Part shown: one piece after another, positions 1 to 64,000 of the stretch
Layout: every line of letters starts with the position of its first letter
Numbering within the stretch: position 1 is the stretch's first letter
Origin: an uncultured Gammaproteobacteria bacterium
Lineage (GTDB): Bacteria > Pseudomonadota > Gammaproteobacteria > CAMYKB01
DNA: 64,000 bases
Reading direction: 5' to 3'
Assembly: GCA_947258875.1 (NCBI GenBank)
Contig: CAMYKB010000005.1
Span: forward strand, 52,608 to 116,607
The notes under the pieces: generated by a model
Told to the model about the DNA's origin: nothing
Database searches by the model: none
What the model saw: the letters and a program-made list of their open reading frames with translations, nothing else
Made by a program: the position numbers and the translations under genes

Positions 1-221
1 CTGCTTTGAAACGCGTATAAGAGCGTATCCGGCACCATGCCTTTGTTCTGCTGACCTGCTCAATAGACAGAATAATATAATATACATAAATATCAATTAA
101 TTAAAACTGATATTTAACCTTGACTATTGCTTGTCTTGGGACTTGCCATGTTACATTATCGCAGCTGTGGACACTGCCTCACAGGTGTTTACCCACTGTT
201 CAGCTATGCTAAATTCAGCTT

Positions 222-668
222 ATGACATGGCATCCGCACATCACAGTAGCAGCGGTAACTGAGCGGGACGGCGAATTCCTACTGGTTGAAGAATGTGTAG
301 ATGGTTCTCTGGTCCTGAACCAACCGGCGGGGCATCTTGAGGACGGCGAAAATCTGCTCGATGCCGTCATCCGCGAAACACGCGAAGAAAGTGCCTGGCA
401 TTTTCTGCCAGAAGCCATCGTCGGGATCTATCGCTGGCGACACCCCTCGAACCACGAAACATTCATTCGCGCAACCTTCTGCGGCAGTGTATCAGAACAT
501 GATCCTCAACAGGTGCTTGACGACGGCATAGTACGGAGCGTCTGGCTGAAATACGCGGCGCTTACCAACCAGCCGCAGAACCTCCGCAGTCCCCTGGTGT
601 TACGCAGTATCGACGATTACCTGGCGGGGAAACGCTATTCATTATCGATTCTAAGCGATCTGCTTTGA
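222..668 (+). CDS. NUDIX hydrolase (NudJ-like phosphatase)
   Basis: ORF with NUDIX box-like GHLEDGENLLDAVIRETREES; precedes mnmA as is common in gammaproteobacteria. Confidence 0.85.
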   Translation: MTWHPHITVAAVTERDGEFLLVEECVDGSLVLNQPAGHLEDGENLLDAVIRETREESAWHFLPEAIVGIYRWRHPSNHETFIRATFCGSVSEHDPQQVLDDGIVRSVWLKYAALTNQPQNLRSPLVLRSIDDYLAGKRYSLSILSDLL

Positions 669-782
669 CTTATAAAAATACACACCGCAAAGACATGAAG
701 GACACATAAAGAATACTCGGCTTGTCAATTTCCCTATTTCTCTTTGGCAAATGACCAAGATACCTGATTCCCACAGTCCTTC

Positions 783-852
783 GTGGAAACCCATACCTGA
801 GTTAAGCGATACAATGGTATGCGTTTCCACGCAGGAGCAGGAGCGTGGGAAC
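783..852. repeat. REP-like palindromic intergenic repeat
   Basis: GTGGAAACCCATACC (783-797) and GGTATGCGTTTCCAC (816-830) are inverted repeats with 1 mismatch; followed by TTTCCACGC...GCGTGGGAAC (824-852). Confidence 0.6.
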
Positions 853-978
853 AGGAAAAACAAATCAGAGAACCCTGTCAGTATGCATGCTGCAACCATG
901 CGGAAATGACTATTTGCTGTAAAATGTAGCTGCTGAGATAATAGCCTCTACCAGCTAAATGATGTTCCCGTCTCTCTA

Positions 979-2076
979 ATGTCTAGCCCATCAAAACAAC
1001 ACATCGTCGTCGGTATTTCCGGAGGGGTCGACTCGTCGGTCGCGGCGCTGTTGCTCAAGCAACAAGGCCATAAAGTCGAAGGCCTGTTCATGAAGAACTG
1101 GGAAGAAGATGACAACGACGAGTATTGCGCGGCGGCAGCTGACCTGGAAGATGCCCGCGCTGTATGCGAGGCGTTGGGTATTCGTTTACACACCGTTAAT
1201 TTTTCCAGTGAATACTGGGACCGCGTATTCACCTATTTCCTGCAGGAATACCGCGCCGGGCGCACCCCTAACCCTGACGTGATGTGCAATAAGGAAATCA
1301 AATTCAAGGCATTCCTGGATCATGCCATGACACTGGGTGCAGACAGCATCGCGACCGGTCATTATGCGCGTGTTGCACGTGTCAAAAATAAGACTCAGCT
1401 TTTGAGGGGTATTGATCACAACAAGGATCAGACCTACTTTTTACATACTCTGGGACAACATCAGCTCAAGTATGCCCACTTCCCCGTCGGCGGCAGCAAC
1501 AAGGCAGAGGTCCGCAAGATTGCAGCACAGGCTGGTCTGGTCACCCATGATAAAAAGGACAGCACAGGAATATGTTTTATCGGCGAACGCCGCTTTCGCG
1601 ATTTCCTGGCACACTATCTGCCGGCACAACCCGGTGATATCGTTAGCCCTGAAGGCCATGTCATAGGCACACATCAAGGCCTGATGTACCACACTATAGG
1701 TCAACGACAGGGACTGGAGATTGGTGGTCTCAAAGACATGCCAGAAGCGGCCTGGTATGTGGTTGCCAAGGATATGTCGACCAACCGTTTAATCGCAGCA
1801 CAGGGGCATGACAACTCACTGTTGATGCACAGCGGGTTAATAGCGAACCAAATACACTGGATCAATGAAGAACCCCTGGACACATCCACTAGCTATACGG
1901 CAAAGATACGTTACCGGCAGGCCGATCAGGCGTGTACACTCACCTCACTCACACAAGACCGCTATCAGGTAAATTTTGCTGAGCCACAACGCGCCATTAC
2001 CCCGGGCCAGTCTGTGGTTGTGTATCACGGGGAAACCTGCCTCGGTGGCGGTGTAATCGATCAAATAGTGAAATAA
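979..2076 (+). CDS. mnmA: tRNA-specific 2-thiouridylase MnmA
   Basis: [19 protein letters not shown]-loop, [24 protein letters not shown] motifs. Confidence 0.97.
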
Positions 2077-2078
2077 CC

Positions 2079-2702
2079 ATGACAACTGCAACAGAAAACC
2101 AGGTCATTGCCCTGGCTGGCCTCTACCAATGCATTGAACAGGTGCAGCAACTCGCCTGGCAAGGCAAAATTATTGATTATCCAGCCTATGAAATCTGCCT
2201 GAAGAGTTTGCTCAAAACAGACGTTGACAGTTATGCCGATGTCTATGAGGGCAGCTACAACCTCATACCGGGCCTGCGCAGCCTGAAAGCGACGTATAAC
2301 AAGCAGGATGACAAGCAAAGCATGGATCGCATGCGTTATGCCGTTACCCTGCTCTACCTGGAAAAGAAACTCAGCAAGTTACCCGTGATGATGGAAAAAA
2401 TCGACCAAGGACTGATTGAAGTGCAAAACCAGTTACAACATTTCGAGCTCACGCACAGTAATGTCATCAATAAATTTGCAGACATCTACCTGGAGACCAT
2501 CAGTAAAATCGCTCCACGCATCATTGTGCATGGCGATGAGTCATTCCTGGTCAATCAGGACACTGCGAGCCGCATTCGTGCCCTGCTGTTGGCCGGTATC
2601 CGTGCCGCCTGGTTATGGCGTCAGGCGGGTGGCAGCCGCTGGCAGCTGTTTCTGGGTAAAAAGAAGATATTGGCAACAGTGGACAAGCTGCTACTGGCCT
2701 GA
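2079..2702 (+). CDS. hflD: High frequency lysogenization protein HflD
   Basis: ~207 aa, immediately downstream of mnmA; HflD-like sequence (QVIALAGLYQCIEQVQQLAWQG). Confidence 0.92.
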   Translation: MTTATENQVIALAGLYQCIEQVQQLAWQGKIIDYPAYEICLKSLLKTDVDSYADVYEGSYNLIPGLRSLKATYNKQDDKQSMDRMRYAVTLLYLEKKLSKLPVMMEKIDQGLIEVQNQLQHFELTHSNVINKFADIYLETISKIAPRIIVHGDESFLVNQDTASRIRALLLAGIRAAWLWRQAGGSRWQLFLGKKKILATVDKLLLA

Positions 2703-2804
2703 ATCTGGCAGAATCAGGTATAATCATTTATTAACTCAGCCTATGCTTTTTAATACTAAGCATTGGTTTTAGCTATTCTAGATACCCCGACCAGAGATAC
2801 CCGC

Positions 2805-5465
2805 ATGTCAGATACCTACAACACTAAAAGCAGTCTTGATGTAAACGGCAAACACTATGAAATGTTCAATTTATCAGGACTGGAACAAGCAAGGCGACTG
2901 CCGTTTTCATTGAAAATCCTGCTGGAAAATCTGCTGCGCCACGAGGATGGCAAAACCGTCACTGCCGATGATATCCAGGCCATGCTCGATTGGGACCCGC
3001 AAGCCGAACCAAAAACAGAAATTGCCTATAGACCGGCGCGCGTACTGATGCAGGATTTCACCGGTGTACCGGCGGTGGTCGATCTCGCAGCCATGCGTGA
3101 CGCCATGAAAGCGCTGGGTGGCAATCCAGACAAGATCAATCCACTGCAACCCGCTGAACTGGTCATCGATCACTCGGTGCAGGTCGACAGTTACGGCAGT
3201 GACAAGGCCTTCGATCTGAATGCTTCACTGGAATTCAGCCGTAACCGCGAGCGTTACAGTTTTCTCAAATGGGGACAAAACGCGTTTTCGAATTTCAAGG
3301 TCGTACCCCCGGATACCGGCATCGTGCATCAGGTCAACCTCGAATACCTGGCACGTGTGGTTTTTGCGCAGGATAAAGAAGGTGTGACACAGGCCTACCC
3401 TGATACAGTCGTCGGTACCGACTCACACACCACCATGATCAATGGTGTTGGGGTACTGGGCTGGGGCGTCGGTGGTATTGAAGCCGAAGCCTCCATGTTG
3501 GGACAGCCGATTTCCATGCTGATACCGAAAGTAGTGGGTTTCAAACTCACGGGTCAGTTACCTGAAGGTACAACCGCAACTGATCTTGTATTGATTATTG
3601 TTGAAATGCTGCGCAAACACGGTGTTGTGGGTAAATTTGTGGAATTTTACGGTGATGGCCTGGATCATATGCCGTTGGGCGACCGCGCCACGATTGCAAA
3701 TATGGCCCCCGAGTATGGTGCAACCTGTGGCATCTTCCCTATTGATGAGGAAACCTTGCGATACCTGCGCCTCACCAGCCGTGATGAGGCGCAGGTGGCG
3801 CTGGTGGAGGCCTATGCGCGTGCGCAAGGTATGTGGCGTGAGCCCGGTGACAATCGCGCCGAGTACAGTGAATACCTGGAACTTGATCTCGGCAGCGTTG
3901 AGGCCAGTCTCGCAGGGCCTAAGAGACCCCAGGACCGCGTGCCACTCAAGCATTCCAAAACAATATTCAGCGATGAATTGCAGCGCTTGAAGAAAGAACG
4001 CAATCTGCAAAGCAAAGGACCGGTAAAGGTCTCTGTTGATGGAGAGACGATGGAATTGAACGACGGCAGTGTCGTCATCGCCGCCATCACCTCCTGCACC
4101 AACACATCCAATCCGACCGTGATGGTCGCGGCCGGACTGGTAGCCAAGAAGGCGGCGGCACTGGGTCTTACTGTCAAACCCTGGGTCAAGACCTCACTGG
4201 CGCCGGGATCGCGTGTAGTGACCGATTACCTGACCAATGCCAAATTAATGGATGACCTCAATCAACTGGGTTTCAATGTCGTCGGTTATGGCTGCACCAC
4301 CTGTATCGGCAATTCCGGTCCGCTGCATCCGGAGATTTCAAAAGCCATAAATGAAAATGACCTTGCTGCGGTGTCAGTATTGTCGGGGAACCGTAATTTT
4401 GAAGGCCGCGTGCATGCTGATGTGCGCATGAATTACCTCGCCTCACCGCCGCTGGTGGTTGCTTACGCGATAGCCGGGCGTATGGATATCGACGTGTATA
4501 ACGAACCTTTGGCTAAAAACAGCCACGGCGTTGCTGTGTACCTTAAGGATATCTGGCCGACACAACAGGAAATTGCAGAAACCGTATCGGCTTGTTTAAA
4601 TGCCGAACAATTTTCGAAATCTTACCGCAACGTGTTTGCCGGTGAAGAAAACTGGAAAAATCTCGATGCCGGTGAAGGCAAGCTCTACAGCTGGGATGAT
4701 TCCACCTATGTGGCAAACCCACCCTATTTCGACGGTATGACCATGCAGGTCAGCGATGCCTCGGATATCAGCGGCGCGCGCGTACTGGCGCTGCTGGGTG
4801 ATTCAGTCACAACCGATCACATCTCACCTGCGGGCGCCATCAAGGCCGACAGCCCTGCCGGACAATACCTGCAGGAACGCGGCGTCAAACCGGCCGATTT
4901 TAATTCCTACGGCTCACGCCGCGGTAATCATGAAGTCATGATGCGCGGCACCTTCGCCAATATTCGCCTGCGCAACAAGTTGGCACCGGGCACCGAAGGC
5001 AGCATCACTATTCATCAACCTTCGGGCGAGCAGATGTCGATCTTCGATGCCGCCATGAAATACAAAGCCGAGAACGTGCCATCAATCGTCATTGCCGGCA
5101 AGGAATACGGCTCCGGTTCTTCACGTGACTGGGCCGCTAAGGGACCGCGCCTCCTGGGTGTTCAGGCTGCAATTGCCGAAAGCTACGAACGTATACATCG
5201 ATCCAATCTTGTCGGTATGGGTATCCTGCCGTTGGAATTCATGCCTGGCGAGCGTGCCGAGACACTTGGACTTAGTGGAGAAGAAAGCTATGCCATTCAA
5301 GGCATGCAGAATGGCGCTGCCAAAGAAGTCACTGTTGTAGCAACAGCTGCAGACGGATCGCAAAAAACCTTCAAGGCCAAAGTCCGTATCGACACACCCC
5401 AGGAAGTCGAGTACTACCAGAATGGCGGTATCCTGCACTATGTACTAAGACAACTCGCTGCGTAA
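2805..5465 (+). CDS. acnA: Aconitate hydratase AcnA
   Basis: [45 protein letters not shown] motifs; start placed at ATG 2805 ([10 protein letters not shown]). Confidence 0.96.
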
Positions 5466-5639
5466 GCGTTACCTGTCTGTTAGAAATACATAAGACCGGC
5501 TAGCCCGGGCTTTTTTCTGAATGCATATATTATAGGCTGAATATCGGCATCCGATCAGATTATTACACTCAGCAGGTGCGCAACGTAGATATTTGATGCT
5601 AGGTTGATGAAGACTTCCCCTCGCCTATTTGGAATATCA

Positions 5640-6875
5640 TCAATATAAATCCAAGCGCTCGAAGAACCAGTACAAGCCAATCACGGAGATCATGACTGAA
5701 CCTGGAAGAATGACATAGCGGTAGTATTGCGCGCGCGACCTGAGCCAAAAACCAACTGCAAGAAAGGCAGCACCGATGACTGCAAGCTGACCGAATTCAA
5801 CACCTATATTGAAACTGATTAAGGCCGTGACGAAAGCATCGCTAGGCATACCAAATTCGCCGAGTACACTCGCGAATCCCATGCCGTGCAAAAGTCCAAA
5901 ACAGAATACAAGGACCAGGCGCGATTTATGCAATTGCTTGGCGTAAATATTTTCTATGCCTACATAGGCGATCGACAGGGCAATCAGCGGCTCTACTATC
6001 CTCGCGGGCAGATTTATAATGCCATTTATCGACAATCCTAATGTGATGGTATGCGCGAATGTGAACATCGTGACCTGCCATAACAAGGGATGCAATCGCT
6101 TACTGAGTAAGAAGATACCAAGGATAAAAAAGATATGATCCAGTCCTTTGGGTACAATGTGCTCGAAACCCAGCTGGATGTAAGACCACACAACCTCACT
6201 CACCGGTTGGCGGGTAAACAGTTCCGCCAGCGAGAACGGTTCGCTGGTCCTGTCTTTTTTCAGCCACTGCCACTCGGACCAATGCCATCTCTCATTAGTC
6301 TCATCCACCTGCCGGACGCGTACTGCGTTGTCGCCGAAGTATTCGGGGTAGTACCAGGTCAAAGATTTGGTGGCACGATCCAGCTTACCTTCCAGCACTA
6401 TCACGCTGATACGCGGCACCTTGGTATACCCAGGCCCAGGAATGTCCACCTGGGTAATCCGCAGTGGCACCTCAACGCCATCACCCTTGAGCCTTACCCG
6501 GGAGAGAAACTCGGGCTTGAAGGGCTCGAAGGCAATGGCCAGTTGTGATGCCTCCAAGCCCCTCAGGGCATCATACTCAGCAGCATTTGGCGCATCCTGA
6601 GTATTGCGGTATTGGGCGTTTATACCGGTCAGTAAGGCTTCTATACTGGCCCGTATCTCGATCACCGCCTGGCCGCTGGTATGGGCGCTGATCTCTACTA
6701 GTGCGGGTTTTACTACATCAGCTTTACCCCCTCTGGGTAGAAATCCCGCCAAAAACGCCATCAATAGCAGGCCCATGGCCCTTAGCAAGGGCTTCTGGTT
6801 TAGGTATACTGCGCGGCTTCGTCTGAGATTGTGCATGGTTTTTTTGGGGCGGGATTGATACGTCATTCCTGGCAT
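5640..6875 (-). CDS. HupE/UreJ-like membrane protein (C-terminal HupE_UreJ_2-type region)
   Basis: C-terminal multi-TM segment FEHIVPKGLDHIFFILGIFLLS..HTITLGLS..GLLHGMGFASVLGEFG typical of the HupE/UreJ family. Confidence 0.75.
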   Translation of the reverse strand: MPGMTYQSRPKKTMHNLRRSRAVYLNQKPLLRAMGLLLMAFLAGFLPRGGKADVVKPALVEISAHTSGQAVIEIRASIEALLTGINAQYRNTQDAPNAAEYDALRGLEASQLAIAFEPFKPEFLSRVRLKGDGVEVPLRITQVDIPGPGYTKVPRISVIVLEGKLDRATKSLTWYYPEYFGDNAVRVRQVDETNERWHWSEWQWLKKDRTSEPFSLAELFTRQPVSEVVWSYIQLGFEHIVPKGLDHIFFILGIFLLSKRLHPLLWQVTMFTFAHTITLGLSINGIINLPARIVEPLIALSIAYVGIENIYAKQLHKSRLVLVFCFGLLHGMGFASVLGEFGMPSDAFVTALISFNIGVEFGQLAVIGAAFLAVGFWLRSRAQYYRYVILPGSVMISVIGLYWFFERLDLY

Positions 6876-7035
6876 CTATTTCCTAGACACAGGACTCGAA
6901 ATATAACAGGGGTGGCCTGGATTCATTGGCATCGATATGTGCACTAGCATACCTTGCATCTATGCCCAGCTATCCATGTTCATCGTTTAGTATGTATGAA
7001 AAGTTTTAATGTACTTATAAATTGAGGATTATTAC

Positions 7036-9000
7036 ATGTCACAGTTCGACCGCCGTACTTTTCTCAAATTACTCAGTATGGGCGCCATCAGCGCCTCAAC
7101 CCTGGCAAGCATCGCCTGCTCAAAGAATGACAAGGAAGCTGCTGGCAAGATCAAGGAGGCCGTAGAGGTCGCTACTGAAGCCCTGGAGAAGACCTCTAGC
7201 GCCGGGTTTTATGACGCACCGATGCAAGGTGATGCGCGTATTTTGCACATCACCGACGTGCATGGCCAGTTGAAGCCTGTATATTTTCGCGAGCCAAACG
7301 TGAACCTGGGTGTAGGTGACGCCTATGGACGTCCACCGCATGTCGTCGGAAAGAGGCTACTCGAATCCGTTGGCCTGCCAACTAATGGACGCGAAGCCTA
7401 TGCCTACACCTACTTGAATTTCGAAGCGTTTGCTAAAGAGTTTGGACGCATGGGCGGATTTGCTCATGTCAAAACATTACTGGATCAGCTGCGTGAAAGC
7501 GCGGGTGGTCGTTCCAATACATTGACCGTTGACGGCGGTGATCTGTGGCAAGGCTCTGGCACCTCGTTATGGACCCGCGGCGTGGACATGGTTGAAGCCT
7601 CCAACATCCTTGGGATCGACGTGATGGTTGGTCACTGGGAATTCACTTATAAAGAAGATGAGGTGCTGAGCAACGTGACACTGTTCAAAGGCGACTTCAT
7701 CGGCCAGAACGTACGCGTTAAGGAAGAGGCTTTGTTCGGCGATGAATACATCGCCATGGTTGAGAAATACGACGGTCGTGGTTTGTACGATGAAGATACC
7801 GGGCACGCCTTCCAGCCCTATACCATGAAGGACGTCGGTGGTAAGCGCTTTGCAGTTGTCGGTCAGGCCTTCCCGCGTACCGCAAACGCTAACCCGCCGG
7901 AGTTCTTCCCGGATTGGTCCTTCGGCTTACGTGAGGACGACATGAAGGCACTGGTGAAGAAAATCCGCAACGAAGAAAACCCTGATGCCGTGATTCTGGT
8001 TTCGCACAATGGCATGGACGTAGACATCAAGATGGCTGAACGTGTACCCGGCCTGGATGTAGTGTTCGGCGGCCATACCCACGACGGCATCCCAGAACCA
8101 ATCGAAGTTAAAAATGTTGACGGCGGCAGCTGCCTGGTTACTAACGCCGGTTCCAATGGTAAATTTGTTGGCGTCATGGATTTTGGTTTCGCTGAAGGCA
8201 AACTCAAGAGTCGTAATTATAAAATGTTGCCTGTCTTTGCCGATATGTTGCCCGCCAATAAGGAAATGGAGGCCTATATCACGCAAATGCGTAATACCAA
8301 ATACGATGAAAACATCGTAGAAAGCCGCGCCCGTAATCGCTTCTACAACCAAGAACGGTTGGGCAAAACCTTTGAAGAAATCCTCTCCGAAAAGCTCGCT
8401 ATTGCCGACCGCACACTGTATCGCCGGGGCAACTTCATGGGTACCTGGGACCAGGTCATCTGCAATGCTCTGCGCGAGGAATACGGCGCTGATGTTGCCA
8501 TGTCTGCAGGTGTACGATGGGGCACCACCACACCGAAGGGCGAGTGGATTACTATGGAGGATGTTATGACCCAGTGCTCGTTGACCTACGGTGAAACCTA
8601 CGTCAACGAAATGACAGGCAAACAATTATTGAACGTGCTTGAACAAGTGGCTGACAATCTCTTCGACCCCGACCCTTACCTCCAGTCCGGCGGAGACATG
8701 GTTCGCGTGGGAGGCATGGATTACACCATCGACCCGACCAAAAAGCTCTACGAACGCATCACTGATGCTCGCCTGGATAACGGTGACCCTATCGATCCGG
8801 AAAAAACCTACAAGGTCGCCGGCTGGGCCGTAGTTAACCGTACCCCCGAAGGCCGTTTGATTTGGGATGTCGTACGTGACCATATCCTTTTAAACAAGGG
8901 TACCGATAACGTGCTTAACCTTCCCAAAATTAACCACCCCAAACTGATTGGGGTCTCGACCAACCCAGGAGTTGCCGATTACGAGGGCGAAATAAGTTAA
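7036..9000 (+). CDS. soxB: Thiosulfohydrolase SoxB
   Basis: Tat-type N-terminus DRRTFLKLLSMGA; SoxB/5'-nucleotidase motifs HITDVHGQLKPVYFREPNVNLG, VDGGDLWQGSGTSLWTRG, GGHTHDGIPEP. Confidence 0.93.
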   Translation: MSQFDRRTFLKLLSMGAISASTLASIACSKNDKEAAGKIKEAVEVATEALEKTSSAGFYDAPMQGDARILHITDVHGQLKPVYFREPNVNLGVGDAYGRPPHVVGKRLLESVGLPTNGREAYAYTYLNFEAFAKEFGRMGGFAHVKTLLDQLRESAGGRSNTLTVDGGDLWQGSGTSLWTRGVDMVEASNILGIDVMVGHWEFTYKEDEVLSNVTLFKGDFIGQNVRVKEEALFGDEYIAMVEKYDGRGLYDEDTGHAFQPYTMKDVGGKRFAVVGQAFPRTANANPPEFFPDWSFGLREDDMKALVKKIRNEENPDAVILVSHNGMDVDIKMAERVPGLDVVFGGHTHDGIPEPIEVKNVDGGSCLVTNAGSNGKFVGVMDFGFAEGKLKSRNYKMLPVFADMLPANKEMEAYITQMRNTKYDENIVESRARNRFYNQERLGKTFEEILSEKLAIADRTLYRRGNFMGTWDQVICNALREEYGADVAMSAGVRWGTTTPKGEWITMEDVMTQCSLTYGETYVNEMTGKQLLNVLEQVADNLFDPDPYLQSGGDMVRVGGMDYTIDPTKKLYERITDARLDNGDPIDPEKTYKVAGWAVVNRTPEGRLIWDVVRDHILLNKGTDNVLNLPKINHPKLIGVSTNPGVADYEGEIS

Positions 9001-9017
9001 TCATTTTTATCGATGAC

Positions 9018-9048
9018 AAAAAAAGCCCCGCATTGCGGGGCTTTTTTG
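9018..9048 (+). terminator. Rho-independent terminator downstream of soxB
   Basis: aaaaaaGCCCCGcattgCGGGGCttttttg. Confidence 0.9.
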
Positions 9049-9200
9049 TTCAACCACTAATCATCATTAAAAATTCATGTGGACTACACCTTTAACGAAA
9101 CTTCCTGATCAGTCAGCTCATGCCCGACCCACACGACCACCTTGCGCGCACCAGCGTCTGCTGCCAATTCCTGTAAAACACGCTCTTCGACGTTAGTATG

Positions 9201-9656
9201 TTATTTATTTGCAGAATACCTGGCCAGTAATTTATCCAGCTGATTCGCAAACGATTGACGATCACTATGGCTCAGCGCCGGCGGCCCGCCCGTGTTTATT
9301 CCACTGGCCCGCAATGTATCCATAAAGTCTCTTGTATTAAGGCGGTCTTTAATACTATCTGCCGAGTACAGTTCCCCGCGAGGATTGAGAGCATAACCCC
9401 CCTTCTCAATCACTTCTGCAGCCATAGGGATATCACTGGTAATGACAAGATCATCAGCAGATAACCGCTTTACAATCTCATTATCAGCGACATCAAAACC
9501 AGACTCGACTTGAAGAAAGTTAATATTGCGCGATGGGGGTGTCCGAAGTGGGTGGTTTGCCACCAACGTTAGGGGTGTTCCGGTACGCTCTGCCGCTCTG
9601 AACAGTATCTCCTTGATCACCACCGGGCATGCATCCGCGTCGACCCAAATTTTCAT
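9201..9656 (-). CDS. YaiI/YqxD (DUF188) family protein
   Basis: [25 protein letters not shown]...[19 protein letters not shown] typical. Confidence 0.93.
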
Positions 9657-9705
9657 TTCAGGCCACTTCCGTTAAATCTTTGATCGTTGGGACCGATATC
9701 ACAGC

Positions 9706-10107
9706 TCACGCGTCTGGATCCGGTTTTTTAGGCAGATCATCCTTAACCTCAAACCAGGGAACGTGCGTGTCAAAAAAGGCGTGTGCTTGTGGCTCTCGGT
9801 CTAATGGCCCAGTGATATTGGCGCGAGCGATATGCAGTTCACCCGGCCATTTTTCGGAGCGAAAAAATAAACTGCTGCCGCAACGAGAACAAAAGCCACG
9901 TTGGGCTTCGGGGGTGAACGAATGCCAGGCCAGCACATTTTCATCATCCTGGATCGTAACCTGTGACTCCTCAACGCCTACCCAGGTGACAAAAGCAGCC
10001 CCGTGCGATCGTTGACACATCGTACAGTGACAATGCGCGACCCATTTCGATGGAAATTCCATCGAGAACGTTATCCCACCACACAGGCATTGCCCTGATG
10101 TTGTCAT
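9706..10107 (-). CDS. GFA (glutathione-dependent formaldehyde-activating)/CENP-V family protein
   Basis: CLCGGITF...HCHCTMCQRSHGAAF...GFCSRCGSSLFF zinc-binding pattern. Confidence 0.92.
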   Translation of the reverse strand: MTTSGQCLCGGITFSMEFPSKWVAHCHCTMCQRSHGAAFVTWVGVEESQVTIQDDENVLAWHSFTPEAQRGFCSRCGSSLFFRSEKWPGELHIARANITGPLDREPQAHAFFDTHVPWFEVKDDLPKKPDPDA

Positions 10108-10132
10108 AATTATCGATTCACCCGCTTATCAA

Positions 10133-10207
10133 CGTCTTGCATAAAGGGCGCGCGTATTTTGCGCGTCCCAGTGAGCGATAGCGAACGATTTGATGCAATT
10201 GTTAGGT
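10133..10207 (-). mobile_element. attC-like integron recombination site
   Basis: Minus strand: ACCTAAC(AA)TTGCATCAAATCG...GGGACGCGCAAAATACGCGCGCCC TTTATGCAAGACGTT; R'' matches RYYYAAC, L''/L' pair with a single extrahelical C, inner GGGaCGCGC/GCGCGCCC stem with extrahelical A. Confidence 0.7.
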
Positions 10208-10210
10208 TCA

Positions 10211-10726
10211 TTAACCATCTAGTGCTACCAACAACTTCTTACCTCGTGATCTCATTGCTGGAGTGCCTTCCTTTGTCAGTCGTTTCACTTGCTTTCGCAC
10301 CATGCCAACATAACTACTATCTTGTATTGCAATATCAGTCAACGCCTGCATTGCAAATGCTTTAACAATACTACTTTCATCCTTGAGATAACTCTGCATT
10401 AATTCATAAACCATTTCGCGTTCTTTTTTTGTCAAGTTAAGCCTTGGCAATATCTGTGCTGTGTGCCATCGAACCTCTTTCTGATTAATATTTGCTATTT
10501 TACTTAAAAACAGTTTTTTATATGGCTTTAACCATTCCGGGTGATCTCGCGTAATCTTCTCTACTGCATCCGATGATCTCATTCTAAGGCCAGGGTTTTC
10601 TATAAGTATCGCATTTACTACATCACCAAATAATTTTGGATTCGATAAAACCTGCTTCACTACTACTTCAGACTTACCAGCTGTCCGTAGATCTCCAATA
10701 CTTAATAGTTTTTCTATCCTATTCAT
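10211..10726 (-). CDS. HEAT-repeat-like protein of unknown function, probable integron cassette gene
   Basis: 171 aa, helical repeat-like sequence; stop codon 3 nt before the attC-like site. Confidence 0.65.
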   Translation of the reverse strand: MNRIEKLLSIGDLRTAGKSEVVVKQVLSNPKLFGDVVNAILIENPGLRMRSSDAVEKITRDHPEWLKPYKKLFLSKIANINQKEVRWHTAQILPRLNLTKKEREMVYELMQSYLKDESSIVKAFAMQALTDIAIQDSSYVGMVRKQVKRLTKEGTPAMRSRGKKLLVALDG

Positions 10727-10796
10727 ACGGCCAATGTATATTACGTTATGAACCTAACTGCTATTAGGTGACATTTCTATATCTATAAATAATTTA

Positions 10797-10840
10797 TACA
10801 TCTAGATATCTAATATCTACATCTAGAAACTAGATATCTA
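10797..10840. repeat. AT-rich palindromic/direct repeat cluster
   Basis: CTAGATATCTA at 10802-10812 and 10830-10840 (containing palindrome TAGATATCTA); TACATCTAGA at 10797-10806 and 10818-10827. Confidence 0.8.
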
Positions 10841-10964
10841 TCGCCTCATCCACAATACGCCATTCGTACCCAAACCCCAATAGCTCGTGAACATCGATCG
10901 CCATGCCTGGGTTTGCTGTCCAAGCGCCGTAGATTTGGCTGACCAACGCGGAATTATCAAGCAT
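10830..10964 (-). CDS. Small ORF (44 aa), unknown
   Basis: ATG...TAG: MLDNSALVSQIYGAWTANPGMAIDVHELLGFGYEWRIVDEAIDI; below the 60-aa cutoff of the track. Confidence 0.35.
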   Translation of the reverse strand: MLDNSALVSQIYGAWTANPGMAIDVHELLGFGYEWRIVDEAIDI

Positions 10965-11008
10965 AGCTGTTAGGATTCGTTACACTCACCCCAACCAACA
11001 GAAGGTTA

Positions 11009-13180
11009 TTATTCCACAGCATCGAAAACCATTAACAGGAAGGTATATTCTTCTGCAGTTTCGTACAGGCTTTCGTAGCGACCTGATTTGCCACCGTGCC
11101 CTGCCCCCATGTTGATTTTCATCATCAACAGATTGTCATCTGTTTTGGTATGCCGTAGTTTTGCGGTCCACTTGGCGGGTTCCCAATAGGTCACGCGTGG
11201 ATCATTGATGCCACCGGTAACCAGCATGGGCGGGTAGGTTTTAGCTTCGATATGGTCATAGGGCGAATAACTTTGGATCAACTCGAAGGCTTCTTTTGAT
11301 TCGATGGGGTTGCCCCACTCCGGCCATTCAATGGGCGTTAACGGCAGTGAGGTATCCAGCATGGTATTGAGCACATCGACGAAGGGTACATGCAATACTG
11401 CGCCGCGCCAGAGTTCCGGCACCTGATTAATGACGGCGCCCATGAGTTCACCGCCTGCACTGCCGCCGGAGATCGAGATGTTCCCTGTTGAGGTGTAGTG
11501 CTGAGCAATCAGGTCGCGTGCCACATCGACAAAGTCGTTAAACGTATTGGTTCGCTTATCGAGTTTGCCGTCCTCATACCATTGATAACCCATATCATCA
11601 CCGCCGCGTATATGGGCGATAGCATAGGCGAAGCCCCTGTCCAGCAGACTCAGGCGTGCACTGGAAAATCCGGGTGGGTAATCATGGCCATAGGCGCCAT
11701 AACCTGTAAGGTGCAGACGCCCCTGGCCGTTTTTATTAAAACCTTTTTTATACACGACCGATACAGGGACCTTGGCGCCATCACGCGCGGTGGTGAAGAA
11801 ACGCTCGGTGACATATTGCGTCTTGTCGTATCCTGACGGGATTTCCTGTTCCTTGCGCAGCTCCAGTTTGCGTTCAGCCAGTGAATAATCGAAAACGGAA
11901 TCCGGGGTCACCATGGATTCGTAATTGATACGCAGATGCTTCTGGTCGTATTGCGGATTATTACCGATGCCGGCACTGTACGCGGCCTCGGGTAGCTCAA
12001 TATAATGTTCTGAATCATCGGCATTGCGGATACGAATCTGATCCAGGCCTTCTACACCCTCCTGAATCGCTATAAAATCGCGGAAAACCTGCAAACCACG
12101 GAAATAATGCCGATCTGAGCCTGCAATCAGGGTTGCCCAATGTTCACGTTCGGGTTTGTCCTCTGGCGCTGTTGCGATGCGGAAATTTTTATGCTGATCA
12201 TTGCTGCGGATGAAAAACCGACCCTGCCCGTGATCGGCGTCATAATCATGTTTGGCTTTCCGCCGGCTCATCAATTTCGGTTTTTCCAGTGGGGTATCCG
12301 CCGGTATAACATAAACCTCTGCGGTTACATGGTCTGCCGTGCGTATAAAAATAAATTCCTCTGAACTGGATAAGTCGACACCTACGAAAAAACTACTGTC
12401 TTGCTCTTCATAGATCACCGGATCATCTTTAGGATCGCTGCCGAGGCGATGATAACGCACCTGGTAAGGCCGCCATTCCTTACTGACGACGGTATAGAGG
12501 AAACCTTTGGAATCGGCAGCCCAGGTAATGTCACCCGAGGTTTCAGGGATTGCATCTTCCAGAGCTTCATCTGAACCCAAATCTTTTACATGAATCGTAA
12601 AACGTTCCGAGCCGTTAGTATCGGCAGACCAGGCCATCAATTTTGTATCCGGACTAACCGCTAAGTCACCCAGCTTGAAATACTCCAGGCCTTCGGCTTC
12701 CTTGTTTTCATCCAGAATCGCGTTCCAGTCTTCATTTCCACCAGGTTTACGATCCCAAATGCGATACTGGCTGCCTTTACGGAATGTCCAACGGTAATCG
12801 AATCCATGTTCGACCCATGGCACTGATGCATCATCCTCCTTGATCCGTCCCTTTAGTTCCTGAAACAGCTCTTCAGTGAGTGTCTTATGTGGCGCCATGA
12901 CGGCTTCGAAATAGGCGTTTTCAGCCTTCAGATAATCTAGTACGGGTTCGTCATTTACCTCCGGATAGCTCTGATCCTTCAACCAGTGCCAGGGATCGGT
13001 GACCGTAATGCCATGATAGGTGAAGCGGTGCGGGCGTTTTTCAGCGAATGGGGGCGTCAGTTCTACTGGTGCCTCAAGAATAGCCATCGATTGGGGCCCT
13101 TTTGTCACAATGTGTACACATGCTGTTGATAACACAATCAGCAGGCAAATTGTCAGGTTAATTAGGTAACGATAATTCAC
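11009..13180 (-). CDS. S9 family prolyl oligopeptidase (oligopeptidase B-like)
   Basis: RPHRFTYHGITVTDPWHWLKD, catalytic SGGSAGGELMGAVINQ, C-terminal AGHGGKSGRY. Confidence 0.93.
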   Translation of the reverse strand: MNYRYLINLTICLLIVLSTACVHIVTKGPQSMAILEAPVELTPPFAEKRPHRFTYHGITVTDPWHWLKDQSYPEVNDEPVLDYLKAENAYFEAVMAPHKTLTEELFQELKGRIKEDDASVPWVEHGFDYRWTFRKGSQYRIWDRKPGGNEDWNAILDENKEAEGLEYFKLGDLAVSPDTKLMAWSADTNGSERFTIHVKDLGSDEALEDAIPETSGDITWAADSKGFLYTVVSKEWRPYQVRYHRLGSDPKDDPVIYEEQDSSFFVGVDLSSSEEFIFIRTADHVTAEVYVIPADTPLEKPKLMSRRKAKHDYDADHGQGRFFIRSNDQHKNFRIATAPEDKPEREHWATLIAGSDRHYFRGLQVFRDFIAIQEGVEGLDQIRIRNADDSEHYIELPEAAYSAGIGNNPQYDQKHLRINYESMVTPDSVFDYSLAERKLELRKEQEIPSGYDKTQYVTERFFTTARDGAKVPVSVVYKKGFNKNGQGRLHLTGYGAYGHDYPPGFSSARLSLLDRGFAYAIAHIRGGDDMGYQWYEDGKLDKRTNTFNDFVDVARDLIAQHYTSTGNISISGGSAGGELMGAVINQVPELWRGAVLHVPFVDVLNTMLDTSLPLTPIEWPEWGNPIESKEAFELIQSYSPYDHIEAKTYPPMLVTGGINDPRVTYWEPAKWTAKLRHTKTDDNLLMMKINMGAGHGGKSGRYESLYETAEEYTFLLMVFDAVE

Positions 13181-13243
13181 ACAAGGTCAAAATTCACACT
13201 GTAGCATTTCACCAACCTCGGCCCGCTTATTAAATCGTGTTAT

Positions 13244-14875
13244 TTAACTTGCCAGATTTGGCTGTAGCTTATGCGGCATGTATTTAATCCAGTGATTGAG
13301 GTCATCAATAGGCATAGGTTCGCCGATGTAGTAGCCCTGAGCCTTGTCGCAACCTAATTCGCGCAGCTGATGCAGCACATCCTCGTTCTCTACGCCCTCG
13401 GCAATGATAGTGCGATTCATATTGTGTGCAAGCTCGATCGTTGATCTGATAATCATATGGCTATTGGGATCGCGCATCATGTCGATAATAAAGGACTTAT
13501 CAATCTTGATTTCGTTGACAGGCAATCTTTTAAGATAATGTAAAGATGAATACCCTGTACCATAATCATCAATAGAGAAAAGTACACCAATATCGTGCAG
13601 ACGCCGCATGATGTTGATTGCCTTTTCAGGGTTCAGCATCACGGCGCTCTCGGTGATCTCCAGATGCAGGCTCCTGGGGGTAATTGCACGGCTGCGAAGG
13701 CTCGCCGCAACATAATCGAAAAGATTAATATCGTGCAGATTAATTGCGGATAGATTTGTTGAAATAGGAATTTGAATGCCTGCCGATTGCCATTCTGCCA
13801 ACTGGTCGAGTACTACGTCGAGCAACCAGCTGTAAAGCGCTTTGATCATGCCGCTCTCTTCAGCAAGTGGAATGAAATCGTCCGGCATCAAGTTACCCAA
13901 CCTGGGATGTGTCCAGCGGATAAGCGCTTCGACGCCACACAACGCACCCGTATCCAGTTGAATCTGTGGCTGATAATGTACAACCAGATGATCATCTTCA
14001 ATGGCCTGACGTAAATCACCCAAAATACTCAATTCTTCTGGTGACTTGGTGGCAAGCGCTGCTTCGTAAATCACGATGTCGTGAGTATTTTGCTTGGCTT
14101 CGTACATTGCGATTTCCGCATGTTTCATCAAAGCGTTCTCGGTATCACCGTGCTCAGGATAAAGTGCTGCTCCGATGCTAATGCCTATATCAGTAGGATA
14201 CCCAGACAGGGTGATAGGTTCATGCAGTACCGAGACGATATGGGTTGAGATTTTTCTTAGATCGTCAATATCCGTGACTGGTTGAATCAGGACACCAAAT
14301 TCATCACCGCCAAGTCGCGCCAGCATATCTGTCCGCCGCAGGTTCCGATGCAGGCGCATGCCAACTTCCTGCAACAACAAATCACCACAGTTATGCCCAA
14401 GGGTTTCATTGATATGCCTGAAGCGGTCAAGATCCATCATTAATACGGCAAACTTGATCGCTGGATCGGCTGTATTGGTCATCTCGGCCAGATGATTAAG
14501 GAAAAATGTCCGGTTTGGTAGGCGTGTCAGGTTGTCATGCAACGCGTGATGTTGTTGCATGGCGATGATGCGCTTGGTTTCCTGCAGTGAACCTAAGCTC
14601 ATGCGGCTGATAGTCAGTACGAAGAAACTGCCAATACAAAATATCGCCGATGCGATCACTTCCAAGGTGCTTACATCACGCTGTAGGATCAAGTAAGCAA
14701 ACGCAAGATAACCGGCGATAAACAGCCCTATAAGGACGGCAAGCAGCAACCAGGACCGGGAAAATTCCCTGTTTTCATGAATGATAATGCGCGCATACGA
14801 TAGCGAGATAACCAATACAGCAGCGCCGATAAAAATCAGCGCCATACTCATTTGTGTGGCAAGTGTGATATCCAT
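13244..14875 (-). CDS. Diguanylate cyclase/phosphodiesterase (GGDEF-EAL) membrane protein
   Basis: RLGGDEFGVLI, VEALIRWTHP, DDYGTGYSSLHYLKRLPV; N-terminal TM segments. Confidence 0.95.
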   Translation of the reverse strand: MDITLATQMSMALIFIGAAVLVISLSYARIIIHENREFSRSWLLLAVLIGLFIAGYLAFAYLILQRDVSTLEVIASAIFCIGSFFVLTISRMSLGSLQETKRIIAMQQHHALHDNLTRLPNRTFFLNHLAEMTNTADPAIKFAVLMMDLDRFRHINETLGHNCGDLLLQEVGMRLHRNLRRTDMLARLGGDEFGVLIQPVTDIDDLRKISTHIVSVLHEPITLSGYPTDIGISIGAALYPEHGDTENALMKHAEIAMYEAKQNTHDIVIYEAALATKSPEELSILGDLRQAIEDDHLVVHYQPQIQLDTGALCGVEALIRWTHPRLGNLMPDDFIPLAEESGMIKALYSWLLDVVLDQLAEWQSAGIQIPISTNLSAINLHDINLFDYVAASLRSRAITPRSLHLEITESAVMLNPEKAINIMRRLHDIGVLFSIDDYGTGYSSLHYLKRLPVNEIKIDKSFIIDMMRDPNSHMIIRSTIELAHNMNRTIIAEGVENEDVLHQLRELGCDKAQGYYIGEPMPIDDLNHWIKYMPHKLQPNLAS

Positions 14876-14925
14876 TCTTTTTATAATCGCTTATTGTTAT
14901 GGGCCAGCAGTCTGAGCATCTATTC

Positions 14926-16317
14926 TCAGCTGTGCTGGATACCTCCCTTGGTCAATTGTGCCGGATTCAAAAGTCGTTGTAGATCCTCTTCAGACAGATC
15001 CGTCATTTCACGGGCTACATCAAACACCGGCCTGTTCTCGGCATAAGCCCGTTTGGCGATCGCCGCGCCCTGCTCATAGCCAATCACAGCGTTAAGCGCC
15101 GTAACAAGAATAGGATTTTTATCAATGGCTTGCAATATATTCTTTGAGTTAACTGTAAAATCAGCTAGCGCCTTATCGGCCAGTATGCGTGAGGCATTGG
15201 CAAGCAGTTCTATGCTCTGCAGCAGGTTATAGGCAATCACAGGGAGCATGACATTCAGTTGGAAATTGCCCGCCTGCCCGGCCACAGTGATAGTTGCATC
15301 ATTACCGATGACCTGTGTACAGACCATTGTAACGGCTTCGGGTATAACCGGGTTGACCTTGCCCGGCATGATGCTGCTGCCAGGTTGTAATGCCGGCAAG
15401 GCAATTTCACCCAAACCGGCCAGGGGCCCGGAGTTCATCCAGCGCAGGTCATTGGCAATCTTCATGAGACTGACCGCCAATGTCTTGAGCTGGCCGCTCA
15501 TTTCCACAGCGGCATCCTGTGCACTCAGGCCCTCAAACAGATTGGGCTTCGGTTCAAATTGGATTCCACTCAGATCGCTGAGCGCTACCGCGACCTTGCC
15601 CCCGAACGCCGAGTCGGCATTGATTCCGGTACCGACAGCGGTCCCACCCTGTGCCAGTTGGCGCAATCGTGGCAACGACGCTTCGATGCGTTCGATGCCA
15701 TAACCAATCTGAGCTGCCCAGGCGCTTAGTTCCTGATCCATCCCTACTGGCATGGCGTCCATCAAGTGGGTGCGCCCCGTCTTGACCTGGCCGCTAAGCG
15801 TTTTAGCCTTTTGCTCGATGGTGCCGGCCAGGTGCTGCAAGGAAGGCAACAACTTCTCATGTATTGCCAGGCAGGCACTAACATGAATCGCTGTCGGGAT
15901 CACATCATTGGAACTCTGGCTCATATTGACATGGTCATTGGGGTGGATTTGTTTCCCGGAACCCCTGCTTGCAAGTGTTGCAATGACCTCATTGGCATTC
16001 ATGTTAGTGCTGGTGCCGGAACCCGTCTGAAATACGTCTACCGGGAAATGTTGGTCATATTCACCCTCGGCGACCGCCCTGGCGGCCTCCCCGATCGCTT
16101 GCATCATCGTCTTCTCCAATAGGCCCAGCTCATGATTAGCCGTCGCACATGCCGCCTTGATCAGGCCCATGGCGCGGATAAAGCCCCGCGGCATAGGCAG
16201 GCCGCTAATGGGGAAATTTGTGACTGCACGTTGTGTCTGGGCAGCATAAAGCGCATCTGCAGGGACTTGCAGGTCACCCATACTGTCCTTGACGATTCGA
16301 AATTTGTCTTCTGGCAT
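14926..16317 (-). CDS. fumC: Class II fumarate hydratase FumC
   Basis: GSSIMPGKVNPVIPEA signature, GSGTSTNMNANEVIA; start at internal ATG (MPEDKFRIVKDSMGD). Confidence 0.95.
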   Translation of the reverse strand: MPEDKFRIVKDSMGDLQVPADALYAAQTQRAVTNFPISGLPMPRGFIRAMGLIKAACATANHELGLLEKTMMQAIGEAARAVAEGEYDQHFPVDVFQTGSGTSTNMNANEVIATLASRGSGKQIHPNDHVNMSQSSNDVIPTAIHVSACLAIHEKLLPSLQHLAGTIEQKAKTLSGQVKTGRTHLMDAMPVGMDQELSAWAAQIGYGIERIEASLPRLRQLAQGGTAVGTGINADSAFGGKVAVALSDLSGIQFEPKPNLFEGLSAQDAAVEMSGQLKTLAVSLMKIANDLRWMNSGPLAGLGEIALPALQPGSSIMPGKVNPVIPEAVTMVCTQVIGNDATITVAGQAGNFQLNVMLPVIAYNLLQSIELLANASRILADKALADFTVNSKNILQAIDKNPILVTALNAVIGYEQGAAIAKRAYAENRPVFDVAREMTDLSEEDLQRLLNPAQLTKGGIQHS

Positions 16318-16379
16318 GTTATTGATCTCCGTGGCAATCACAGTGGTCACGATAAGTGTTATGCATCTCTGTAGTATAA

Positions 16380-17786
<1,407 letters not shown>

Positions 17787-17793
17787 TGACTTA

Positions 17794-18480
17794 ATGGATG
17801 ATTCACCTTACAGACCGCCACAAGCAAGGCTCGATAAGGAACCGAAACCTGTTGATTTTGGCAACACCACGCTGACCCCAAATAAACTTAGATTTGCGGG
17901 CTGGATGTGCTTTGTCTATCTGCTGCTGTACACGGCACAAATCGGGTATTCTTTTCTTGGCAACAGAACCGGCTTCGCTGCTCTGGATAACGAAACCGGA
18001 CAATGGTCAGATAGCTATGTGTTGGACAGTCTTGTTCTTGTAATAGAGATATTCCTGTTATGGCGTTTAAAGCAACTGTTGAATAGCCGTTTTCAACTTT
18101 ATAAAACCGATAAATATATTATTGCGCTCATTATCATGAGCGTCCTTTTTACCGCCACCAACTTCCCAATGGATGACGACAACAATCCCTTCAGCCCTCT
18201 CATGCTGATTCTATATGCATTACTGGTTCCCTACGGGATTGCCATGGTGCTGCTGGGCAGGAACATGCTCGGCTATAAAGAATATTGTAAATACTACCGC
18301 CCATACACCTATCTGACGATAACCACAGGCATTATGTCGGCAACCATCATCCTGATGCTGCTGGCCATACCCTTTTTCCTTATTATTATCGTATTGCAAG
18401 GTTTGCTTTTTCTGGGTGCTGCGAAAGAACTAGGCGAATTTAATCAAACACAGAAAACGCAGGGTTATGCGTCTGCATAA
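17794..18480 (+). CDS. Multi-TM membrane protein of unknown function
   Basis: Several hydrophobic segments; start placed at ATG 17794 (MDDSPYRPPQARL), just after purB. Confidence 0.7.
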   Translation: MDDSPYRPPQARLDKEPKPVDFGNTTLTPNKLRFAGWMCFVYLLLYTAQIGYSFLGNRTGFAALDNETGQWSDSYVLDSLVLVIEIFLLWRLKQLLNSRFQLYKTDKYIIALIIMSVLFTATNFPMDDDNNPFSPLMLILYALLVPYGIAMVLLGRNMLGYKEYCKYYRPYTYLTITTGIMSATIILMLLAIPFFLIIIVLQGLLFLGAAKELGEFNQTQKTQGYASA

Positions 18481-18634
18481 CAGAGCAAACTGGGGCTCTG
18501 CTCTCGACAAATACCATATCGCATTAGCCAAAACGCCTGGCGAGTAACGAAGCCATATCTATGGGCACAGACGCCAGCACAAATCACGGTTAGAATATAT
18601 CCAGACACTCATTACGGACCCGGTAGATACCCTC

Positions 18635-19183
18635 ATGGCAAGAATACATCGTACGGCAACCCTGCTCCTGCTATTGCTGGCCTTTAATGTCAGCGCACAA
18701 GAATCCTCTAATCCCTTGCATGAAGCCGCAAAATCGGGTGATGCCAATGAGGTCATCGAACTCCTGAAAAATGGTGCTGATATCAACATACAGGACCATA
18801 AAGGCAGGACGCCGCTGATGCTGGCAACGGTCTATAACCATCCCGATATGACAAATATCCTGCTCAGCAAGGGCGCGGATGTCAGCCTGCGCGATAAAAG
18901 CGGCAACACCGTTGTGAAATACGCGGCCTGGAATGATGACACTACAGTGATACAGGCGCTTGTGGACGCCGGCGCTGACGTGAATGCCGTGAGTCATGCG
19001 AATATTTCACCACTTCGGGTTGCCGCCACCAGCGGCAATACCAATATGGTCAGGTTCCTGCTAAAGCACGACGCCGACCCGAATATTGTCGGCAAGGACG
19101 GATGGACGGCGTTGTCATTCGCAAAAATACGCCAACACAATGAAATTGTGAAACTGCTGAATGAAGCAGGCGCAAAAAAATAA
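18635..19183 (+). CDS. Exported ankyrin-repeat protein
   Basis: Signal peptide LLLLLAFNVSAQ; repeats DHKGRTPLMLATVYNHPDMTNILLSKGADV etc. Confidence 0.9.
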   Translation: MARIHRTATLLLLLLAFNVSAQESSNPLHEAAKSGDANEVIELLKNGADINIQDHKGRTPLMLATVYNHPDMTNILLSKGADVSLRDKSGNTVVKYAAWNDDTTVIQALVDAGADVNAVSHANISPLRVAATSGNTNMVRFLLKHDADPNIVGKDGWTALSFAKIRQHNEIVKLLNEAGAKK

Positions 19184-20444
19184 AGTTGATCAGAGGCTCC
19201 TAAATCATGGACTCGCGATCCAGAACAGCACTGACCAGATTTATACTGAGTTGAGTAGCGCAATCAATACACACTTTCGATTTTCAGTGCTAGGTGAGCT
19301 TACGCCCGATGCGTTTCTGCGTGATTATTGGCAAAAGAAACCCCTGCTTATCCGCAACGCCTGGCCAGATATTAAACCCGTTATATCTGCCGACGAACTC
19401 GCCGGTATCGCCTGCGACAATAGCGCCTCCTCACGACTGGTGATCGAACAAGGCGGCGTCACACCCTGGGAGGTGCGTTACGGCCCTTTCGCTGAAGATG
19501 AATTTACCCACCTGGCGGAGTCTCATTGGACTCTATTGGTCTCCGACCTCGAAAAAGTGGTCCCCGCAGCCCGTACCCTGCTCGATGCTTTCCGTTTCAT
19601 CCCGGACTGGCGTATCGATGACCTCATGGTCAGTTATGCTGTTCCCCAGGGCTCGGTCGGACCACACATTGATGAATACGATGTCTTCCTGCTACAAGCG
19701 CATGGCCGGCGCCATTGGCAAATCAATACCAATAGCGATGCAAATGATTTCCAACCAGATCAGGAGTTGCGCATTCTCCGGCATTTTCAAGCACAAGAGG
19801 AATGGATACTAGAACCCGGCGACATGCTGTATTTGCCACCCGGTGTTGCCCACCATGGCATCGCCGTGGATGAGTGTATGACTTATTCCATCGGTTTTCG
19901 TGCGCCTTCTCACCGCGACATGCTGGCGGCATACCTTGAAGAGATCATCCTATCTATCGGCAGTGAGCAACGCTACCGCGACCCTGGTCTAGGTCTACAA
20001 GACAACCCGGGGGAAATCAGCCAGGCATCTCTGCAACAAATCAGCAATTCACTGAAGAATTATCTCAACATAGATGAACCACAGCTGCAGCGCTGGTTCG
20101 GACGCTACATCACCGAACCCAAGAGCCACTGGGAGCCTGATGAAACCTGTGAAAACCCCTTCACGCAACAGGATAGTGCCCACAAAATTCGTACAGAACA
20201 AAAAATGACACGTGACCCGGCAGCCCGATTCGCCTATCTACAGCAATCCGATCAACTGTGGTTTTTTGCCAATGGGCAACAATACGCCCTACCATCCTCA
20301 CATATAGATACGATCGAACAACTGTGCCTGCATTACGAATATCCGGCAAGCCTGATCGAGAAAGTTGCTCAACGGCCTCAATTAAATGATCTGCTTGTAG
20401 CGCTTGGGCAGCAAGGCTTGCTATATTTCAATCATGATGACTGA
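19161..20444 (+). CDS. Cupin (JmjC-like) ribosomal protein uL16 arginine hydroxylase, RoxA/YcfD-like
   Basis: DAFLRDYWQKKPLLIRNAWPD, GSVGPHIDEYDVFLLQAHGRRHWQI, LYLPPGVAHHGIA; true start uncertain (GTG 19287 possible). Confidence 0.88.
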   Translation: MKQAQKNKVDQRLLNHGLAIQNSTDQIYTELSSAINTHFRFSVLGELTPDAFLRDYWQKKPLLIRNAWPDIKPVISADELAGIACDNSASSRLVIEQGGVTPWEVRYGPFAEDEFTHLAESHWTLLVSDLEKVVPAARTLLDAFRFIPDWRIDDLMVSYAVPQGSVGPHIDEYDVFLLQAHGRRHWQINTNSDANDFQPDQELRILRHFQAQEEWILEPGDMLYLPPGVAHHGIAVDECMTYSIGFRAPSHRDMLAAYLEEIILSIGSEQRYRDPGLGLQDNPGEISQASLQQISNSLKNYLNIDEPQLQRWFGRYITEPKSHWEPDETCENPFTQQDSAHKIRTEQKMTRDPAARFAYLQQSDQLWFFANGQQYALPSSHIDTIEQLCLHYEYPASLIEKVAQRPQLNDLLVALGQQGLLYFNHDD

Positions 20445-20874
20445 GGGTTTCACCATCAGACTGGCTGACTGGCAACAGGATCAAGAGGCACTTCGCCTGA
20501 TCCGTGAACAGGTGTTCGTCATCGAGCAGCACGTCCCTGTAGAGCTTGAATGGGACGGCATAGATGAGCAGTGTATTCATGCCATTGCTGAAGATACTAA
20601 AAGCAAAGCAATCGGTACGGCGCGCCTGTTACCCGATGGCCATATCGGCCGGATGGCGGTGTTGCAAGACTGGCGCAACAGGGGTATCGGCCGCGCGCTG
20701 CTGAAGACCCTGATGGAAGTCGCTACAGACAAAGGCATCAGTGTTGTGCGACTCAATGCACAGACACAAGCCCTAGCCTTTTATGAGCAAGCCGGATTTG
20801 TTGCCTTTGGAGATGAGTTCATGGAAGCCAATATTCCGCACCGCCATATGAAATTTATGACACACAACGGTTGA
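20434..20874 (+). CDS. GNAT family N-acetyltransferase
   Basis: IGRMAVLQDWRNRGIGRALLKTLMEVA acetyl-CoA motif; likely start MMTEGFTIRLADW. Confidence 0.9.
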   Translation: MMTEGFTIRLADWQQDQEALRLIREQVFVIEQHVPVELEWDGIDEQCIHAIAEDTKSKAIGTARLLPDGHIGRMAVLQDWRNRGIGRALLKTLMEVATDKGISVVRLNAQTQALAFYEQAGFVAFGDEFMEANIPHRHMKFMTHNG

Positions 20875-21413
20875 TGAACGACATAGCACAACAAGACTTA
20901 CTGGATGCCATAGAGCAAGGAAAGCTTGGTGAAACCGAGGGTGACCTGCAACTCGACAGCGCCGCATTAAACAGGGCTGCGGTTCTCAGTCTTGCATCAC
21001 AGGCCAGCCAGCGGTTGTATATTACCAGTCGCTACCTGGATGCCATGTTGTATGACAACGCCGAGTTCGTTGAAGCCGTATCAAAACTGGCGCGCAACAA
21101 CCGTTTTTCCATCATCCGAATTCTCATCAATGACCCGGAACCTGCGATCAAGCAAGGCCATCGTCTTGTCAGTCTGGGCCGACGTCTCAGTTCGTCTATA
21201 GAAATTCGCAGGTTTGGCGATGAATTCCGTAACTATAACGAGGCCTTCCTGGTTGCCGATACTTACGGCGTAATGCATCGTAAAAATGCAGATTTATATG
21301 AGAGCAGCCTGAGTTTCAAGGCGCCATTAAAAGTCAGGGAATTGATCAAGGCATTCGATGTGATGTGGAAACACAGTATCCAGGATTCCGATCTTAGAAG
21401 GCTCGATTTGTGA
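20871..21413 (+). CDS. Conserved protein of unknown function (DUF7931-like)
   Basis: Tightly packed (4-nt overlaps) between GNAT and secretin-like genes. Confidence 0.6.
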   Translation: MMNDIAQQDLLDAIEQGKLGETEGDLQLDSAALNRAAVLSLASQASQRLYITSRYLDAMLYDNAEFVEAVSKLARNNRFSIIRILINDPEPAIKQGHRLVSLGRRLSSSIEIRRFGDEFRNYNEAFLVADTYGVMHRKNADLYESSLSFKAPLKVRELIKAFDVMWKHSIQDSDLRRLDL

Positions 21414-22216
21414 GGCGGTTATTATTCAGTATGCTGGCACTGCTACTTATGATAACGCCAGTGCAGGCCGGACAAAACGATCCGTTGGAAATCATTACAC
21501 TGCAACACCGCATGGCAGCGGATGTGATACCTATCATTCAGCCAATGCTAAAAGCAGATGATTCCATCACGGGCTACAATAATCAGCTGATATTACGAAC
21601 CAGTAAATCCCGCCTCTCCGAAATTCACAGCTTGCTTGAATCACTGGACCGTGCACCCCGCAATCTACTCATTAGTGTTGATAATTCGTCATCCGCTAGC
21701 GGGCAAGATCGTAGCATTGAGGGATCGACACATCTCTATAGCAGCTCACGTACAGGTGCTGACATCAATGTTGATGTTAAGGGGCGCAGCCACCGTAGCA
21801 ATGCCGATGGCAGGTACCAATTACGCGTCCTCGAAGGGCATGCAGCAGTCATTGAAACAGGACGAGATACACCCTATCAGGGTTATGAAGTTATCGAAGA
21901 CCGCAATGGCCGTATTATCCGCAAACATATTGATTATCGCGAAGTGCGTAGCGGCTTTTATGTCGTGCCTCAAGTCATCGGTCAGCGCGTCGATCTGGAA
22001 ATTGTGCCACAGCAGGAATCACTGTCTGACAAAGCTGATGGCAGCCTCAAGTTGCAACACATTGATACAGTCGTCTCAGGACGACTTGGTGAGTGGATCA
22101 ACATCGGTGGGATCATGGCCGGCCAGCGTCAGGACTCACGTGGGTTACTGGCGCAAACTCAACGTCGCAGCGACATGCAGACTACGGTTCGTATCAAGGT
22201 TGAGATCATCGATTAG
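21410..22216 (+). CDS. Exported secretin-domain-like protein (NolW/secretin N-like)
   Basis: Signal peptide; PLEIITLQHRMAADVIPIIQPMLKADDSITGYNNQLILRTSKSRLSEIHSLLESLD resembles the secretin N domain. Confidence 0.75.
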   Translation: MRRLLFSMLALLLMITPVQAGQNDPLEIITLQHRMAADVIPIIQPMLKADDSITGYNNQLILRTSKSRLSEIHSLLESLDRAPRNLLISVDNSSSASGQDRSIEGSTHLYSSSRTGADINVDVKGRSHRSNADGRYQLRVLEGHAAVIETGRDTPYQGYEVIEDRNGRIIRKHIDYREVRSGFYVVPQVIGQRVDLEIVPQQESLSDKADGSLKLQHIDTVVSGRLGEWINIGGIMAGQRQDSRGLLAQTQRRSDMQTTVRIKVEIID

Positions 22217-22812
22217 CACCACATCTCGCGGAGTTTTCTGCGATTGATCTGCAACCACTGTAAGCCGATTATCGCAATTGAATTGCGGATCACACCCTCT
22301 TCCAGCATGCTAAAGGCCGTATTGGCATCGACAGCTGTTACACGTATATCCTCACCTTCTTCTGCAAGGCCGTGTATACCACTCACACCCTCGGCATCGA
22401 CGCGCCCAATAAACAAGGACACATGCTCGGCATAACCGGCCGGTGTAGGGTAGTAGTCATAAACAGGTATCAATGTTTGCAGGGCACAACCCGCCTCTTC
22501 GCGTGTTTCACGATACGCCACCTCCTCTACTGATTCACCAGTTTCAACCAGTCCCGCAATAATCTCCAGCATCCAGGGTCCCTGGGGTGAGGTGATCGCA
22601 CCCGCTCGGAACTGCTCAATCAATATCACCTCATCACGCCGCGGATCATAGGGTAATACAGCTACCGCATGACTATGTTGGCCATGCTGCATCAATTCAC
22701 GCTCCAGTACAGGACTCCATCCACCGTCGAACAGCTCATGACGTAAACGCAGTTTTTCAAGCTTGAAGAACCCCCGATAACACTCTTGTCTATCAATCAA
22801 TTCCCATTTCAT
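22213..22812 (-). CDS. nudF: ADP-ribose pyrophosphatase (NUDIX)
   Basis: GLVETGESVEEVAYRETREEAG NUDIX box; YPTPAGYAEHVSLFIGRVDA. Confidence 0.9.
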   Translation of the reverse strand: MKWELIDRQECYRGFFKLEKLRLRHELFDGGWSPVLERELMQHGQHSHAVAVLPYDPRRDEVILIEQFRAGAITSPQGPWMLEIIAGLVETGESVEEVAYRETREEAGCALQTLIPVYDYYPTPAGYAEHVSLFIGRVDAEGVSGIHGLAEEGEDIRVTAVDANTAFSMLEEGVIRNSIAIIGLQWLQINRRKLREMWC

Positions 22813-22873
22813 AACGTTGATTCCTGTTTTAAGCTAGAATAGCTGTAACTTTAAGGCATGTAGTGGGTAGTCC

Positions 22874-23167
22874 GTGAGCGAACTGGTTACATTGTTACAA
22901 GACTTAATCGGCAAATCCTTGCAATACGAAGGTGCCAGTTACCGGGTAATAGAGGTGTTGCCGGAAGCACCCGCATTGGTGTTGCAATCGGTTATCAACA
23001 ACACTATTCAAGGCAATCAATTCGGTGATGCCCAACGCCGCACACCTACGACACTCACATTACCCGCAACAGTTGGCCCTGACAAAGAATTGCACTCAGG
23101 TATCCGTAGCCTGCTCTCCACCGCAGAGCTTCAACAGCTGCGCACATTGCTGAAACAAAATCCCTAA
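22874..23167 (+). CDS. Conserved hypothetical protein
   Basis: 97-aa ORF between nudF and kdsB; good coding composition. Confidence 0.6.
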   Translation: MSELVTLLQDLIGKSLQYEGASYRVIEVLPEAPALVLQSVINNTIQGNQFGDAQRRTPTTLTLPATVGPDKELHSGIRSLLSTAELQQLRTLLKQNP

Positions 23168-23916
23168 CTGGCAGTAATTAATTTTTCTACTGCGGCAAGG
23201 TCGGCCTGTGTATCGACACCAATACCCGGTGGTGCGGCGCATTCAGCAACATGTATATCTTCCCCATACCATAGTGCGCGCAACTGCTCCAGACGTTCTA
23301 TTTGTTCCAGGCGGCATGCTGGCCTGGCCGTGAATTTTTTCAGATACGCGGCACGATAGGCATATATACCGATATGCCGAAACCCCAGGATTCCCTTTGT
23401 CGGAGCCTTGTCATTATCCAGTCTTTCACAGGGGATCGGTGCACGGCTGAAATATAGCGCATAACCCTGATGGTCGAACACCACCTTGACGGCATTGGGG
23501 TTAATGAATTCTTGCTGAGAAGTAATTGGAACACTTAAGGTAGCAATCGAAGCCCTGTTATATGCATGCAGGTTCTCTGCCGCCTGGCGGATATTTGCTG
23601 CAGGCATTAATGGCTCGTCACCCTGCAGATTGACGACAATATCATTGTCCGCCCATCGCATCATTGCAGCTGCCTCCGCCAACCGGTCTGTTCCCGAGGC
23701 ATGTTCAGCAGACGTCATGCATACTGTGGCACCAAAGGCCTGTGCTGCGCTGCGTACACGCTCATCATCAGTGGCAATGACGACTTCATTGGCGCCACTA
23801 TCAACCGCATGCTCATAGACATGCTGGATCATGGGTTTTCCGGCAATTACCGCGAGGGTTTTACCCGGTAGGCGTTGCGAGGCATACCGCGCAGGAATAG
23901 CAACCTTGAATTTCAC
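23164..23916 (-). CDS. kdsB: 3-deoxy-manno-octulosonate cytidylyltransferase
   Basis: FKVAIPARYASQRLPGKTLAVIAGKPMIQHVYE, NLQGDEPLMP. Confidence 0.96.
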   Translation of the reverse strand: MKFKVAIPARYASQRLPGKTLAVIAGKPMIQHVYEHAVDSGANEVVIATDDERVRSAAQAFGATVCMTSAEHASGTDRLAEAAAMMRWADNDIVVNLQGDEPLMPAANIRQAAENLHAYNRASIATLSVPITSQQEFINPNAVKVVFDHQGYALYFSRAPIPCERLDNDKAPTKGILGFRHIGIYAYRAAYLKKFTARPACRLEQIERLEQLRALWYGEDIHVAECAAPPGIGVDTQADLAAVEKLITAS

Positions 23917-23926
23917 TTAGTGATTG

Positions 23927-24118
23927 TCACTTTTTGTATGATTCATACTCTTCCTGAGTCAACTGACGCGCTTCATCCTGTAGCATTACAGGTATCCCAT
24001 CACGGATAGGGTACCCCAGACGCGCCGAAGTCGATATCAACTCCTGTTTATCTTTATCATAAATAAGTGGCCCTTTGGTTACCGGGCATACCAGGATATC
24101 GAGTAATTTTTTATCCAT
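23927..24118 (-). CDS. Trm112/YcaR family protein
   Basis: [46 protein letters not shown]; between kdsB and lpxK. Confidence 0.93.
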
Positions 24119-25121
24119 GTCTAGATTTTCCAAGAAGATTAAATAATTGTTCAGAAAAAATGGGTTCGAATGCAACTTCCAACGGCACATACCAGTGATG
24201 CGTCTGCGCGAACCGTCGGCACTTAACAGCGTCTTTTTCTGTCATCAAGACGGGTATTTTATCATTAAATTCGAGGTCACCCGACCTATAAACCTGATGA
24301 TCGGCAAACGCATGTTCATGCAGTCGTAATCCATATGCCTGCAACATCGAGAAAAAGCGCGCCGGGTGGCCGATGCCGGCAATCGCATGGACAGGCTCCT
24401 CATCAAACGATGTCAATGCGCGCCGCACAGAAGGATCCTGAAGATTTACAGCTTCAGCAATATATATACGCATGGCAACTTCATTGAGATTCGGATTCGG
24501 TTTGCTGTTACCGCTATTGCTTACCACGAAGTCGACTTCAGCTAATCGTTTCTGTGGCTCACGCAGTGGACCAGCCGGCAGGCAATAACCATTGCCAAAG
24601 CGGCGCTCACCATCGACCACGGCAATTTCGATATCCCGTGGCAAGCGATAGTGCTGCAGGCCATCATCGGAAACAATAACATTGCAGGCATGTTTTTCAA
24701 TAAGATAATTTGCAGCCCGCAGCCTGTCAGGGTCGACTATCATTGGGCTTTGGGTACTGCTTGCAATCAATACCGGCTCATCCCCCACATCCTCAGGATT
24801 ACTGTTCGGCACGACGTCCATCGGCCATTCACTGGAGCTACCTCCATACCCACGACTGATGATCCCAGGAATATAACCTCGTTGCTTTAATTGTTCTATC
24901 AGCCATATCACCAAAGGCGTTTTACCAGTGCCACCGACAGTGATATTGCCGACAATAATTACAGGCACGGACAAAGGCTGTCTTTTCCCAGCGGTAGCGA
25001 CGTAATAGTAACGCCGTATTGATACGAGCAGACAAAACACTACGGACAGCGGCCACAACAAGTAAGTCAGGATATGCTTCGTATACCAGCTTGCAGCAAG
25101 CTTCTGCTTGAAAGTGTTCAC
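24111..25121 (-). CDS. lpxK: Tetraacyldisaccharide 4'-kinase
   Basis: [24 protein letters not shown]-loop; [20 protein letters not shown]. Confidence 0.96.
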
Positions 25122-25130
25122 GCGCCTGTA

Positions 25131-26924
25131 TCAGCGCGATTGATCGGCCGGTTTCCCGGCCAGCATTTCATCGGGCTCTCGTAATTGTAACTGGTACAGA
25201 CTGGCATAAGCACCTTTGCGGGCAAGCAACTCATTATGTGTACCTGATTCGATGATTTGTCCATCGCCCATAACAATAATCCGATCGGCGTTTTCTACTG
25301 TGGACAGGCGATGCGCGATCACCAAAGTTGTCCTGTTTTTCAGCAGTGAGTCGAACGCCGCCTGGATATGTCGCTCGGACTCGGCATCCAGTGAGGAAGT
25401 CGCTTCATCGAGAATCAAAATAGGTGCATCCTTGAGAACGGCACGCGCGATTGCTAAGCGTTGCCGTTGGCCTCCAGATAACAGTACGCCGTTATCGCCG
25501 ATGAGCGTTTCCATACCTTCAGGTAATTTGTTGATGAATTCCATGATGTGCGCAGCTTCGGCCGCCGCAAGAAGTTGTTCACTTGTCACATTGCCACGCC
25601 GGCCATAGGCAATATTGTTGGCGATCGAATCATTAAACAACACCACATCCTGGCCAACATAGGTGATCTGTTCGCGCAACTGCGCGAGGCCTAACTCGCG
25701 AATATTGATGCCGTCGAGAAAAATCTCACCACTTGCAGGTTCGTAAAAGCGCGGCACTAGATTGACGAGAGTGGATTTGCCACTGCCAGAACGGCCTACC
25801 AGCGCTACCGTCTCACCTGGCTTTACCTTGAAAGAAATGCCTTTCAACACATCGCCTTTAGCTACATCGTAGCGAAATTGGACATCACGGAATTCGATCT
25901 CACCAGAAACCTCGCCGTGATGGTTTGTTGACTGGTCAAATTCCTGTTCTGTGTCTAGCAGCTGGAAAATACTCTGACCCGCGGCTATACCCTTTTGCAA
26001 GGATTCGTTAATCATGGTCAAGCGCCGCGCTGGGGTTAAGAGCATCGCCATGGCAAAGATAAACGAAACAAAGGTGCCGGCGGAAACATCTTCCCTGACC
26101 GAATCACTAAAGGCGACAAATATGATGCCGGCAAGCGCAGAACCCACAATGAACTGCACTATCGAGGTACTGAGGGCTTTGGTAGCAACCATTTTGAGTT
26201 CCAGCATGCGATTGCGGTCATTTACCTTATCAAACTGGTGGTTCTCGTAATCATGCCCACCAAAAATCTTGACGACCTTGTGTCCGCTGATCATCTCTTC
26301 CGTGACATGCGTGATATCACCCATCGATGACTGGATACGATGACTTATGCGGCGAAAGCGGCGTGTGACAAATACCACCACTGCGGCGATCAGCGGTGCA
26401 GTCAGCAGAAATGTCAGGGTCAACACCCAGTTGTGATAAAACATCAGCGCCAATAATGCGATGATTGTAAGCGTATCCCGTACCACCACTGTAAAGGCCT
26501 GTGAGGCCGCTGTTGCGACCTGTTGCACATTGTAGGTGATCTTGGAAACCAGTTGCCCCGCAGAACTGCTGTCGAAATATGACACCGGCGCATGCAATAA
26601 GTGGTTGAACATTTCACCGCGCAGACGCTTGACAACCTGCTGCCCGACATTCGACATGAAATACGTCGACAGGAAATTGCCCAGGCCACGTACCAGCAGT
26701 GCCATCACCATCAACAGTGGCAGCCATCGAATCATTACGGGATCAGCATCGACGAAACCATCGTCTATGACCAATTTCATAAGATAAGCCAAGCCCGCAT
26801 CGGTTGGCGCATACACAGCCATACCCAGAATAGCCAAGCCAAAATATCGGGCATGGGCCATCGAATATGAAAGCAAGCGGCGATATACCATACCGCCACT
26901 GTAGTACTGATCGGGTTGCGGCAT
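25131..26924 (-). CDS. msbA: Lipid A export ATP-binding/permease MsbA
   Basis: ABC exporter with Walker [25 protein letters not shown]; next to lpxK. Confidence 0.94.
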   Translation of the reverse strand: MPQPDQYYSGGMVYRRLLSYSMAHARYFGLAILGMAVYAPTDAGLAYLMKLVIDDGFVDADPVMIRWLPLLMVMALLVRGLGNFLSTYFMSNVGQQVVKRLRGEMFNHLLHAPVSYFDSSSAGQLVSKITYNVQQVATAASQAFTVVVRDTLTIIALLALMFYHNWVLTLTFLLTAPLIAAVVVFVTRRFRRISHRIQSSMGDITHVTEEMISGHKVVKIFGGHDYENHQFDKVNDRNRMLELKMVATKALSTSIVQFIVGSALAGIIFVAFSDSVREDVSAGTFVSFIFAMAMLLTPARRLTMINESLQKGIAAGQSIFQLLDTEQEFDQSTNHHGEVSGEIEFRDVQFRYDVAKGDVLKGISFKVKPGETVALVGRSGSGKSTLVNLVPRFYEPASGEIFLDGINIRELGLAQLREQITYVGQDVVLFNDSIANNIAYGRRGNVTSEQLLAAAEAAHIMEFINKLPEGMETLIGDNGVLLSGGQRQRLAIARAVLKDAPILILDEATSSLDAESERHIQAAFDSLLKNRTTLVIAHRLSTVENADRIIVMGDGQIIESGTHNELLARKGAYASLYQLQLREPDEMLAGKPADQSR

Positions 26925-26932
26925 ATTCAGTA

Positions 26933-27352
26933 TTACTTGGTTTCGGTCCTGCTGGTGGCTATCGATAATCGGGTAATTCCCAGACGGGCAGCAGTATCCA
27001 TTGCGGTAACAACAGATTGATGAGGCGTGCGTGCATCGGCCCTGATCACCACGGGTTTGTTTTCCTGGCCGTCAATCGCCTTACTGATTGCTGCGTATAA
27101 TGTTTCCTGAGAAGAGTCGACCAGCGCATTGCCATTCAGATAATAATGGCCTTGGATGTCAATCGAGATATCCAGCGGCTTCATGGCCTGCTCCGCAGAT
27201 TTCGCCGTTGCATCAGGTAGGTCGATACGCAATTCGGAATAGCGATCAAATGTAGTTGTAATCATAAAGAAGATCAGCAACAGGAAAACCACATCAATGA
27301 GTGGGGTCAGGTTGACGTCCACATCCTCTATCTTGTTTGACTTGAAATTCAT
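26933..27352 (-). CDS. exbD: Biopolymer transport protein ExbD/TolR family
   Basis: VDVNLTPLIDVVFLLLIFFMITTTF. Confidence 0.93.
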   Translation of the reverse strand: MNFKSNKIEDVDVNLTPLIDVVFLLLIFFMITTTFDRYSELRIDLPDATAKSAEQAMKPLDISIDIQGHYYLNGNALVDSSQETLYAAISKAIDGQENKPVVIRADARTPHQSVVTAMDTAARLGITRLSIATSRTETK

Positions 27353-28038
27353 GCGGCCTGGCTGGGCACCTCTCCCGACCTGGTCTTTCTATTATGCATA
27401 ACCTCAACCAGTTTGATGGCTTCACGCTCCATACTGATCACCAATGCCTCGATGCGGCGCCTGAAGAAGCGGTAAAAAGCGAGACTGGGTATCGCGACTG
27501 TGATGCCGGCAGCCGTTGTTAGCAGAGCCGTGGAAATACCACCGGCCAGCTCACCTGGATCTCCAACCCCGACACTGGTAATGACACTAAACACCTTAAT
27601 CATGCCAACGACCGTGCCCAGCAAACCCAATAGCGGTGTAATCGCCGCAATAGTACCGAGAGTATTGATAAAGCGTTCGAGATCGTGGACAACATGTCGG
27701 CCGGCCTCCTCAATACTCTCTTTCATGATTTCCCGGTCATAATGCCGATTGAGCAAGCCGGTAGCGAGAACACGCCCCAAGGGAGAACTGTCACGGATAC
27801 CAAGGATGCGTTTCTCGTCGAGCTGATTCTTTTTCTGCCAATGCCAGATTTGCGCAACAAGATGCTTCGGCATTACTCGCTGTGGCCGCAGGGTCCAGAA
27901 TCGCTCAACGATAATGGCCAATGCGAATACTGAGCAGGCAATTATCGGCAACATCAACCATCCACCGGCCTTTATGATTTCAAACACGGATGTGGCAACC
28001 TTCTGTTTATGTTGAAAAACGGATGCTAAGGGCAGCAA
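27349..28038 (-). CDS. exbB: MotA/TolQ/ExbB proton channel family protein
   Basis: LGTIAAITPLLGLLGTVVGMIKVF; GGISTALLTTAAGITVAIPSL. Confidence 0.93.
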   Translation of the reverse strand: MLPLASVFQHKQKVATSVFEIIKAGGWLMLPIIACSVFALAIIVERFWTLRPQRVMPKHLVAQIWHWQKKNQLDEKRILGIRDSSPLGRVLATGLLNRHYDREIMKESIEEAGRHVVHDLERFINTLGTIAAITPLLGLLGTVVGMIKVFSVITSVGVGDPGELAGGISTALLTTAAGITVAIPSLAFYRFFRRRIEALVISMEREAIKLVEVMHNRKTRSGEVPSQAA

Positions 28039-28089
28039 TCATACTGTATTTGCCATGCTGACTAAATGCCTTATTTAAGGAACCTCTGA

Positions 28090-30405
28090 TTACCTCTCGG
28101 TCGTGGCGGGCATTGACGTCCAGTAACGTCTGCCAGTGTGTCGATACCTGTCAAGCAGCTCAACTCCGTTCTGTGGATGAATCCTGAACGCCATTGCGCC
28201 CGTCTCGGCAGTTATCAGCACCTCAATACCACGATCCTCGTAGCGTTTCACGATATCTGCCTTAGGAAAGCCAAAACGGTTTCGATAACCGCTGGATACC
28301 AGTGCATAATCTGGATTCACGGCCCCAACGAATGCTGTGGTTGAGGAAGTCCTGCTACCATGATGAGGCACCAGTATGATGCTACTGCGCAAGCTGTCAC
28401 CGTACTGCCTGAGCATGGTCTTCTCGGCATGGGATTCGATATCACCCGTCAGTAGCACCGAGCCGCCGGCATTACTAACTCGTAGCACACAGGAGCGATT
28501 ATTGTCTGTGGAATACCAGTCTGCAGCCGGACCCAGGACATTAAACTGTACGTTGTCCCATTGCCACTGTTGACCAGCCACACATTGTTGGACAGGAGCA
28601 TGGTCTATCTTCTTGTCGGTACTGTGAATAACCTGTCCGACGCTGATACCTGCCAATAACGCCGTAGTTCCACCGATATGGTCATTGTCACCATGGCTGA
28701 TCATCAGGGTGTCAATGCCGCGAACTCCCAGTTTCCTCAAATAGGGCAATATCACGGCGTCGCCGGCATTGAAGGTATTACTGAAACGGGCGCCCGTGTC
28801 GTAAACAAGCACATGCTCACGCGTCTGGATGACCGCAGCCAGTCCCTGCCCTACATCCAGCAGGGTCATACGGAATTCACCGACATCCAATGAGTCGCCA
28901 TCCGCAACCAATAACGGCGCTAACATCACCACACCAAGCCAGCGTGCAGGCCAACCGCGAGGCGCTAACAGCAGTAGCACACCCAAAACAGCGGGCCACA
29001 TCGCCCAGCCTGGCGGTGCATGCTGCCATTTTGCGTGGGGTAATGTGGCAAGCATTTCCAGCAAATGCCACATCAAATCCAGCGTATGATCGGCGACCCC
29101 CAACAGCAACTGACCCAATGGCGCCCACAACAGCAGCATTGTCGACCCCAACAGGGTCAGGGGCACAACAACAAAACTGACCCAGGGTACTGCAATAAGA
29201 TTCGCCAGCGGAGCAACAAGCACAGAACGCTGAAAAAACAGCAGCCCAAGCGGTAACAAACCGACCGCCAGTACCCACTGAAGCTTCCCCCATGATTGCC
29301 AGCCTCGCAGGCGATCATGGAGACGGCCCGCCATTACATAGGCTATACAGGCTACCGCGGTAAAGGAAAGCCAGAAACCTGCTGACATCACCGCCAGTGG
29401 ATCCCATAACAATACCGCCAGCAGCGCCACAGAAAGCACCTGAGATACGGTTATTGTGCGCCCCGTCGTCGTGGCTACCAATACCACCGTTAACATCACT
29501 AATGCCCGTTGTGTCGGTACCGTAAATCCCGCCATCAAGGCATAGAACAGAGCAAATATGATAGCTGACAAGGCGGCGGCACGCTGCGCCGGAAACGCAA
29601 GGCAAAGGCGGCTACTATAGCGCCACAGCCGGAATACCACCCAGAAAACCAAGCCAGCCACAAGTCCAATATGCAGACCCGAGATCGCCAGCAAATGATT
29701 GGTGCCGGTATCGATCAATAATTGCCATTGATGAGGCTCGATCCCACCACGTTCGCCAACAGTCAAAGCTGTCAACACACCGATATTATCGCTCGCCGGC
29801 AAGGCCAGCCTCATGCGGTCATGCAATGACTGCCGCAACCGCCCAATAGGCCGAGACAGGCGGCTTACCGGCAATTGTGCATAGGCCTGCTTGCTTCTGA
29901 CATATCCTGTGGCGCGCACTCTGTGCTGGAACAACCAGGCCTCATAGTCGAAGCCACCTGGATTCATGAATCCCCAGGGCCGTTTCAGGCGCACTGTGAA
30001 GGTCCAACGTTGTCCCAGCCGCAAATTCGGTGCGTCACCGTACCAACTCAGCCGGATATGCTGCGGTAAGTGATGGATCAATTGACCATCAAGTTCTGCC
30101 GACTCAGCATCAAAATAGAAACGTGTCCTGCGCTCATTTTTTTCCGGTATGGAATCGATAATGCCAGTGATTTGCAAGTCTTCACCTTCGAGTGAAGGTT
30201 CCAGCGAGGGTGCTATCTGCAACTGCGCGTGCATCAAGGCCCACAAGAAGCCGATGCCAAGCATCAATGGGAACCTGAACCGCGGGCTATACCACAACAG
30301 CAATACAAGCAGCGGTAGCAAAACAACCCAATACCCTGTCGGCAACAGTTCGAGCTGTTGCAGGATTAGCACACCAAACAAAAACCCCGACGCAGCCATT
30401 TTCAT
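28090..30405 (-). CDS. comEC: DNA internalization competence protein ComEC/Rec2
   Basis: Competence TM domain (LLAISGLHIGLVAGL) and metallo-beta-lactamase domain (LMISHGDNDHIGG; LVPHHGSRTSS). Confidence 0.95.
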   Translation of the reverse strand: MKMAASGFLFGVLILQQLELLPTGYWVVLLPLLVLLLWYSPRFRFPLMLGIGFLWALMHAQLQIAPSLEPSLEGEDLQITGIIDSIPEKNERRTRFYFDAESAELDGQLIHHLPQHIRLSWYGDAPNLRLGQRWTFTVRLKRPWGFMNPGGFDYEAWLFQHRVRATGYVRSKQAYAQLPVSRLSRPIGRLRQSLHDRMRLALPASDNIGVLTALTVGERGGIEPHQWQLLIDTGTNHLLAISGLHIGLVAGLVFWVVFRLWRYSSRLCLAFPAQRAAALSAIIFALFYALMAGFTVPTQRALVMLTVVLVATTTGRTITVSQVLSVALLAVLLWDPLAVMSAGFWLSFTAVACIAYVMAGRLHDRLRGWQSWGKLQWVLAVGLLPLGLLFFQRSVLVAPLANLIAVPWVSFVVVPLTLLGSTMLLLWAPLGQLLLGVADHTLDLMWHLLEMLATLPHAKWQHAPPGWAMWPAVLGVLLLLAPRGWPARWLGVVMLAPLLVADGDSLDVGEFRMTLLDVGQGLAAVIQTREHVLVYDTGARFSNTFNAGDAVILPYLRKLGVRGIDTLMISHGDNDHIGGTTALLAGISVGQVIHSTDKKIDHAPVQQCVAGQQWQWDNVQFNVLGPAADWYSTDNNRSCVLRVSNAGGSVLLTGDIESHAEKTMLRQYGDSLRSSIILVPHHGSRTSSTTAFVGAVNPDYALVSSGYRNRFGFPKADIVKRYEDRGIEVLITAETGAMAFRIHPQNGVELLDRYRHTGRRYWTSMPATTER

Positions 30406-30477
30406 AGCGTATAAACGTATAATATGGATAATGTGGGCCGCGTATACAGGCCTGCTGTAAACTGATACCGAGAACCA

Positions 30478-31017
30478 ATGCCAAAGAAACTGATCCAGCG
30501 CCTCGTTCCAGGCATGAATTCGATACGTGAACACAAATCGCTACACCTGTTCGGCGATTTACTGCACGATCCGAATTTGTGGCACCTCAACCGTCGTTCG
30601 GTTGCCGGCGCATTTGCGGTAGGTCTGTTTACAGCGTTTATTCCCGTCCCTGGGCAAATGCTCATCGCTGCAGCTCTGGCTATATTCTTTCGCGTTAACC
30701 TGCCTCTTTCGGTAATGTTGGTGCTAATAACTAACCCCATCACCATACCGCCCTTGTACTACTTGGCTTACAAAGTTGGCAATGCCATTCTGGGTAATGT
30801 CCCAGGAACATTTAATTTCGAACTCAGTTTCGACTGGCTAGTCAACGGGTTAATCCCTGTGTGGAAACCCTTCCTGCTGGGTTGCTTTGTGCTTGGTGCC
30901 CTGGCTGCACTAATTGGTTACAGTGCTATTCGCCTCTATTGGCGTATGTACGTATTAAGAAACCGTGAGCGACGCCGCTTACGCAAACGTAACGGCACAT
31001 CCAGTGGTGTAAAGTGA
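30478..31017 (+). CDS. DUF2062 domain membrane protein
   Basis: NRRSVAGAFAVGLFTAFIPVPGQMLIAAALAIFFRVNLPLSVMLVLITNPITIPPLYYLAYKVG. Confidence 0.9.
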   Translation: MPKKLIQRLVPGMNSIREHKSLHLFGDLLHDPNLWHLNRRSVAGAFAVGLFTAFIPVPGQMLIAAALAIFFRVNLPLSVMLVLITNPITIPPLYYLAYKVGNAILGNVPGTFNFELSFDWLVNGLIPVWKPFLLGCFVLGALAALIGYSAIRLYWRMYVLRNRERRRLRKRNGTSSGVK

Positions 31018-31027
31018 TGCGGCAGGA

Positions 31028-31723
31028 TTACTGTAAATATAAAACTCCATCCCGGAGTTCATAGACCCTGTCCATATTGCCAGCCAGATGCGCATCATGT
31101 GTCACCACCAGGAAACTGGTATGCAATTGCTCATTCAACTGTAACATCAATTCATAGATATGATCAGCAGTCTTGCGATCGAGGTTACCTGTCGGCTCAT
31201 CCGCCAGTACCGCCTTGGGTTCTGTTACCAGTGCCCGACAAATAGCTACACGCTGACGTTCACCACCTGATAATTCACCCGGTTTGTGTAATAAACGCGC
31301 TTGCAGTCCTACCTTATCCAATATCGATTCTGCGCGCTCCCTGGCTTCATGTGGTTTGAGTCCGCGAATCAGCAACGGCATCGCTACATTTTCGAGAGCA
31401 GTGAATTCCGGAAGCAGATGGTGAAACTGATACACAAAACCCAGAGACTGATTACGCAGTTTGCCACGTGCCGCATCCGAAAGCTTGCTCATGTCGTGGC
31501 CACATACGTGCACATCACCACTAGAGGGAACGTCCAGTCCACCTAGCAAATGCAACAAGGTACTCTTGCCACTGCCGGAGGCTCCAATCACTGCCACTTT
31601 CTCAGCGGGCCCGATATCAAATTCGACACCATTGAGCACATCGGCACTCAGCCCACCTTCTTGGTAGCGCTTGGTGAGCATATGGCAACGGATAACTGAT
31701 GTCTGTGCAGTATTACCTTGCAT
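31028..31723 (-). CDS. lolD: Lipoprotein-releasing ABC transporter ATPase LolD
   Basis: [41 protein letters not shown]; adjacent permease. Confidence 0.94.
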
Positions 31724-31728
31724 ACCGA

Positions 31729-32976
31729 TTACTCATAACGTAAGGCCTGCGCGGGCTGGGTACGCGATGCCCGCCACGCAGGGTAGATTGTTGCAATGAC
31801 AGAAAGCAAGAATGCGACCGAAGCGACCAACACCACATCAGATGACTGTAGATCTGACGGCAAGTCACTGATGTAATAGATATCGGGTGATAGGAATTTG
31901 GTGCCAAGCAGACCTTCCAGACCAGCAATCAGTTTTTCCAGATTCAATGACAGCAGCACCCCGCCGATGATGCCCAGCATGGTTCCAAATACACCGATAA
32001 AGGTCCCTTGAATCATAAACACAGACATCACACTACGTGGAGTCAACCCCAGTGTGCGCAGTATGGCAATATCCGCCTGCTTATCGGTTACTACCATGAT
32101 TAGCATGGAAACAATGTTAAATGCTGCCACTGCGACAATCAGTGTCATAATGATGAACATCATGGTCTTTTCCATCTGCACTGCACGAAAATAATTCGCG
32201 TGCTGACGCGTCCAGTCGCTGATCCAGTAATCAGCACCCAGGTCATTTTCGAGCTGACGTGTGATAGGCACGATTTTAAACAGGTCATCGACCTTGAGTC
32301 GCAACCCGCTGATACCATCGCGCATCTGATAAAGTTTGACAGCATCATCCAGATGGATCAGCGCCGCATGCCGGTCATATTGCGACATACCGACTTCGAA
32401 AACACCCGTCACGGTAAAGCGGCGTAATCTGGGTAAAATGCCTGCTGGCGTGACACTTGCCTGCGGCGTGATCACCATGATCTTGTCACCAACACCTACA
32501 GACAGCGCGTCTGCCAGCAACCTGCCCAAAATGATACCGTAATCCCCAGCACGAAGATCGGACATCTGCCCCGCAACCATCTTGTCACCCACATCAGACA
32601 CTTTGGGTTCTTCCTGAGGCAAAACTCCACGTATCGAAACGCCGCTGACCAGCTGGCCATTGATTAACATCGCCTGTCCTTCGATGTAGGGCGCTGAACC
32701 TTTAATCTGCGGATATGCATCAAGCTTGGTTGCCAGAGAACCCCAGTCATCCAGACGTCCTCTAAGCTCGGTTACAGTGGCATGCGAAGTCATCCCGAGG
32801 ATACGGGTACGCATCTCGGTCTGAAAACCGTTCATGACGGAAAGTACCGTGACGATGACCGTGATACCCAGTGCAATTCCCAGGATAGACACCAGGGAGA
32901 TGAATGAGATGAAGTGATTACGGCGTTTGGCCCGCGTGTACCTGAGGCCAATAAAAAATTCTATGGGCTGAAACAT
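31729..32976 (-). CDS. Lipoprotein-releasing ABC transporter permease (LolC/E family)
   Basis: [50 protein letters not shown]-terminal [18 protein letters not shown]. Confidence 0.93.
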
Positions 32977-33211
32977 AGCGCGCATTAAAGCACAAAAGAA
33001 CTTTGAAATTGAATCAAAAGATGTGAACAAAGTTTTCTGATGCCGAATCTTTTGAATGAGTTACCGATCTTAAGCATGAACAAGCGCCAGATAGCTCAAA
33101 AACCGACCAATGGTCTAAAATTTCCAACCAGCTCAATAGGCTAGATGACTTTTCTCATCAACAGACTGATGCTATAGTCACACACATAAGCTATCCCATG
33201 GGGAGCCACAC

Positions 33212-33493
33212 ATGCTCAAAAGACTGTCGATCATTAGCTGCGCCATAGCAGGTTTACTGATTTCCGTGCCTGCTGGTGCCGATGTCCTCAAAATTGACGG
33301 CAAGCGCGTCGTTGCAAAGGACAATACGCCCACACGTGGTATGAACAAGTCTCAGGTCAAGCAGCGCTATGGTGCACCTGTTTCAAAGAAGGGCGCCGTA
33401 GGTCAACCGCCCATTTCGAGTTGGGACTACGGCAACTACACGGTGTATTTTGAATATGACAAAGTCCTGCACTCAGTAGTTCGCCGCAATTAA
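33212..33493 (+). CDS. Small exported protein, BamE/SmpA-like fold suggested
   Basis: Signal peptide; GMNKSQVKQRYGAPVSKKGAVGQPPISSWDYGNYTVYFEYDKVLHSVV. Confidence 0.7.
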   Translation: MLKRLSIISCAIAGLLISVPAGADVLKIDGKRVVAKDNTPTRGMNKSQVKQRYGAPVSKKGAVGQPPISSWDYGNYTVYFEYDKVLHSVVRRN

Positions 33494-33552
33494 GCACCAC
33501 ACCCACCACTGCATACCAAGATATTGTCACTCCCCTCATTAGGTGTGGCGGT

Positions 33553-34611
33553 GTGTCTGTCAAGTTACCGCCCGAATGGGCTCCCCAATCGGCTATTGCT
33601 CTGGTGTGGCCACATGCCAACACAGACTGGGCTGATGATCTCACCGCAGCAGAACAGGCCTATATCGAATTTAGCAGACAGATCACCCGGTATCAGCGGC
33701 TGGTAGTTGTCTGCTACGACACTGCACACCGCGCTCATGTGCAACAGCTGCTCAGCAACGCAAACATCAGCCAGCATCGCGTGGTGCTCACGACAGCCCC
33801 CTCTGACGATACCTGGTTGCGGGATACGGGACCGTTAACCGCGCTGGTGGATAATAAGCCACTGTTACTTGATTTTCAGTTTAATGGCTGGGGAAACCGC
33901 TACGAGTATGCCCTTGACAACCGCATCACCCGCACACTTTATGAGCAGGGCATTTTCCCTAATGTGCAGATTGAGTCTGATGATCTGGTGCTGGAAGGCG
34001 GCAGTATCGAAACCGATGGTGAAGGCACATTATTAACCACCAGCCGCTGCCTGCTCGCTGGCACACGCAACCCGGCGATGGACCGTGACGACATGCAGGC
34101 GAAGCTGACTGTACGTTTTGGAATCAAACGAATTCTCTGGCTGGAATCAGGCTACCTGGCAGGCGATGATACCGACGGACATATCGACAACCTCGCACGC
34201 TTTTGTAATCCCTGGACGATTGCCTATACGGCATGCAATGACGCGAACGATGAGCATTATGTGCCACTGAAAGCCATGCACGAGGAATTGACGACGTTCA
34301 GGGATGATCAAGACAACCCCTACACCCTGGTCGCACTGCCCATCCCGGCAGCTGTGTACAATAGCGACGGCCAACGACTACCCGCCAGCTATGCCAATTT
34401 TCTGATTATCAACGGCGCGGTACTTGTACCGGTGTTTAAAGACCCAGCAGATCAGATCGCACTGGATCGCTTACAATCCATATTCACGGACCGCGAAGTC
34501 AGCGGCATTGATTGCCGTCACATCGTCAAGCAATATGGCGGCCTGCACTGTCTGAGTATGCAACTGCCAGCAGGCGTATTGTCCACCCAATGCGCTAACC
34601 TGCATAAATGA
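33553..34611 (+). CDS. aguA: Agmatine deiminase (PAD family)
   Basis: DDTWLRDTGPLTAL, GGSIETDGEGTLLTT, DDTDGHIDNLARF; followed by aguB. Confidence 0.92.
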   Translation: MSVKLPPEWAPQSAIALVWPHANTDWADDLTAAEQAYIEFSRQITRYQRLVVVCYDTAHRAHVQQLLSNANISQHRVVLTTAPSDDTWLRDTGPLTALVDNKPLLLDFQFNGWGNRYEYALDNRITRTLYEQGIFPNVQIESDDLVLEGGSIETDGEGTLLTTSRCLLAGTRNPAMDRDDMQAKLTVRFGIKRILWLESGYLAGDDTDGHIDNLARFCNPWTIAYTACNDANDEHYVPLKAMHEELTTFRDDQDNPYTLVALPIPAAVYNSDGQRLPASYANFLIINGAVLVPVFKDPADQIALDRLQSIFTDREVSGIDCRHIVKQYGGLHCLSMQLPAGVLSTQCANLHK

Positions 34612-34620
34612 GCACACATT

Positions 34621-35514
34621 ATGAAAGTCGGACTCGTTCAGCAAACCAATAGCAACGACTACCAGCAAAACCTCGACATGAGTTTGCAAGGTAGCCGTGA
34701 GGCGGCAAAACAGGGTGCACAGCTCGTCTTGCTCCAGGAGCTGCATACCAGCCTGTATTTCTGCCAACGTGAAGACCCTCAGCTGTTTGACCTGGCGGAA
34801 ACCATTCCCGGCCCAACCTGCGAATTATTAGGCGAACTCGCACGGGAACTGAGCATTGTTCTCGTAGGTTCAATATTTGAAAAACGCGCAGCCGGTTTGT
34901 ATCACAATACTGCCGTCGTATTCGATAGCGATGGCAGCCTGGCCGGCAAATACCGCAAAATGCACATCCCGGATGATCCCGGTTATTACGAAAAATATTA
35001 TTTCACACCGGGTGACGCCTCCGAAAGTGGTGGTTTCAAACCTATTAAGACATCACTGGGCAAAGTCGGTGTGCTGGTATGCTGGGATCAATGGTTTCCG
35101 GAAGCCGCACGGCTGATGGCTCTGGCGAGTGCCGATTTATTACTCTATCCCACCGCGATCGGTTGGGACCCTGAAGATCCAGAAGACGAGCAACAGCGCC
35201 AATGCGATGCATGGATAACAAGCCAGCGTGCACATGCCATCGCCAATGGACTCCCGGTATTAAGCTGTAACCGTGTCGGTTTAGAAAACGACCCTACAGG
35301 TGCAACCCAGGGTCACCAGTTCTGGGGTTCAAGTTTTGTCTGCGGCCCCCAGGGCGAGATGCTTGCTCAGGCACCCATTGATCAACCCACTGTACTGGTG
35401 ACCGATATTGACTTGCAACGCAGCGAAGAGATACGTCGCACCTGGCCGTACCTACGCGACCGGCGTATCGATGCCTATACCGACCTCACTCAACGCTATC
35501 GAGACGAGAAATAA
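34621..35514 (+). CDS. aguB: N-carbamoylputrescine amidohydrolase
   Basis: Nitrilase family: LLQELHTSLYF, KYRKMHIPDDPGYYEKYYFTPGD, VLVCWDQWFPEAARLMAL. Confidence 0.93.
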   Translation: MKVGLVQQTNSNDYQQNLDMSLQGSREAAKQGAQLVLLQELHTSLYFCQREDPQLFDLAETIPGPTCELLGELARELSIVLVGSIFEKRAAGLYHNTAVVFDSDGSLAGKYRKMHIPDDPGYYEKYYFTPGDASESGGFKPIKTSLGKVGVLVCWDQWFPEAARLMALASADLLLYPTAIGWDPEDPEDEQQRQCDAWITSQRAHAIANGLPVLSCNRVGLENDPTGATQGHQFWGSSFVCGPQGEMLAQAPIDQPTVLVTDIDLQRSEEIRRTWPYLRDRRIDAYTDLTQRYRDEK

Positions 35515-35543
35515 ACGTCTGCCACAGGCTATCGGCACATCTA

Positions 35544-36042
35544 TGGCTGCGAAATATCTGAATGAGCTCTCTGCGCTAGTAAAGCGTATTAGCAACGGCC
35601 AAGACTTCAATGTGAACCTTGAGTGCAAACATTTTTCCAGTGGTGCCGCTCTCTATGCTGATGAAAGAATATGCATTTCCCTGACGCCCGCAGGCTTTGC
35701 AGTCAAGTTGGCGGAATCTTCGAGGAATGAACTGCTGACTCACCACCGGGGCAAACCATTCCGCTATTTTGCTAAAGGCCCCATAAGAAAGGATATTGAT
35801 ACCCGAACAATACGGCGAGATCAAGCGAGTTTACATCTCGCCCGTAGCGAGGGGTAAAAGCATCGGCGAGCAGACCATGAGTACATTGGAGGCGCGACTT
35901 ATAGATTGCGGCATCAGCACCTCCAGATAGGAGACTGGCACTTTACCTGAAATACGGCTATAAAATAATCAATCCGTTCGGTGAATATGAAGAGGATCCT
36001 TACAGTATTTTCATGGAAAAAGGCTGGCGGATAGTTGAATGA
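35544..36042 (+). pseudogene. Remnants: TfoX N-terminal-domain-like fragment followed by decayed GNAT acetyltransferase
   Basis: MAAKYLNELSALVKRISNGQDFNVNLECKHFSSGAALYADERICISLTP... (TfoX_N-like) then, frameshifted, YGEIKRVYISPVARGKSIGEQTMSTLEARLIDCGISTSR*ETGTL / LYLKYGYKIINPFGEYEEDPYSIFMEKGW. Confidence 0.7.
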
Positions 36043-36172
36043 CGGGTCCACGTAAGCACAATCTTCCGTATTTCACTACAAATACACATAAAAACCTGGA
36101 TTATTCTTGCGTGGCTGCGACTCAGGCCTGGGTAGCACATCTGGCCCTGACACGCCCAATGGCAATAATAAT

Positions 36173-36186
36173 ATGATATATATCAA
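36173..36186. promoter_or_regulatory. FNR/Crp-family-like palindrome
   Basis: ATGATatatATCAA, 9/10 match to TTGATnnnnATCAA, ~70 nt upstream of ATG 36257. Confidence 0.5.
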
Positions 36187-36256
36187 TAATTTTTTACGGA
36201 AGTATGTAAAAGTTTAATGGAACCATTACATCCAACGACACGAAGAAGGAACAGAT

Positions 36257-37006
36257 ATGAGCTGTACATATTGTGAGAAAGAAAGTGCGCGTGTGCAAGC
36301 CTTCAAGTCAATCTGGGCCAACGATATCAATGATGTATTTGCAGATGTTGCCAATTATTACGACCGCATAAATAATTTTGCCAGTCTCGGCTTGCTCAAT
36401 CGTATACGCCAGCAATTTCTCTCCACCATTGAAGTACGACCCGATCACAAAGTTCTTGATGTATGCGCCGGTACAAACGTTATTGGTATCGACTTACTAA
36501 AGAAGCAGCCGGATATCGATGTCTATGCTGTAGACAGAAGCGCCGCGATGCAGGATGTCGGTAGAAACCGCGCAAAACAGCATGGTTTCGAAATCAACGG
36601 TTTTATCTGTGATGTTCACAAATTGCCATTCCCTGATAACTATTTTGATGTGGTAACGCTACAGTATGCGACACGCCACTTGCGTGTGATGGATGTGTTT
36701 TCTGAAATCAACCGAGTACTTAAACCGGGTGGGAATTTTTATCACTGCGATATGCTAAGACCAGCCAACAAAATAATAGAGCATGGTTACTACATATATC
36801 TGAGAGCCAGCCTGGCTTTTCTTTCCTGGGCATTCCGCAGTGGATCGGCAGCCGTGAAGTGTCAGGATTACTTCATTGATGCCATTCGTATGTTTTACTC
36901 GACAGATGAACTCTCAAATCTACTAACGGAATTGGGCTTCGCTGACGTCACTGGTAATTCTGTACTGGGGGGTACCGTGGCATTCCATAAGGCATGCAAG
37001 GTATAG
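36257..37006 (+). CDS. Class I SAM-dependent methyltransferase, UbiE-like
   Basis: VLDVCAGTNVIGIDLL; LPFPDNYFDVVTLQYATRHL; INRVLKPGG; N-terminal CTYC. Confidence 0.88.
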   Translation: MSCTYCEKESARVQAFKSIWANDINDVFADVANYYDRINNFASLGLLNRIRQQFLSTIEVRPDHKVLDVCAGTNVIGIDLLKKQPDIDVYAVDRSAAMQDVGRNRAKQHGFEINGFICDVHKLPFPDNYFDVVTLQYATRHLRVMDVFSEINRVLKPGGNFYHCDMLRPANKIIEHGYYIYLRASLAFLSWAFRSGSAAVKCQDYFIDAIRMFYSTDELSNLLTELGFADVTGNSVLGGTVAFHKACKV

Positions 37007-37113
37007 CCTCTTTGTTTGTTTGCGCTAAAAGTACAACCCTCATCACATAGCGCGTATGGCACAACGGCCACTAAATAATAGGTCCAGGAACCCTTAATAA
37101 GATGATTTGACAC

Positions 37114-37476
37114 ATGAATCTGTTCTCATTGGTATCCGCAATATTACTGGTCATACTATTGACCGCGTTTATGATAATGTTGCTTCTCGCAATCATTTTC
37201 AACATGAAAATAGGCGCGAAATACCGAACAGTTCTCGCCAGAAAACTCCATGCATTGCGAATGGGTAGTATGTTGACTGCTCTGGGCATTGATGCCGAGG
37301 TCTACTTGCATAGCATCAAAATCAGCGATATTCACAGGCAAATGGAACGCTGTTCGGCATGTGATAATACAGCCCAGTGCGATGAAAAATTGTCTAATAA
37401 TAATGTTGATAGCGATGATATTGACTTCTGTAGCAACAAGGAATCTTTTAAGAGCATGCTTAACAAAACCATCTAA
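37114..37476 (+). CDS. DUF6455-like small membrane-anchored Cys-containing protein
   Basis: N-terminal TM; LRMGSMLTALGIDAEVYLHSIKISDIHRQMERCSACDNTAQCDEKL...DFCSNKESF. Confidence 0.7.
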   Translation: MNLFSLVSAILLVILLTAFMIMLLLAIIFNMKIGAKYRTVLARKLHALRMGSMLTALGIDAEVYLHSIKISDIHRQMERCSACDNTAQCDEKLSNNNVDSDDIDFCSNKESFKSMLNKTI

Positions 37477-37914
37477 AACACAATAGAGTAATACACCGCC
37501 GAAATACTCAGGACACCACATCTCCTATTGTGTTATACCCCACTGAGTGACACAGACAACCTTTCGCAAGGTTCTGTGTCGACATCATGGTTGTAGAATA
37601 TCCAGGATCATGCCAGGCAACAGGTATTTTACTTCTACGGCATGCTAGAGATGGCAGCATGCAAAGATCCGAGGTAGTGCGATTGCCCAATCGAGCAGGC
37701 GCACCGCTCAATACCGGGCTCTATCGTCACAGCCTGCAGACTCATAAAAACGCCATGTGGATATCCACTACACTGCATCTGCAGGCCATACTACATCACC
37801 ACATAATCGGGTAAAATCGCACCCACATATAATAATGATATGCTGCGATAGCATAATAGCTCTTTAAATTTGCCTGCTCGCCAAGAAAAGCCGTATAAAC
37901 ATTCATGATGAATA

Positions 37915-40206
37915 ATGAAAAAAATAACCCATATTGATCGGGCCTTGACTGGAAACAATCCGGAGGAGAGGCACCCGCATCGGCTTGCCGCGATCATGTT
38001 CACTGACGTGGTCGGCTATTCGCGCTGGATGAATGAGGACGAGGCACAGGCCATTCGCCTGGTTGAACAACACCGCAAGCAACTGATTCCTCTGATTGAA
38101 GCCCATGGGGGCACGCTGATCGATGCTGTAGGCGACTCCCTGTTTGCCTGTTTCGACAGCGCTATTGAAGCAGCGAGCGCAGCCATCGATATGCAACGGG
38201 CGATGGACCAGTTCAGCCTGAAGCACAACCCGGGCAACCGTCACTTCCAGATCCGTATCGGCATCCATGTAGGCGATATCGTCATAAAGAACAAACGCGC
38301 CTTTGGTGATGGGGTCAACATTGCCGCACGCATTGAACCACTGGCCCGCCCTGGCGGCATATGTGTTACCCAAACCGTATTCGACCTCATCCGCGATAAG
38401 GTGGGGGCAGCTTGCCTGCCTATGGGCCAACGTAATCTGAAAAACATACCGGAACCCGTTAACCTATTCCAGCTCATCCACGAACCCACAGCGATAGAGC
38501 GCTTGGGTGAATCACTACTGAACCGCCTACCTTCGCTGAGCCTCTTACTCAACCATCTTGTGCTAAACCGTAAAGCGCTTAGAAGCGGACTGATTATTGT
38601 TGGCTTAGCATTGGTAATTCCATTGGTATTGCACTATTCGAAAAAGCCAACCATACAGCCTACGACGACACAGTATTACAATATAGAATTGCGTGATTTT
38701 AAAAATCTCAGCGATAGCACCAAGACTTACCTCAGCCAAGGTATTACTGATGTTATCGGCTCTCAATTAACAAACATTCCGCGTCTGTATCTTGTTGGTG
38801 CGCAAATGGCTACTGACGCACCACTGCGCCTTGAAGGTAGCATCCAGCATGACCGGGATCGCCTGCGTATTACGTACCGTCTGGTTCGTAACAAAGACCA
38901 GGTGCAGCTGGGTGCCGGCGTAGTAGATGGGATGACAAGTAACATCTTCAAACTACAGGATAAAGCCGCCAGTAAAATAGCCGCCATGCTGGGAGACATA
39001 CTAAGTATCGAAACAGCACATGCTAGACCTGTTAAACTGACACACGATGTAACGGCCTATGATTATTACCTGCAGGGCCACGGCTACTTAAGACAGCCCA
39101 AAAACCAAGCGACGTTAGCTAACGCGGTCGAGTTATTTACACGCGCCTTGAGTCTGGACCCTGAGTTTGCCCGCGCATACGCCGGACTATGCGTAGCAAA
39201 CGTACAATCTCATATTCTTGGCCACGACCCTGCCTACATCAAACAGGCGGAATCAGACTGCCATCAGGCACTGGGGCTGGATAATAAACTCACCGCGGTA
39301 CACACCGCACTGGGTGAGCTCTATCTAGAGACGGGAAAATATAATGATGCCATTACACATCTTAATAAAGCCATATCCTTCAATCAGAAGGATTTTGATG
39401 CCTACCATTCGTTGGCCTTTGCGTATTCGAAATTGAAGCAGCCGCAGCAAGCCGAAGCCACGTTCCAGAAAGCAATCCAACACCATCCCGGCTACTTCAT
39501 GAATTATCAGATGCTGGGCATATACTTGTTCTATGAAGGCCGTTTACAGGAATCTGCACGGGCTTTTCAAACAACAACCGAGCTAGCGCCTTCCTATGCC
39601 TATGCGCACAGTAATTATGGAGTAACACAATTTCTACTAGGAGATTTCGATCAGGCACTCTCAGCCTATCAAAAATCATTGTCAATTAATAAAAATGAAC
39701 TCGCATACACTAACCTCGCCAAGCTGTATTATTATCAGAGAGATTTCAGCAAGGCCAAAGACCATTATCTCAAGGCACTTGATATCACGCCACGTTATCA
39801 TATTGCTTGGCGCGGCCTCGCTGAAGCATATTCACAACTGGAAAATTCCGTAGAAGAAAGCAAAGATGCTTACATATATGCTTTGAAATATGCAGAGGAG
39901 CGATTAGAGGTTAACGCCCAGGACTCAGAGGCGCTACTGACACTCGCAGCAGCCAGTAGCAAACTTGGAGATACAATAGAGGCCAGCACCGCTATTGCGA
40001 AGCTATTGGCATTGGTACCGGAAGATCCAGAAACTCAGTTTGAGATCGCCCTTATATGGAAAAACATGGGCCAGAAACAACGCTCGCTGAAGGCGCTGGA
40101 GAAGGCTCTCCGGCTGGGATTATCAACTGACCTGTTCAAATTAGCTCCGGATCTGGATGACATCCGAAATGAACCGGGCTTTAGAGCACTACTCGATACC
40201 GGCTAA
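37915..40206 (+). CDS. Class III adenylate/guanylate cyclase with TM segment and TPR repeats
   Basis: MFTDVVGYSRWMNEDEAQAI, GGTLIDAVGDSLFACF, GDGVNIAARIEPLARPGGICVT; C-terminal TPR units. Confidence 0.93.
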   Translation: MKKITHIDRALTGNNPEERHPHRLAAIMFTDVVGYSRWMNEDEAQAIRLVEQHRKQLIPLIEAHGGTLIDAVGDSLFACFDSAIEAASAAIDMQRAMDQFSLKHNPGNRHFQIRIGIHVGDIVIKNKRAFGDGVNIAARIEPLARPGGICVTQTVFDLIRDKVGAACLPMGQRNLKNIPEPVNLFQLIHEPTAIERLGESLLNRLPSLSLLLNHLVLNRKALRSGLIIVGLALVIPLVLHYSKKPTIQPTTTQYYNIELRDFKNLSDSTKTYLSQGITDVIGSQLTNIPRLYLVGAQMATDAPLRLEGSIQHDRDRLRITYRLVRNKDQVQLGAGVVDGMTSNIFKLQDKAASKIAAMLGDILSIETAHARPVKLTHDVTAYDYYLQGHGYLRQPKNQATLANAVELFTRALSLDPEFARAYAGLCVANVQSHILGHDPAYIKQAESDCHQALGLDNKLTAVHTALGELYLETGKYNDAITHLNKAISFNQKDFDAYHSLAFAYSKLKQPQQAEATFQKAIQHHPGYFMNYQMLGIYLFYEGRLQESARAFQTTTELAPSYAYAHSNYGVTQFLLGDFDQALSAYQKSLSINKNELAYTNLAKLYYYQRDFSKAKDHYLKALDITPRYHIAWRGLAEAYSQLENSVEESKDAYIYALKYAEERLEVNAQDSEALLTLAAASSKLGDTIEASTAIAKLLALVPEDPETQFEIALIWKNMGQKQRSLKALEKALRLGLSTDLFKLAPDLDDIRNEPGFRALLDTG

Positions 40207-40308
40207 GGCACCATGTCACTGCGACAACTGAAACCTCAGTCGTAAATATCTTTAAATACATCCACCAGACTAACTATAACTGCCCACTATTCTTGTTCGG
40301 GAATCACT

Positions 40309-42696
40309 ATGAGCGGAAAACTCTACAATCTTATCTTTAAAGGCGAAGTCACAGATCAGTACACTGTCGCACAGGTTAAAGATAATTTCGCTGAAAGTTT
40401 CAAAAAAGATCCCGCAACGCTTGAGCCACTGTTTTCAGGCGTACCTTGCACGCTTGTAAAGAACTTGGATCGGGAAAGAGCGGAAAAGCAGGCGATGCTG
40501 ATGAAACGTCTCGGGGCCATCGTTCATGTAATACAAGCAGATGATATCTCTGCTGTTCCCGCCAGTGGGCAGACAAAATATAAACCCAAATCATCTGCGT
40601 CAGAAAAGCCGGAAGCCAATCTTTCTAGTCAGCATGCAGAGTTACCATATAAAGAAAACCACAGAAAAGAAAAAAATGAAAGTCTAATCGCAGGCGCGAT
40701 CGAGCAACAAAAATCAAAAGCCACTAATGAAAAAATCAACAAGAGAAGCTGGCTCCGGTATCGTTTCGACACCTTCATGGCAAAAGGCGGTGCTTCGATA
40801 TTTAAGGCCCTGACGGTTACATTTCTAATCATATTTATCAGTATTGCAGCAACCAGAGGACTATTTCTGTTGTTTTTCCCTGAAGCGGCACTACAGTACG
40901 AGAATTCAGGATTTTTCGCTAATTTATATATTACGTTTCTGCAGCTAACCGACCCCGGCAATATGGCACAGGATATTCAATCTTCACCATGGTACAAGGT
41001 ATTTGCCGTGCTGGCAGGTCTTGCCGGTATCATTATGCTGTCAGCACTGATCGCGTTTATCACCACGAGCATGGATCAAAAAATCAATGAACTCAAACGT
41101 GGTCACTCAAAAGTCATAGAAAATAACCACACCCTGATTTTAGGCTGGAATGAACAACGCATCGTCGAAATTATCCGGGAGCTCATTCTCGCAAATGAAA
41201 GTGAGGATGATGCCTGTGTTGTTATCCTTGCTGATAAAGATAAGGAAGAAATGGACGATGCATTAAGACTTAGCATCCCCAACTCCAAGACAACCCGGCT
41301 GGTCACGCGGAGCGGGAATGTATCGACGATAGCTAATCTAGATATGGTATCAATCGAGAGATGCAAATCAGTTATCATACTGGCGGATTGCGAAGATACC
41401 GACAGTGCAGCTAAAAAAGCGAGCAGTGACGCAAAGGCCATTCAAACCGTGCTTGCAACCACAGGTAAGGGGCCGGATGATGAAGACTTCAACATCGTCG
41501 TGGAAATATTTAACCCAACCCATCGCGAAATCGTTAAATCAACCTTCCCCGAACACGTCGTTACCGTCAACACCAGCGACATCCTCGCCAAATTATTGGT
41601 CCAGACCTCTCGCTCTATTGGCTTGTCCGTTGTTTATAACGAAATTCTGTCTTTTGACGGCTGTGAAATGTATTTCCACACGGATGATTGGGGAGAGATT
41701 AATTTCGGTCAGCTGGGTTACCATTTCTCCGACGGTGTACCAATGGGTGTCCGCCAGGCGGACGGCGGCCTCATCATGAACCCCGAGGTCACATATAAAA
41801 TGAGGGACGGTGACGATATATTAATCGTGGCCGATGATGATTCAACTATTGAATATCAATCAGAAGTTGTAGCAATACCTGACAATTATGAGCTGGCTGG
41901 CGGCCGGCTTCCCCAACGAATCGAGCGTGAGTTGGTACTCGGTTGGAATCATAAGTCAGCAATTATCTTGCGGGAGTTCGCCGATTACGTCGAAGAAGGT
42001 AGCGAAATTCATATTCTACTTAAAACTCCTTCTGACAACCAAAGAAAAGAAATAACCACACTCAATAATGACCTTGATGGGATAGATTTAAAATTGATTG
42101 AGAAAGACCGTCTCGACCGCGATGAATTAATGAAACTCAAACCCTTCAGCTATGACAATATTATTATTCTTGCCAGTAATGATGGTGAAACCGACAATAT
42201 CGATGCGCAACACGTAGACTCTGAGAATATTGTCGCGCTACTCCTCCTGAGAAGTATATTTAACGTGTATCCAGAAGAAAGCAAAAAAACAAAGCTAATC
42301 ACCGAAGTTCTGGACTCTCAGAATTACCCGCTCGTGGCGCGCGCTGGAGTCAAGGATGTCATCATATCAAACCGTCTTGTCAGCATGATCATGGCGCAAA
42401 TTTCAGAAAGTCGGGACATTCAAAAAGTGTATGACGACATTTTCCAGGAAGACGGTTCGGAAATATACCTTAAACCCGCCAAACTCTATTTCAAATCATT
42501 TCCCATTGATGTTTCATTTGCCGACATGATGGCCATTGCACAAAAACGTGAAGAAATATGTATTGGTGTAAAAATCAAAGCACTCGAATCGGATAATGAG
42601 CAGAATAACGGCGTGCAACTCATACCGGACAAAAATACCCGATTCGCGATGCAGGCCGATGATAACCTGGTGGTTTTGGCCGAAGATGAGCTATAA
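40309..42696 (+). CDS. CASTOR/POLLUX-like ion channel protein with extra N-terminal domain
   Basis: TM pair with DPGN pore-loop-like region, followed by ITTSMDQKINELKRGHSKVIENNHTLILGWNEQ RCK/TrkA-N-like tandem domains. Confidence 0.85.
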   Translation: MSGKLYNLIFKGEVTDQYTVAQVKDNFAESFKKDPATLEPLFSGVPCTLVKNLDRERAEKQAMLMKRLGAIVHVIQADDISAVPASGQTKYKPKSSASEKPEANLSSQHAELPYKENHRKEKNESLIAGAIEQQKSKATNEKINKRSWLRYRFDTFMAKGGASIFKALTVTFLIIFISIAATRGLFLLFFPEAALQYENSGFFANLYITFLQLTDPGNMAQDIQSSPWYKVFAVLAGLAGIIMLSALIAFITTSMDQKINELKRGHSKVIENNHTLILGWNEQRIVEIIRELILANESEDDACVVILADKDKEEMDDALRLSIPNSKTTRLVTRSGNVSTIANLDMVSIERCKSVIILADCEDTDSAAKKASSDAKAIQTVLATTGKGPDDEDFNIVVEIFNPTHREIVKSTFPEHVVTVNTSDILAKLLVQTSRSIGLSVVYNEILSFDGCEMYFHTDDWGEINFGQLGYHFSDGVPMGVRQADGGLIMNPEVTYKMRDGDDILIVADDDSTIEYQSEVVAIPDNYELAGGRLPQRIERELVLGWNHKSAIILREFADYVEEGSEIHILLKTPSDNQRKEITTLNNDLDGIDLKLIEKDRLDRDELMKLKPFSYDNIIILASNDGETDNIDAQHVDSENIVALLLLRSIFNVYPEESKKTKLITEVLDSQNYPLVARAGVKDVIISNRLVSMIMAQISESRDIQKVYDDIFQEDGSEIYLKPAKLYFKSFPIDVSFADMMAIAQKREEICIGVKIKALESDNEQNNGVQLIPDKNTRFAMQADDNLVVLAEDEL

Positions 42697-42819
42697 CATA
42701 AGCTTGCGAGGCGTCAATTTCATCCTGATAGCAAAAAAATCGACTCACTCAGAAAAGAATTTTATGCAAACTACTAAGCCCAGCAGCTGCGCGCTCCAGC
42801 TATCCGGAGATTTGCAGCA

Positions 42820-44120
<1,301 letters not shown>

Positions 44121-44124
<4 letters not shown>

Positions 44125-44603
44125 GTATCGTTATCCTTCGTTTGGGCATCCTGGCTTTCATCAAGCAGTTGCTTTAATTGTTCCTGTTCCGCCTCGCTCA
44201 GAGGTGTATCGCTGACAGTTTTACGACGACGCAACATAAGGATCATAAGTAACGCGCCACCGCCAAGTAATACAAACGGCCCGTACCACAGTAGATAGGT
44301 CTTGGGTTGGACCAGAGGTTTGTACAATACGAAATCGCCATAACGTGAATGCATAAAATCGAGCACCTCCCGGTCACTGGCTCCCTGCTCCAGCAACTTG
44401 ACGACTTCATCGCGCAGATCCTGAGCCAGCCCGGCATCAGAATCGGCCAGCGACTGGTTCTGGCACACCAGGCAGCGCAACTCGCCGAGCAATCCGTAGT
44501 AACGGTCTTGTAAGGCTGGATCGATCTCAGCTACTGATTTAGCACCAAGCCAGAGTGGCAAGGCCAACAAGCTGATCATTAGCCATAGTGAAAAGTGTTT
44601 CAA
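44121..44603 (-). CDS. ccmH: Cytochrome c maturation protein CcmH
   Basis: LRCLVCQNQSLADSDAGLAQDLRDEVVKLL signature. Confidence 0.96.
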
Positions 44604-45133
44604 ATTCGTGTCTCTTGTAATTGTTTAACGATGGGCAGGATCTTTGTTTGATAAATCTCGTGCGTCATCGGCCCGATATGTTTGTAGCGGATCATGCCAT
44701 TTTGATCAATCAGGAATGTTTCTGGCGCACCGTATACTCCCCAGTCAATCGCAACGCGTCCGTCTTCATCAAAGGCGGTCGCGGTATAGGGATCACCCAG
44801 CTCGCGCAACCAGCGCAGTGCGAGGGGGCGCTCGTCTTTGTAATTCAGGCCGTAAATGGGCAACTGCTGTTGTTGCGAGAGTTCAACCAATACACCATGT
44901 TCCTGACGACAGGCAAAGCACCATGTCGCCCAAACATTAAGCAGTGATATCTGGCCTTTAAAGTCATCACTGGAAAAAACCTGACTGGCATCTTTGAGTC
45001 GCGGCAGGGAAAATTGCGGTACTGGTTTATCGATTAGGGGCGAATCGACCTTTCTGGGGTCGAGCGTCAAACCAATGGCCAGGAAGGCGACTAACGCTAT
45101 GAAGATAGCGGCTGGTATGAGAAAGCGTGACAT
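44600..45133 (-). CDS. ccmG: Thiol:disulfide interchange protein CcmG/DsbE
   Basis: LLNVWATWCFACRQEHGVL; DWGVYGAPETFLIDQNG. Confidence 0.95.
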   Translation of the reverse strand: MSRFLIPAAIFIALVAFLAIGLTLDPRKVDSPLIDKPVPQFSLPRLKDASQVFSSDDFKGQISLLNVWATWCFACRQEHGVLVELSQQQQLPIYGLNYKDERPLALRWLRELGDPYTATAFDEDGRVAIDWGVYGAPETFLIDQNGMIRYKHIGPMTHEIYQTKILPIVKQLQETRI

Positions 45134-47130
45134 CAGGTTTGTCCGGGGGAAGGATTCAGCTCAGCGTCAATAGCCTGACTCGCTTCCTTGCGTTGCGCCA
45201 ATCGATATCGCCGGTCGGAAGCGGCTAAAATGCCGCCAAACGCCATGAACAATGGTCCTAACCAGATCCACTGGATAAAGGGTTTGTAGTACACCCGCAT
45301 ACCCCAGGCACCGTCCGTGAGTGGCTCGCCCATGGCAACATAGATGTCACGCAATAAATTGTCATCGATGCCGGCTTCAGTCATGGGGTTATTCTGTACG
45401 TGGTAAATGCGTTTTTCCGGATGCAGGGTCGCAACCTTGCGACCATCGCGGGTGACGGTCATAACACCCTGATCAGAGCGATAGTTGGGACCTTCTAGAG
45501 GCCTGCTACCTTCAAAGCGAAACACATAGCCGGCCAAAGCAACGCTCTCGCCTGGTGCCATACGGAGTTCCTTTTCGACACCAAAGGCATTGCTGAAGAT
45601 GATGCCTATGGCAACAATAGCCATTCCAAGATGCGCAAAGGTCATACCGTATATTCCACGTGACACACCCGTTACCGCTTCCGCCAATGATTTATGTGCT
45701 CTCCTGCGCTGGATGTGTGACCATAAATTATAGAGTGCTGACAGCACAATCCAACCGCTCAAGCCGATGCCCAATGCCACCATGATGGTGTTTCTAGCAA
45801 ACAAAACCAGCGGCACGCCAATGCCGAGTACAACGGCGGCTGCAAACACCCAACGCAGACGATGAATCAGTTCACTGGCTCGCGCCTGCTTCCAGCGCAC
45901 GAAAGGTCCGACCCCCATAAGGAACAGCAGCGGAATCATCAAGGGTGCAAACACGCTGTCAAAATAAGGCGGGCCAACCGAAATCTTGCCGAGGCCCAGA
46001 GCATCCAGGAACAAGGGGTACAAGGTACCGACCAGAATAGTGACCAGCGCCACCACCAATAGAATGTTATTAATGAGCAAGAAGGTCTCGCGTGACATCG
46101 ACTGGAAGCTACCGCTACTGCGTACCTTGGGTGCACGCCAGGCATACAGTAATAACGAACCTCCTACGACAACTGCGAGAAACGCCAGGATGTACACGCC
46201 ACGTGCGGGATCGGTTGCAAAGGCATGTACGGACACTAATACACCGGAACGCACCAGGAAGGTGCCCAACAGACTCAGGGAAAACGCGAGGATCGCCAGC
46301 AGTACTGTCCAGCTCTTAAAGGCACCGCGTTTTTCGGTTACGGCCAGGGAATGAATCAGGGCTGTACCCACCAGCCAGGGCATAAACGAGGCATTCTCAA
46401 CGGGATCCCAGAACCACCAGCCACCCCAACCCAACTCATGATAGGCCCACCAGCTGCCCAGCATGATGCCAATGGTGAGGAAAATCCATGCTGACGTTGC
46501 CCAGGGCCGCGACCAGCGTGCCCAGGTGGCATCCAGTTGACCACCCAATAAGGCCGCAATAGCCAGCGCAAACGCGACTGAGAAGCCGACATAGCCCATG
46601 TAGAGCATGGGCGGATGAATCACCAGGCCCGGATCCTGTAACAACGGATTCAAATCGCGTCCATCGGCGGGAATTGGAAACAGGCGATCAAATGGATTGG
46701 ACGTAAAGAGTATGAACAGCAGGAAACCGATGCTGATGAGTCCCATAACTGCAATCACGCGTGCGGCATAGGTCTGCGGGATGCTGCGGCTAAAGATCGT
46801 CACAGCTGTCGTCCAACCACTGAGGATCAGTGCCCATAACAGTAAGGAGCCTTCATGCGCACCCCAGACAGCTGAGATACGGTATTGCAACGGCAACAGA
46901 CTGTTGGAATTTTCTGCGGTATAGCGTACTGAGAAATCGTTATAGATGAAGGCGTAAGTCAGGCAACCGAAAGCTATCACCAGGAACAGAAACTGCCCGC
47001 GCGCCGCGGGACGCGCCACCGCCATCCACTCGGGGATACCACGATGCGCGCCCACCAGCGGCACTACGCTCTGGATCAAGGCCAGACCCAGGGCGATAAT
47101 GAGTGCAAATTGTCCGATTTCAGGGATCAT
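45133..47130 (-). CDS. ccmF: Heme lyase CcmF
   Basis: SVRYTAENSNSLLPLQYRISAVWGAHEGSLLLWA; WWAYHELGWGGWWFWDPVENASFMPWL. Confidence 0.97.
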   Translation of the reverse strand: MIPEIGQFALIIALGLALIQSVVPLVGAHRGIPEWMAVARPAARGQFLFLVIAFGCLTYAFIYNDFSVRYTAENSNSLLPLQYRISAVWGAHEGSLLLWALILSGWTTAVTIFSRSIPQTYAARVIAVMGLISIGFLLFILFTSNPFDRLFPIPADGRDLNPLLQDPGLVIHPPMLYMGYVGFSVAFALAIAALLGGQLDATWARWSRPWATSAWIFLTIGIMLGSWWAYHELGWGGWWFWDPVENASFMPWLVGTALIHSLAVTEKRGAFKSWTVLLAILAFSLSLLGTFLVRSGVLVSVHAFATDPARGVYILAFLAVVVGGSLLLYAWRAPKVRSSGSFQSMSRETFLLINNILLVVALVTILVGTLYPLFLDALGLGKISVGPPYFDSVFAPLMIPLLFLMGVGPFVRWKQARASELIHRLRWVFAAAVVLGIGVPLVLFARNTIMVALGIGLSGWIVLSALYNLWSHIQRRRAHKSLAEAVTGVSRGIYGMTFAHLGMAIVAIGIIFSNAFGVEKELRMAPGESVALAGYVFRFEGSRPLEGPNYRSDQGVMTVTRDGRKVATLHPEKRIYHVQNNPMTEAGIDDNLLRDIYVAMGEPLTDGAWGMRVYYKPFIQWIWLGPLFMAFGGILAASDRRYRLAQRKEASQAIDAELNPSPGQT

Positions 47131-47134
47131 ATGT

Positions 47135-47662
47135 TTAGTTATCCGCTTTCAGGGTATCCGGCATGTCCATACCAGATTTTGCCGTATTGGCCGGGGCATT
47201 TATGGGTATATTTTCAGGATGCGCGCCGTCTGTGCGCTTTCCCGCTGTCTTCAAGGCATCAGCCACTTCCGGAGGCATATAGTTTTCGTCATGTTTCGCC
47301 AGGACTTCTTCGGCACGGAACAGGCCGTCGTTCTCCAGCCGGCCCATGGCAACGATACCCTGCCCCTCGCGAAACAGATCGGGAAGAATGCCGGTATAGG
47401 TGACGGGTACAACCCCGTCGGTATCGGTGAGGTTAAAACTCACCGTAAGGCCATCGTTCTGCCGATTGACACTGCCTGCTACGACCAGACCACCGACGCG
47501 GAAGGCGCGATCTACGGGCGCCTCACCTGCCAGGACTTGCGTAGGGCTGTAAAAATAAAGCAGGTTCTGATTGAACGCGTACAGACCCAGTGCCGTGGCG
47601 CTGAAGATGCCGGTCACCAGGATAGTTACCATAATGAGACGTTTTTTGCGTTTTGGATTCAT
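47135..47662 (-). CDS. ccmE: Cytochrome c maturation protein CcmE
   Basis: [41 protein letters not shown]. Confidence 0.97.
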
Positions 47663-47823
47663 GATTGATTACCTGAAAGACTAATTTTGTCGGCGAGGCG
47701 GCGCAACAATTGCCGCCTGCGTAATATGGGCGAAATCAAGGTTGCCAGCAGAATGACCAATGCTAGCGCATAGGAGCTCCATACATAAAATGCATAACCG
47801 CCCATGTGTAAGAATTCTTGCAT
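47659..47823 (-). CDS. ccmD: Heme exporter protein CcmD
   Basis: 54 aa read by eye: [58 protein letters not shown] overlap with ccmE; missing from the ORF track. Confidence 0.93.
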
Positions 47824-47832
47824 CTTATTGCC

Positions 47833-48570
47833 TCAAGATAGTTGAACCACTTCACGCACCCAGTTGCTGTTGCGTTCCCGTTCCAGCACTTCGCAACGTG
47901 CGCGCATTAATAACACCATACCAAAATACGCCTTGAAGGCGACGGCCATAATCAGCAATGGAATCAGCATTCTGGTATCCATCGAAGGCTGGTCTAGCTT
48001 GGTGATCGTGGCACCTTGATGCAAGGTATTCCACCACACCACCGAATAATGAATGATAGGAATATTCACTACTCCAACCAGAGCCAGAATCGCGGCTGCA
48101 CGCGATGCAGTGCGCGTATCCTCGATTGCCGAATACAGGCTGATAACACCTAGATACAAAAACAGCAGGATAAGTTCCGAGGTCAGGCGCGCATCCCAGA
48201 CCCAGTAGGCACCCCACATCGGCTTGCCCCATAGCATTCCCGTAACCAGCGCCAATGCCGTAAACGAGGCACCGATCGGGGCGCAACTGATGGCGACGAC
48301 CTCTGCCAGCTTCATTTTCCAGATCAGGGCGATCGCACCGGCACCGGCCATCACCATATACACAAACATCGACATCCAGGCCGCTGGCACATGGATGAAT
48401 ATGATGCGATAGCTCTCGCCTTGCTGGTAATCAGCGGGTGCAACCACCAGCCCCCAGTACAGTCCCACCCCAAACAGGATGAGCGTCAGCACCGCAAGCC
48501 ATGGCAACAGGCGTCCCGCGTAAGTATAAAAATACCGGGGTGAGCCCAGCTTATGAAAAAATGTCCACAT
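47833..48570 (-). CDS. ccmC: Heme ABC transporter permease CcmC
   Basis: IFIHVPAAWMSMFVYMVMA; MWGAYWVWDARLTSELILLFLYLG. Confidence 0.97.
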   Translation of the reverse strand: MWTFFHKLGSPRYFYTYAGRLLPWLAVLTLILFGVGLYWGLVVAPADYQQGESYRIIFIHVPAAWMSMFVYMVMAGAGAIALIWKMKLAEVVAISCAPIGASFTALALVTGMLWGKPMWGAYWVWDARLTSELILLFLYLGVISLYSAIEDTRTASRAAAILALVGVVNIPIIHYSVVWWNTLHQGATITKLDQPSMDTRMLIPLLIMAVAFKAYFGMVLLMRARCEVLERERNSNWVREVVQLS

Positions 48571-48574
48571 ATCG

Positions 48575-49240
48575 TTAACTCAAACTAATCCGCAGGGCCG
48601 CAGCCGTTGCAAAGGGTGTCAGTGTCAGCGCCAGGATCAACAATGCACCCATGATTGCCAATTGCCCGTTTACCGCCAGACCGGATGCCGCGGCATCGAC
48701 CGCACCGGATGCAAAAATAAGTAAAGGGATATACAAAGGCAGCACCAGCAGGGACAACAACATACCCCCCTTGCGCAATCCTACAGTCAATCCAACCCCT
48801 ATTGCACCGATCAAACTCAGCACGGGCGTACCCAGCGCCAATGTCAAAACCAAGGTTAGCATAGCCTCGGAAGGTAGGTACAATAAGACCGCTAACAGCG
48901 GCGCAAGTACCAGCAAGGGCAAGCCCGCCACCAGCCAATGTGCGAGCACTTTCGCCATTACCAGTGCTGGTAAGGAATGCGGGCTTACCAATAATTGCTC
49001 CAGACTACCATCCTCAAAATCCGTGCGGAATATCGTATCCAGTGATAATAGTGATGCCAGCAATGCCGCCACCCATACAACGCCCGGCGCCAGCGTCTTC
49101 AACACACTGCTTTCAGGACTAATCGCCAGCGGAAATAGAGTAATCACCAATACAAAAAACAGTAATGGATTGGCCATCTCCGAACGATTTCGGTACGTGA
49201 GAAGTAAATCACGTTTCAGTACAGCATTAAATGCACTCAT
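48575..49240 (-). CDS. ccmB: Heme exporter protein CcmB
   Basis: LKRDLLLTYRNRSEMANPLLFFVLVITLFPLAISPE; EDGSLEQLLVSP. Confidence 0.96.
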   Translation of the reverse strand: MSAFNAVLKRDLLLTYRNRSEMANPLLFFVLVITLFPLAISPESSVLKTLAPGVVWVAALLASLLSLDTIFRTDFEDGSLEQLLVSPHSLPALVMAKVLAHWLVAGLPLLVLAPLLAVLLYLPSEAMLTLVLTLALGTPVLSLIGAIGVGLTVGLRKGGMLLSLLVLPLYIPLLIFASGAVDAAASGLAVNGQLAIMGALLILALTLTPFATAAALRISLS

Positions 49241-49272
49241 ATATCGTTTGCCAGATTAAAATGGATACAAAC

Positions 49273-49902
49273 TTACAATTTGACCGAGATCACATGAGCG
49301 TCACGCAGATTGATTCCACGATGGGTCGTTGTAACCAGCATACCGCCGTTTGCCAGATGCTCAACCAGCATGTGTTCCAGTAGATCAACAGTCGCCAGAT
49401 CGAGCGCCGTCAATGGCTCATCTAGAATCCACACATGGGCATTCAACAGGCAAAGCTTTGCCAGGGCAACCCGCCGACGTTGCCCGGCAGACATAACACG
49501 GCAAGCAACTTGTGCATGTTCAGCCAGGCCCATGGTGATTAATGCATCTGCAGCTGTGATATTAGTGCGGGGACGCCCCAGTTGCTCTGCGATACGCAGA
49601 TTTTCCAGTGCTGTCAGGTCATCTTTGATACCGACATGATGGCCGATATAGATCAACTCACTGAGGTATTCAGTTCTTTCTTCTTCGATGTTTTGCCCGC
49701 ACCACAGCACCCGCCCCTCGTTCGGCAGGCTTAAACCACACAAAATACGCAGTAAACTCGTCTTGCCACTGCCATTGGCCCCCTCAACCAGCAACGCCTC
49801 TCCGGATTCCAGGGAAAAATTGAGGTTTGAGAACAGCTTACGGTCATTTCGCACACATTCCAGCCCTTCGACCGCGAGGGCTACCTTATTACTTTCAGGC
49901 AT
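49273..49902 (-). CDS. ccmA: Cytochrome c biogenesis heme-transporting ATPase CcmA
   Basis: VEGANGSGKTSLLRILCGL; LSAGQRRRVALAKL-like motif; operon context. Confidence 0.96.
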   Translation of the reverse strand: MPESNKVALAVEGLECVRNDRKLFSNLNFSLESGEALLVEGANGSGKTSLLRILCGLSLPNEGRVLWCGQNIEEERTEYLSELIYIGHHVGIKDDLTALENLRIAEQLGRPRTNITAADALITMGLAEHAQVACRVMSAGQRRRVALAKLCLLNAHVWILDEPLTALDLATVDLLEHMLVEHLANGGMLVTTTHRGINLRDAHVISVKL

Positions 49903-50027
49903 TGCTTATCGGTTGTCCTTTATAGAATCCGCTGTAGGAAATCAGGATAACTATTTGATAACACAAATAGAACCAAACTGGCCAAAAAAAGCATCGAACA
50001 TGCCCTTCCAAGCCCCTATAATATCAC

Positions 50028-50201
50028 CTGAGGATCCAGATAGGTCTTACCCCCTGTCATCCTCTCAACACAGTGAGCGTGACCAGTGCACCACGTAAAC
50101 AGTGTTGGGCAGAACATATAGCTTCTGCGTTTAGACCATCAATCTAAAAAGTAGTAATCCAAAGTTAAGCGACTGGCGTCTCCCCGTCAGTCGCTTTTTT
50201 T
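50028..50201 (+). ncRNA. Candidate structured small RNA (unnamed)
   Basis: TATAAT at 50017-50022; hairpins GAGGAT..ATCCTC, CAACAC..GTGTTG, GCAGAA..TTCTGC, TTTAGA..TCTAAA; terminator AAGCGACTG..CAGTCGCTTTTTTT. Confidence 0.6.
50167..50201 (+). terminator. Rho-independent terminator ending the candidate sRNA
   Basis: AAGCGACTGgcgtctccccgtCAGTCGCTTttttt. Confidence 0.92.
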
Positions 50202-50463
50202 ATGCAAAATCACTCTATTCAATATTTTATCTGTATTTCCCATAATTTACATCTAAGGAACCTCTGATTGACTCCTTCCTTAGGTCCGCAAACAGCGCAT
50301 CCATGCACTACTACTTACGATCAGGCTACCCCGAACCCAGAAGCAATCAGGGGAGCCTCGAATTTGATGCGTACGATTTGATTACCAAATTGACACTGCA
50401 ATGCATGGCCCGTTGTGGGAGAATGCCGCTGCTTGATTCAGCTGTCCTGTGTGCGTACATGTC

Positions 50464-53400
50464 ATGCCTGGTACCAATAACATTAAACCGTTACAACCCC
50501 TGCTACCCGACGCAGGCGTAACCTGTATTCAATGGGCGCAGCTCTATGGGTGTAGCCGCGGCCTTGCAATTCATGCTGCATTGGAAGAGCATCGCGGGCT
50601 CATCGTTCTAATTGCCACGGACACCTCAGCAGCTCTGAAGCTCGAACAGGAATTGGGCTTTTTTTCTGCGTCCGATTCACGGCACATATTACATCTCCCG
50701 GACTGGGAAACCTTACCTTACGATATCTTTTCGCCACATGAAGATATCGTTTCCGAACGCCTGCAAACGCTCTACCTCTTACCCAGACTGAAACAGGGTA
50801 TCCTGATCCTTACAACACGCACACTCGCCCAAAGACTGGCGCCACGTGAGTTTCTGAAACAGAACAGCCTGATACTCGACCAGGGCCAGCGTATCGATAT
50901 CGACGAGACCCGCCGTCACCTGGAGCAATCCGGCTATAGCAATGTCTCACAAGTGATGTCGCATGGTGAATTCACCATCCGGGGATCGATTATCGATCTT
51001 TATCCCATGGGTAGCCCGCTCCCCTACCGTATTGATCTGTTTGATGACGAAATTGAGTCGATACGCTGCTTCGATCCTGAGAAACAGACCTCGCTTGAAA
51101 AGATCTCGCAGATACGCCTGCTCCCAGCACATGAATTCCCCACCGATGAATCTGCTATAACGCGGTTTCGCCAGCAACACCGCGTGATTTTCGAGGGGGA
51201 TCCCAACGCCAGCCTGATTTACCGGGAAGTCAGCAAGCGCAGTATGCCCGCCGGTATTGAATATTATATGCCGTTGTTTTTTGAGCAGACCGCCACGCTA
51301 TTTGATTACCTTCCGGACAACACTCTGTTTATACACGCCGGGGATATGCAAGCATCGCTTGAGGAATTTCAGCAGGAAATAAATGAACGCTATGAACAAC
51401 GTCGACATGATGTAGAACGTCCCTTACTGCCGCCGCAATCACTGTTCATTGGCAGTGATGAAATTGAACAGGCAATGCGCATCGCACCCAGGGTGCAGCT
51501 TCAACGTTATGAGATAGAACATCCTGACAGCCGCTCATCGATCAATTACCACACCACTGCCCTGCCAAATCTCACCATCCAGCCCCGTTCAGCGGAGCCT
51601 GCACAAGCTCTTAAAAATTTTATTGCGCAGGAAAATTACCGTGTATTGTTCGTAGCCGAGTCCGCCGGCCGCCGCGAGTATTTACTGGATAGTCTGCGCG
51701 GTTTTGGTATCCGCCCGGTACAAGTCGAGAACTGGCCTGCATTCATTGCCAGCAGTGAAACATTTACCATCACCATCGCTCCGCTTGAAGATGGCGTGTC
51801 TCTTCCGGACGCAAATATTACGATCATCACCGAAAACCAGTTATTTGGTGAACGCGCCGCACAACGTCGGCGCCGCAGTGCGCCAACCCGTGATGCCGAA
51901 TCCATTGTGCGCAACCTTACCGACCTGCACGAAGGTGCGCCGGTGGTCCATGAAGAGCATGGTGTTGGCCGATATATGGGCTTACAGGTTTTGGATGTCG
52001 GCGGTGTGGTGGCTGAATTCCTGATGCTTGAATACGCAGGTGGTGACAAACTGTACGTGCCGGTAGCCTCTTTGCATCTCATCAGCCGTTACACAGGTGC
52101 AAGCCCCGAAAACGCACCGCTGCATAAGCTGGGCAGTGACCAGTGGCAAAGGATTAAGCGCAAGGCGGCTGCCAGGGCACGCGATGTCGCTGCTGAATTA
52201 CTCGAAATTTATGCACGTCGTGCTGCCCGTCAAGGCATACACTTCGAAACCGCGAGCGATGAATACGCAGCCTTCGCTGCGGCCTTCCCCTTTGAGGAAA
52301 CACCCGATCAGCAACAGGCGATCGATGATGTACTTGACGATATGGCGGCCCAGCAACCTATGGATCGCGTGGTCTGTGGCGATGTCGGCTTCGGCAAAAC
52401 TGAGGTTGCCATGCGTGCCGCCTTTGTCGCGAGCCAGAATAATAAACAGGTCGTTGTTCTGGTGCCCACTACTCTGTTGGCACAGCAACATGGGCAAAAC
52501 TTTTCTGACCGTTTTGCCGACTGGCCGATACGTATCGAAATACTGTCACGCTTCGGCAGCACGAAACAGCAACAGGCGGTCATCCAGGACCTGGCAGAGG
52601 GTAAGGTCGATATTGTCATCGGCACCCACAAGCTGCTGCAACCCGCCATCAAATTCCGGGACCTTGGATTGGTCATCGTCGATGAGGAACAGCGTTTCGG
52701 TGTACGCCATAAAGAGCGCCTCAAAGCCATGCGTAGTGAAGTGGACATGCTGACGTTAACGGCGACGCCTATTCCACGCACACTCAATATGTCACTCAGC
52801 GGCTTACGTGATTTATCAATTATTGCTACACCCCCGGATCATCGGCTGGCGATAAAAACATTTGTTGGTCAATGGAATGATGCAACCATCAGCGAAGCCT
52901 GCCAGCGTGAACTCAAGCGCGGCGGCCAGGTGTATTTCCTGCACAACGAAGTCCAGTCTATCGAAAAGATAGCGCATCAAATTCAGCTACTGTTACCCGA
53001 TGCAAGTATCGCCATTGCACATGGGCAGATGCGTGAACGTGACCTGGAACAGGTGATGCTTGATTTTTATCATCAGCGATTCAACATCCTGGTATGCACC
53101 ACCATCATTGAAAGCGGTATCGATGTACCCACCGCCAATACCATTATCATGAACCGAGCCGACAAACTGGGGCTCTCCCAGTTACATCAATTACGTGGGC
53201 GTGTCGGCCGTTCACACCATCGGGCCTATGCCTATTTGATGACACCACCCCAGGGCGCCATGACAGCCGATGCCATCAAGCGCCTTGAAGCCATAGAAGC
53301 ACTTGAGGATCTGGGGGTCGGCTTTACACTTGCAACCCACGACCTGGAAATCCGCGGCGCCGGTGAATTGCTGGGTGAAGGTCAAAGTGGACAAATCCAG

Positions 53401-53943
53401 GAAATTGGATTCACATTGTATAATGAACTGCTGGAGCGCGCCGTTACAGCCCTGCGTTGCGGTGAAATACCCGATCTTGAAACCCCCATTACTCACGGCT
53501 GCGAGGTCGATCTCGGCGTACCCGCATTGCTACCCGACGATTATGTACCTGATGTGCATACCCGCCTGATTCTGTATAAACGCGTATCCAACGCCGCTAC
53601 ACCAGAAGCCCTGCGCGAATTACAGGTCGAAATGATCGATCGTTTCGGTATGCTGCCGGAATATGCCAAGAACCTGTTTGAGGTAACACAAGTCAAATTG
53701 AGGCTCAGCGGCATTGGTATTACCCGGCTTGAGGCTGGTGACGCAGGCGGTCGCATCGAATTTGACGAAAACCCCAACATCGATCTGGACAAGCTGGTGA
53801 GATTGATTCAAAGTGATCCACAGACCTATAAGATGGACAGCAACAAGCGACTGCGCTTCGATATTGAGACCGGGACACTTGAAAAACGTATCGCGATTGT
53901 GATCGACTTGTTAAACGATCTTTCACTCAAAAAAGCTGCCTGA
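50464..53943 (+). CDS. mfd: Transcription-repair coupling factor Mfd
   Basis: RVVCGDVGFGKTEVAMRAAFVA, VIVDEEQRFGVRHKERLK, TATPIPRTLNMSLSGLRDLSII; start set at MPGTNN. Confidence 0.97.
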   Translation: MPGTNNIKPLQPLLPDAGVTCIQWAQLYGCSRGLAIHAALEEHRGLIVLIATDTSAALKLEQELGFFSASDSRHILHLPDWETLPYDIFSPHEDIVSERLQTLYLLPRLKQGILILTTRTLAQRLAPREFLKQNSLILDQGQRIDIDETRRHLEQSGYSNVSQVMSHGEFTIRGSIIDLYPMGSPLPYRIDLFDDEIESIRCFDPEKQTSLEKISQIRLLPAHEFPTDESAITRFRQQHRVIFEGDPNASLIYREVSKRSMPAGIEYYMPLFFEQTATLFDYLPDNTLFIHAGDMQASLEEFQQEINERYEQRRHDVERPLLPPQSLFIGSDEIEQAMRIAPRVQLQRYEIEHPDSRSSINYHTTALPNLTIQPRSAEPAQALKNFIAQENYRVLFVAESAGRREYLLDSLRGFGIRPVQVENWPAFIASSETFTITIAPLEDGVSLPDANITIITENQLFGERAAQRRRRSAPTRDAESIVRNLTDLHEGAPVVHEEHGVGRYMGLQVLDVGGVVAEFLMLEYAGGDKLYVPVASLHLISRYTGASPENAPLHKLGSDQWQRIKRKAAARARDVAAELLEIYARRAARQGIHFETASDEYAAFAAAFPFEETPDQQQAIDDVLDDMAAQQPMDRVVCGDVGFGKTEVAMRAAFVASQNNKQVVVLVPTTLLAQQHGQNFSDRFADWPIRIEILSRFGSTKQQQAVIQDLAEGKVDIVIGTHKLLQPAIKFRDLGLVIVDEEQRFGVRHKERLKAMRSEVDMLTLTATPIPRTLNMSLSGLRDLSIIATPPDHRLAIKTFVGQWNDATISEACQRELKRGGQVYFLHNEVQSIEKIAHQIQLLLPDASIAIAHGQMRERDLEQVMLDFYHQRFNILVCTTIIESGIDVPTANTIIMNRADKLGLSQLHQLRGRVGRSHHRAYAYLMTPPQGAMTADAIKRLEAIEALEDLGVGFTLATHDLEIRGAGELLGEGQSGQIQEIGFTLYNELLERAVTALRCGEIPDLETPITHGCEVDLGVPALLPDDYVPDVHTRLILYKRVSNAATPEALRELQVEMIDRFGMLPEYAKNLFEVTQVKLRLSGIGITRLEAGDAGGRIEFDENPNIDLDKLVRLIQSDPQTYKMDSNKRLRFDIETGTLEKRIAIVIDLLNDLSLKKAA

Positions 53944-53947
53944 AGCA

Positions 53948-54652
53948 ATGCTAAAAACCGACTCGCTCACCCTTCGCCTTACCCTTGCGGCTGCATGTCT
54001 GCTGATTTATCTGGCCTCTGCATCGTCGGCCAGCGCGGCAACATACAAGGTCGAAATGCTCGTGTTTAAACATCTCGACAACCCTGGACAGGGACGCAGC
54101 CCGTTATCAGCATATGCGGAACAGCCCGATACCGGCGGCGCGGTAGACTTGCTTGCGGGTGAGCAACGCGACGGATTTAGACTGCTAACTGGAAGCACTC
54201 TCAGCCTTAATGGTGTCAAAGCAAAACTTGAGGCTTCAGGTAAATATCAGATCATGGAGCACATCGCCTGGCGTCAACCTGGCTTGAGAAAATCCTCTGC
54301 CAAACCTGTGCGTATCACATCCGGACATGACTACAGCGACGAGTACCCAGAGCGCATGCAGTCCAAATGGAGCACCGATAACAGTGGCCTGCCTGTCAAC
54401 ATTATTGCTGCACCACGTCTTAGAGAACTGGATGGTACGGTAAAAATTGTCCTCGGTCGCTTTTTACATATCTACACCGATCTGATCTATCGTAAACCTG
54501 TCAGTACCGAGACTGTAGACATCGATCGAACATTGTCCTCTAATACACTCGCGGATTTCACGCTCAAGATGCACCGCCGCATGCGCAGCCGTGAACTGCA
54601 TTACATCGACCATCCTATGCTGGGTATACTGGTGCGTATCGTGCCATTATGA
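53948..54652 (+). CDS. CsiV family protein
   Basis: Exported; YKVEMLVFKHLDNPGQG...; immediately downstream of mfd as is typical. Confidence 0.8.
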   Translation: MLKTDSLTLRLTLAAACLLIYLASASSASAATYKVEMLVFKHLDNPGQGRSPLSAYAEQPDTGGAVDLLAGEQRDGFRLLTGSTLSLNGVKAKLEASGKYQIMEHIAWRQPGLRKSSAKPVRITSGHDYSDEYPERMQSKWSTDNSGLPVNIIAAPRLRELDGTVKIVLGRFLHIYTDLIYRKPVSTETVDIDRTLSSNTLADFTLKMHRRMRSRELHYIDHPMLGILVRIVPL

Positions 54653-54666
54653 TTGTTACCAGGCAG

Positions 54667-55407
54667 TCAGATGACCCTGATTACCGCCTTCAGCAGTTCG
54701 CGTACTTTTGCCATACTCTGCGTTAGAATCTTCTGGATCTCTGCCATGCTAATCTCGGTATCATCACGGCCAGCTGCCCAGTTGGCACAGACTGCGCAGG
54801 TGGCATAACAAAGCCCCAGCTCACGCGCCAGTGCCGCTTCCGGCATCCCGGTCATACCGACCATGTCACAACCATCCCGTGCCATGCGGGTGATCTCAGC
54901 GGCCGTCTCCAGACGTGGGCCCTGACAGGCTCCGTATACACCCCCTTCAAAGCTATCCAGGTCCGCGTCGTGGGCCGAGCGGATCAATGTCTTGCGTAAT
55001 GACTCACAGTAGGGATGTGTAAAATCGATGTGTGTCACCTTGTCTGGCCCTTTTTCAAAAAAGGTATGAGCGCGCGATGAAGTGTAATCAATGATCTGAT
55101 CCGGAAAAGCGATACGTCCAGGCCACATTTCAAGATGTATGCCGCCTACCGCCGCAACCGCAATAATATTTTCCACACCGATGCGCTTAAGTGCCCAGAT
55201 ATTTGCACGATAGTTAACATTATGGGGCGGGATAGTGTGTCCTTGACCGTGACGCGGCAGAAACACGATTGGTTTGCCATAGAGTTCACCGTGCGTTAAC
55301 GGTGCCGATGGTGGACCATAGGGGGTGCGCACGACTTCACGGTGCGTAATTTCCAATCCTTCGAGTTTGGTGAGCCCGGTACCACCAATAATTGCCAGTT
55401 CTGACAT
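54667..55407 (-). CDS. S-methyl-5'-thioinosine/thioadenosine phosphorylase
   Basis: IGGTGLTKLEGLEI, FLPRHGQGHTIPPHNVNYRANIWALK, EAALARELGLCYATCAVCANWAAG. Confidence 0.9.
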   Translation of the reverse strand: MSELAIIGGTGLTKLEGLEITHREVVRTPYGPPSAPLTHGELYGKPIVFLPRHGQGHTIPPHNVNYRANIWALKRIGVENIIAVAAVGGIHLEMWPGRIAFPDQIIDYTSSRAHTFFEKGPDKVTHIDFTHPYCESLRKTLIRSAHDADLDSFEGGVYGACQGPRLETAAEITRMARDGCDMVGMTGMPEAALARELGLCYATCAVCANWAAGRDDTEISMAEIQKILTQSMAKVRELLKAVIRVI

Positions 55408-55419
55408 GATTTTCCTTTG

Positions 55420-55971
55420 TTATTCGCTTACGGCGTAGATCGCTGGGAGGTTGCGCAGATGGTTTTTGTAATCCATACCGTAACCAAACACATAACGGTC
55501 CTCAACGCTGAGGGCCACGAAATCCGCTTTTGCCTTGGGATGTTTACGTTTGTGGATTTTTTCGACCAGCACCGCCGACAAGATCTTGCTGGCACCTTGT
55601 TGCCGGCAGTAATCCATGATTGCCACCAAGGTATCACCTTCATCGAGAATATCGTCGACAATCAACACGGTGCGGTCTTGCAGATCAAGCCCGGGCTTCC
55701 TGTGCCAGACAATATCCCTACCCTGTGTATCACCGCGGTAACGGCTGGCATGGATATAGTCAATCTGGGTGTCTAAAGGCAAGCTCAATAATAAATTGCT
55801 CGCCGTCATCAGGGCACCGTTCATCACCGGCAGCACCACAGGCGTGGTACTCCCTATGACATCAGCAACCTCAATAGCCATCTGTTGCAAAGCGGCCTCG
55901 ATCTGGGTCCGAGTGTAGATAAGATCAGCTGCGGCAAGAACATCGGTAATCTCTGCATCGAACGTTTTCAT
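55420..55971 (-). CDS. hpt: Hypoxanthine-guanine phosphoribosyltransferase
   Basis: VLIVDDILDEGDTLVAI PRPP-binding motif; RYVFGYGMDYKNHLRNLPAIYAV. Confidence 0.93.
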   Translation of the reverse strand: MKTFDAEITDVLAAADLIYTRTQIEAALQQMAIEVADVIGSTTPVVLPVMNGALMTASNLLLSLPLDTQIDYIHASRYRGDTQGRDIVWHRKPGLDLQDRTVLIVDDILDEGDTLVAIMDYCRQQGASKILSAVLVEKIHKRKHPKAKADFVALSVEDRYVFGYGMDYKNHLRNLPAIYAVSE

Positions 55972-57122
55972 ACAGAGTCCTGTCCTGAACTCGCCTGGGA
56001 ATCCGCTATGCCAGGGTGTTCACCCTTAATGGCGACGCCTTCCGGGATTTGCAACGTTGTCGTGGGGAAGGCTATTTCAGCGCCCGAATCCTCAATTATA
56101 CCCGCAATCTTCAGTAGTACATCCTGCTTGACCTCATGAAAATAGACCCACTCTGTCGTCCTGGTAAAGGTATACACGAAGAAATCCAGCGAAGAAGCAT
56201 TAAACGTGTTGAAATTAACGATCATGGTCTGGCTTTGATCGATTTCCGGATGCCCGCGGAGCATTTTTTTAACCGCTTCGACAATGCTGCCCATTTTGTG
56301 CAAATCGTCATAACGTATACCGATGACTTCATGTATGCGCCGGTGTGACATGCGTGATGGATTTTCCACGGCAACAGTGGTGAACACCGCGTTCGGCACG
56401 TACAAGGGACGTTTGTCAAAACGACGAATCCTTGTCAGTCGCCAACCAATATCTTCTACCGTACCTTCGATCTCTTTATCAGGCGAGCGAATCCAGTCAC
56501 CGATAGCAAACGGCCTGTCTAGATAAATCATTAGGCCACCAAAAAAATTCGCCAACAGATCCTTGGCGGCAAAACCGATCGCAATACCGCCGATACCACC
56601 AAAAGCGAGCACACCAGAAACACTGAACCCCAGGGTTTGCAAAACCACCAGTGCCGCCGTGATCAATATGGCTGTACGTACCAATTTACCCAGCGCATAC
56701 ACAGTCGTATGATCGATCGGCTCTTCGCGATGCTGGTTCTGTTTGATCAATGCCTGTTCAAAATTACGTACCAGCAGAAATAGAAACCAGGTCAGGGCCG
56801 CGATCACGCCCACTGAACGCGCCGGGCCGATGAACTGGAAGATCGGCGCGGCTGTCTTGGCGCGAATTATTTCAGCTGCAAAACTAAGGCCGACGACCCA
56901 TACCAATAGTCGTAACGGTTGTCGGATAGAATGTATGACCGCATCATCCCAGGGGTTCTTTGAGGTATCTGTCTTGGCAATCAATCTCCTAAGTACACGC
57001 ACTAGGAAGAAATTGATCAGTAAAATAGCAAGAACGACAATAAATACCTGGAGTGTCCACCCGCCGATACCGTCGATCTGAGCGATTTGTTGTTTAAACG
57101 CTGTTAACCATGAGTTTTCCAT
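55968..57122 (-). CDS. Mechanosensitive ion channel (MscS) family protein
   Basis: LAFGGIGGIAIGFAAKDLLANFFGGLMIYLDRPFAIGDWI. Confidence 0.95.
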   Translation of the reverse strand: MENSWLTAFKQQIAQIDGIGGWTLQVFIVVLAILLINFFLVRVLRRLIAKTDTSKNPWDDAVIHSIRQPLRLLVWVVGLSFAAEIIRAKTAAPIFQFIGPARSVGVIAALTWFLFLLVRNFEQALIKQNQHREEPIDHTTVYALGKLVRTAILITAALVVLQTLGFSVSGVLAFGGIGGIAIGFAAKDLLANFFGGLMIYLDRPFAIGDWIRSPDKEIEGTVEDIGWRLTRIRRFDKRPLYVPNAVFTTVAVENPSRMSHRRIHEVIGIRYDDLHKMGSIVEAVKKMLRGHPEIDQSQTMIVNFNTFNASSLDFFVYTFTRTTEWVYFHEVKQDVLLKIAGIIEDSGAEIAFPTTTLQIPEGVAIKGEHPGIADSQASSGQDSV

Positions 57123-57165
57123 TTCTTTTGCTTACCTTTCGATTCTATTGTTAACTTACAGATAG

Positions 57166-58212
57166 TCAGACATCCATTTCAAGCCAGGGCGAACTATCAT
57201 AAGATTGCACCAGCGCCACGGCCTGCTGCCATTCTTCACTTGCTCGCAGTGCTTCATTACCGGGGGCTTTGCGACCGTGCAACCGTGTGAGACGTAACTG
57301 CGAGGCCGGGTTCTCATAATCATCCAGACTCTCCAGAACTTCGCGCGCGCCCTCAGGATGATTGCAGACCAACACCATATCGCAGCCCGCATCGAGTGCA
57401 GTTTGCGCACGCTCAGCGTAGCCACCTGCAACATTAGCAGCCTCCATACTCAGATCATCACTAAAGATCACACCCTCAAAACGCAGTTGTTTGCGTAGCA
57501 CTATTTTCAGCCAGTAGTTCGAATAACCGGCGGGTTGTTGGTCTGCACAGGTGTAAATAACATGTGCAGGCATGATACCCGCAAGGCCGTAATGAATCAT
57601 GCGTTCAAACGGCACCATATCTTCCAGCAAGATATCCTGCTCAGGGCGTTTATCGACAGGTAAATCAGTATGCGAATCCTCTTTTACACAACCATGACCA
57701 GGAAAGTGTTTGCCGGTAGCGACCATACCCGCACGTTTCATTCCTATCATATAATGATGCGCAAGATCGGCCACCGCATCAGGTTGACGATGAAATGCGC
57801 GATCGCCTATGACCCCGCTGACACCACGCTCGAGATCGAGTACTGGTGCAAAACTGAAATCGATCCCCACCGCACGCAATTCGGCAGCCATCAGCCAGCC
57901 GGTTGTTTCTGCATAATGCCGCGCACGTTGCCGATCATGATCGTAAATATGTCCAAGCTGCCTGACAGCTGGCAAGGTTGTGAAACCGTTATGAAAACGT
58001 TGTACCCGGCCGCCTTCCTGATCGACAGCAATCAACAAACGCGGGACACGCAAGGCATGTATTTCATCGATCAATTCCGTCAACTGTGTAATAGAGTCAA
58101 AATTACGGGTAAACAGAATAACGCCGCCCGTCTGTGGGTGGCGTAGCATAGTTCGTTCCTGCTCAGTGAGTTCTGTACCCACCAAATCGAACATCACGGG
58201 TCCAAGTGACAT
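57166..58212 (-). CDS. nagZ: Beta-N-acetylhexosaminidase
   Basis: VDQEGGRVQRFHNGFTTLPA; GKHFPGHGCVKEDSHTDLPVD. Confidence 0.96.
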   Translation of the reverse strand: MSLGPVMFDLVGTELTEQERTMLRHPQTGGVILFTRNFDSITQLTELIDEIHALRVPRLLIAVDQEGGRVQRFHNGFTTLPAVRQLGHIYDHDRQRARHYAETTGWLMAAELRAVGIDFSFAPVLDLERGVSGVIGDRAFHRQPDAVADLAHHYMIGMKRAGMVATGKHFPGHGCVKEDSHTDLPVDKRPEQDILLEDMVPFERMIHYGLAGIMPAHVIYTCADQQPAGYSNYWLKIVLRKQLRFEGVIFSDDLSMEAANVAGGYAERAQTALDAGCDMVLVCNHPEGAREVLESLDDYENPASQLRLTRLHGRKAPGNEALRASEEWQQAVALVQSYDSSPWLEMDV

Positions 58213-58511
58213 GACTGTACAATCATAATTCGTCTAAAAGCCACTGATTGTACCCAAGCCCACTCACGAACCCTAAATTTTCCTGAGTAAATAATGCGAG
58301 ATTTAAAAACACTACTGACAGGAGATGCTTCAAGGAATAGGCGGCAGGGCACTTTCAGCTAGGGACTCAGCTCAATTCGGGACCATGATGTGAACGCAAT
58401 AAATCAGTATTTTTATAGTATATTCAAAATATTATATGGTTATTCTAAGGTGATATATAACTATATGTCACAACCCAATCCCAGTCCGCACAGATCCACA
58501 TCCACTTCTGA

Positions 58512-59711
58512 CTAGTCACGCTGTTTGATGCGAGTGCTATCCTCGATTGCTTTATCTGGGTGAGAAATTACATGCTCCCCCTCTTCCAGGCCTTTGACTA
58601 CTTGCGCATGCAGGCCGCTGCGTTGGCCGAGTTCGACCGAGCGCAGTTCAGCCTTACCTTTTGCATTTACAAATACGGCCCAGCTGTTATTACCATGGCG
58701 GAATAAGGCGCTGGCGGGAATCTGCAGGACATCATCCGATTCCCAGAGTATAAAACTTGCTTCGACGCGGTAACCGTCGCCGAGTTTTTGCCAAACCCCC
58801 GGCGATGAAATGATATCCGCAATGACCAGTACACGTTGTTCTTCCACACCCAATGCGGAAATCTTGGTGAAGCCGGCGGGTTCAACAGTGCGCACCTCGC
58901 CTTCCAGTGTATGTTCACCCCCCCAGCGATCGAACACGACACGCATACCGGGCTGAATGCGCACGGCGTCGGAGGACAACACGTCGATTTCAATTTCCAG
59001 TGCGCGTGAGTTACCGACCTCGATCAAAGGGTCGCCGGCATTGGACACGCCTTCGCTTTCGCGATAGACCTTCAATACCTGGCCGCTGACAGGTGAACTG
59101 ATGGCAACCCGTTCGCCTGACTGGCCAGGATTTTCCGCTGCCGAATAACGTAAAGCCGTTTGTGCAGCTTCCAGTTCGTGTTGGGCAACATCGACGGCGA
59201 ACTCGGCAGAACGCAGAGCAGCACGTGCACGTCGCGCCGTGGTCTCAGCCTGATCGAGGGTTTCGCGCGACACCGCGCCATCCTTGAAGATTTCCCGAAA
59301 ACGCTTGAGCTCTTTATTGGCGAAGTTGGCGTCTGCGGTTGTGGCGCTCACGTCCTGCTGTGCGGATTTGAGTCGGGATTCCGCCGCCCCGACACGTGCT
59401 TCTGCCTCGGCGCGGCTGCGGGGATCAAGCACTGTCGAACGCAGTGGATCAAGCGCCATCAAGACTTCACCATGAGCGACCGCATCCCCCACATCCAGTT
59501 CGATACGGCGCGCATAGCCGGATACCGGCGCGTAAATCACATAACGGTCAATGACACGTGTCTTACCCTCTTCCTCAACGGTCACCTGTAGTTTACCGCG
59601 CGAAACTTCAACGATATCAACCGTAACAGGTTTGGGCATGAAACCGTAGGCGATAAATAATACGATTAACATTGCAAGTGCGATCATGCCGATGCGTCGT
59701 TGTAGATTCAT
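58512..59711 (-). CDS. HlyD-family periplasmic adaptor subunit
   Basis: Signal anchor; VDVVEVSRGKLQVTVEEEGKTRVIDRYVIYAPVSGYARRI; coiled-coil region. Confidence 0.9.
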   Translation of the reverse strand: MNLQRRIGMIALAMLIVLFIAYGFMPKPVTVDIVEVSRGKLQVTVEEEGKTRVIDRYVIYAPVSGYARRIELDVGDAVAHGEVLMALDPLRSTVLDPRSRAEAEARVGAAESRLKSAQQDVSATTADANFANKELKRFREIFKDGAVSRETLDQAETTARRARAALRSAEFAVDVAQHELEAAQTALRYSAAENPGQSGERVAISSPVSGQVLKVYRESEGVSNAGDPLIEVGNSRALEIEIDVLSSDAVRIQPGMRVVFDRWGGEHTLEGEVRTVEPAGFTKISALGVEEQRVLVIADIISSPGVWQKLGDGYRVEASFILWESDDVLQIPASALFRHGNNSWAVFVNAKGKAELRSVELGQRSGLHAQVVKGLEEGEHVISHPDKAIEDSTRIKQRD

Positions 59712-59715
59712 TGAT

Positions 59716-62082
59716 TTATTCCTTTGTCTTCAAAACGGCTATCAGGTCGAGCCGGTTGAGTTTATGTTTGATCGCCAGCGCCGATATTACAGCGGAAAGT
59801 ATGACCACCAGCATTGCAAAGGCATAGGTGTCTGCATCAATCACGAACGGCAAACGGATCAGTTCAGTGGGGATCGTGCTCATCATATACAGACCCAACA
59901 CACGTCCAATAATAAAACCCAGGGGAATCGCCGCGAGCGTGAGCACCGCCAGTTCACCGAGCAGAATGTAGGAAATTTCACCACGGGTAAAACCCAGCAC
60001 CCGCATGCTGGCGAGTTCACGGCTACGCTCTGACAAGGCAATGCGGGCGCTGTTATACACTACACCGAATGCAATCGTGCCTGCGAGTATGGTGTTGAAA
60101 AACACAAAAATAAGTACCTGCTCGCCCATGGCGTCGTAAAAATTTTGTATCGCGAGTTGGCTCGCTTCCGTGCCTGCGACCCGCGGCGTATCTTTAAGGC
60201 GCGTATAAATTTCCGCTTGATAACGTTCATCAGCTGCCAGATAAACACCCGAGATAGCATGGCCTTCGCGCATCATGCGATTAAGTGCATCGAGCTGCAT
60301 ATAGGCGGAGACACCGATAAACTGATTAACAAAACCCGCTACGGTGACTTCACGTACGGGCCGACTGCCCTCCAACACCTCCACAGTGAGGCGATCACCC
60401 GGCCGCACACCCAGTATCTCGCCCAGGTAATCGGTGAGCACAATGCCGGCCGGTGGCAACCGAATCTGTCGCTGCTGGTCATCGAGCAAGCGGCGCAGTT
60501 CGCCCGCCGGCTGTACACCCTGAATGGCGGTGCGGTAGCTGCGGTGCTCGTAGTTAAGGCGTACCGGCACGGCACGGAAGGCCTCAGCGTACTCGACACC
60601 CCGCATACTGCGCATCTCGTGCATGGCCTTACGTGAGGTTGGTTCGACAAAGCTCACCACCATATCCTCGCGTTGCGCCAGGGTGAATTCGATATCCACC
60701 ATGGCGTCGATGGAATCACCAAACAGGCGGCCAACAATGAGGATGGCATAAGCAAAGGCGATACCGGTGATCGACAGTATCGCTTTAAGCGGGCGACGCT
60801 CGAGATGACGGATGATCATACGGCTGGGTTGGTGCAACACGCGTTGCAGGCCGATACGCTCGACAATACTCTCCCGGTATTTTGCCGGTGGCTCGGGACG
60901 CATGGCCTCGGCAGGCGGCAGACTGACTGCCGTGCGCACGGCAAACACAGTGCCGATAGCGGCGGCCACCGTGCTCACCAGGGCTGCCGCCAGGATCAGG
61001 CGTAGATTCAGCTCATAATACAAAAACGGCAGGCGATAATGCTCAATATAAAGTTCACTGAGGTTCACACCCAACCAGGCACCGGCACCCACTCCGGTGG
61101 CCGTGCCCAACAACACGATCAGCATTACCAGCTGAATATAGTGCAGACCTATCGCCATGTTGCTATAGCCGAACGCCTTGAGCGCGGCGATTTGCTCACG
61201 CTGGGTACTGACCAAACGGCTCACGACGACATTCAACAGAAAGGCAGCCACGCCGAGAAAAATGACCGGGAACAGTGTCGCCATCTGTTTGAGTTGCTCA
61301 AACTCCTGCGAAAGATAGTAGTGCGAGATTTGATCCTCGCGGCCATAGGCGCCCAGCCCACCGTAGGGTTCGAGCAGGTTATCAAGTCGGTCAATGACAT
61401 CATCGAGTTGCGCATCCGCAGTCAAAGTCATCGTCGCATCATTAAATGCACCATCCATATCATAGGCAATGCCTAACGGCGTACGCGCCATCCAGAAAAT
61501 ACCGAAGCGTTTGTAGTCCGGGAAGATCGAGTTGGGATTAGCCTGATAAACATGTTCCGGTGTCAGTGCAATTCCGGCGATCGTCAACGCCTTACGGCGG
61601 CCATTGATAATCGCTGCCAGGTGATCGCCTGGCACCAGCTTGTGCGCTTCGGCAAACGAATCGCTAATCACTACCTCGTCGTCACGCTCCGGCTCGGGCA
61701 ACCGGCCCTGGCGCAAATACAGTTGATTCAACAGTGGCTGTCCCGCATCCGGAATGGAAAAGAGTTGGCCTTTAACGGGCTCGTTGAACCCCGGAATATC
61801 TACATTGACTGCGGCTACCACTCGCGTTTCCAGCAACTGCACACCCGGAATGTCTGCCAGTCGTGAGCGCAGGTCCTCCGGTGCGCGCTTAAGGGAAGCG
61901 AACGCGTGAGCGAAATGATAGTCCTGGTAATACGTGGTGCGTGAGAATTGCAGCGAATCCAGGGTGCTGAGCGACATGATAAAGGTCGCCACACCACTGC
62001 CAATAACCATGGCGATGGCCAGCGCCTGGCCGCGCATTAGCCACAGGTCACGCAGCAATTTATGGTTTATCGCTCTCACCAC
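59716..62082 (-). CDS. ABC transporter permease (FtsX-like, fused 8-TM type)
   Basis: Two FtsX-like segments: [26 protein letters not shown] and [30 protein letters not shown]. Confidence 0.92.
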
Positions 62083-62864
62083 TGCAGCTCGTGGGGTGAT
62101 TTCTTGTGCGTATTGGTGAGCACTTCGGTGATCAAACCGTCTGCCAGATAAATCACCCGGTCCGCCATCGAGGCAATATCGGCATTGTGGGTAATGACCA
62201 CCGTGGTGGTTCCGAGCTCGCGGTTGACACGCTCTATCGCCTCCAGCACCACGATGCCGGTCTCAGAATCCAGCGCGCCGGTAGGTTCATCACAAAGCAA
62301 CACGTCAGGATTTTTTGCAATCGCACGCGCGATTGCCACGCGCTGTTGCTCACCACCTGATAGCTGGGCCGGAAAATGATCAAGCCGATCTTCCAGACCT
62401 ACGATCTGCAGTGCCTGTGCCGGTTGCATGGGGTCTTTGGCGATCTCGGTCACCACCGCGACGTTCTCGCGCGCAGTCAGGCTAGGAATTAAATTGTAGA
62501 ACTGGAATACAAAACCGACCTGAAATCTGCGATAGTCGGTCAATTCATGGTCCGTAGCTTGAGTGAGCACCTGATCCTGGTAGTGCACACTACCCGTTGT
62601 AGCGGTATCCAACCCGCCCAGGATATTGAGCAGGGTCGATTTACCGCTACCAGAGGCGCCCAGCAATACCACTAATTCACCTTCGAAAAGCTGCAGATCA
62701 ATGCCCCGCAGGGCATGCACATCGACCTCACCCATGTGGTAGATCTTGGTCAGGCCCCGCGCTTCGAAGACCACTGGCGGAGTGGCAAGTTCGCCATCTC
62801 TAATATTCATGCCTACGCCTGATAAAAGAATATCATCCAGATGCCTGAAGGCCAGCAGTCCCAT
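62076..62864 (-). CDS. ABC transporter ATP-binding protein
   Basis: [51 protein letters not shown]. Confidence 0.95.
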
Positions 62865-63045
62865 TGTTGCGTCACAACGCCTGGCCCATATGAGACCGCC
62901 CTTCTTACAGCCTCGTCACCATACCATAGTGGAATCAGATCCAGCCAAAATGACCCTGATCAGCTATTTCCCAGATCCCTGTATTGTTGCTAGACTACCT
63001 GGTTATCTTTAAGTAACCAGCTTGCGGGTTAGGAATAATTATAAA

Positions 63046-63567
63046 ATGAATACCCCAGTAGAAAAGGATGATCTGTCACTCGACCGGGATATTTTTCTCC
63101 GTCAACTGATACGCGAACTTGCGGGTACGCTCGAAGAAGTCATCGGCCTCAACGAGGCATCTGATTTCATCAGTATTGTCGGTCAGCAGCTTGGTGATTG
63201 GATCAATGACAAATACCAGCTCAGCACCGGTAAGACACATTTTTCCAGAGAGGAAGTTGCGGATATTCTGGTCGACCTCAAACGCCGCATAAACGGTGGG
63301 TTTTCGGTTACTGAACAAGATGATGAAAAGATCAGTCTGCGGAATACAATATGCCCGTTCAGCAACGGGGTACTGGGCCGACCCAGTATGTGCATGATGA
63401 CCTCCAACGTGTTTGGCGTCATCGCCGCCGATAACCTCGGTTACGCCAAAGTAGAGCTGCAGAAAACCATTGCCGATGGCGACGGCCATTGCGAAGTTAT
63501 AGTGTATATCAAGCAAACCGCCGAGGCGAAATCCTGCACCGGACGTGAATATTTCGCTGCCGATTAA
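63046..63567 (+). CDS. Methanogen_OD1 (methanogen output domain 1)-like protein
   Basis: TICPFSNGVLGRPSMCMMTSNVFGVIAADNLGYAKVELQKTIADGDGHCEVIVYIK; upstream of PAS protein. Confidence 0.7.
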   Translation: MNTPVEKDDLSLDRDIFLRQLIRELAGTLEEVIGLNEASDFISIVGQQLGDWINDKYQLSTGKTHFSREEVADILVDLKRRINGGFSVTEQDDEKISLRNTICPFSNGVLGRPSMCMMTSNVFGVIAADNLGYAKVELQKTIADGDGHCEVIVYIKQTAEAKSCTGREYFAAD

Positions 63568-63599
63568 CAAATTAATCCTGAAATATTTCAAAGCTTCAT

Positions 63600-64000
63600 A
63601 TGGAGGTTAATTCATTCCTTACGTTCGCGGGCTGCTTTTCCGAACCGATGGCACTGGTCACAGGCAATGGTGATATCCTGTCGGCCAACCCGGCATTCTG
63701 CAAACTGCTCAACAACAGCTTACAAAACCTCAGCGGCAAATCGCTTACCGATTTGGTCTCTGACCCTACTGACAAATTCACGAAGTACCTGTACAGCTGC
63801 GCGCGCAGTAAGCAAGCCGTCATGGGACAAATTGTCTGGCGGACCGATGGCCTGGAAATCCAGAGCCTTTGCTATGGCAGTGTACTTAAACCCAAGTCTG
63901 AGAAGAACCCTGCGCATATTCTCCTGCGTTGCAAGCCTGAAAAGGATTTTATATCACTCAGCGCTCAATTATCAGCACTGCATCATGAGGTCGAACTGCG
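63600..64000 (+). CDS. PAS-domain protein, probably sensor histidine kinase N-terminus (truncated by window edge)
   Basis: Open frame from ATG 63600: MEVNSFLTFAGCFSEPMALVTGNGDILSANPAFCKLLNNSLQNLSGKSLTDLV..., no stop before the end. Confidence 0.7.
   Translation, partial: MEVNSFLTFAGCFSEPMALVTGNGDILSANPAFCKLLNNSLQNLSGKSLTDLVSDPTDKFTKYLYSCARSKQAVMGQIVWRTDGLEIQSLCYGSVLKPKSEKNPAHILLRCKPEKDFISLSAQLSALHHEVEL

Follow-up and report, generated by a model that had tools for sequence, protein, structure and literature searches.

How does a single integron-type gene cassette come to lie in a part of the genome that holds no integron? The question arises on one contig (C5) of a gammaproteobacterial draft genome (3.01 Mb, 67 contigs), which contains the window, the whole 64-kb stretch of DNA analysed here. 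On the minus strand of the window, 625 bp from 10757 to 10133 read as an integron-type cassette with a 3' attC site (Table 1). The unit is compact, with one 171-aa ORF per 625 bp in the attC orientation according to the ORF list; 31 nt separate the left end of the cassette from the ATG, and the stop codon stands 3 nt 5' of ACCTAAC. This heptamer is the reverse complement of the cassette's own leading GTTAGGT (10758-10752), and in the closed cassette the two pair at 7/7 positions as R'' and R'. L'' TTGCATCAAA (10198-10189) faces L' TTTATGCAA (10145-10137) with a single unpaired C at 10192, so that the L box takes the form TTGCAT(c)AAA against TTTATGCAA with one extrahelical base; the inner stem carries one bulge. 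The sequence G/TT, where the slash marks the crossover, is found at both junctions (10758/10757 and 10133/10132). The left crossover falls between G10758 and T10757, making TTAGG cassette-derived, while GTTGATA at the right junction is the chromosomal half of the target site. A preliminary description had already given these repeats, the ATG and ORF, the pairing of the two stems and the GACG/TT end, and every one of these positions is confirmed from the sequence.

Table 1. Features of the lone cassette, in window coordinates; a slash marks a crossover point
Feature	Position	Strand	Basis
Whole cassette, TTAGGT to GACG	10133..10757	-	Sequence; exhaustive cassette scan recovers exactly these ends
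Left junction, CCTAATAGCAG/TTAGG, attI-like core	10753..10768	-	Just two exact core matches in the genome
171-aa HEAT-like ORF, GC 37.6%	10211..10726	-	ORF list; weak HEAT/Cnd1 matches; all-helical model; GC
R'' core ACCTAAC, reverse complement of the leading GTTAGGT	10201..10207	-	Sequence; closed-site fold
L'', inner stem-loop and L' of attC, with extrahelical C 10192	10137..10198	-	Fold; register shared with collected attC sites
Right junction, G/TTG	10130..10133	-	Sequence

The attC site is best judged in its closed form, which is 81 nt long. Folding of its bottom strand (-19.2 kcal/mol) gives an R box of 8 bp and an L box from which one G bulges out; the hairpin that remains in situ reaches a fold z-score of a mere -2.0. 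For comparison, 33 attC sites were gathered from integron arrays of other gammaproteobacteria. In 31 of them an extrahelical base falls at index 15, counted from where R'' begins, and the window site has the same register, a regularity that is partly built in because the collecting scan restricted the allowed positions. A model with home-made scoring was made from 18 of these 33 sites, all from genomes other than the host; covariation in it is strong (47 cells with both sides changed), and 0/500 shuffles are as high. The closed window site scores 31.7 bits, within the range of model members left out one at a time (26-66 bits); sites of the host itself score 51.5 (attC1 of contig C41), 26.2 (C41 attC2) and 28-38 bits (three sites on C36). 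Among about 104,000 triples of 5' GTT, R'' AAC and 3' GTT in the window, this cassette is the only candidate within 8 bits. None of 200 dinucleotide-shuffled windows attains 31.7 bits (best 23.4; Gumbel p about 0.001), nor does any of about 259,000 triples in control DNA. In situ, the score is only 4.6 bits and an Infernal covariance search gives nothing significant, a miss explained by the R' half sitting at the opposite end of the cassette. A scan of the window against Rfam gave no match at gathering thresholds, and a strict in-situ scan for R''...R' returned just one site, at 13895, which looks like chance. Sequence, closed-site fold and exhaustive cassette scan thus uphold the earlier reading of a lone cassette and both of its ends: this is a real integron cassette outside an integron.

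The 171-aa protein is predicted to be all-helical (single-sequence model, mean pLDDT 73), and its likeness to HEAT/Cnd1 in Pfam is weak and below cut-off. Searches of Pfam, NCBIfam, PADLOC and PDB sequences gave nothing above cut-off, and a plasmid search gave no match; as a default guess, the protein may be a protein-binding scaffold. Homologues with 26-51% identity are present in 8 of 368 other gammaproteobacterial genomes. At the six such loci inspected there are no attC or cassette-type ends, which fits an ordinary gene having been captured into a cassette. GC content is 37.6% in the ORF and 50.3% across the window; two of the three C41 cassettes are AT-rich too. The start of a GFA gene lies 26 bp past the cassette. 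That gene was considered as a second cassette and rejected: the preliminary description had seen no attC after it, and the exhaustive scan of the window agrees that there is no candidate on its 3' side.

Does the host possess the machinery to move such a unit? No intI match or remnant is present on contig C5, and the cassette accordingly lies outside any intI-attI platform. The earlier statement that no IntI gene is visible holds for the window only; the same genome has an intact intI and attC arrays elsewhere, as the genome-wide search suggested at the time has now revealed. Contig C41 bears a complete integron with an intact intI, whose product matches TIGR02249 at 508.7 bits, an attI and at least three attC sites, in an array that runs off the contig end. 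Over 65 bp, its attC2 and the window attC share 79% identity (E = 2e-7). The attC model picks out further sites on C7 and at the beginning of both C36 and C27. The C36 locus (L169, C36:1-8000) is a cassette-array end at 64-3885, with ORFs that by eye resemble LysE, GFA and aminoglycoside N3-acetyltransferase genes. Four loci, C38:31024-31701, C17:35429-35998, C11:413-1021 and C53:4460-4786, hold integron-type integrases that are partial or broken and share 39-50% identity with C41 IntI. The integrase DNA of C38, C17 and C11 is 67-73% mutually identical, and these three have in common an upstream region with an attC-like end; the four loci look like older, decayed integrons. The cassette is off-platform, yet its host genome has an integron.

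The left edge of the cassette resembles the attI of that integron. The host attI reads CCCCTAATAGTAG/TTAGGC and the edge reads TCACCTAATAGCAG/TTAGGT. Their 13-base core, CCTAATAGNAGTT, has exactly two exact matches in 3.01 Mb, the C41 attI and the cassette edge, and with one mismatch it occurs at two more places. The chromosomal part of the likeness is only an 11-mer, because the TT past the crossover is now cassette-derived; 10 of its 11 bases are identical to the host attI, for which simple counting gives a chance of about 8e-6 per given GTT. Past the core, identity to the C41 attI collapses to 13/20 and 20/50, the likeness ending at about 16 bp. A secondary site, as proposed in the preliminary description, is right in that the cassette is off-platform, but the site is more than an arbitrary GTT: on its left it has the genome's sole other exact copy of the host attI core. 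This core also forms an inverted repeat, ACCTAA-N6-TTAGGT, and there is a slight chance that it is what an earlier attC left behind after an internal deletion. Immediately left of the cassette, window positions 10766-10840 are AT-rich with repeated TAGATATCTA palindromes, and 10837-10968 on the minus strand hold a 44-aa ORF, flanked by the cassette and the S9 peptidase gene and without a Pfam match.

In the most likely account, the starting unit was a circular cassette supplied by the host's integrons, and an integron integrase, C41 IntI or a close predecessor, inserted it at a chromosomal site whose left half mimics the attI core. The bottom strand of the cassette's attC would fold, as both the folding and the model score support, and IntI would recognise the extrahelical bases; strand exchange would then take place between the G and TT of a double-stranded attI-like target, CCTAATAGCAG/TT, a position suggested by the two G/TT junctions together with the established integron mechanism. 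Replication would resolve the recombination product, leaving the arrangement G[TTAGGT - ORF - R''-L''-L' - GACG]TTGATAA. A promoter scan found no sigma-70-like promoter on the cassette strand; the HEAT-like gene would be transcribed from a promoter on its left, perhaps jointly with the GFA gene. A likeness limited to the core (10/11, 13/20, 20/50) is what would be expected of a site chosen by an enzyme. Several points are counted against insertion: no relative was found that keeps this neighbourhood and could show an empty site (0 of the 42 related loci reached through the S9 peptidase neighbour have GFA or YaiI neighbours), a second off-platform cluster of this genome, on C7, has a left edge unlike attI, the genome is a draft, and no second copy of the HEAT-like gene was found in the host arrays.

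Could the locus instead be what is left of a second integron, its intI deleted and only a partial attI and one cassette remaining? The attI core at the cassette's left edge and the several decayed intI copies in the host genome are in keeping with such a relic, as are near-full attI copies that head cassettes without intI in other genomes. There is also a published parallel, the CALIN of Shewanella prophage M16-3, which is headed by its own attI (PMC9892861) and resembles the present locus in having an attI sequence and cassette(s) without intI; however, it has a full attI, whereas here only the core is alike. The contig is without any intI trace, the match to the host attI does not extend past the core, and a gap of only about 240 bp separates the cassette from an intact S9 peptidase gene. 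With a likeness that ends at about 16 bp and no remnant of intI nearby, insertion by IntI is favoured and a relic appears unlikely; on the sequence comparison, recognition of a short core by IntI fits better than descent from a second attI.

Far less probable still is that a short piece of attI was carried along with the cassette in one aberrant recombination, through a cut in the attI L box. The shared stretch on the chromosomal side is 11 bp, and 11-bp delta-attI-11 pieces have been published for class 1 cassettes (PMC12901181), but the published cases have the piece at the opposite end of the cassette, and here it differs from the host attI at 1 of 11 bases beside an attC that is complete. 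That there is no cassette at all, and that an ordinary gene simply has an inverted repeat next to it by chance, draws on the homologues without cassette ends and the modest in-situ hairpin but is barely credible given the shuffled and control DNA, the sequence kinship with a real host attC (C41 attC2) and an attI core placed exactly at the other end.

Off-target insertion by an integron integrase is already known from attG and secondary sites, and integron off-target sites have been described (PMC10127599); the special point here is the closeness of the target to the host's own attI. According to PMC12444791 and PMC12901181, which cite Loot et al. 2024, integron cassettes are reported at attG or secondary genomic sites. 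As in the cases given there, the present cassette lies outside an array, has G/TT junctions and presumably arose by IntI recombination. The attG sites are said to diverge from both attI and attC, whereas here the target has the host attI core at 10/11 chromosomal bases. A single-attC CALIN (PMC9024848) is similar in having an attC without a nearby intI. The default threshold of IntegronFinder 2.0 for a CALIN is, however, two attC sites without intI (PMC9024848), and the window has one cassette candidate, with one attC whose R' is out of place. The C41 integron shares the attI core and a related attC with the lone cassette but differs in having intI and an array and in lacking the HEAT-like gene.

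How general might such a choice of target be? A two-cassette cluster on C7, flanked by ordinary genes, is another off-platform cluster in the same genome. It lies at about 1770-2540 of locus L171 (C7:49000-53000) on the minus strand, without intI, and consists of two ORFs, of 93 and 87 aa, with an attC-like site after each; it stands between genes for an M28-type peptidase and a sortase-like protein. Its left edge, AACAAG/TTATAAGG, is unlike attI, and therefore attI likeness is no rule even within this genome. Other genomes were covered by a small, partly hand-picked survey whose core pattern was derived from other attI sites. Beyond the primary attI, the genomes surveyed contain eight further exact copies of this pattern. 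Four of the eight are followed by attC sites scoring 26-62, above 318 random AGTT controls (maximum 22.8), which come from other genomes and mostly from GC-rich loci; in two cases the best attC lies at a distance of 2-3 kb. Among sites with one mismatch, three of five picked by eye also exceed the controls, but most in a less selected sample do not. No integron-integrase match was found beside the surveyed attI-like sites. Some are near-full attI copies, with 46-47/50 upstream bases identical in G082 and G262 and 38/50 in G131, and others are core-only (G082 1336736, G310 1260670). The attI-like loci far from intI, mostly with cassettes, are L202-L205, L208, L210, L212 and L213, in genomes G082, G262, G337, G131, G164 and G310.

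On this sequence evidence, some other gammaproteobacteria appear to have attI-like sites without intI that are followed by cassettes, a lead and not a result. A broader reading is offered tentatively, with the balance still tilted against it: in hosts of chromosomal integrons, off-platform cassettes may often enter at sequences resembling the host attI and not at random GTT, the entry sites being either short look-alikes, as in this window, or near-full attI copies without intI. The locus bears on the origin of lone cassettes and integrase-less clusters, for which loss of intI and off-target insertion are the competing accounts. A cassette placed at the sole second copy of the attI core allows a direct test of whether targets are chosen for their likeness to attI, and the first look at other genomes points toward such a choice too. 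If the broader reading is true, attI-like sites would form a second set of entry points for cassettes, served in trans by a single integrase.
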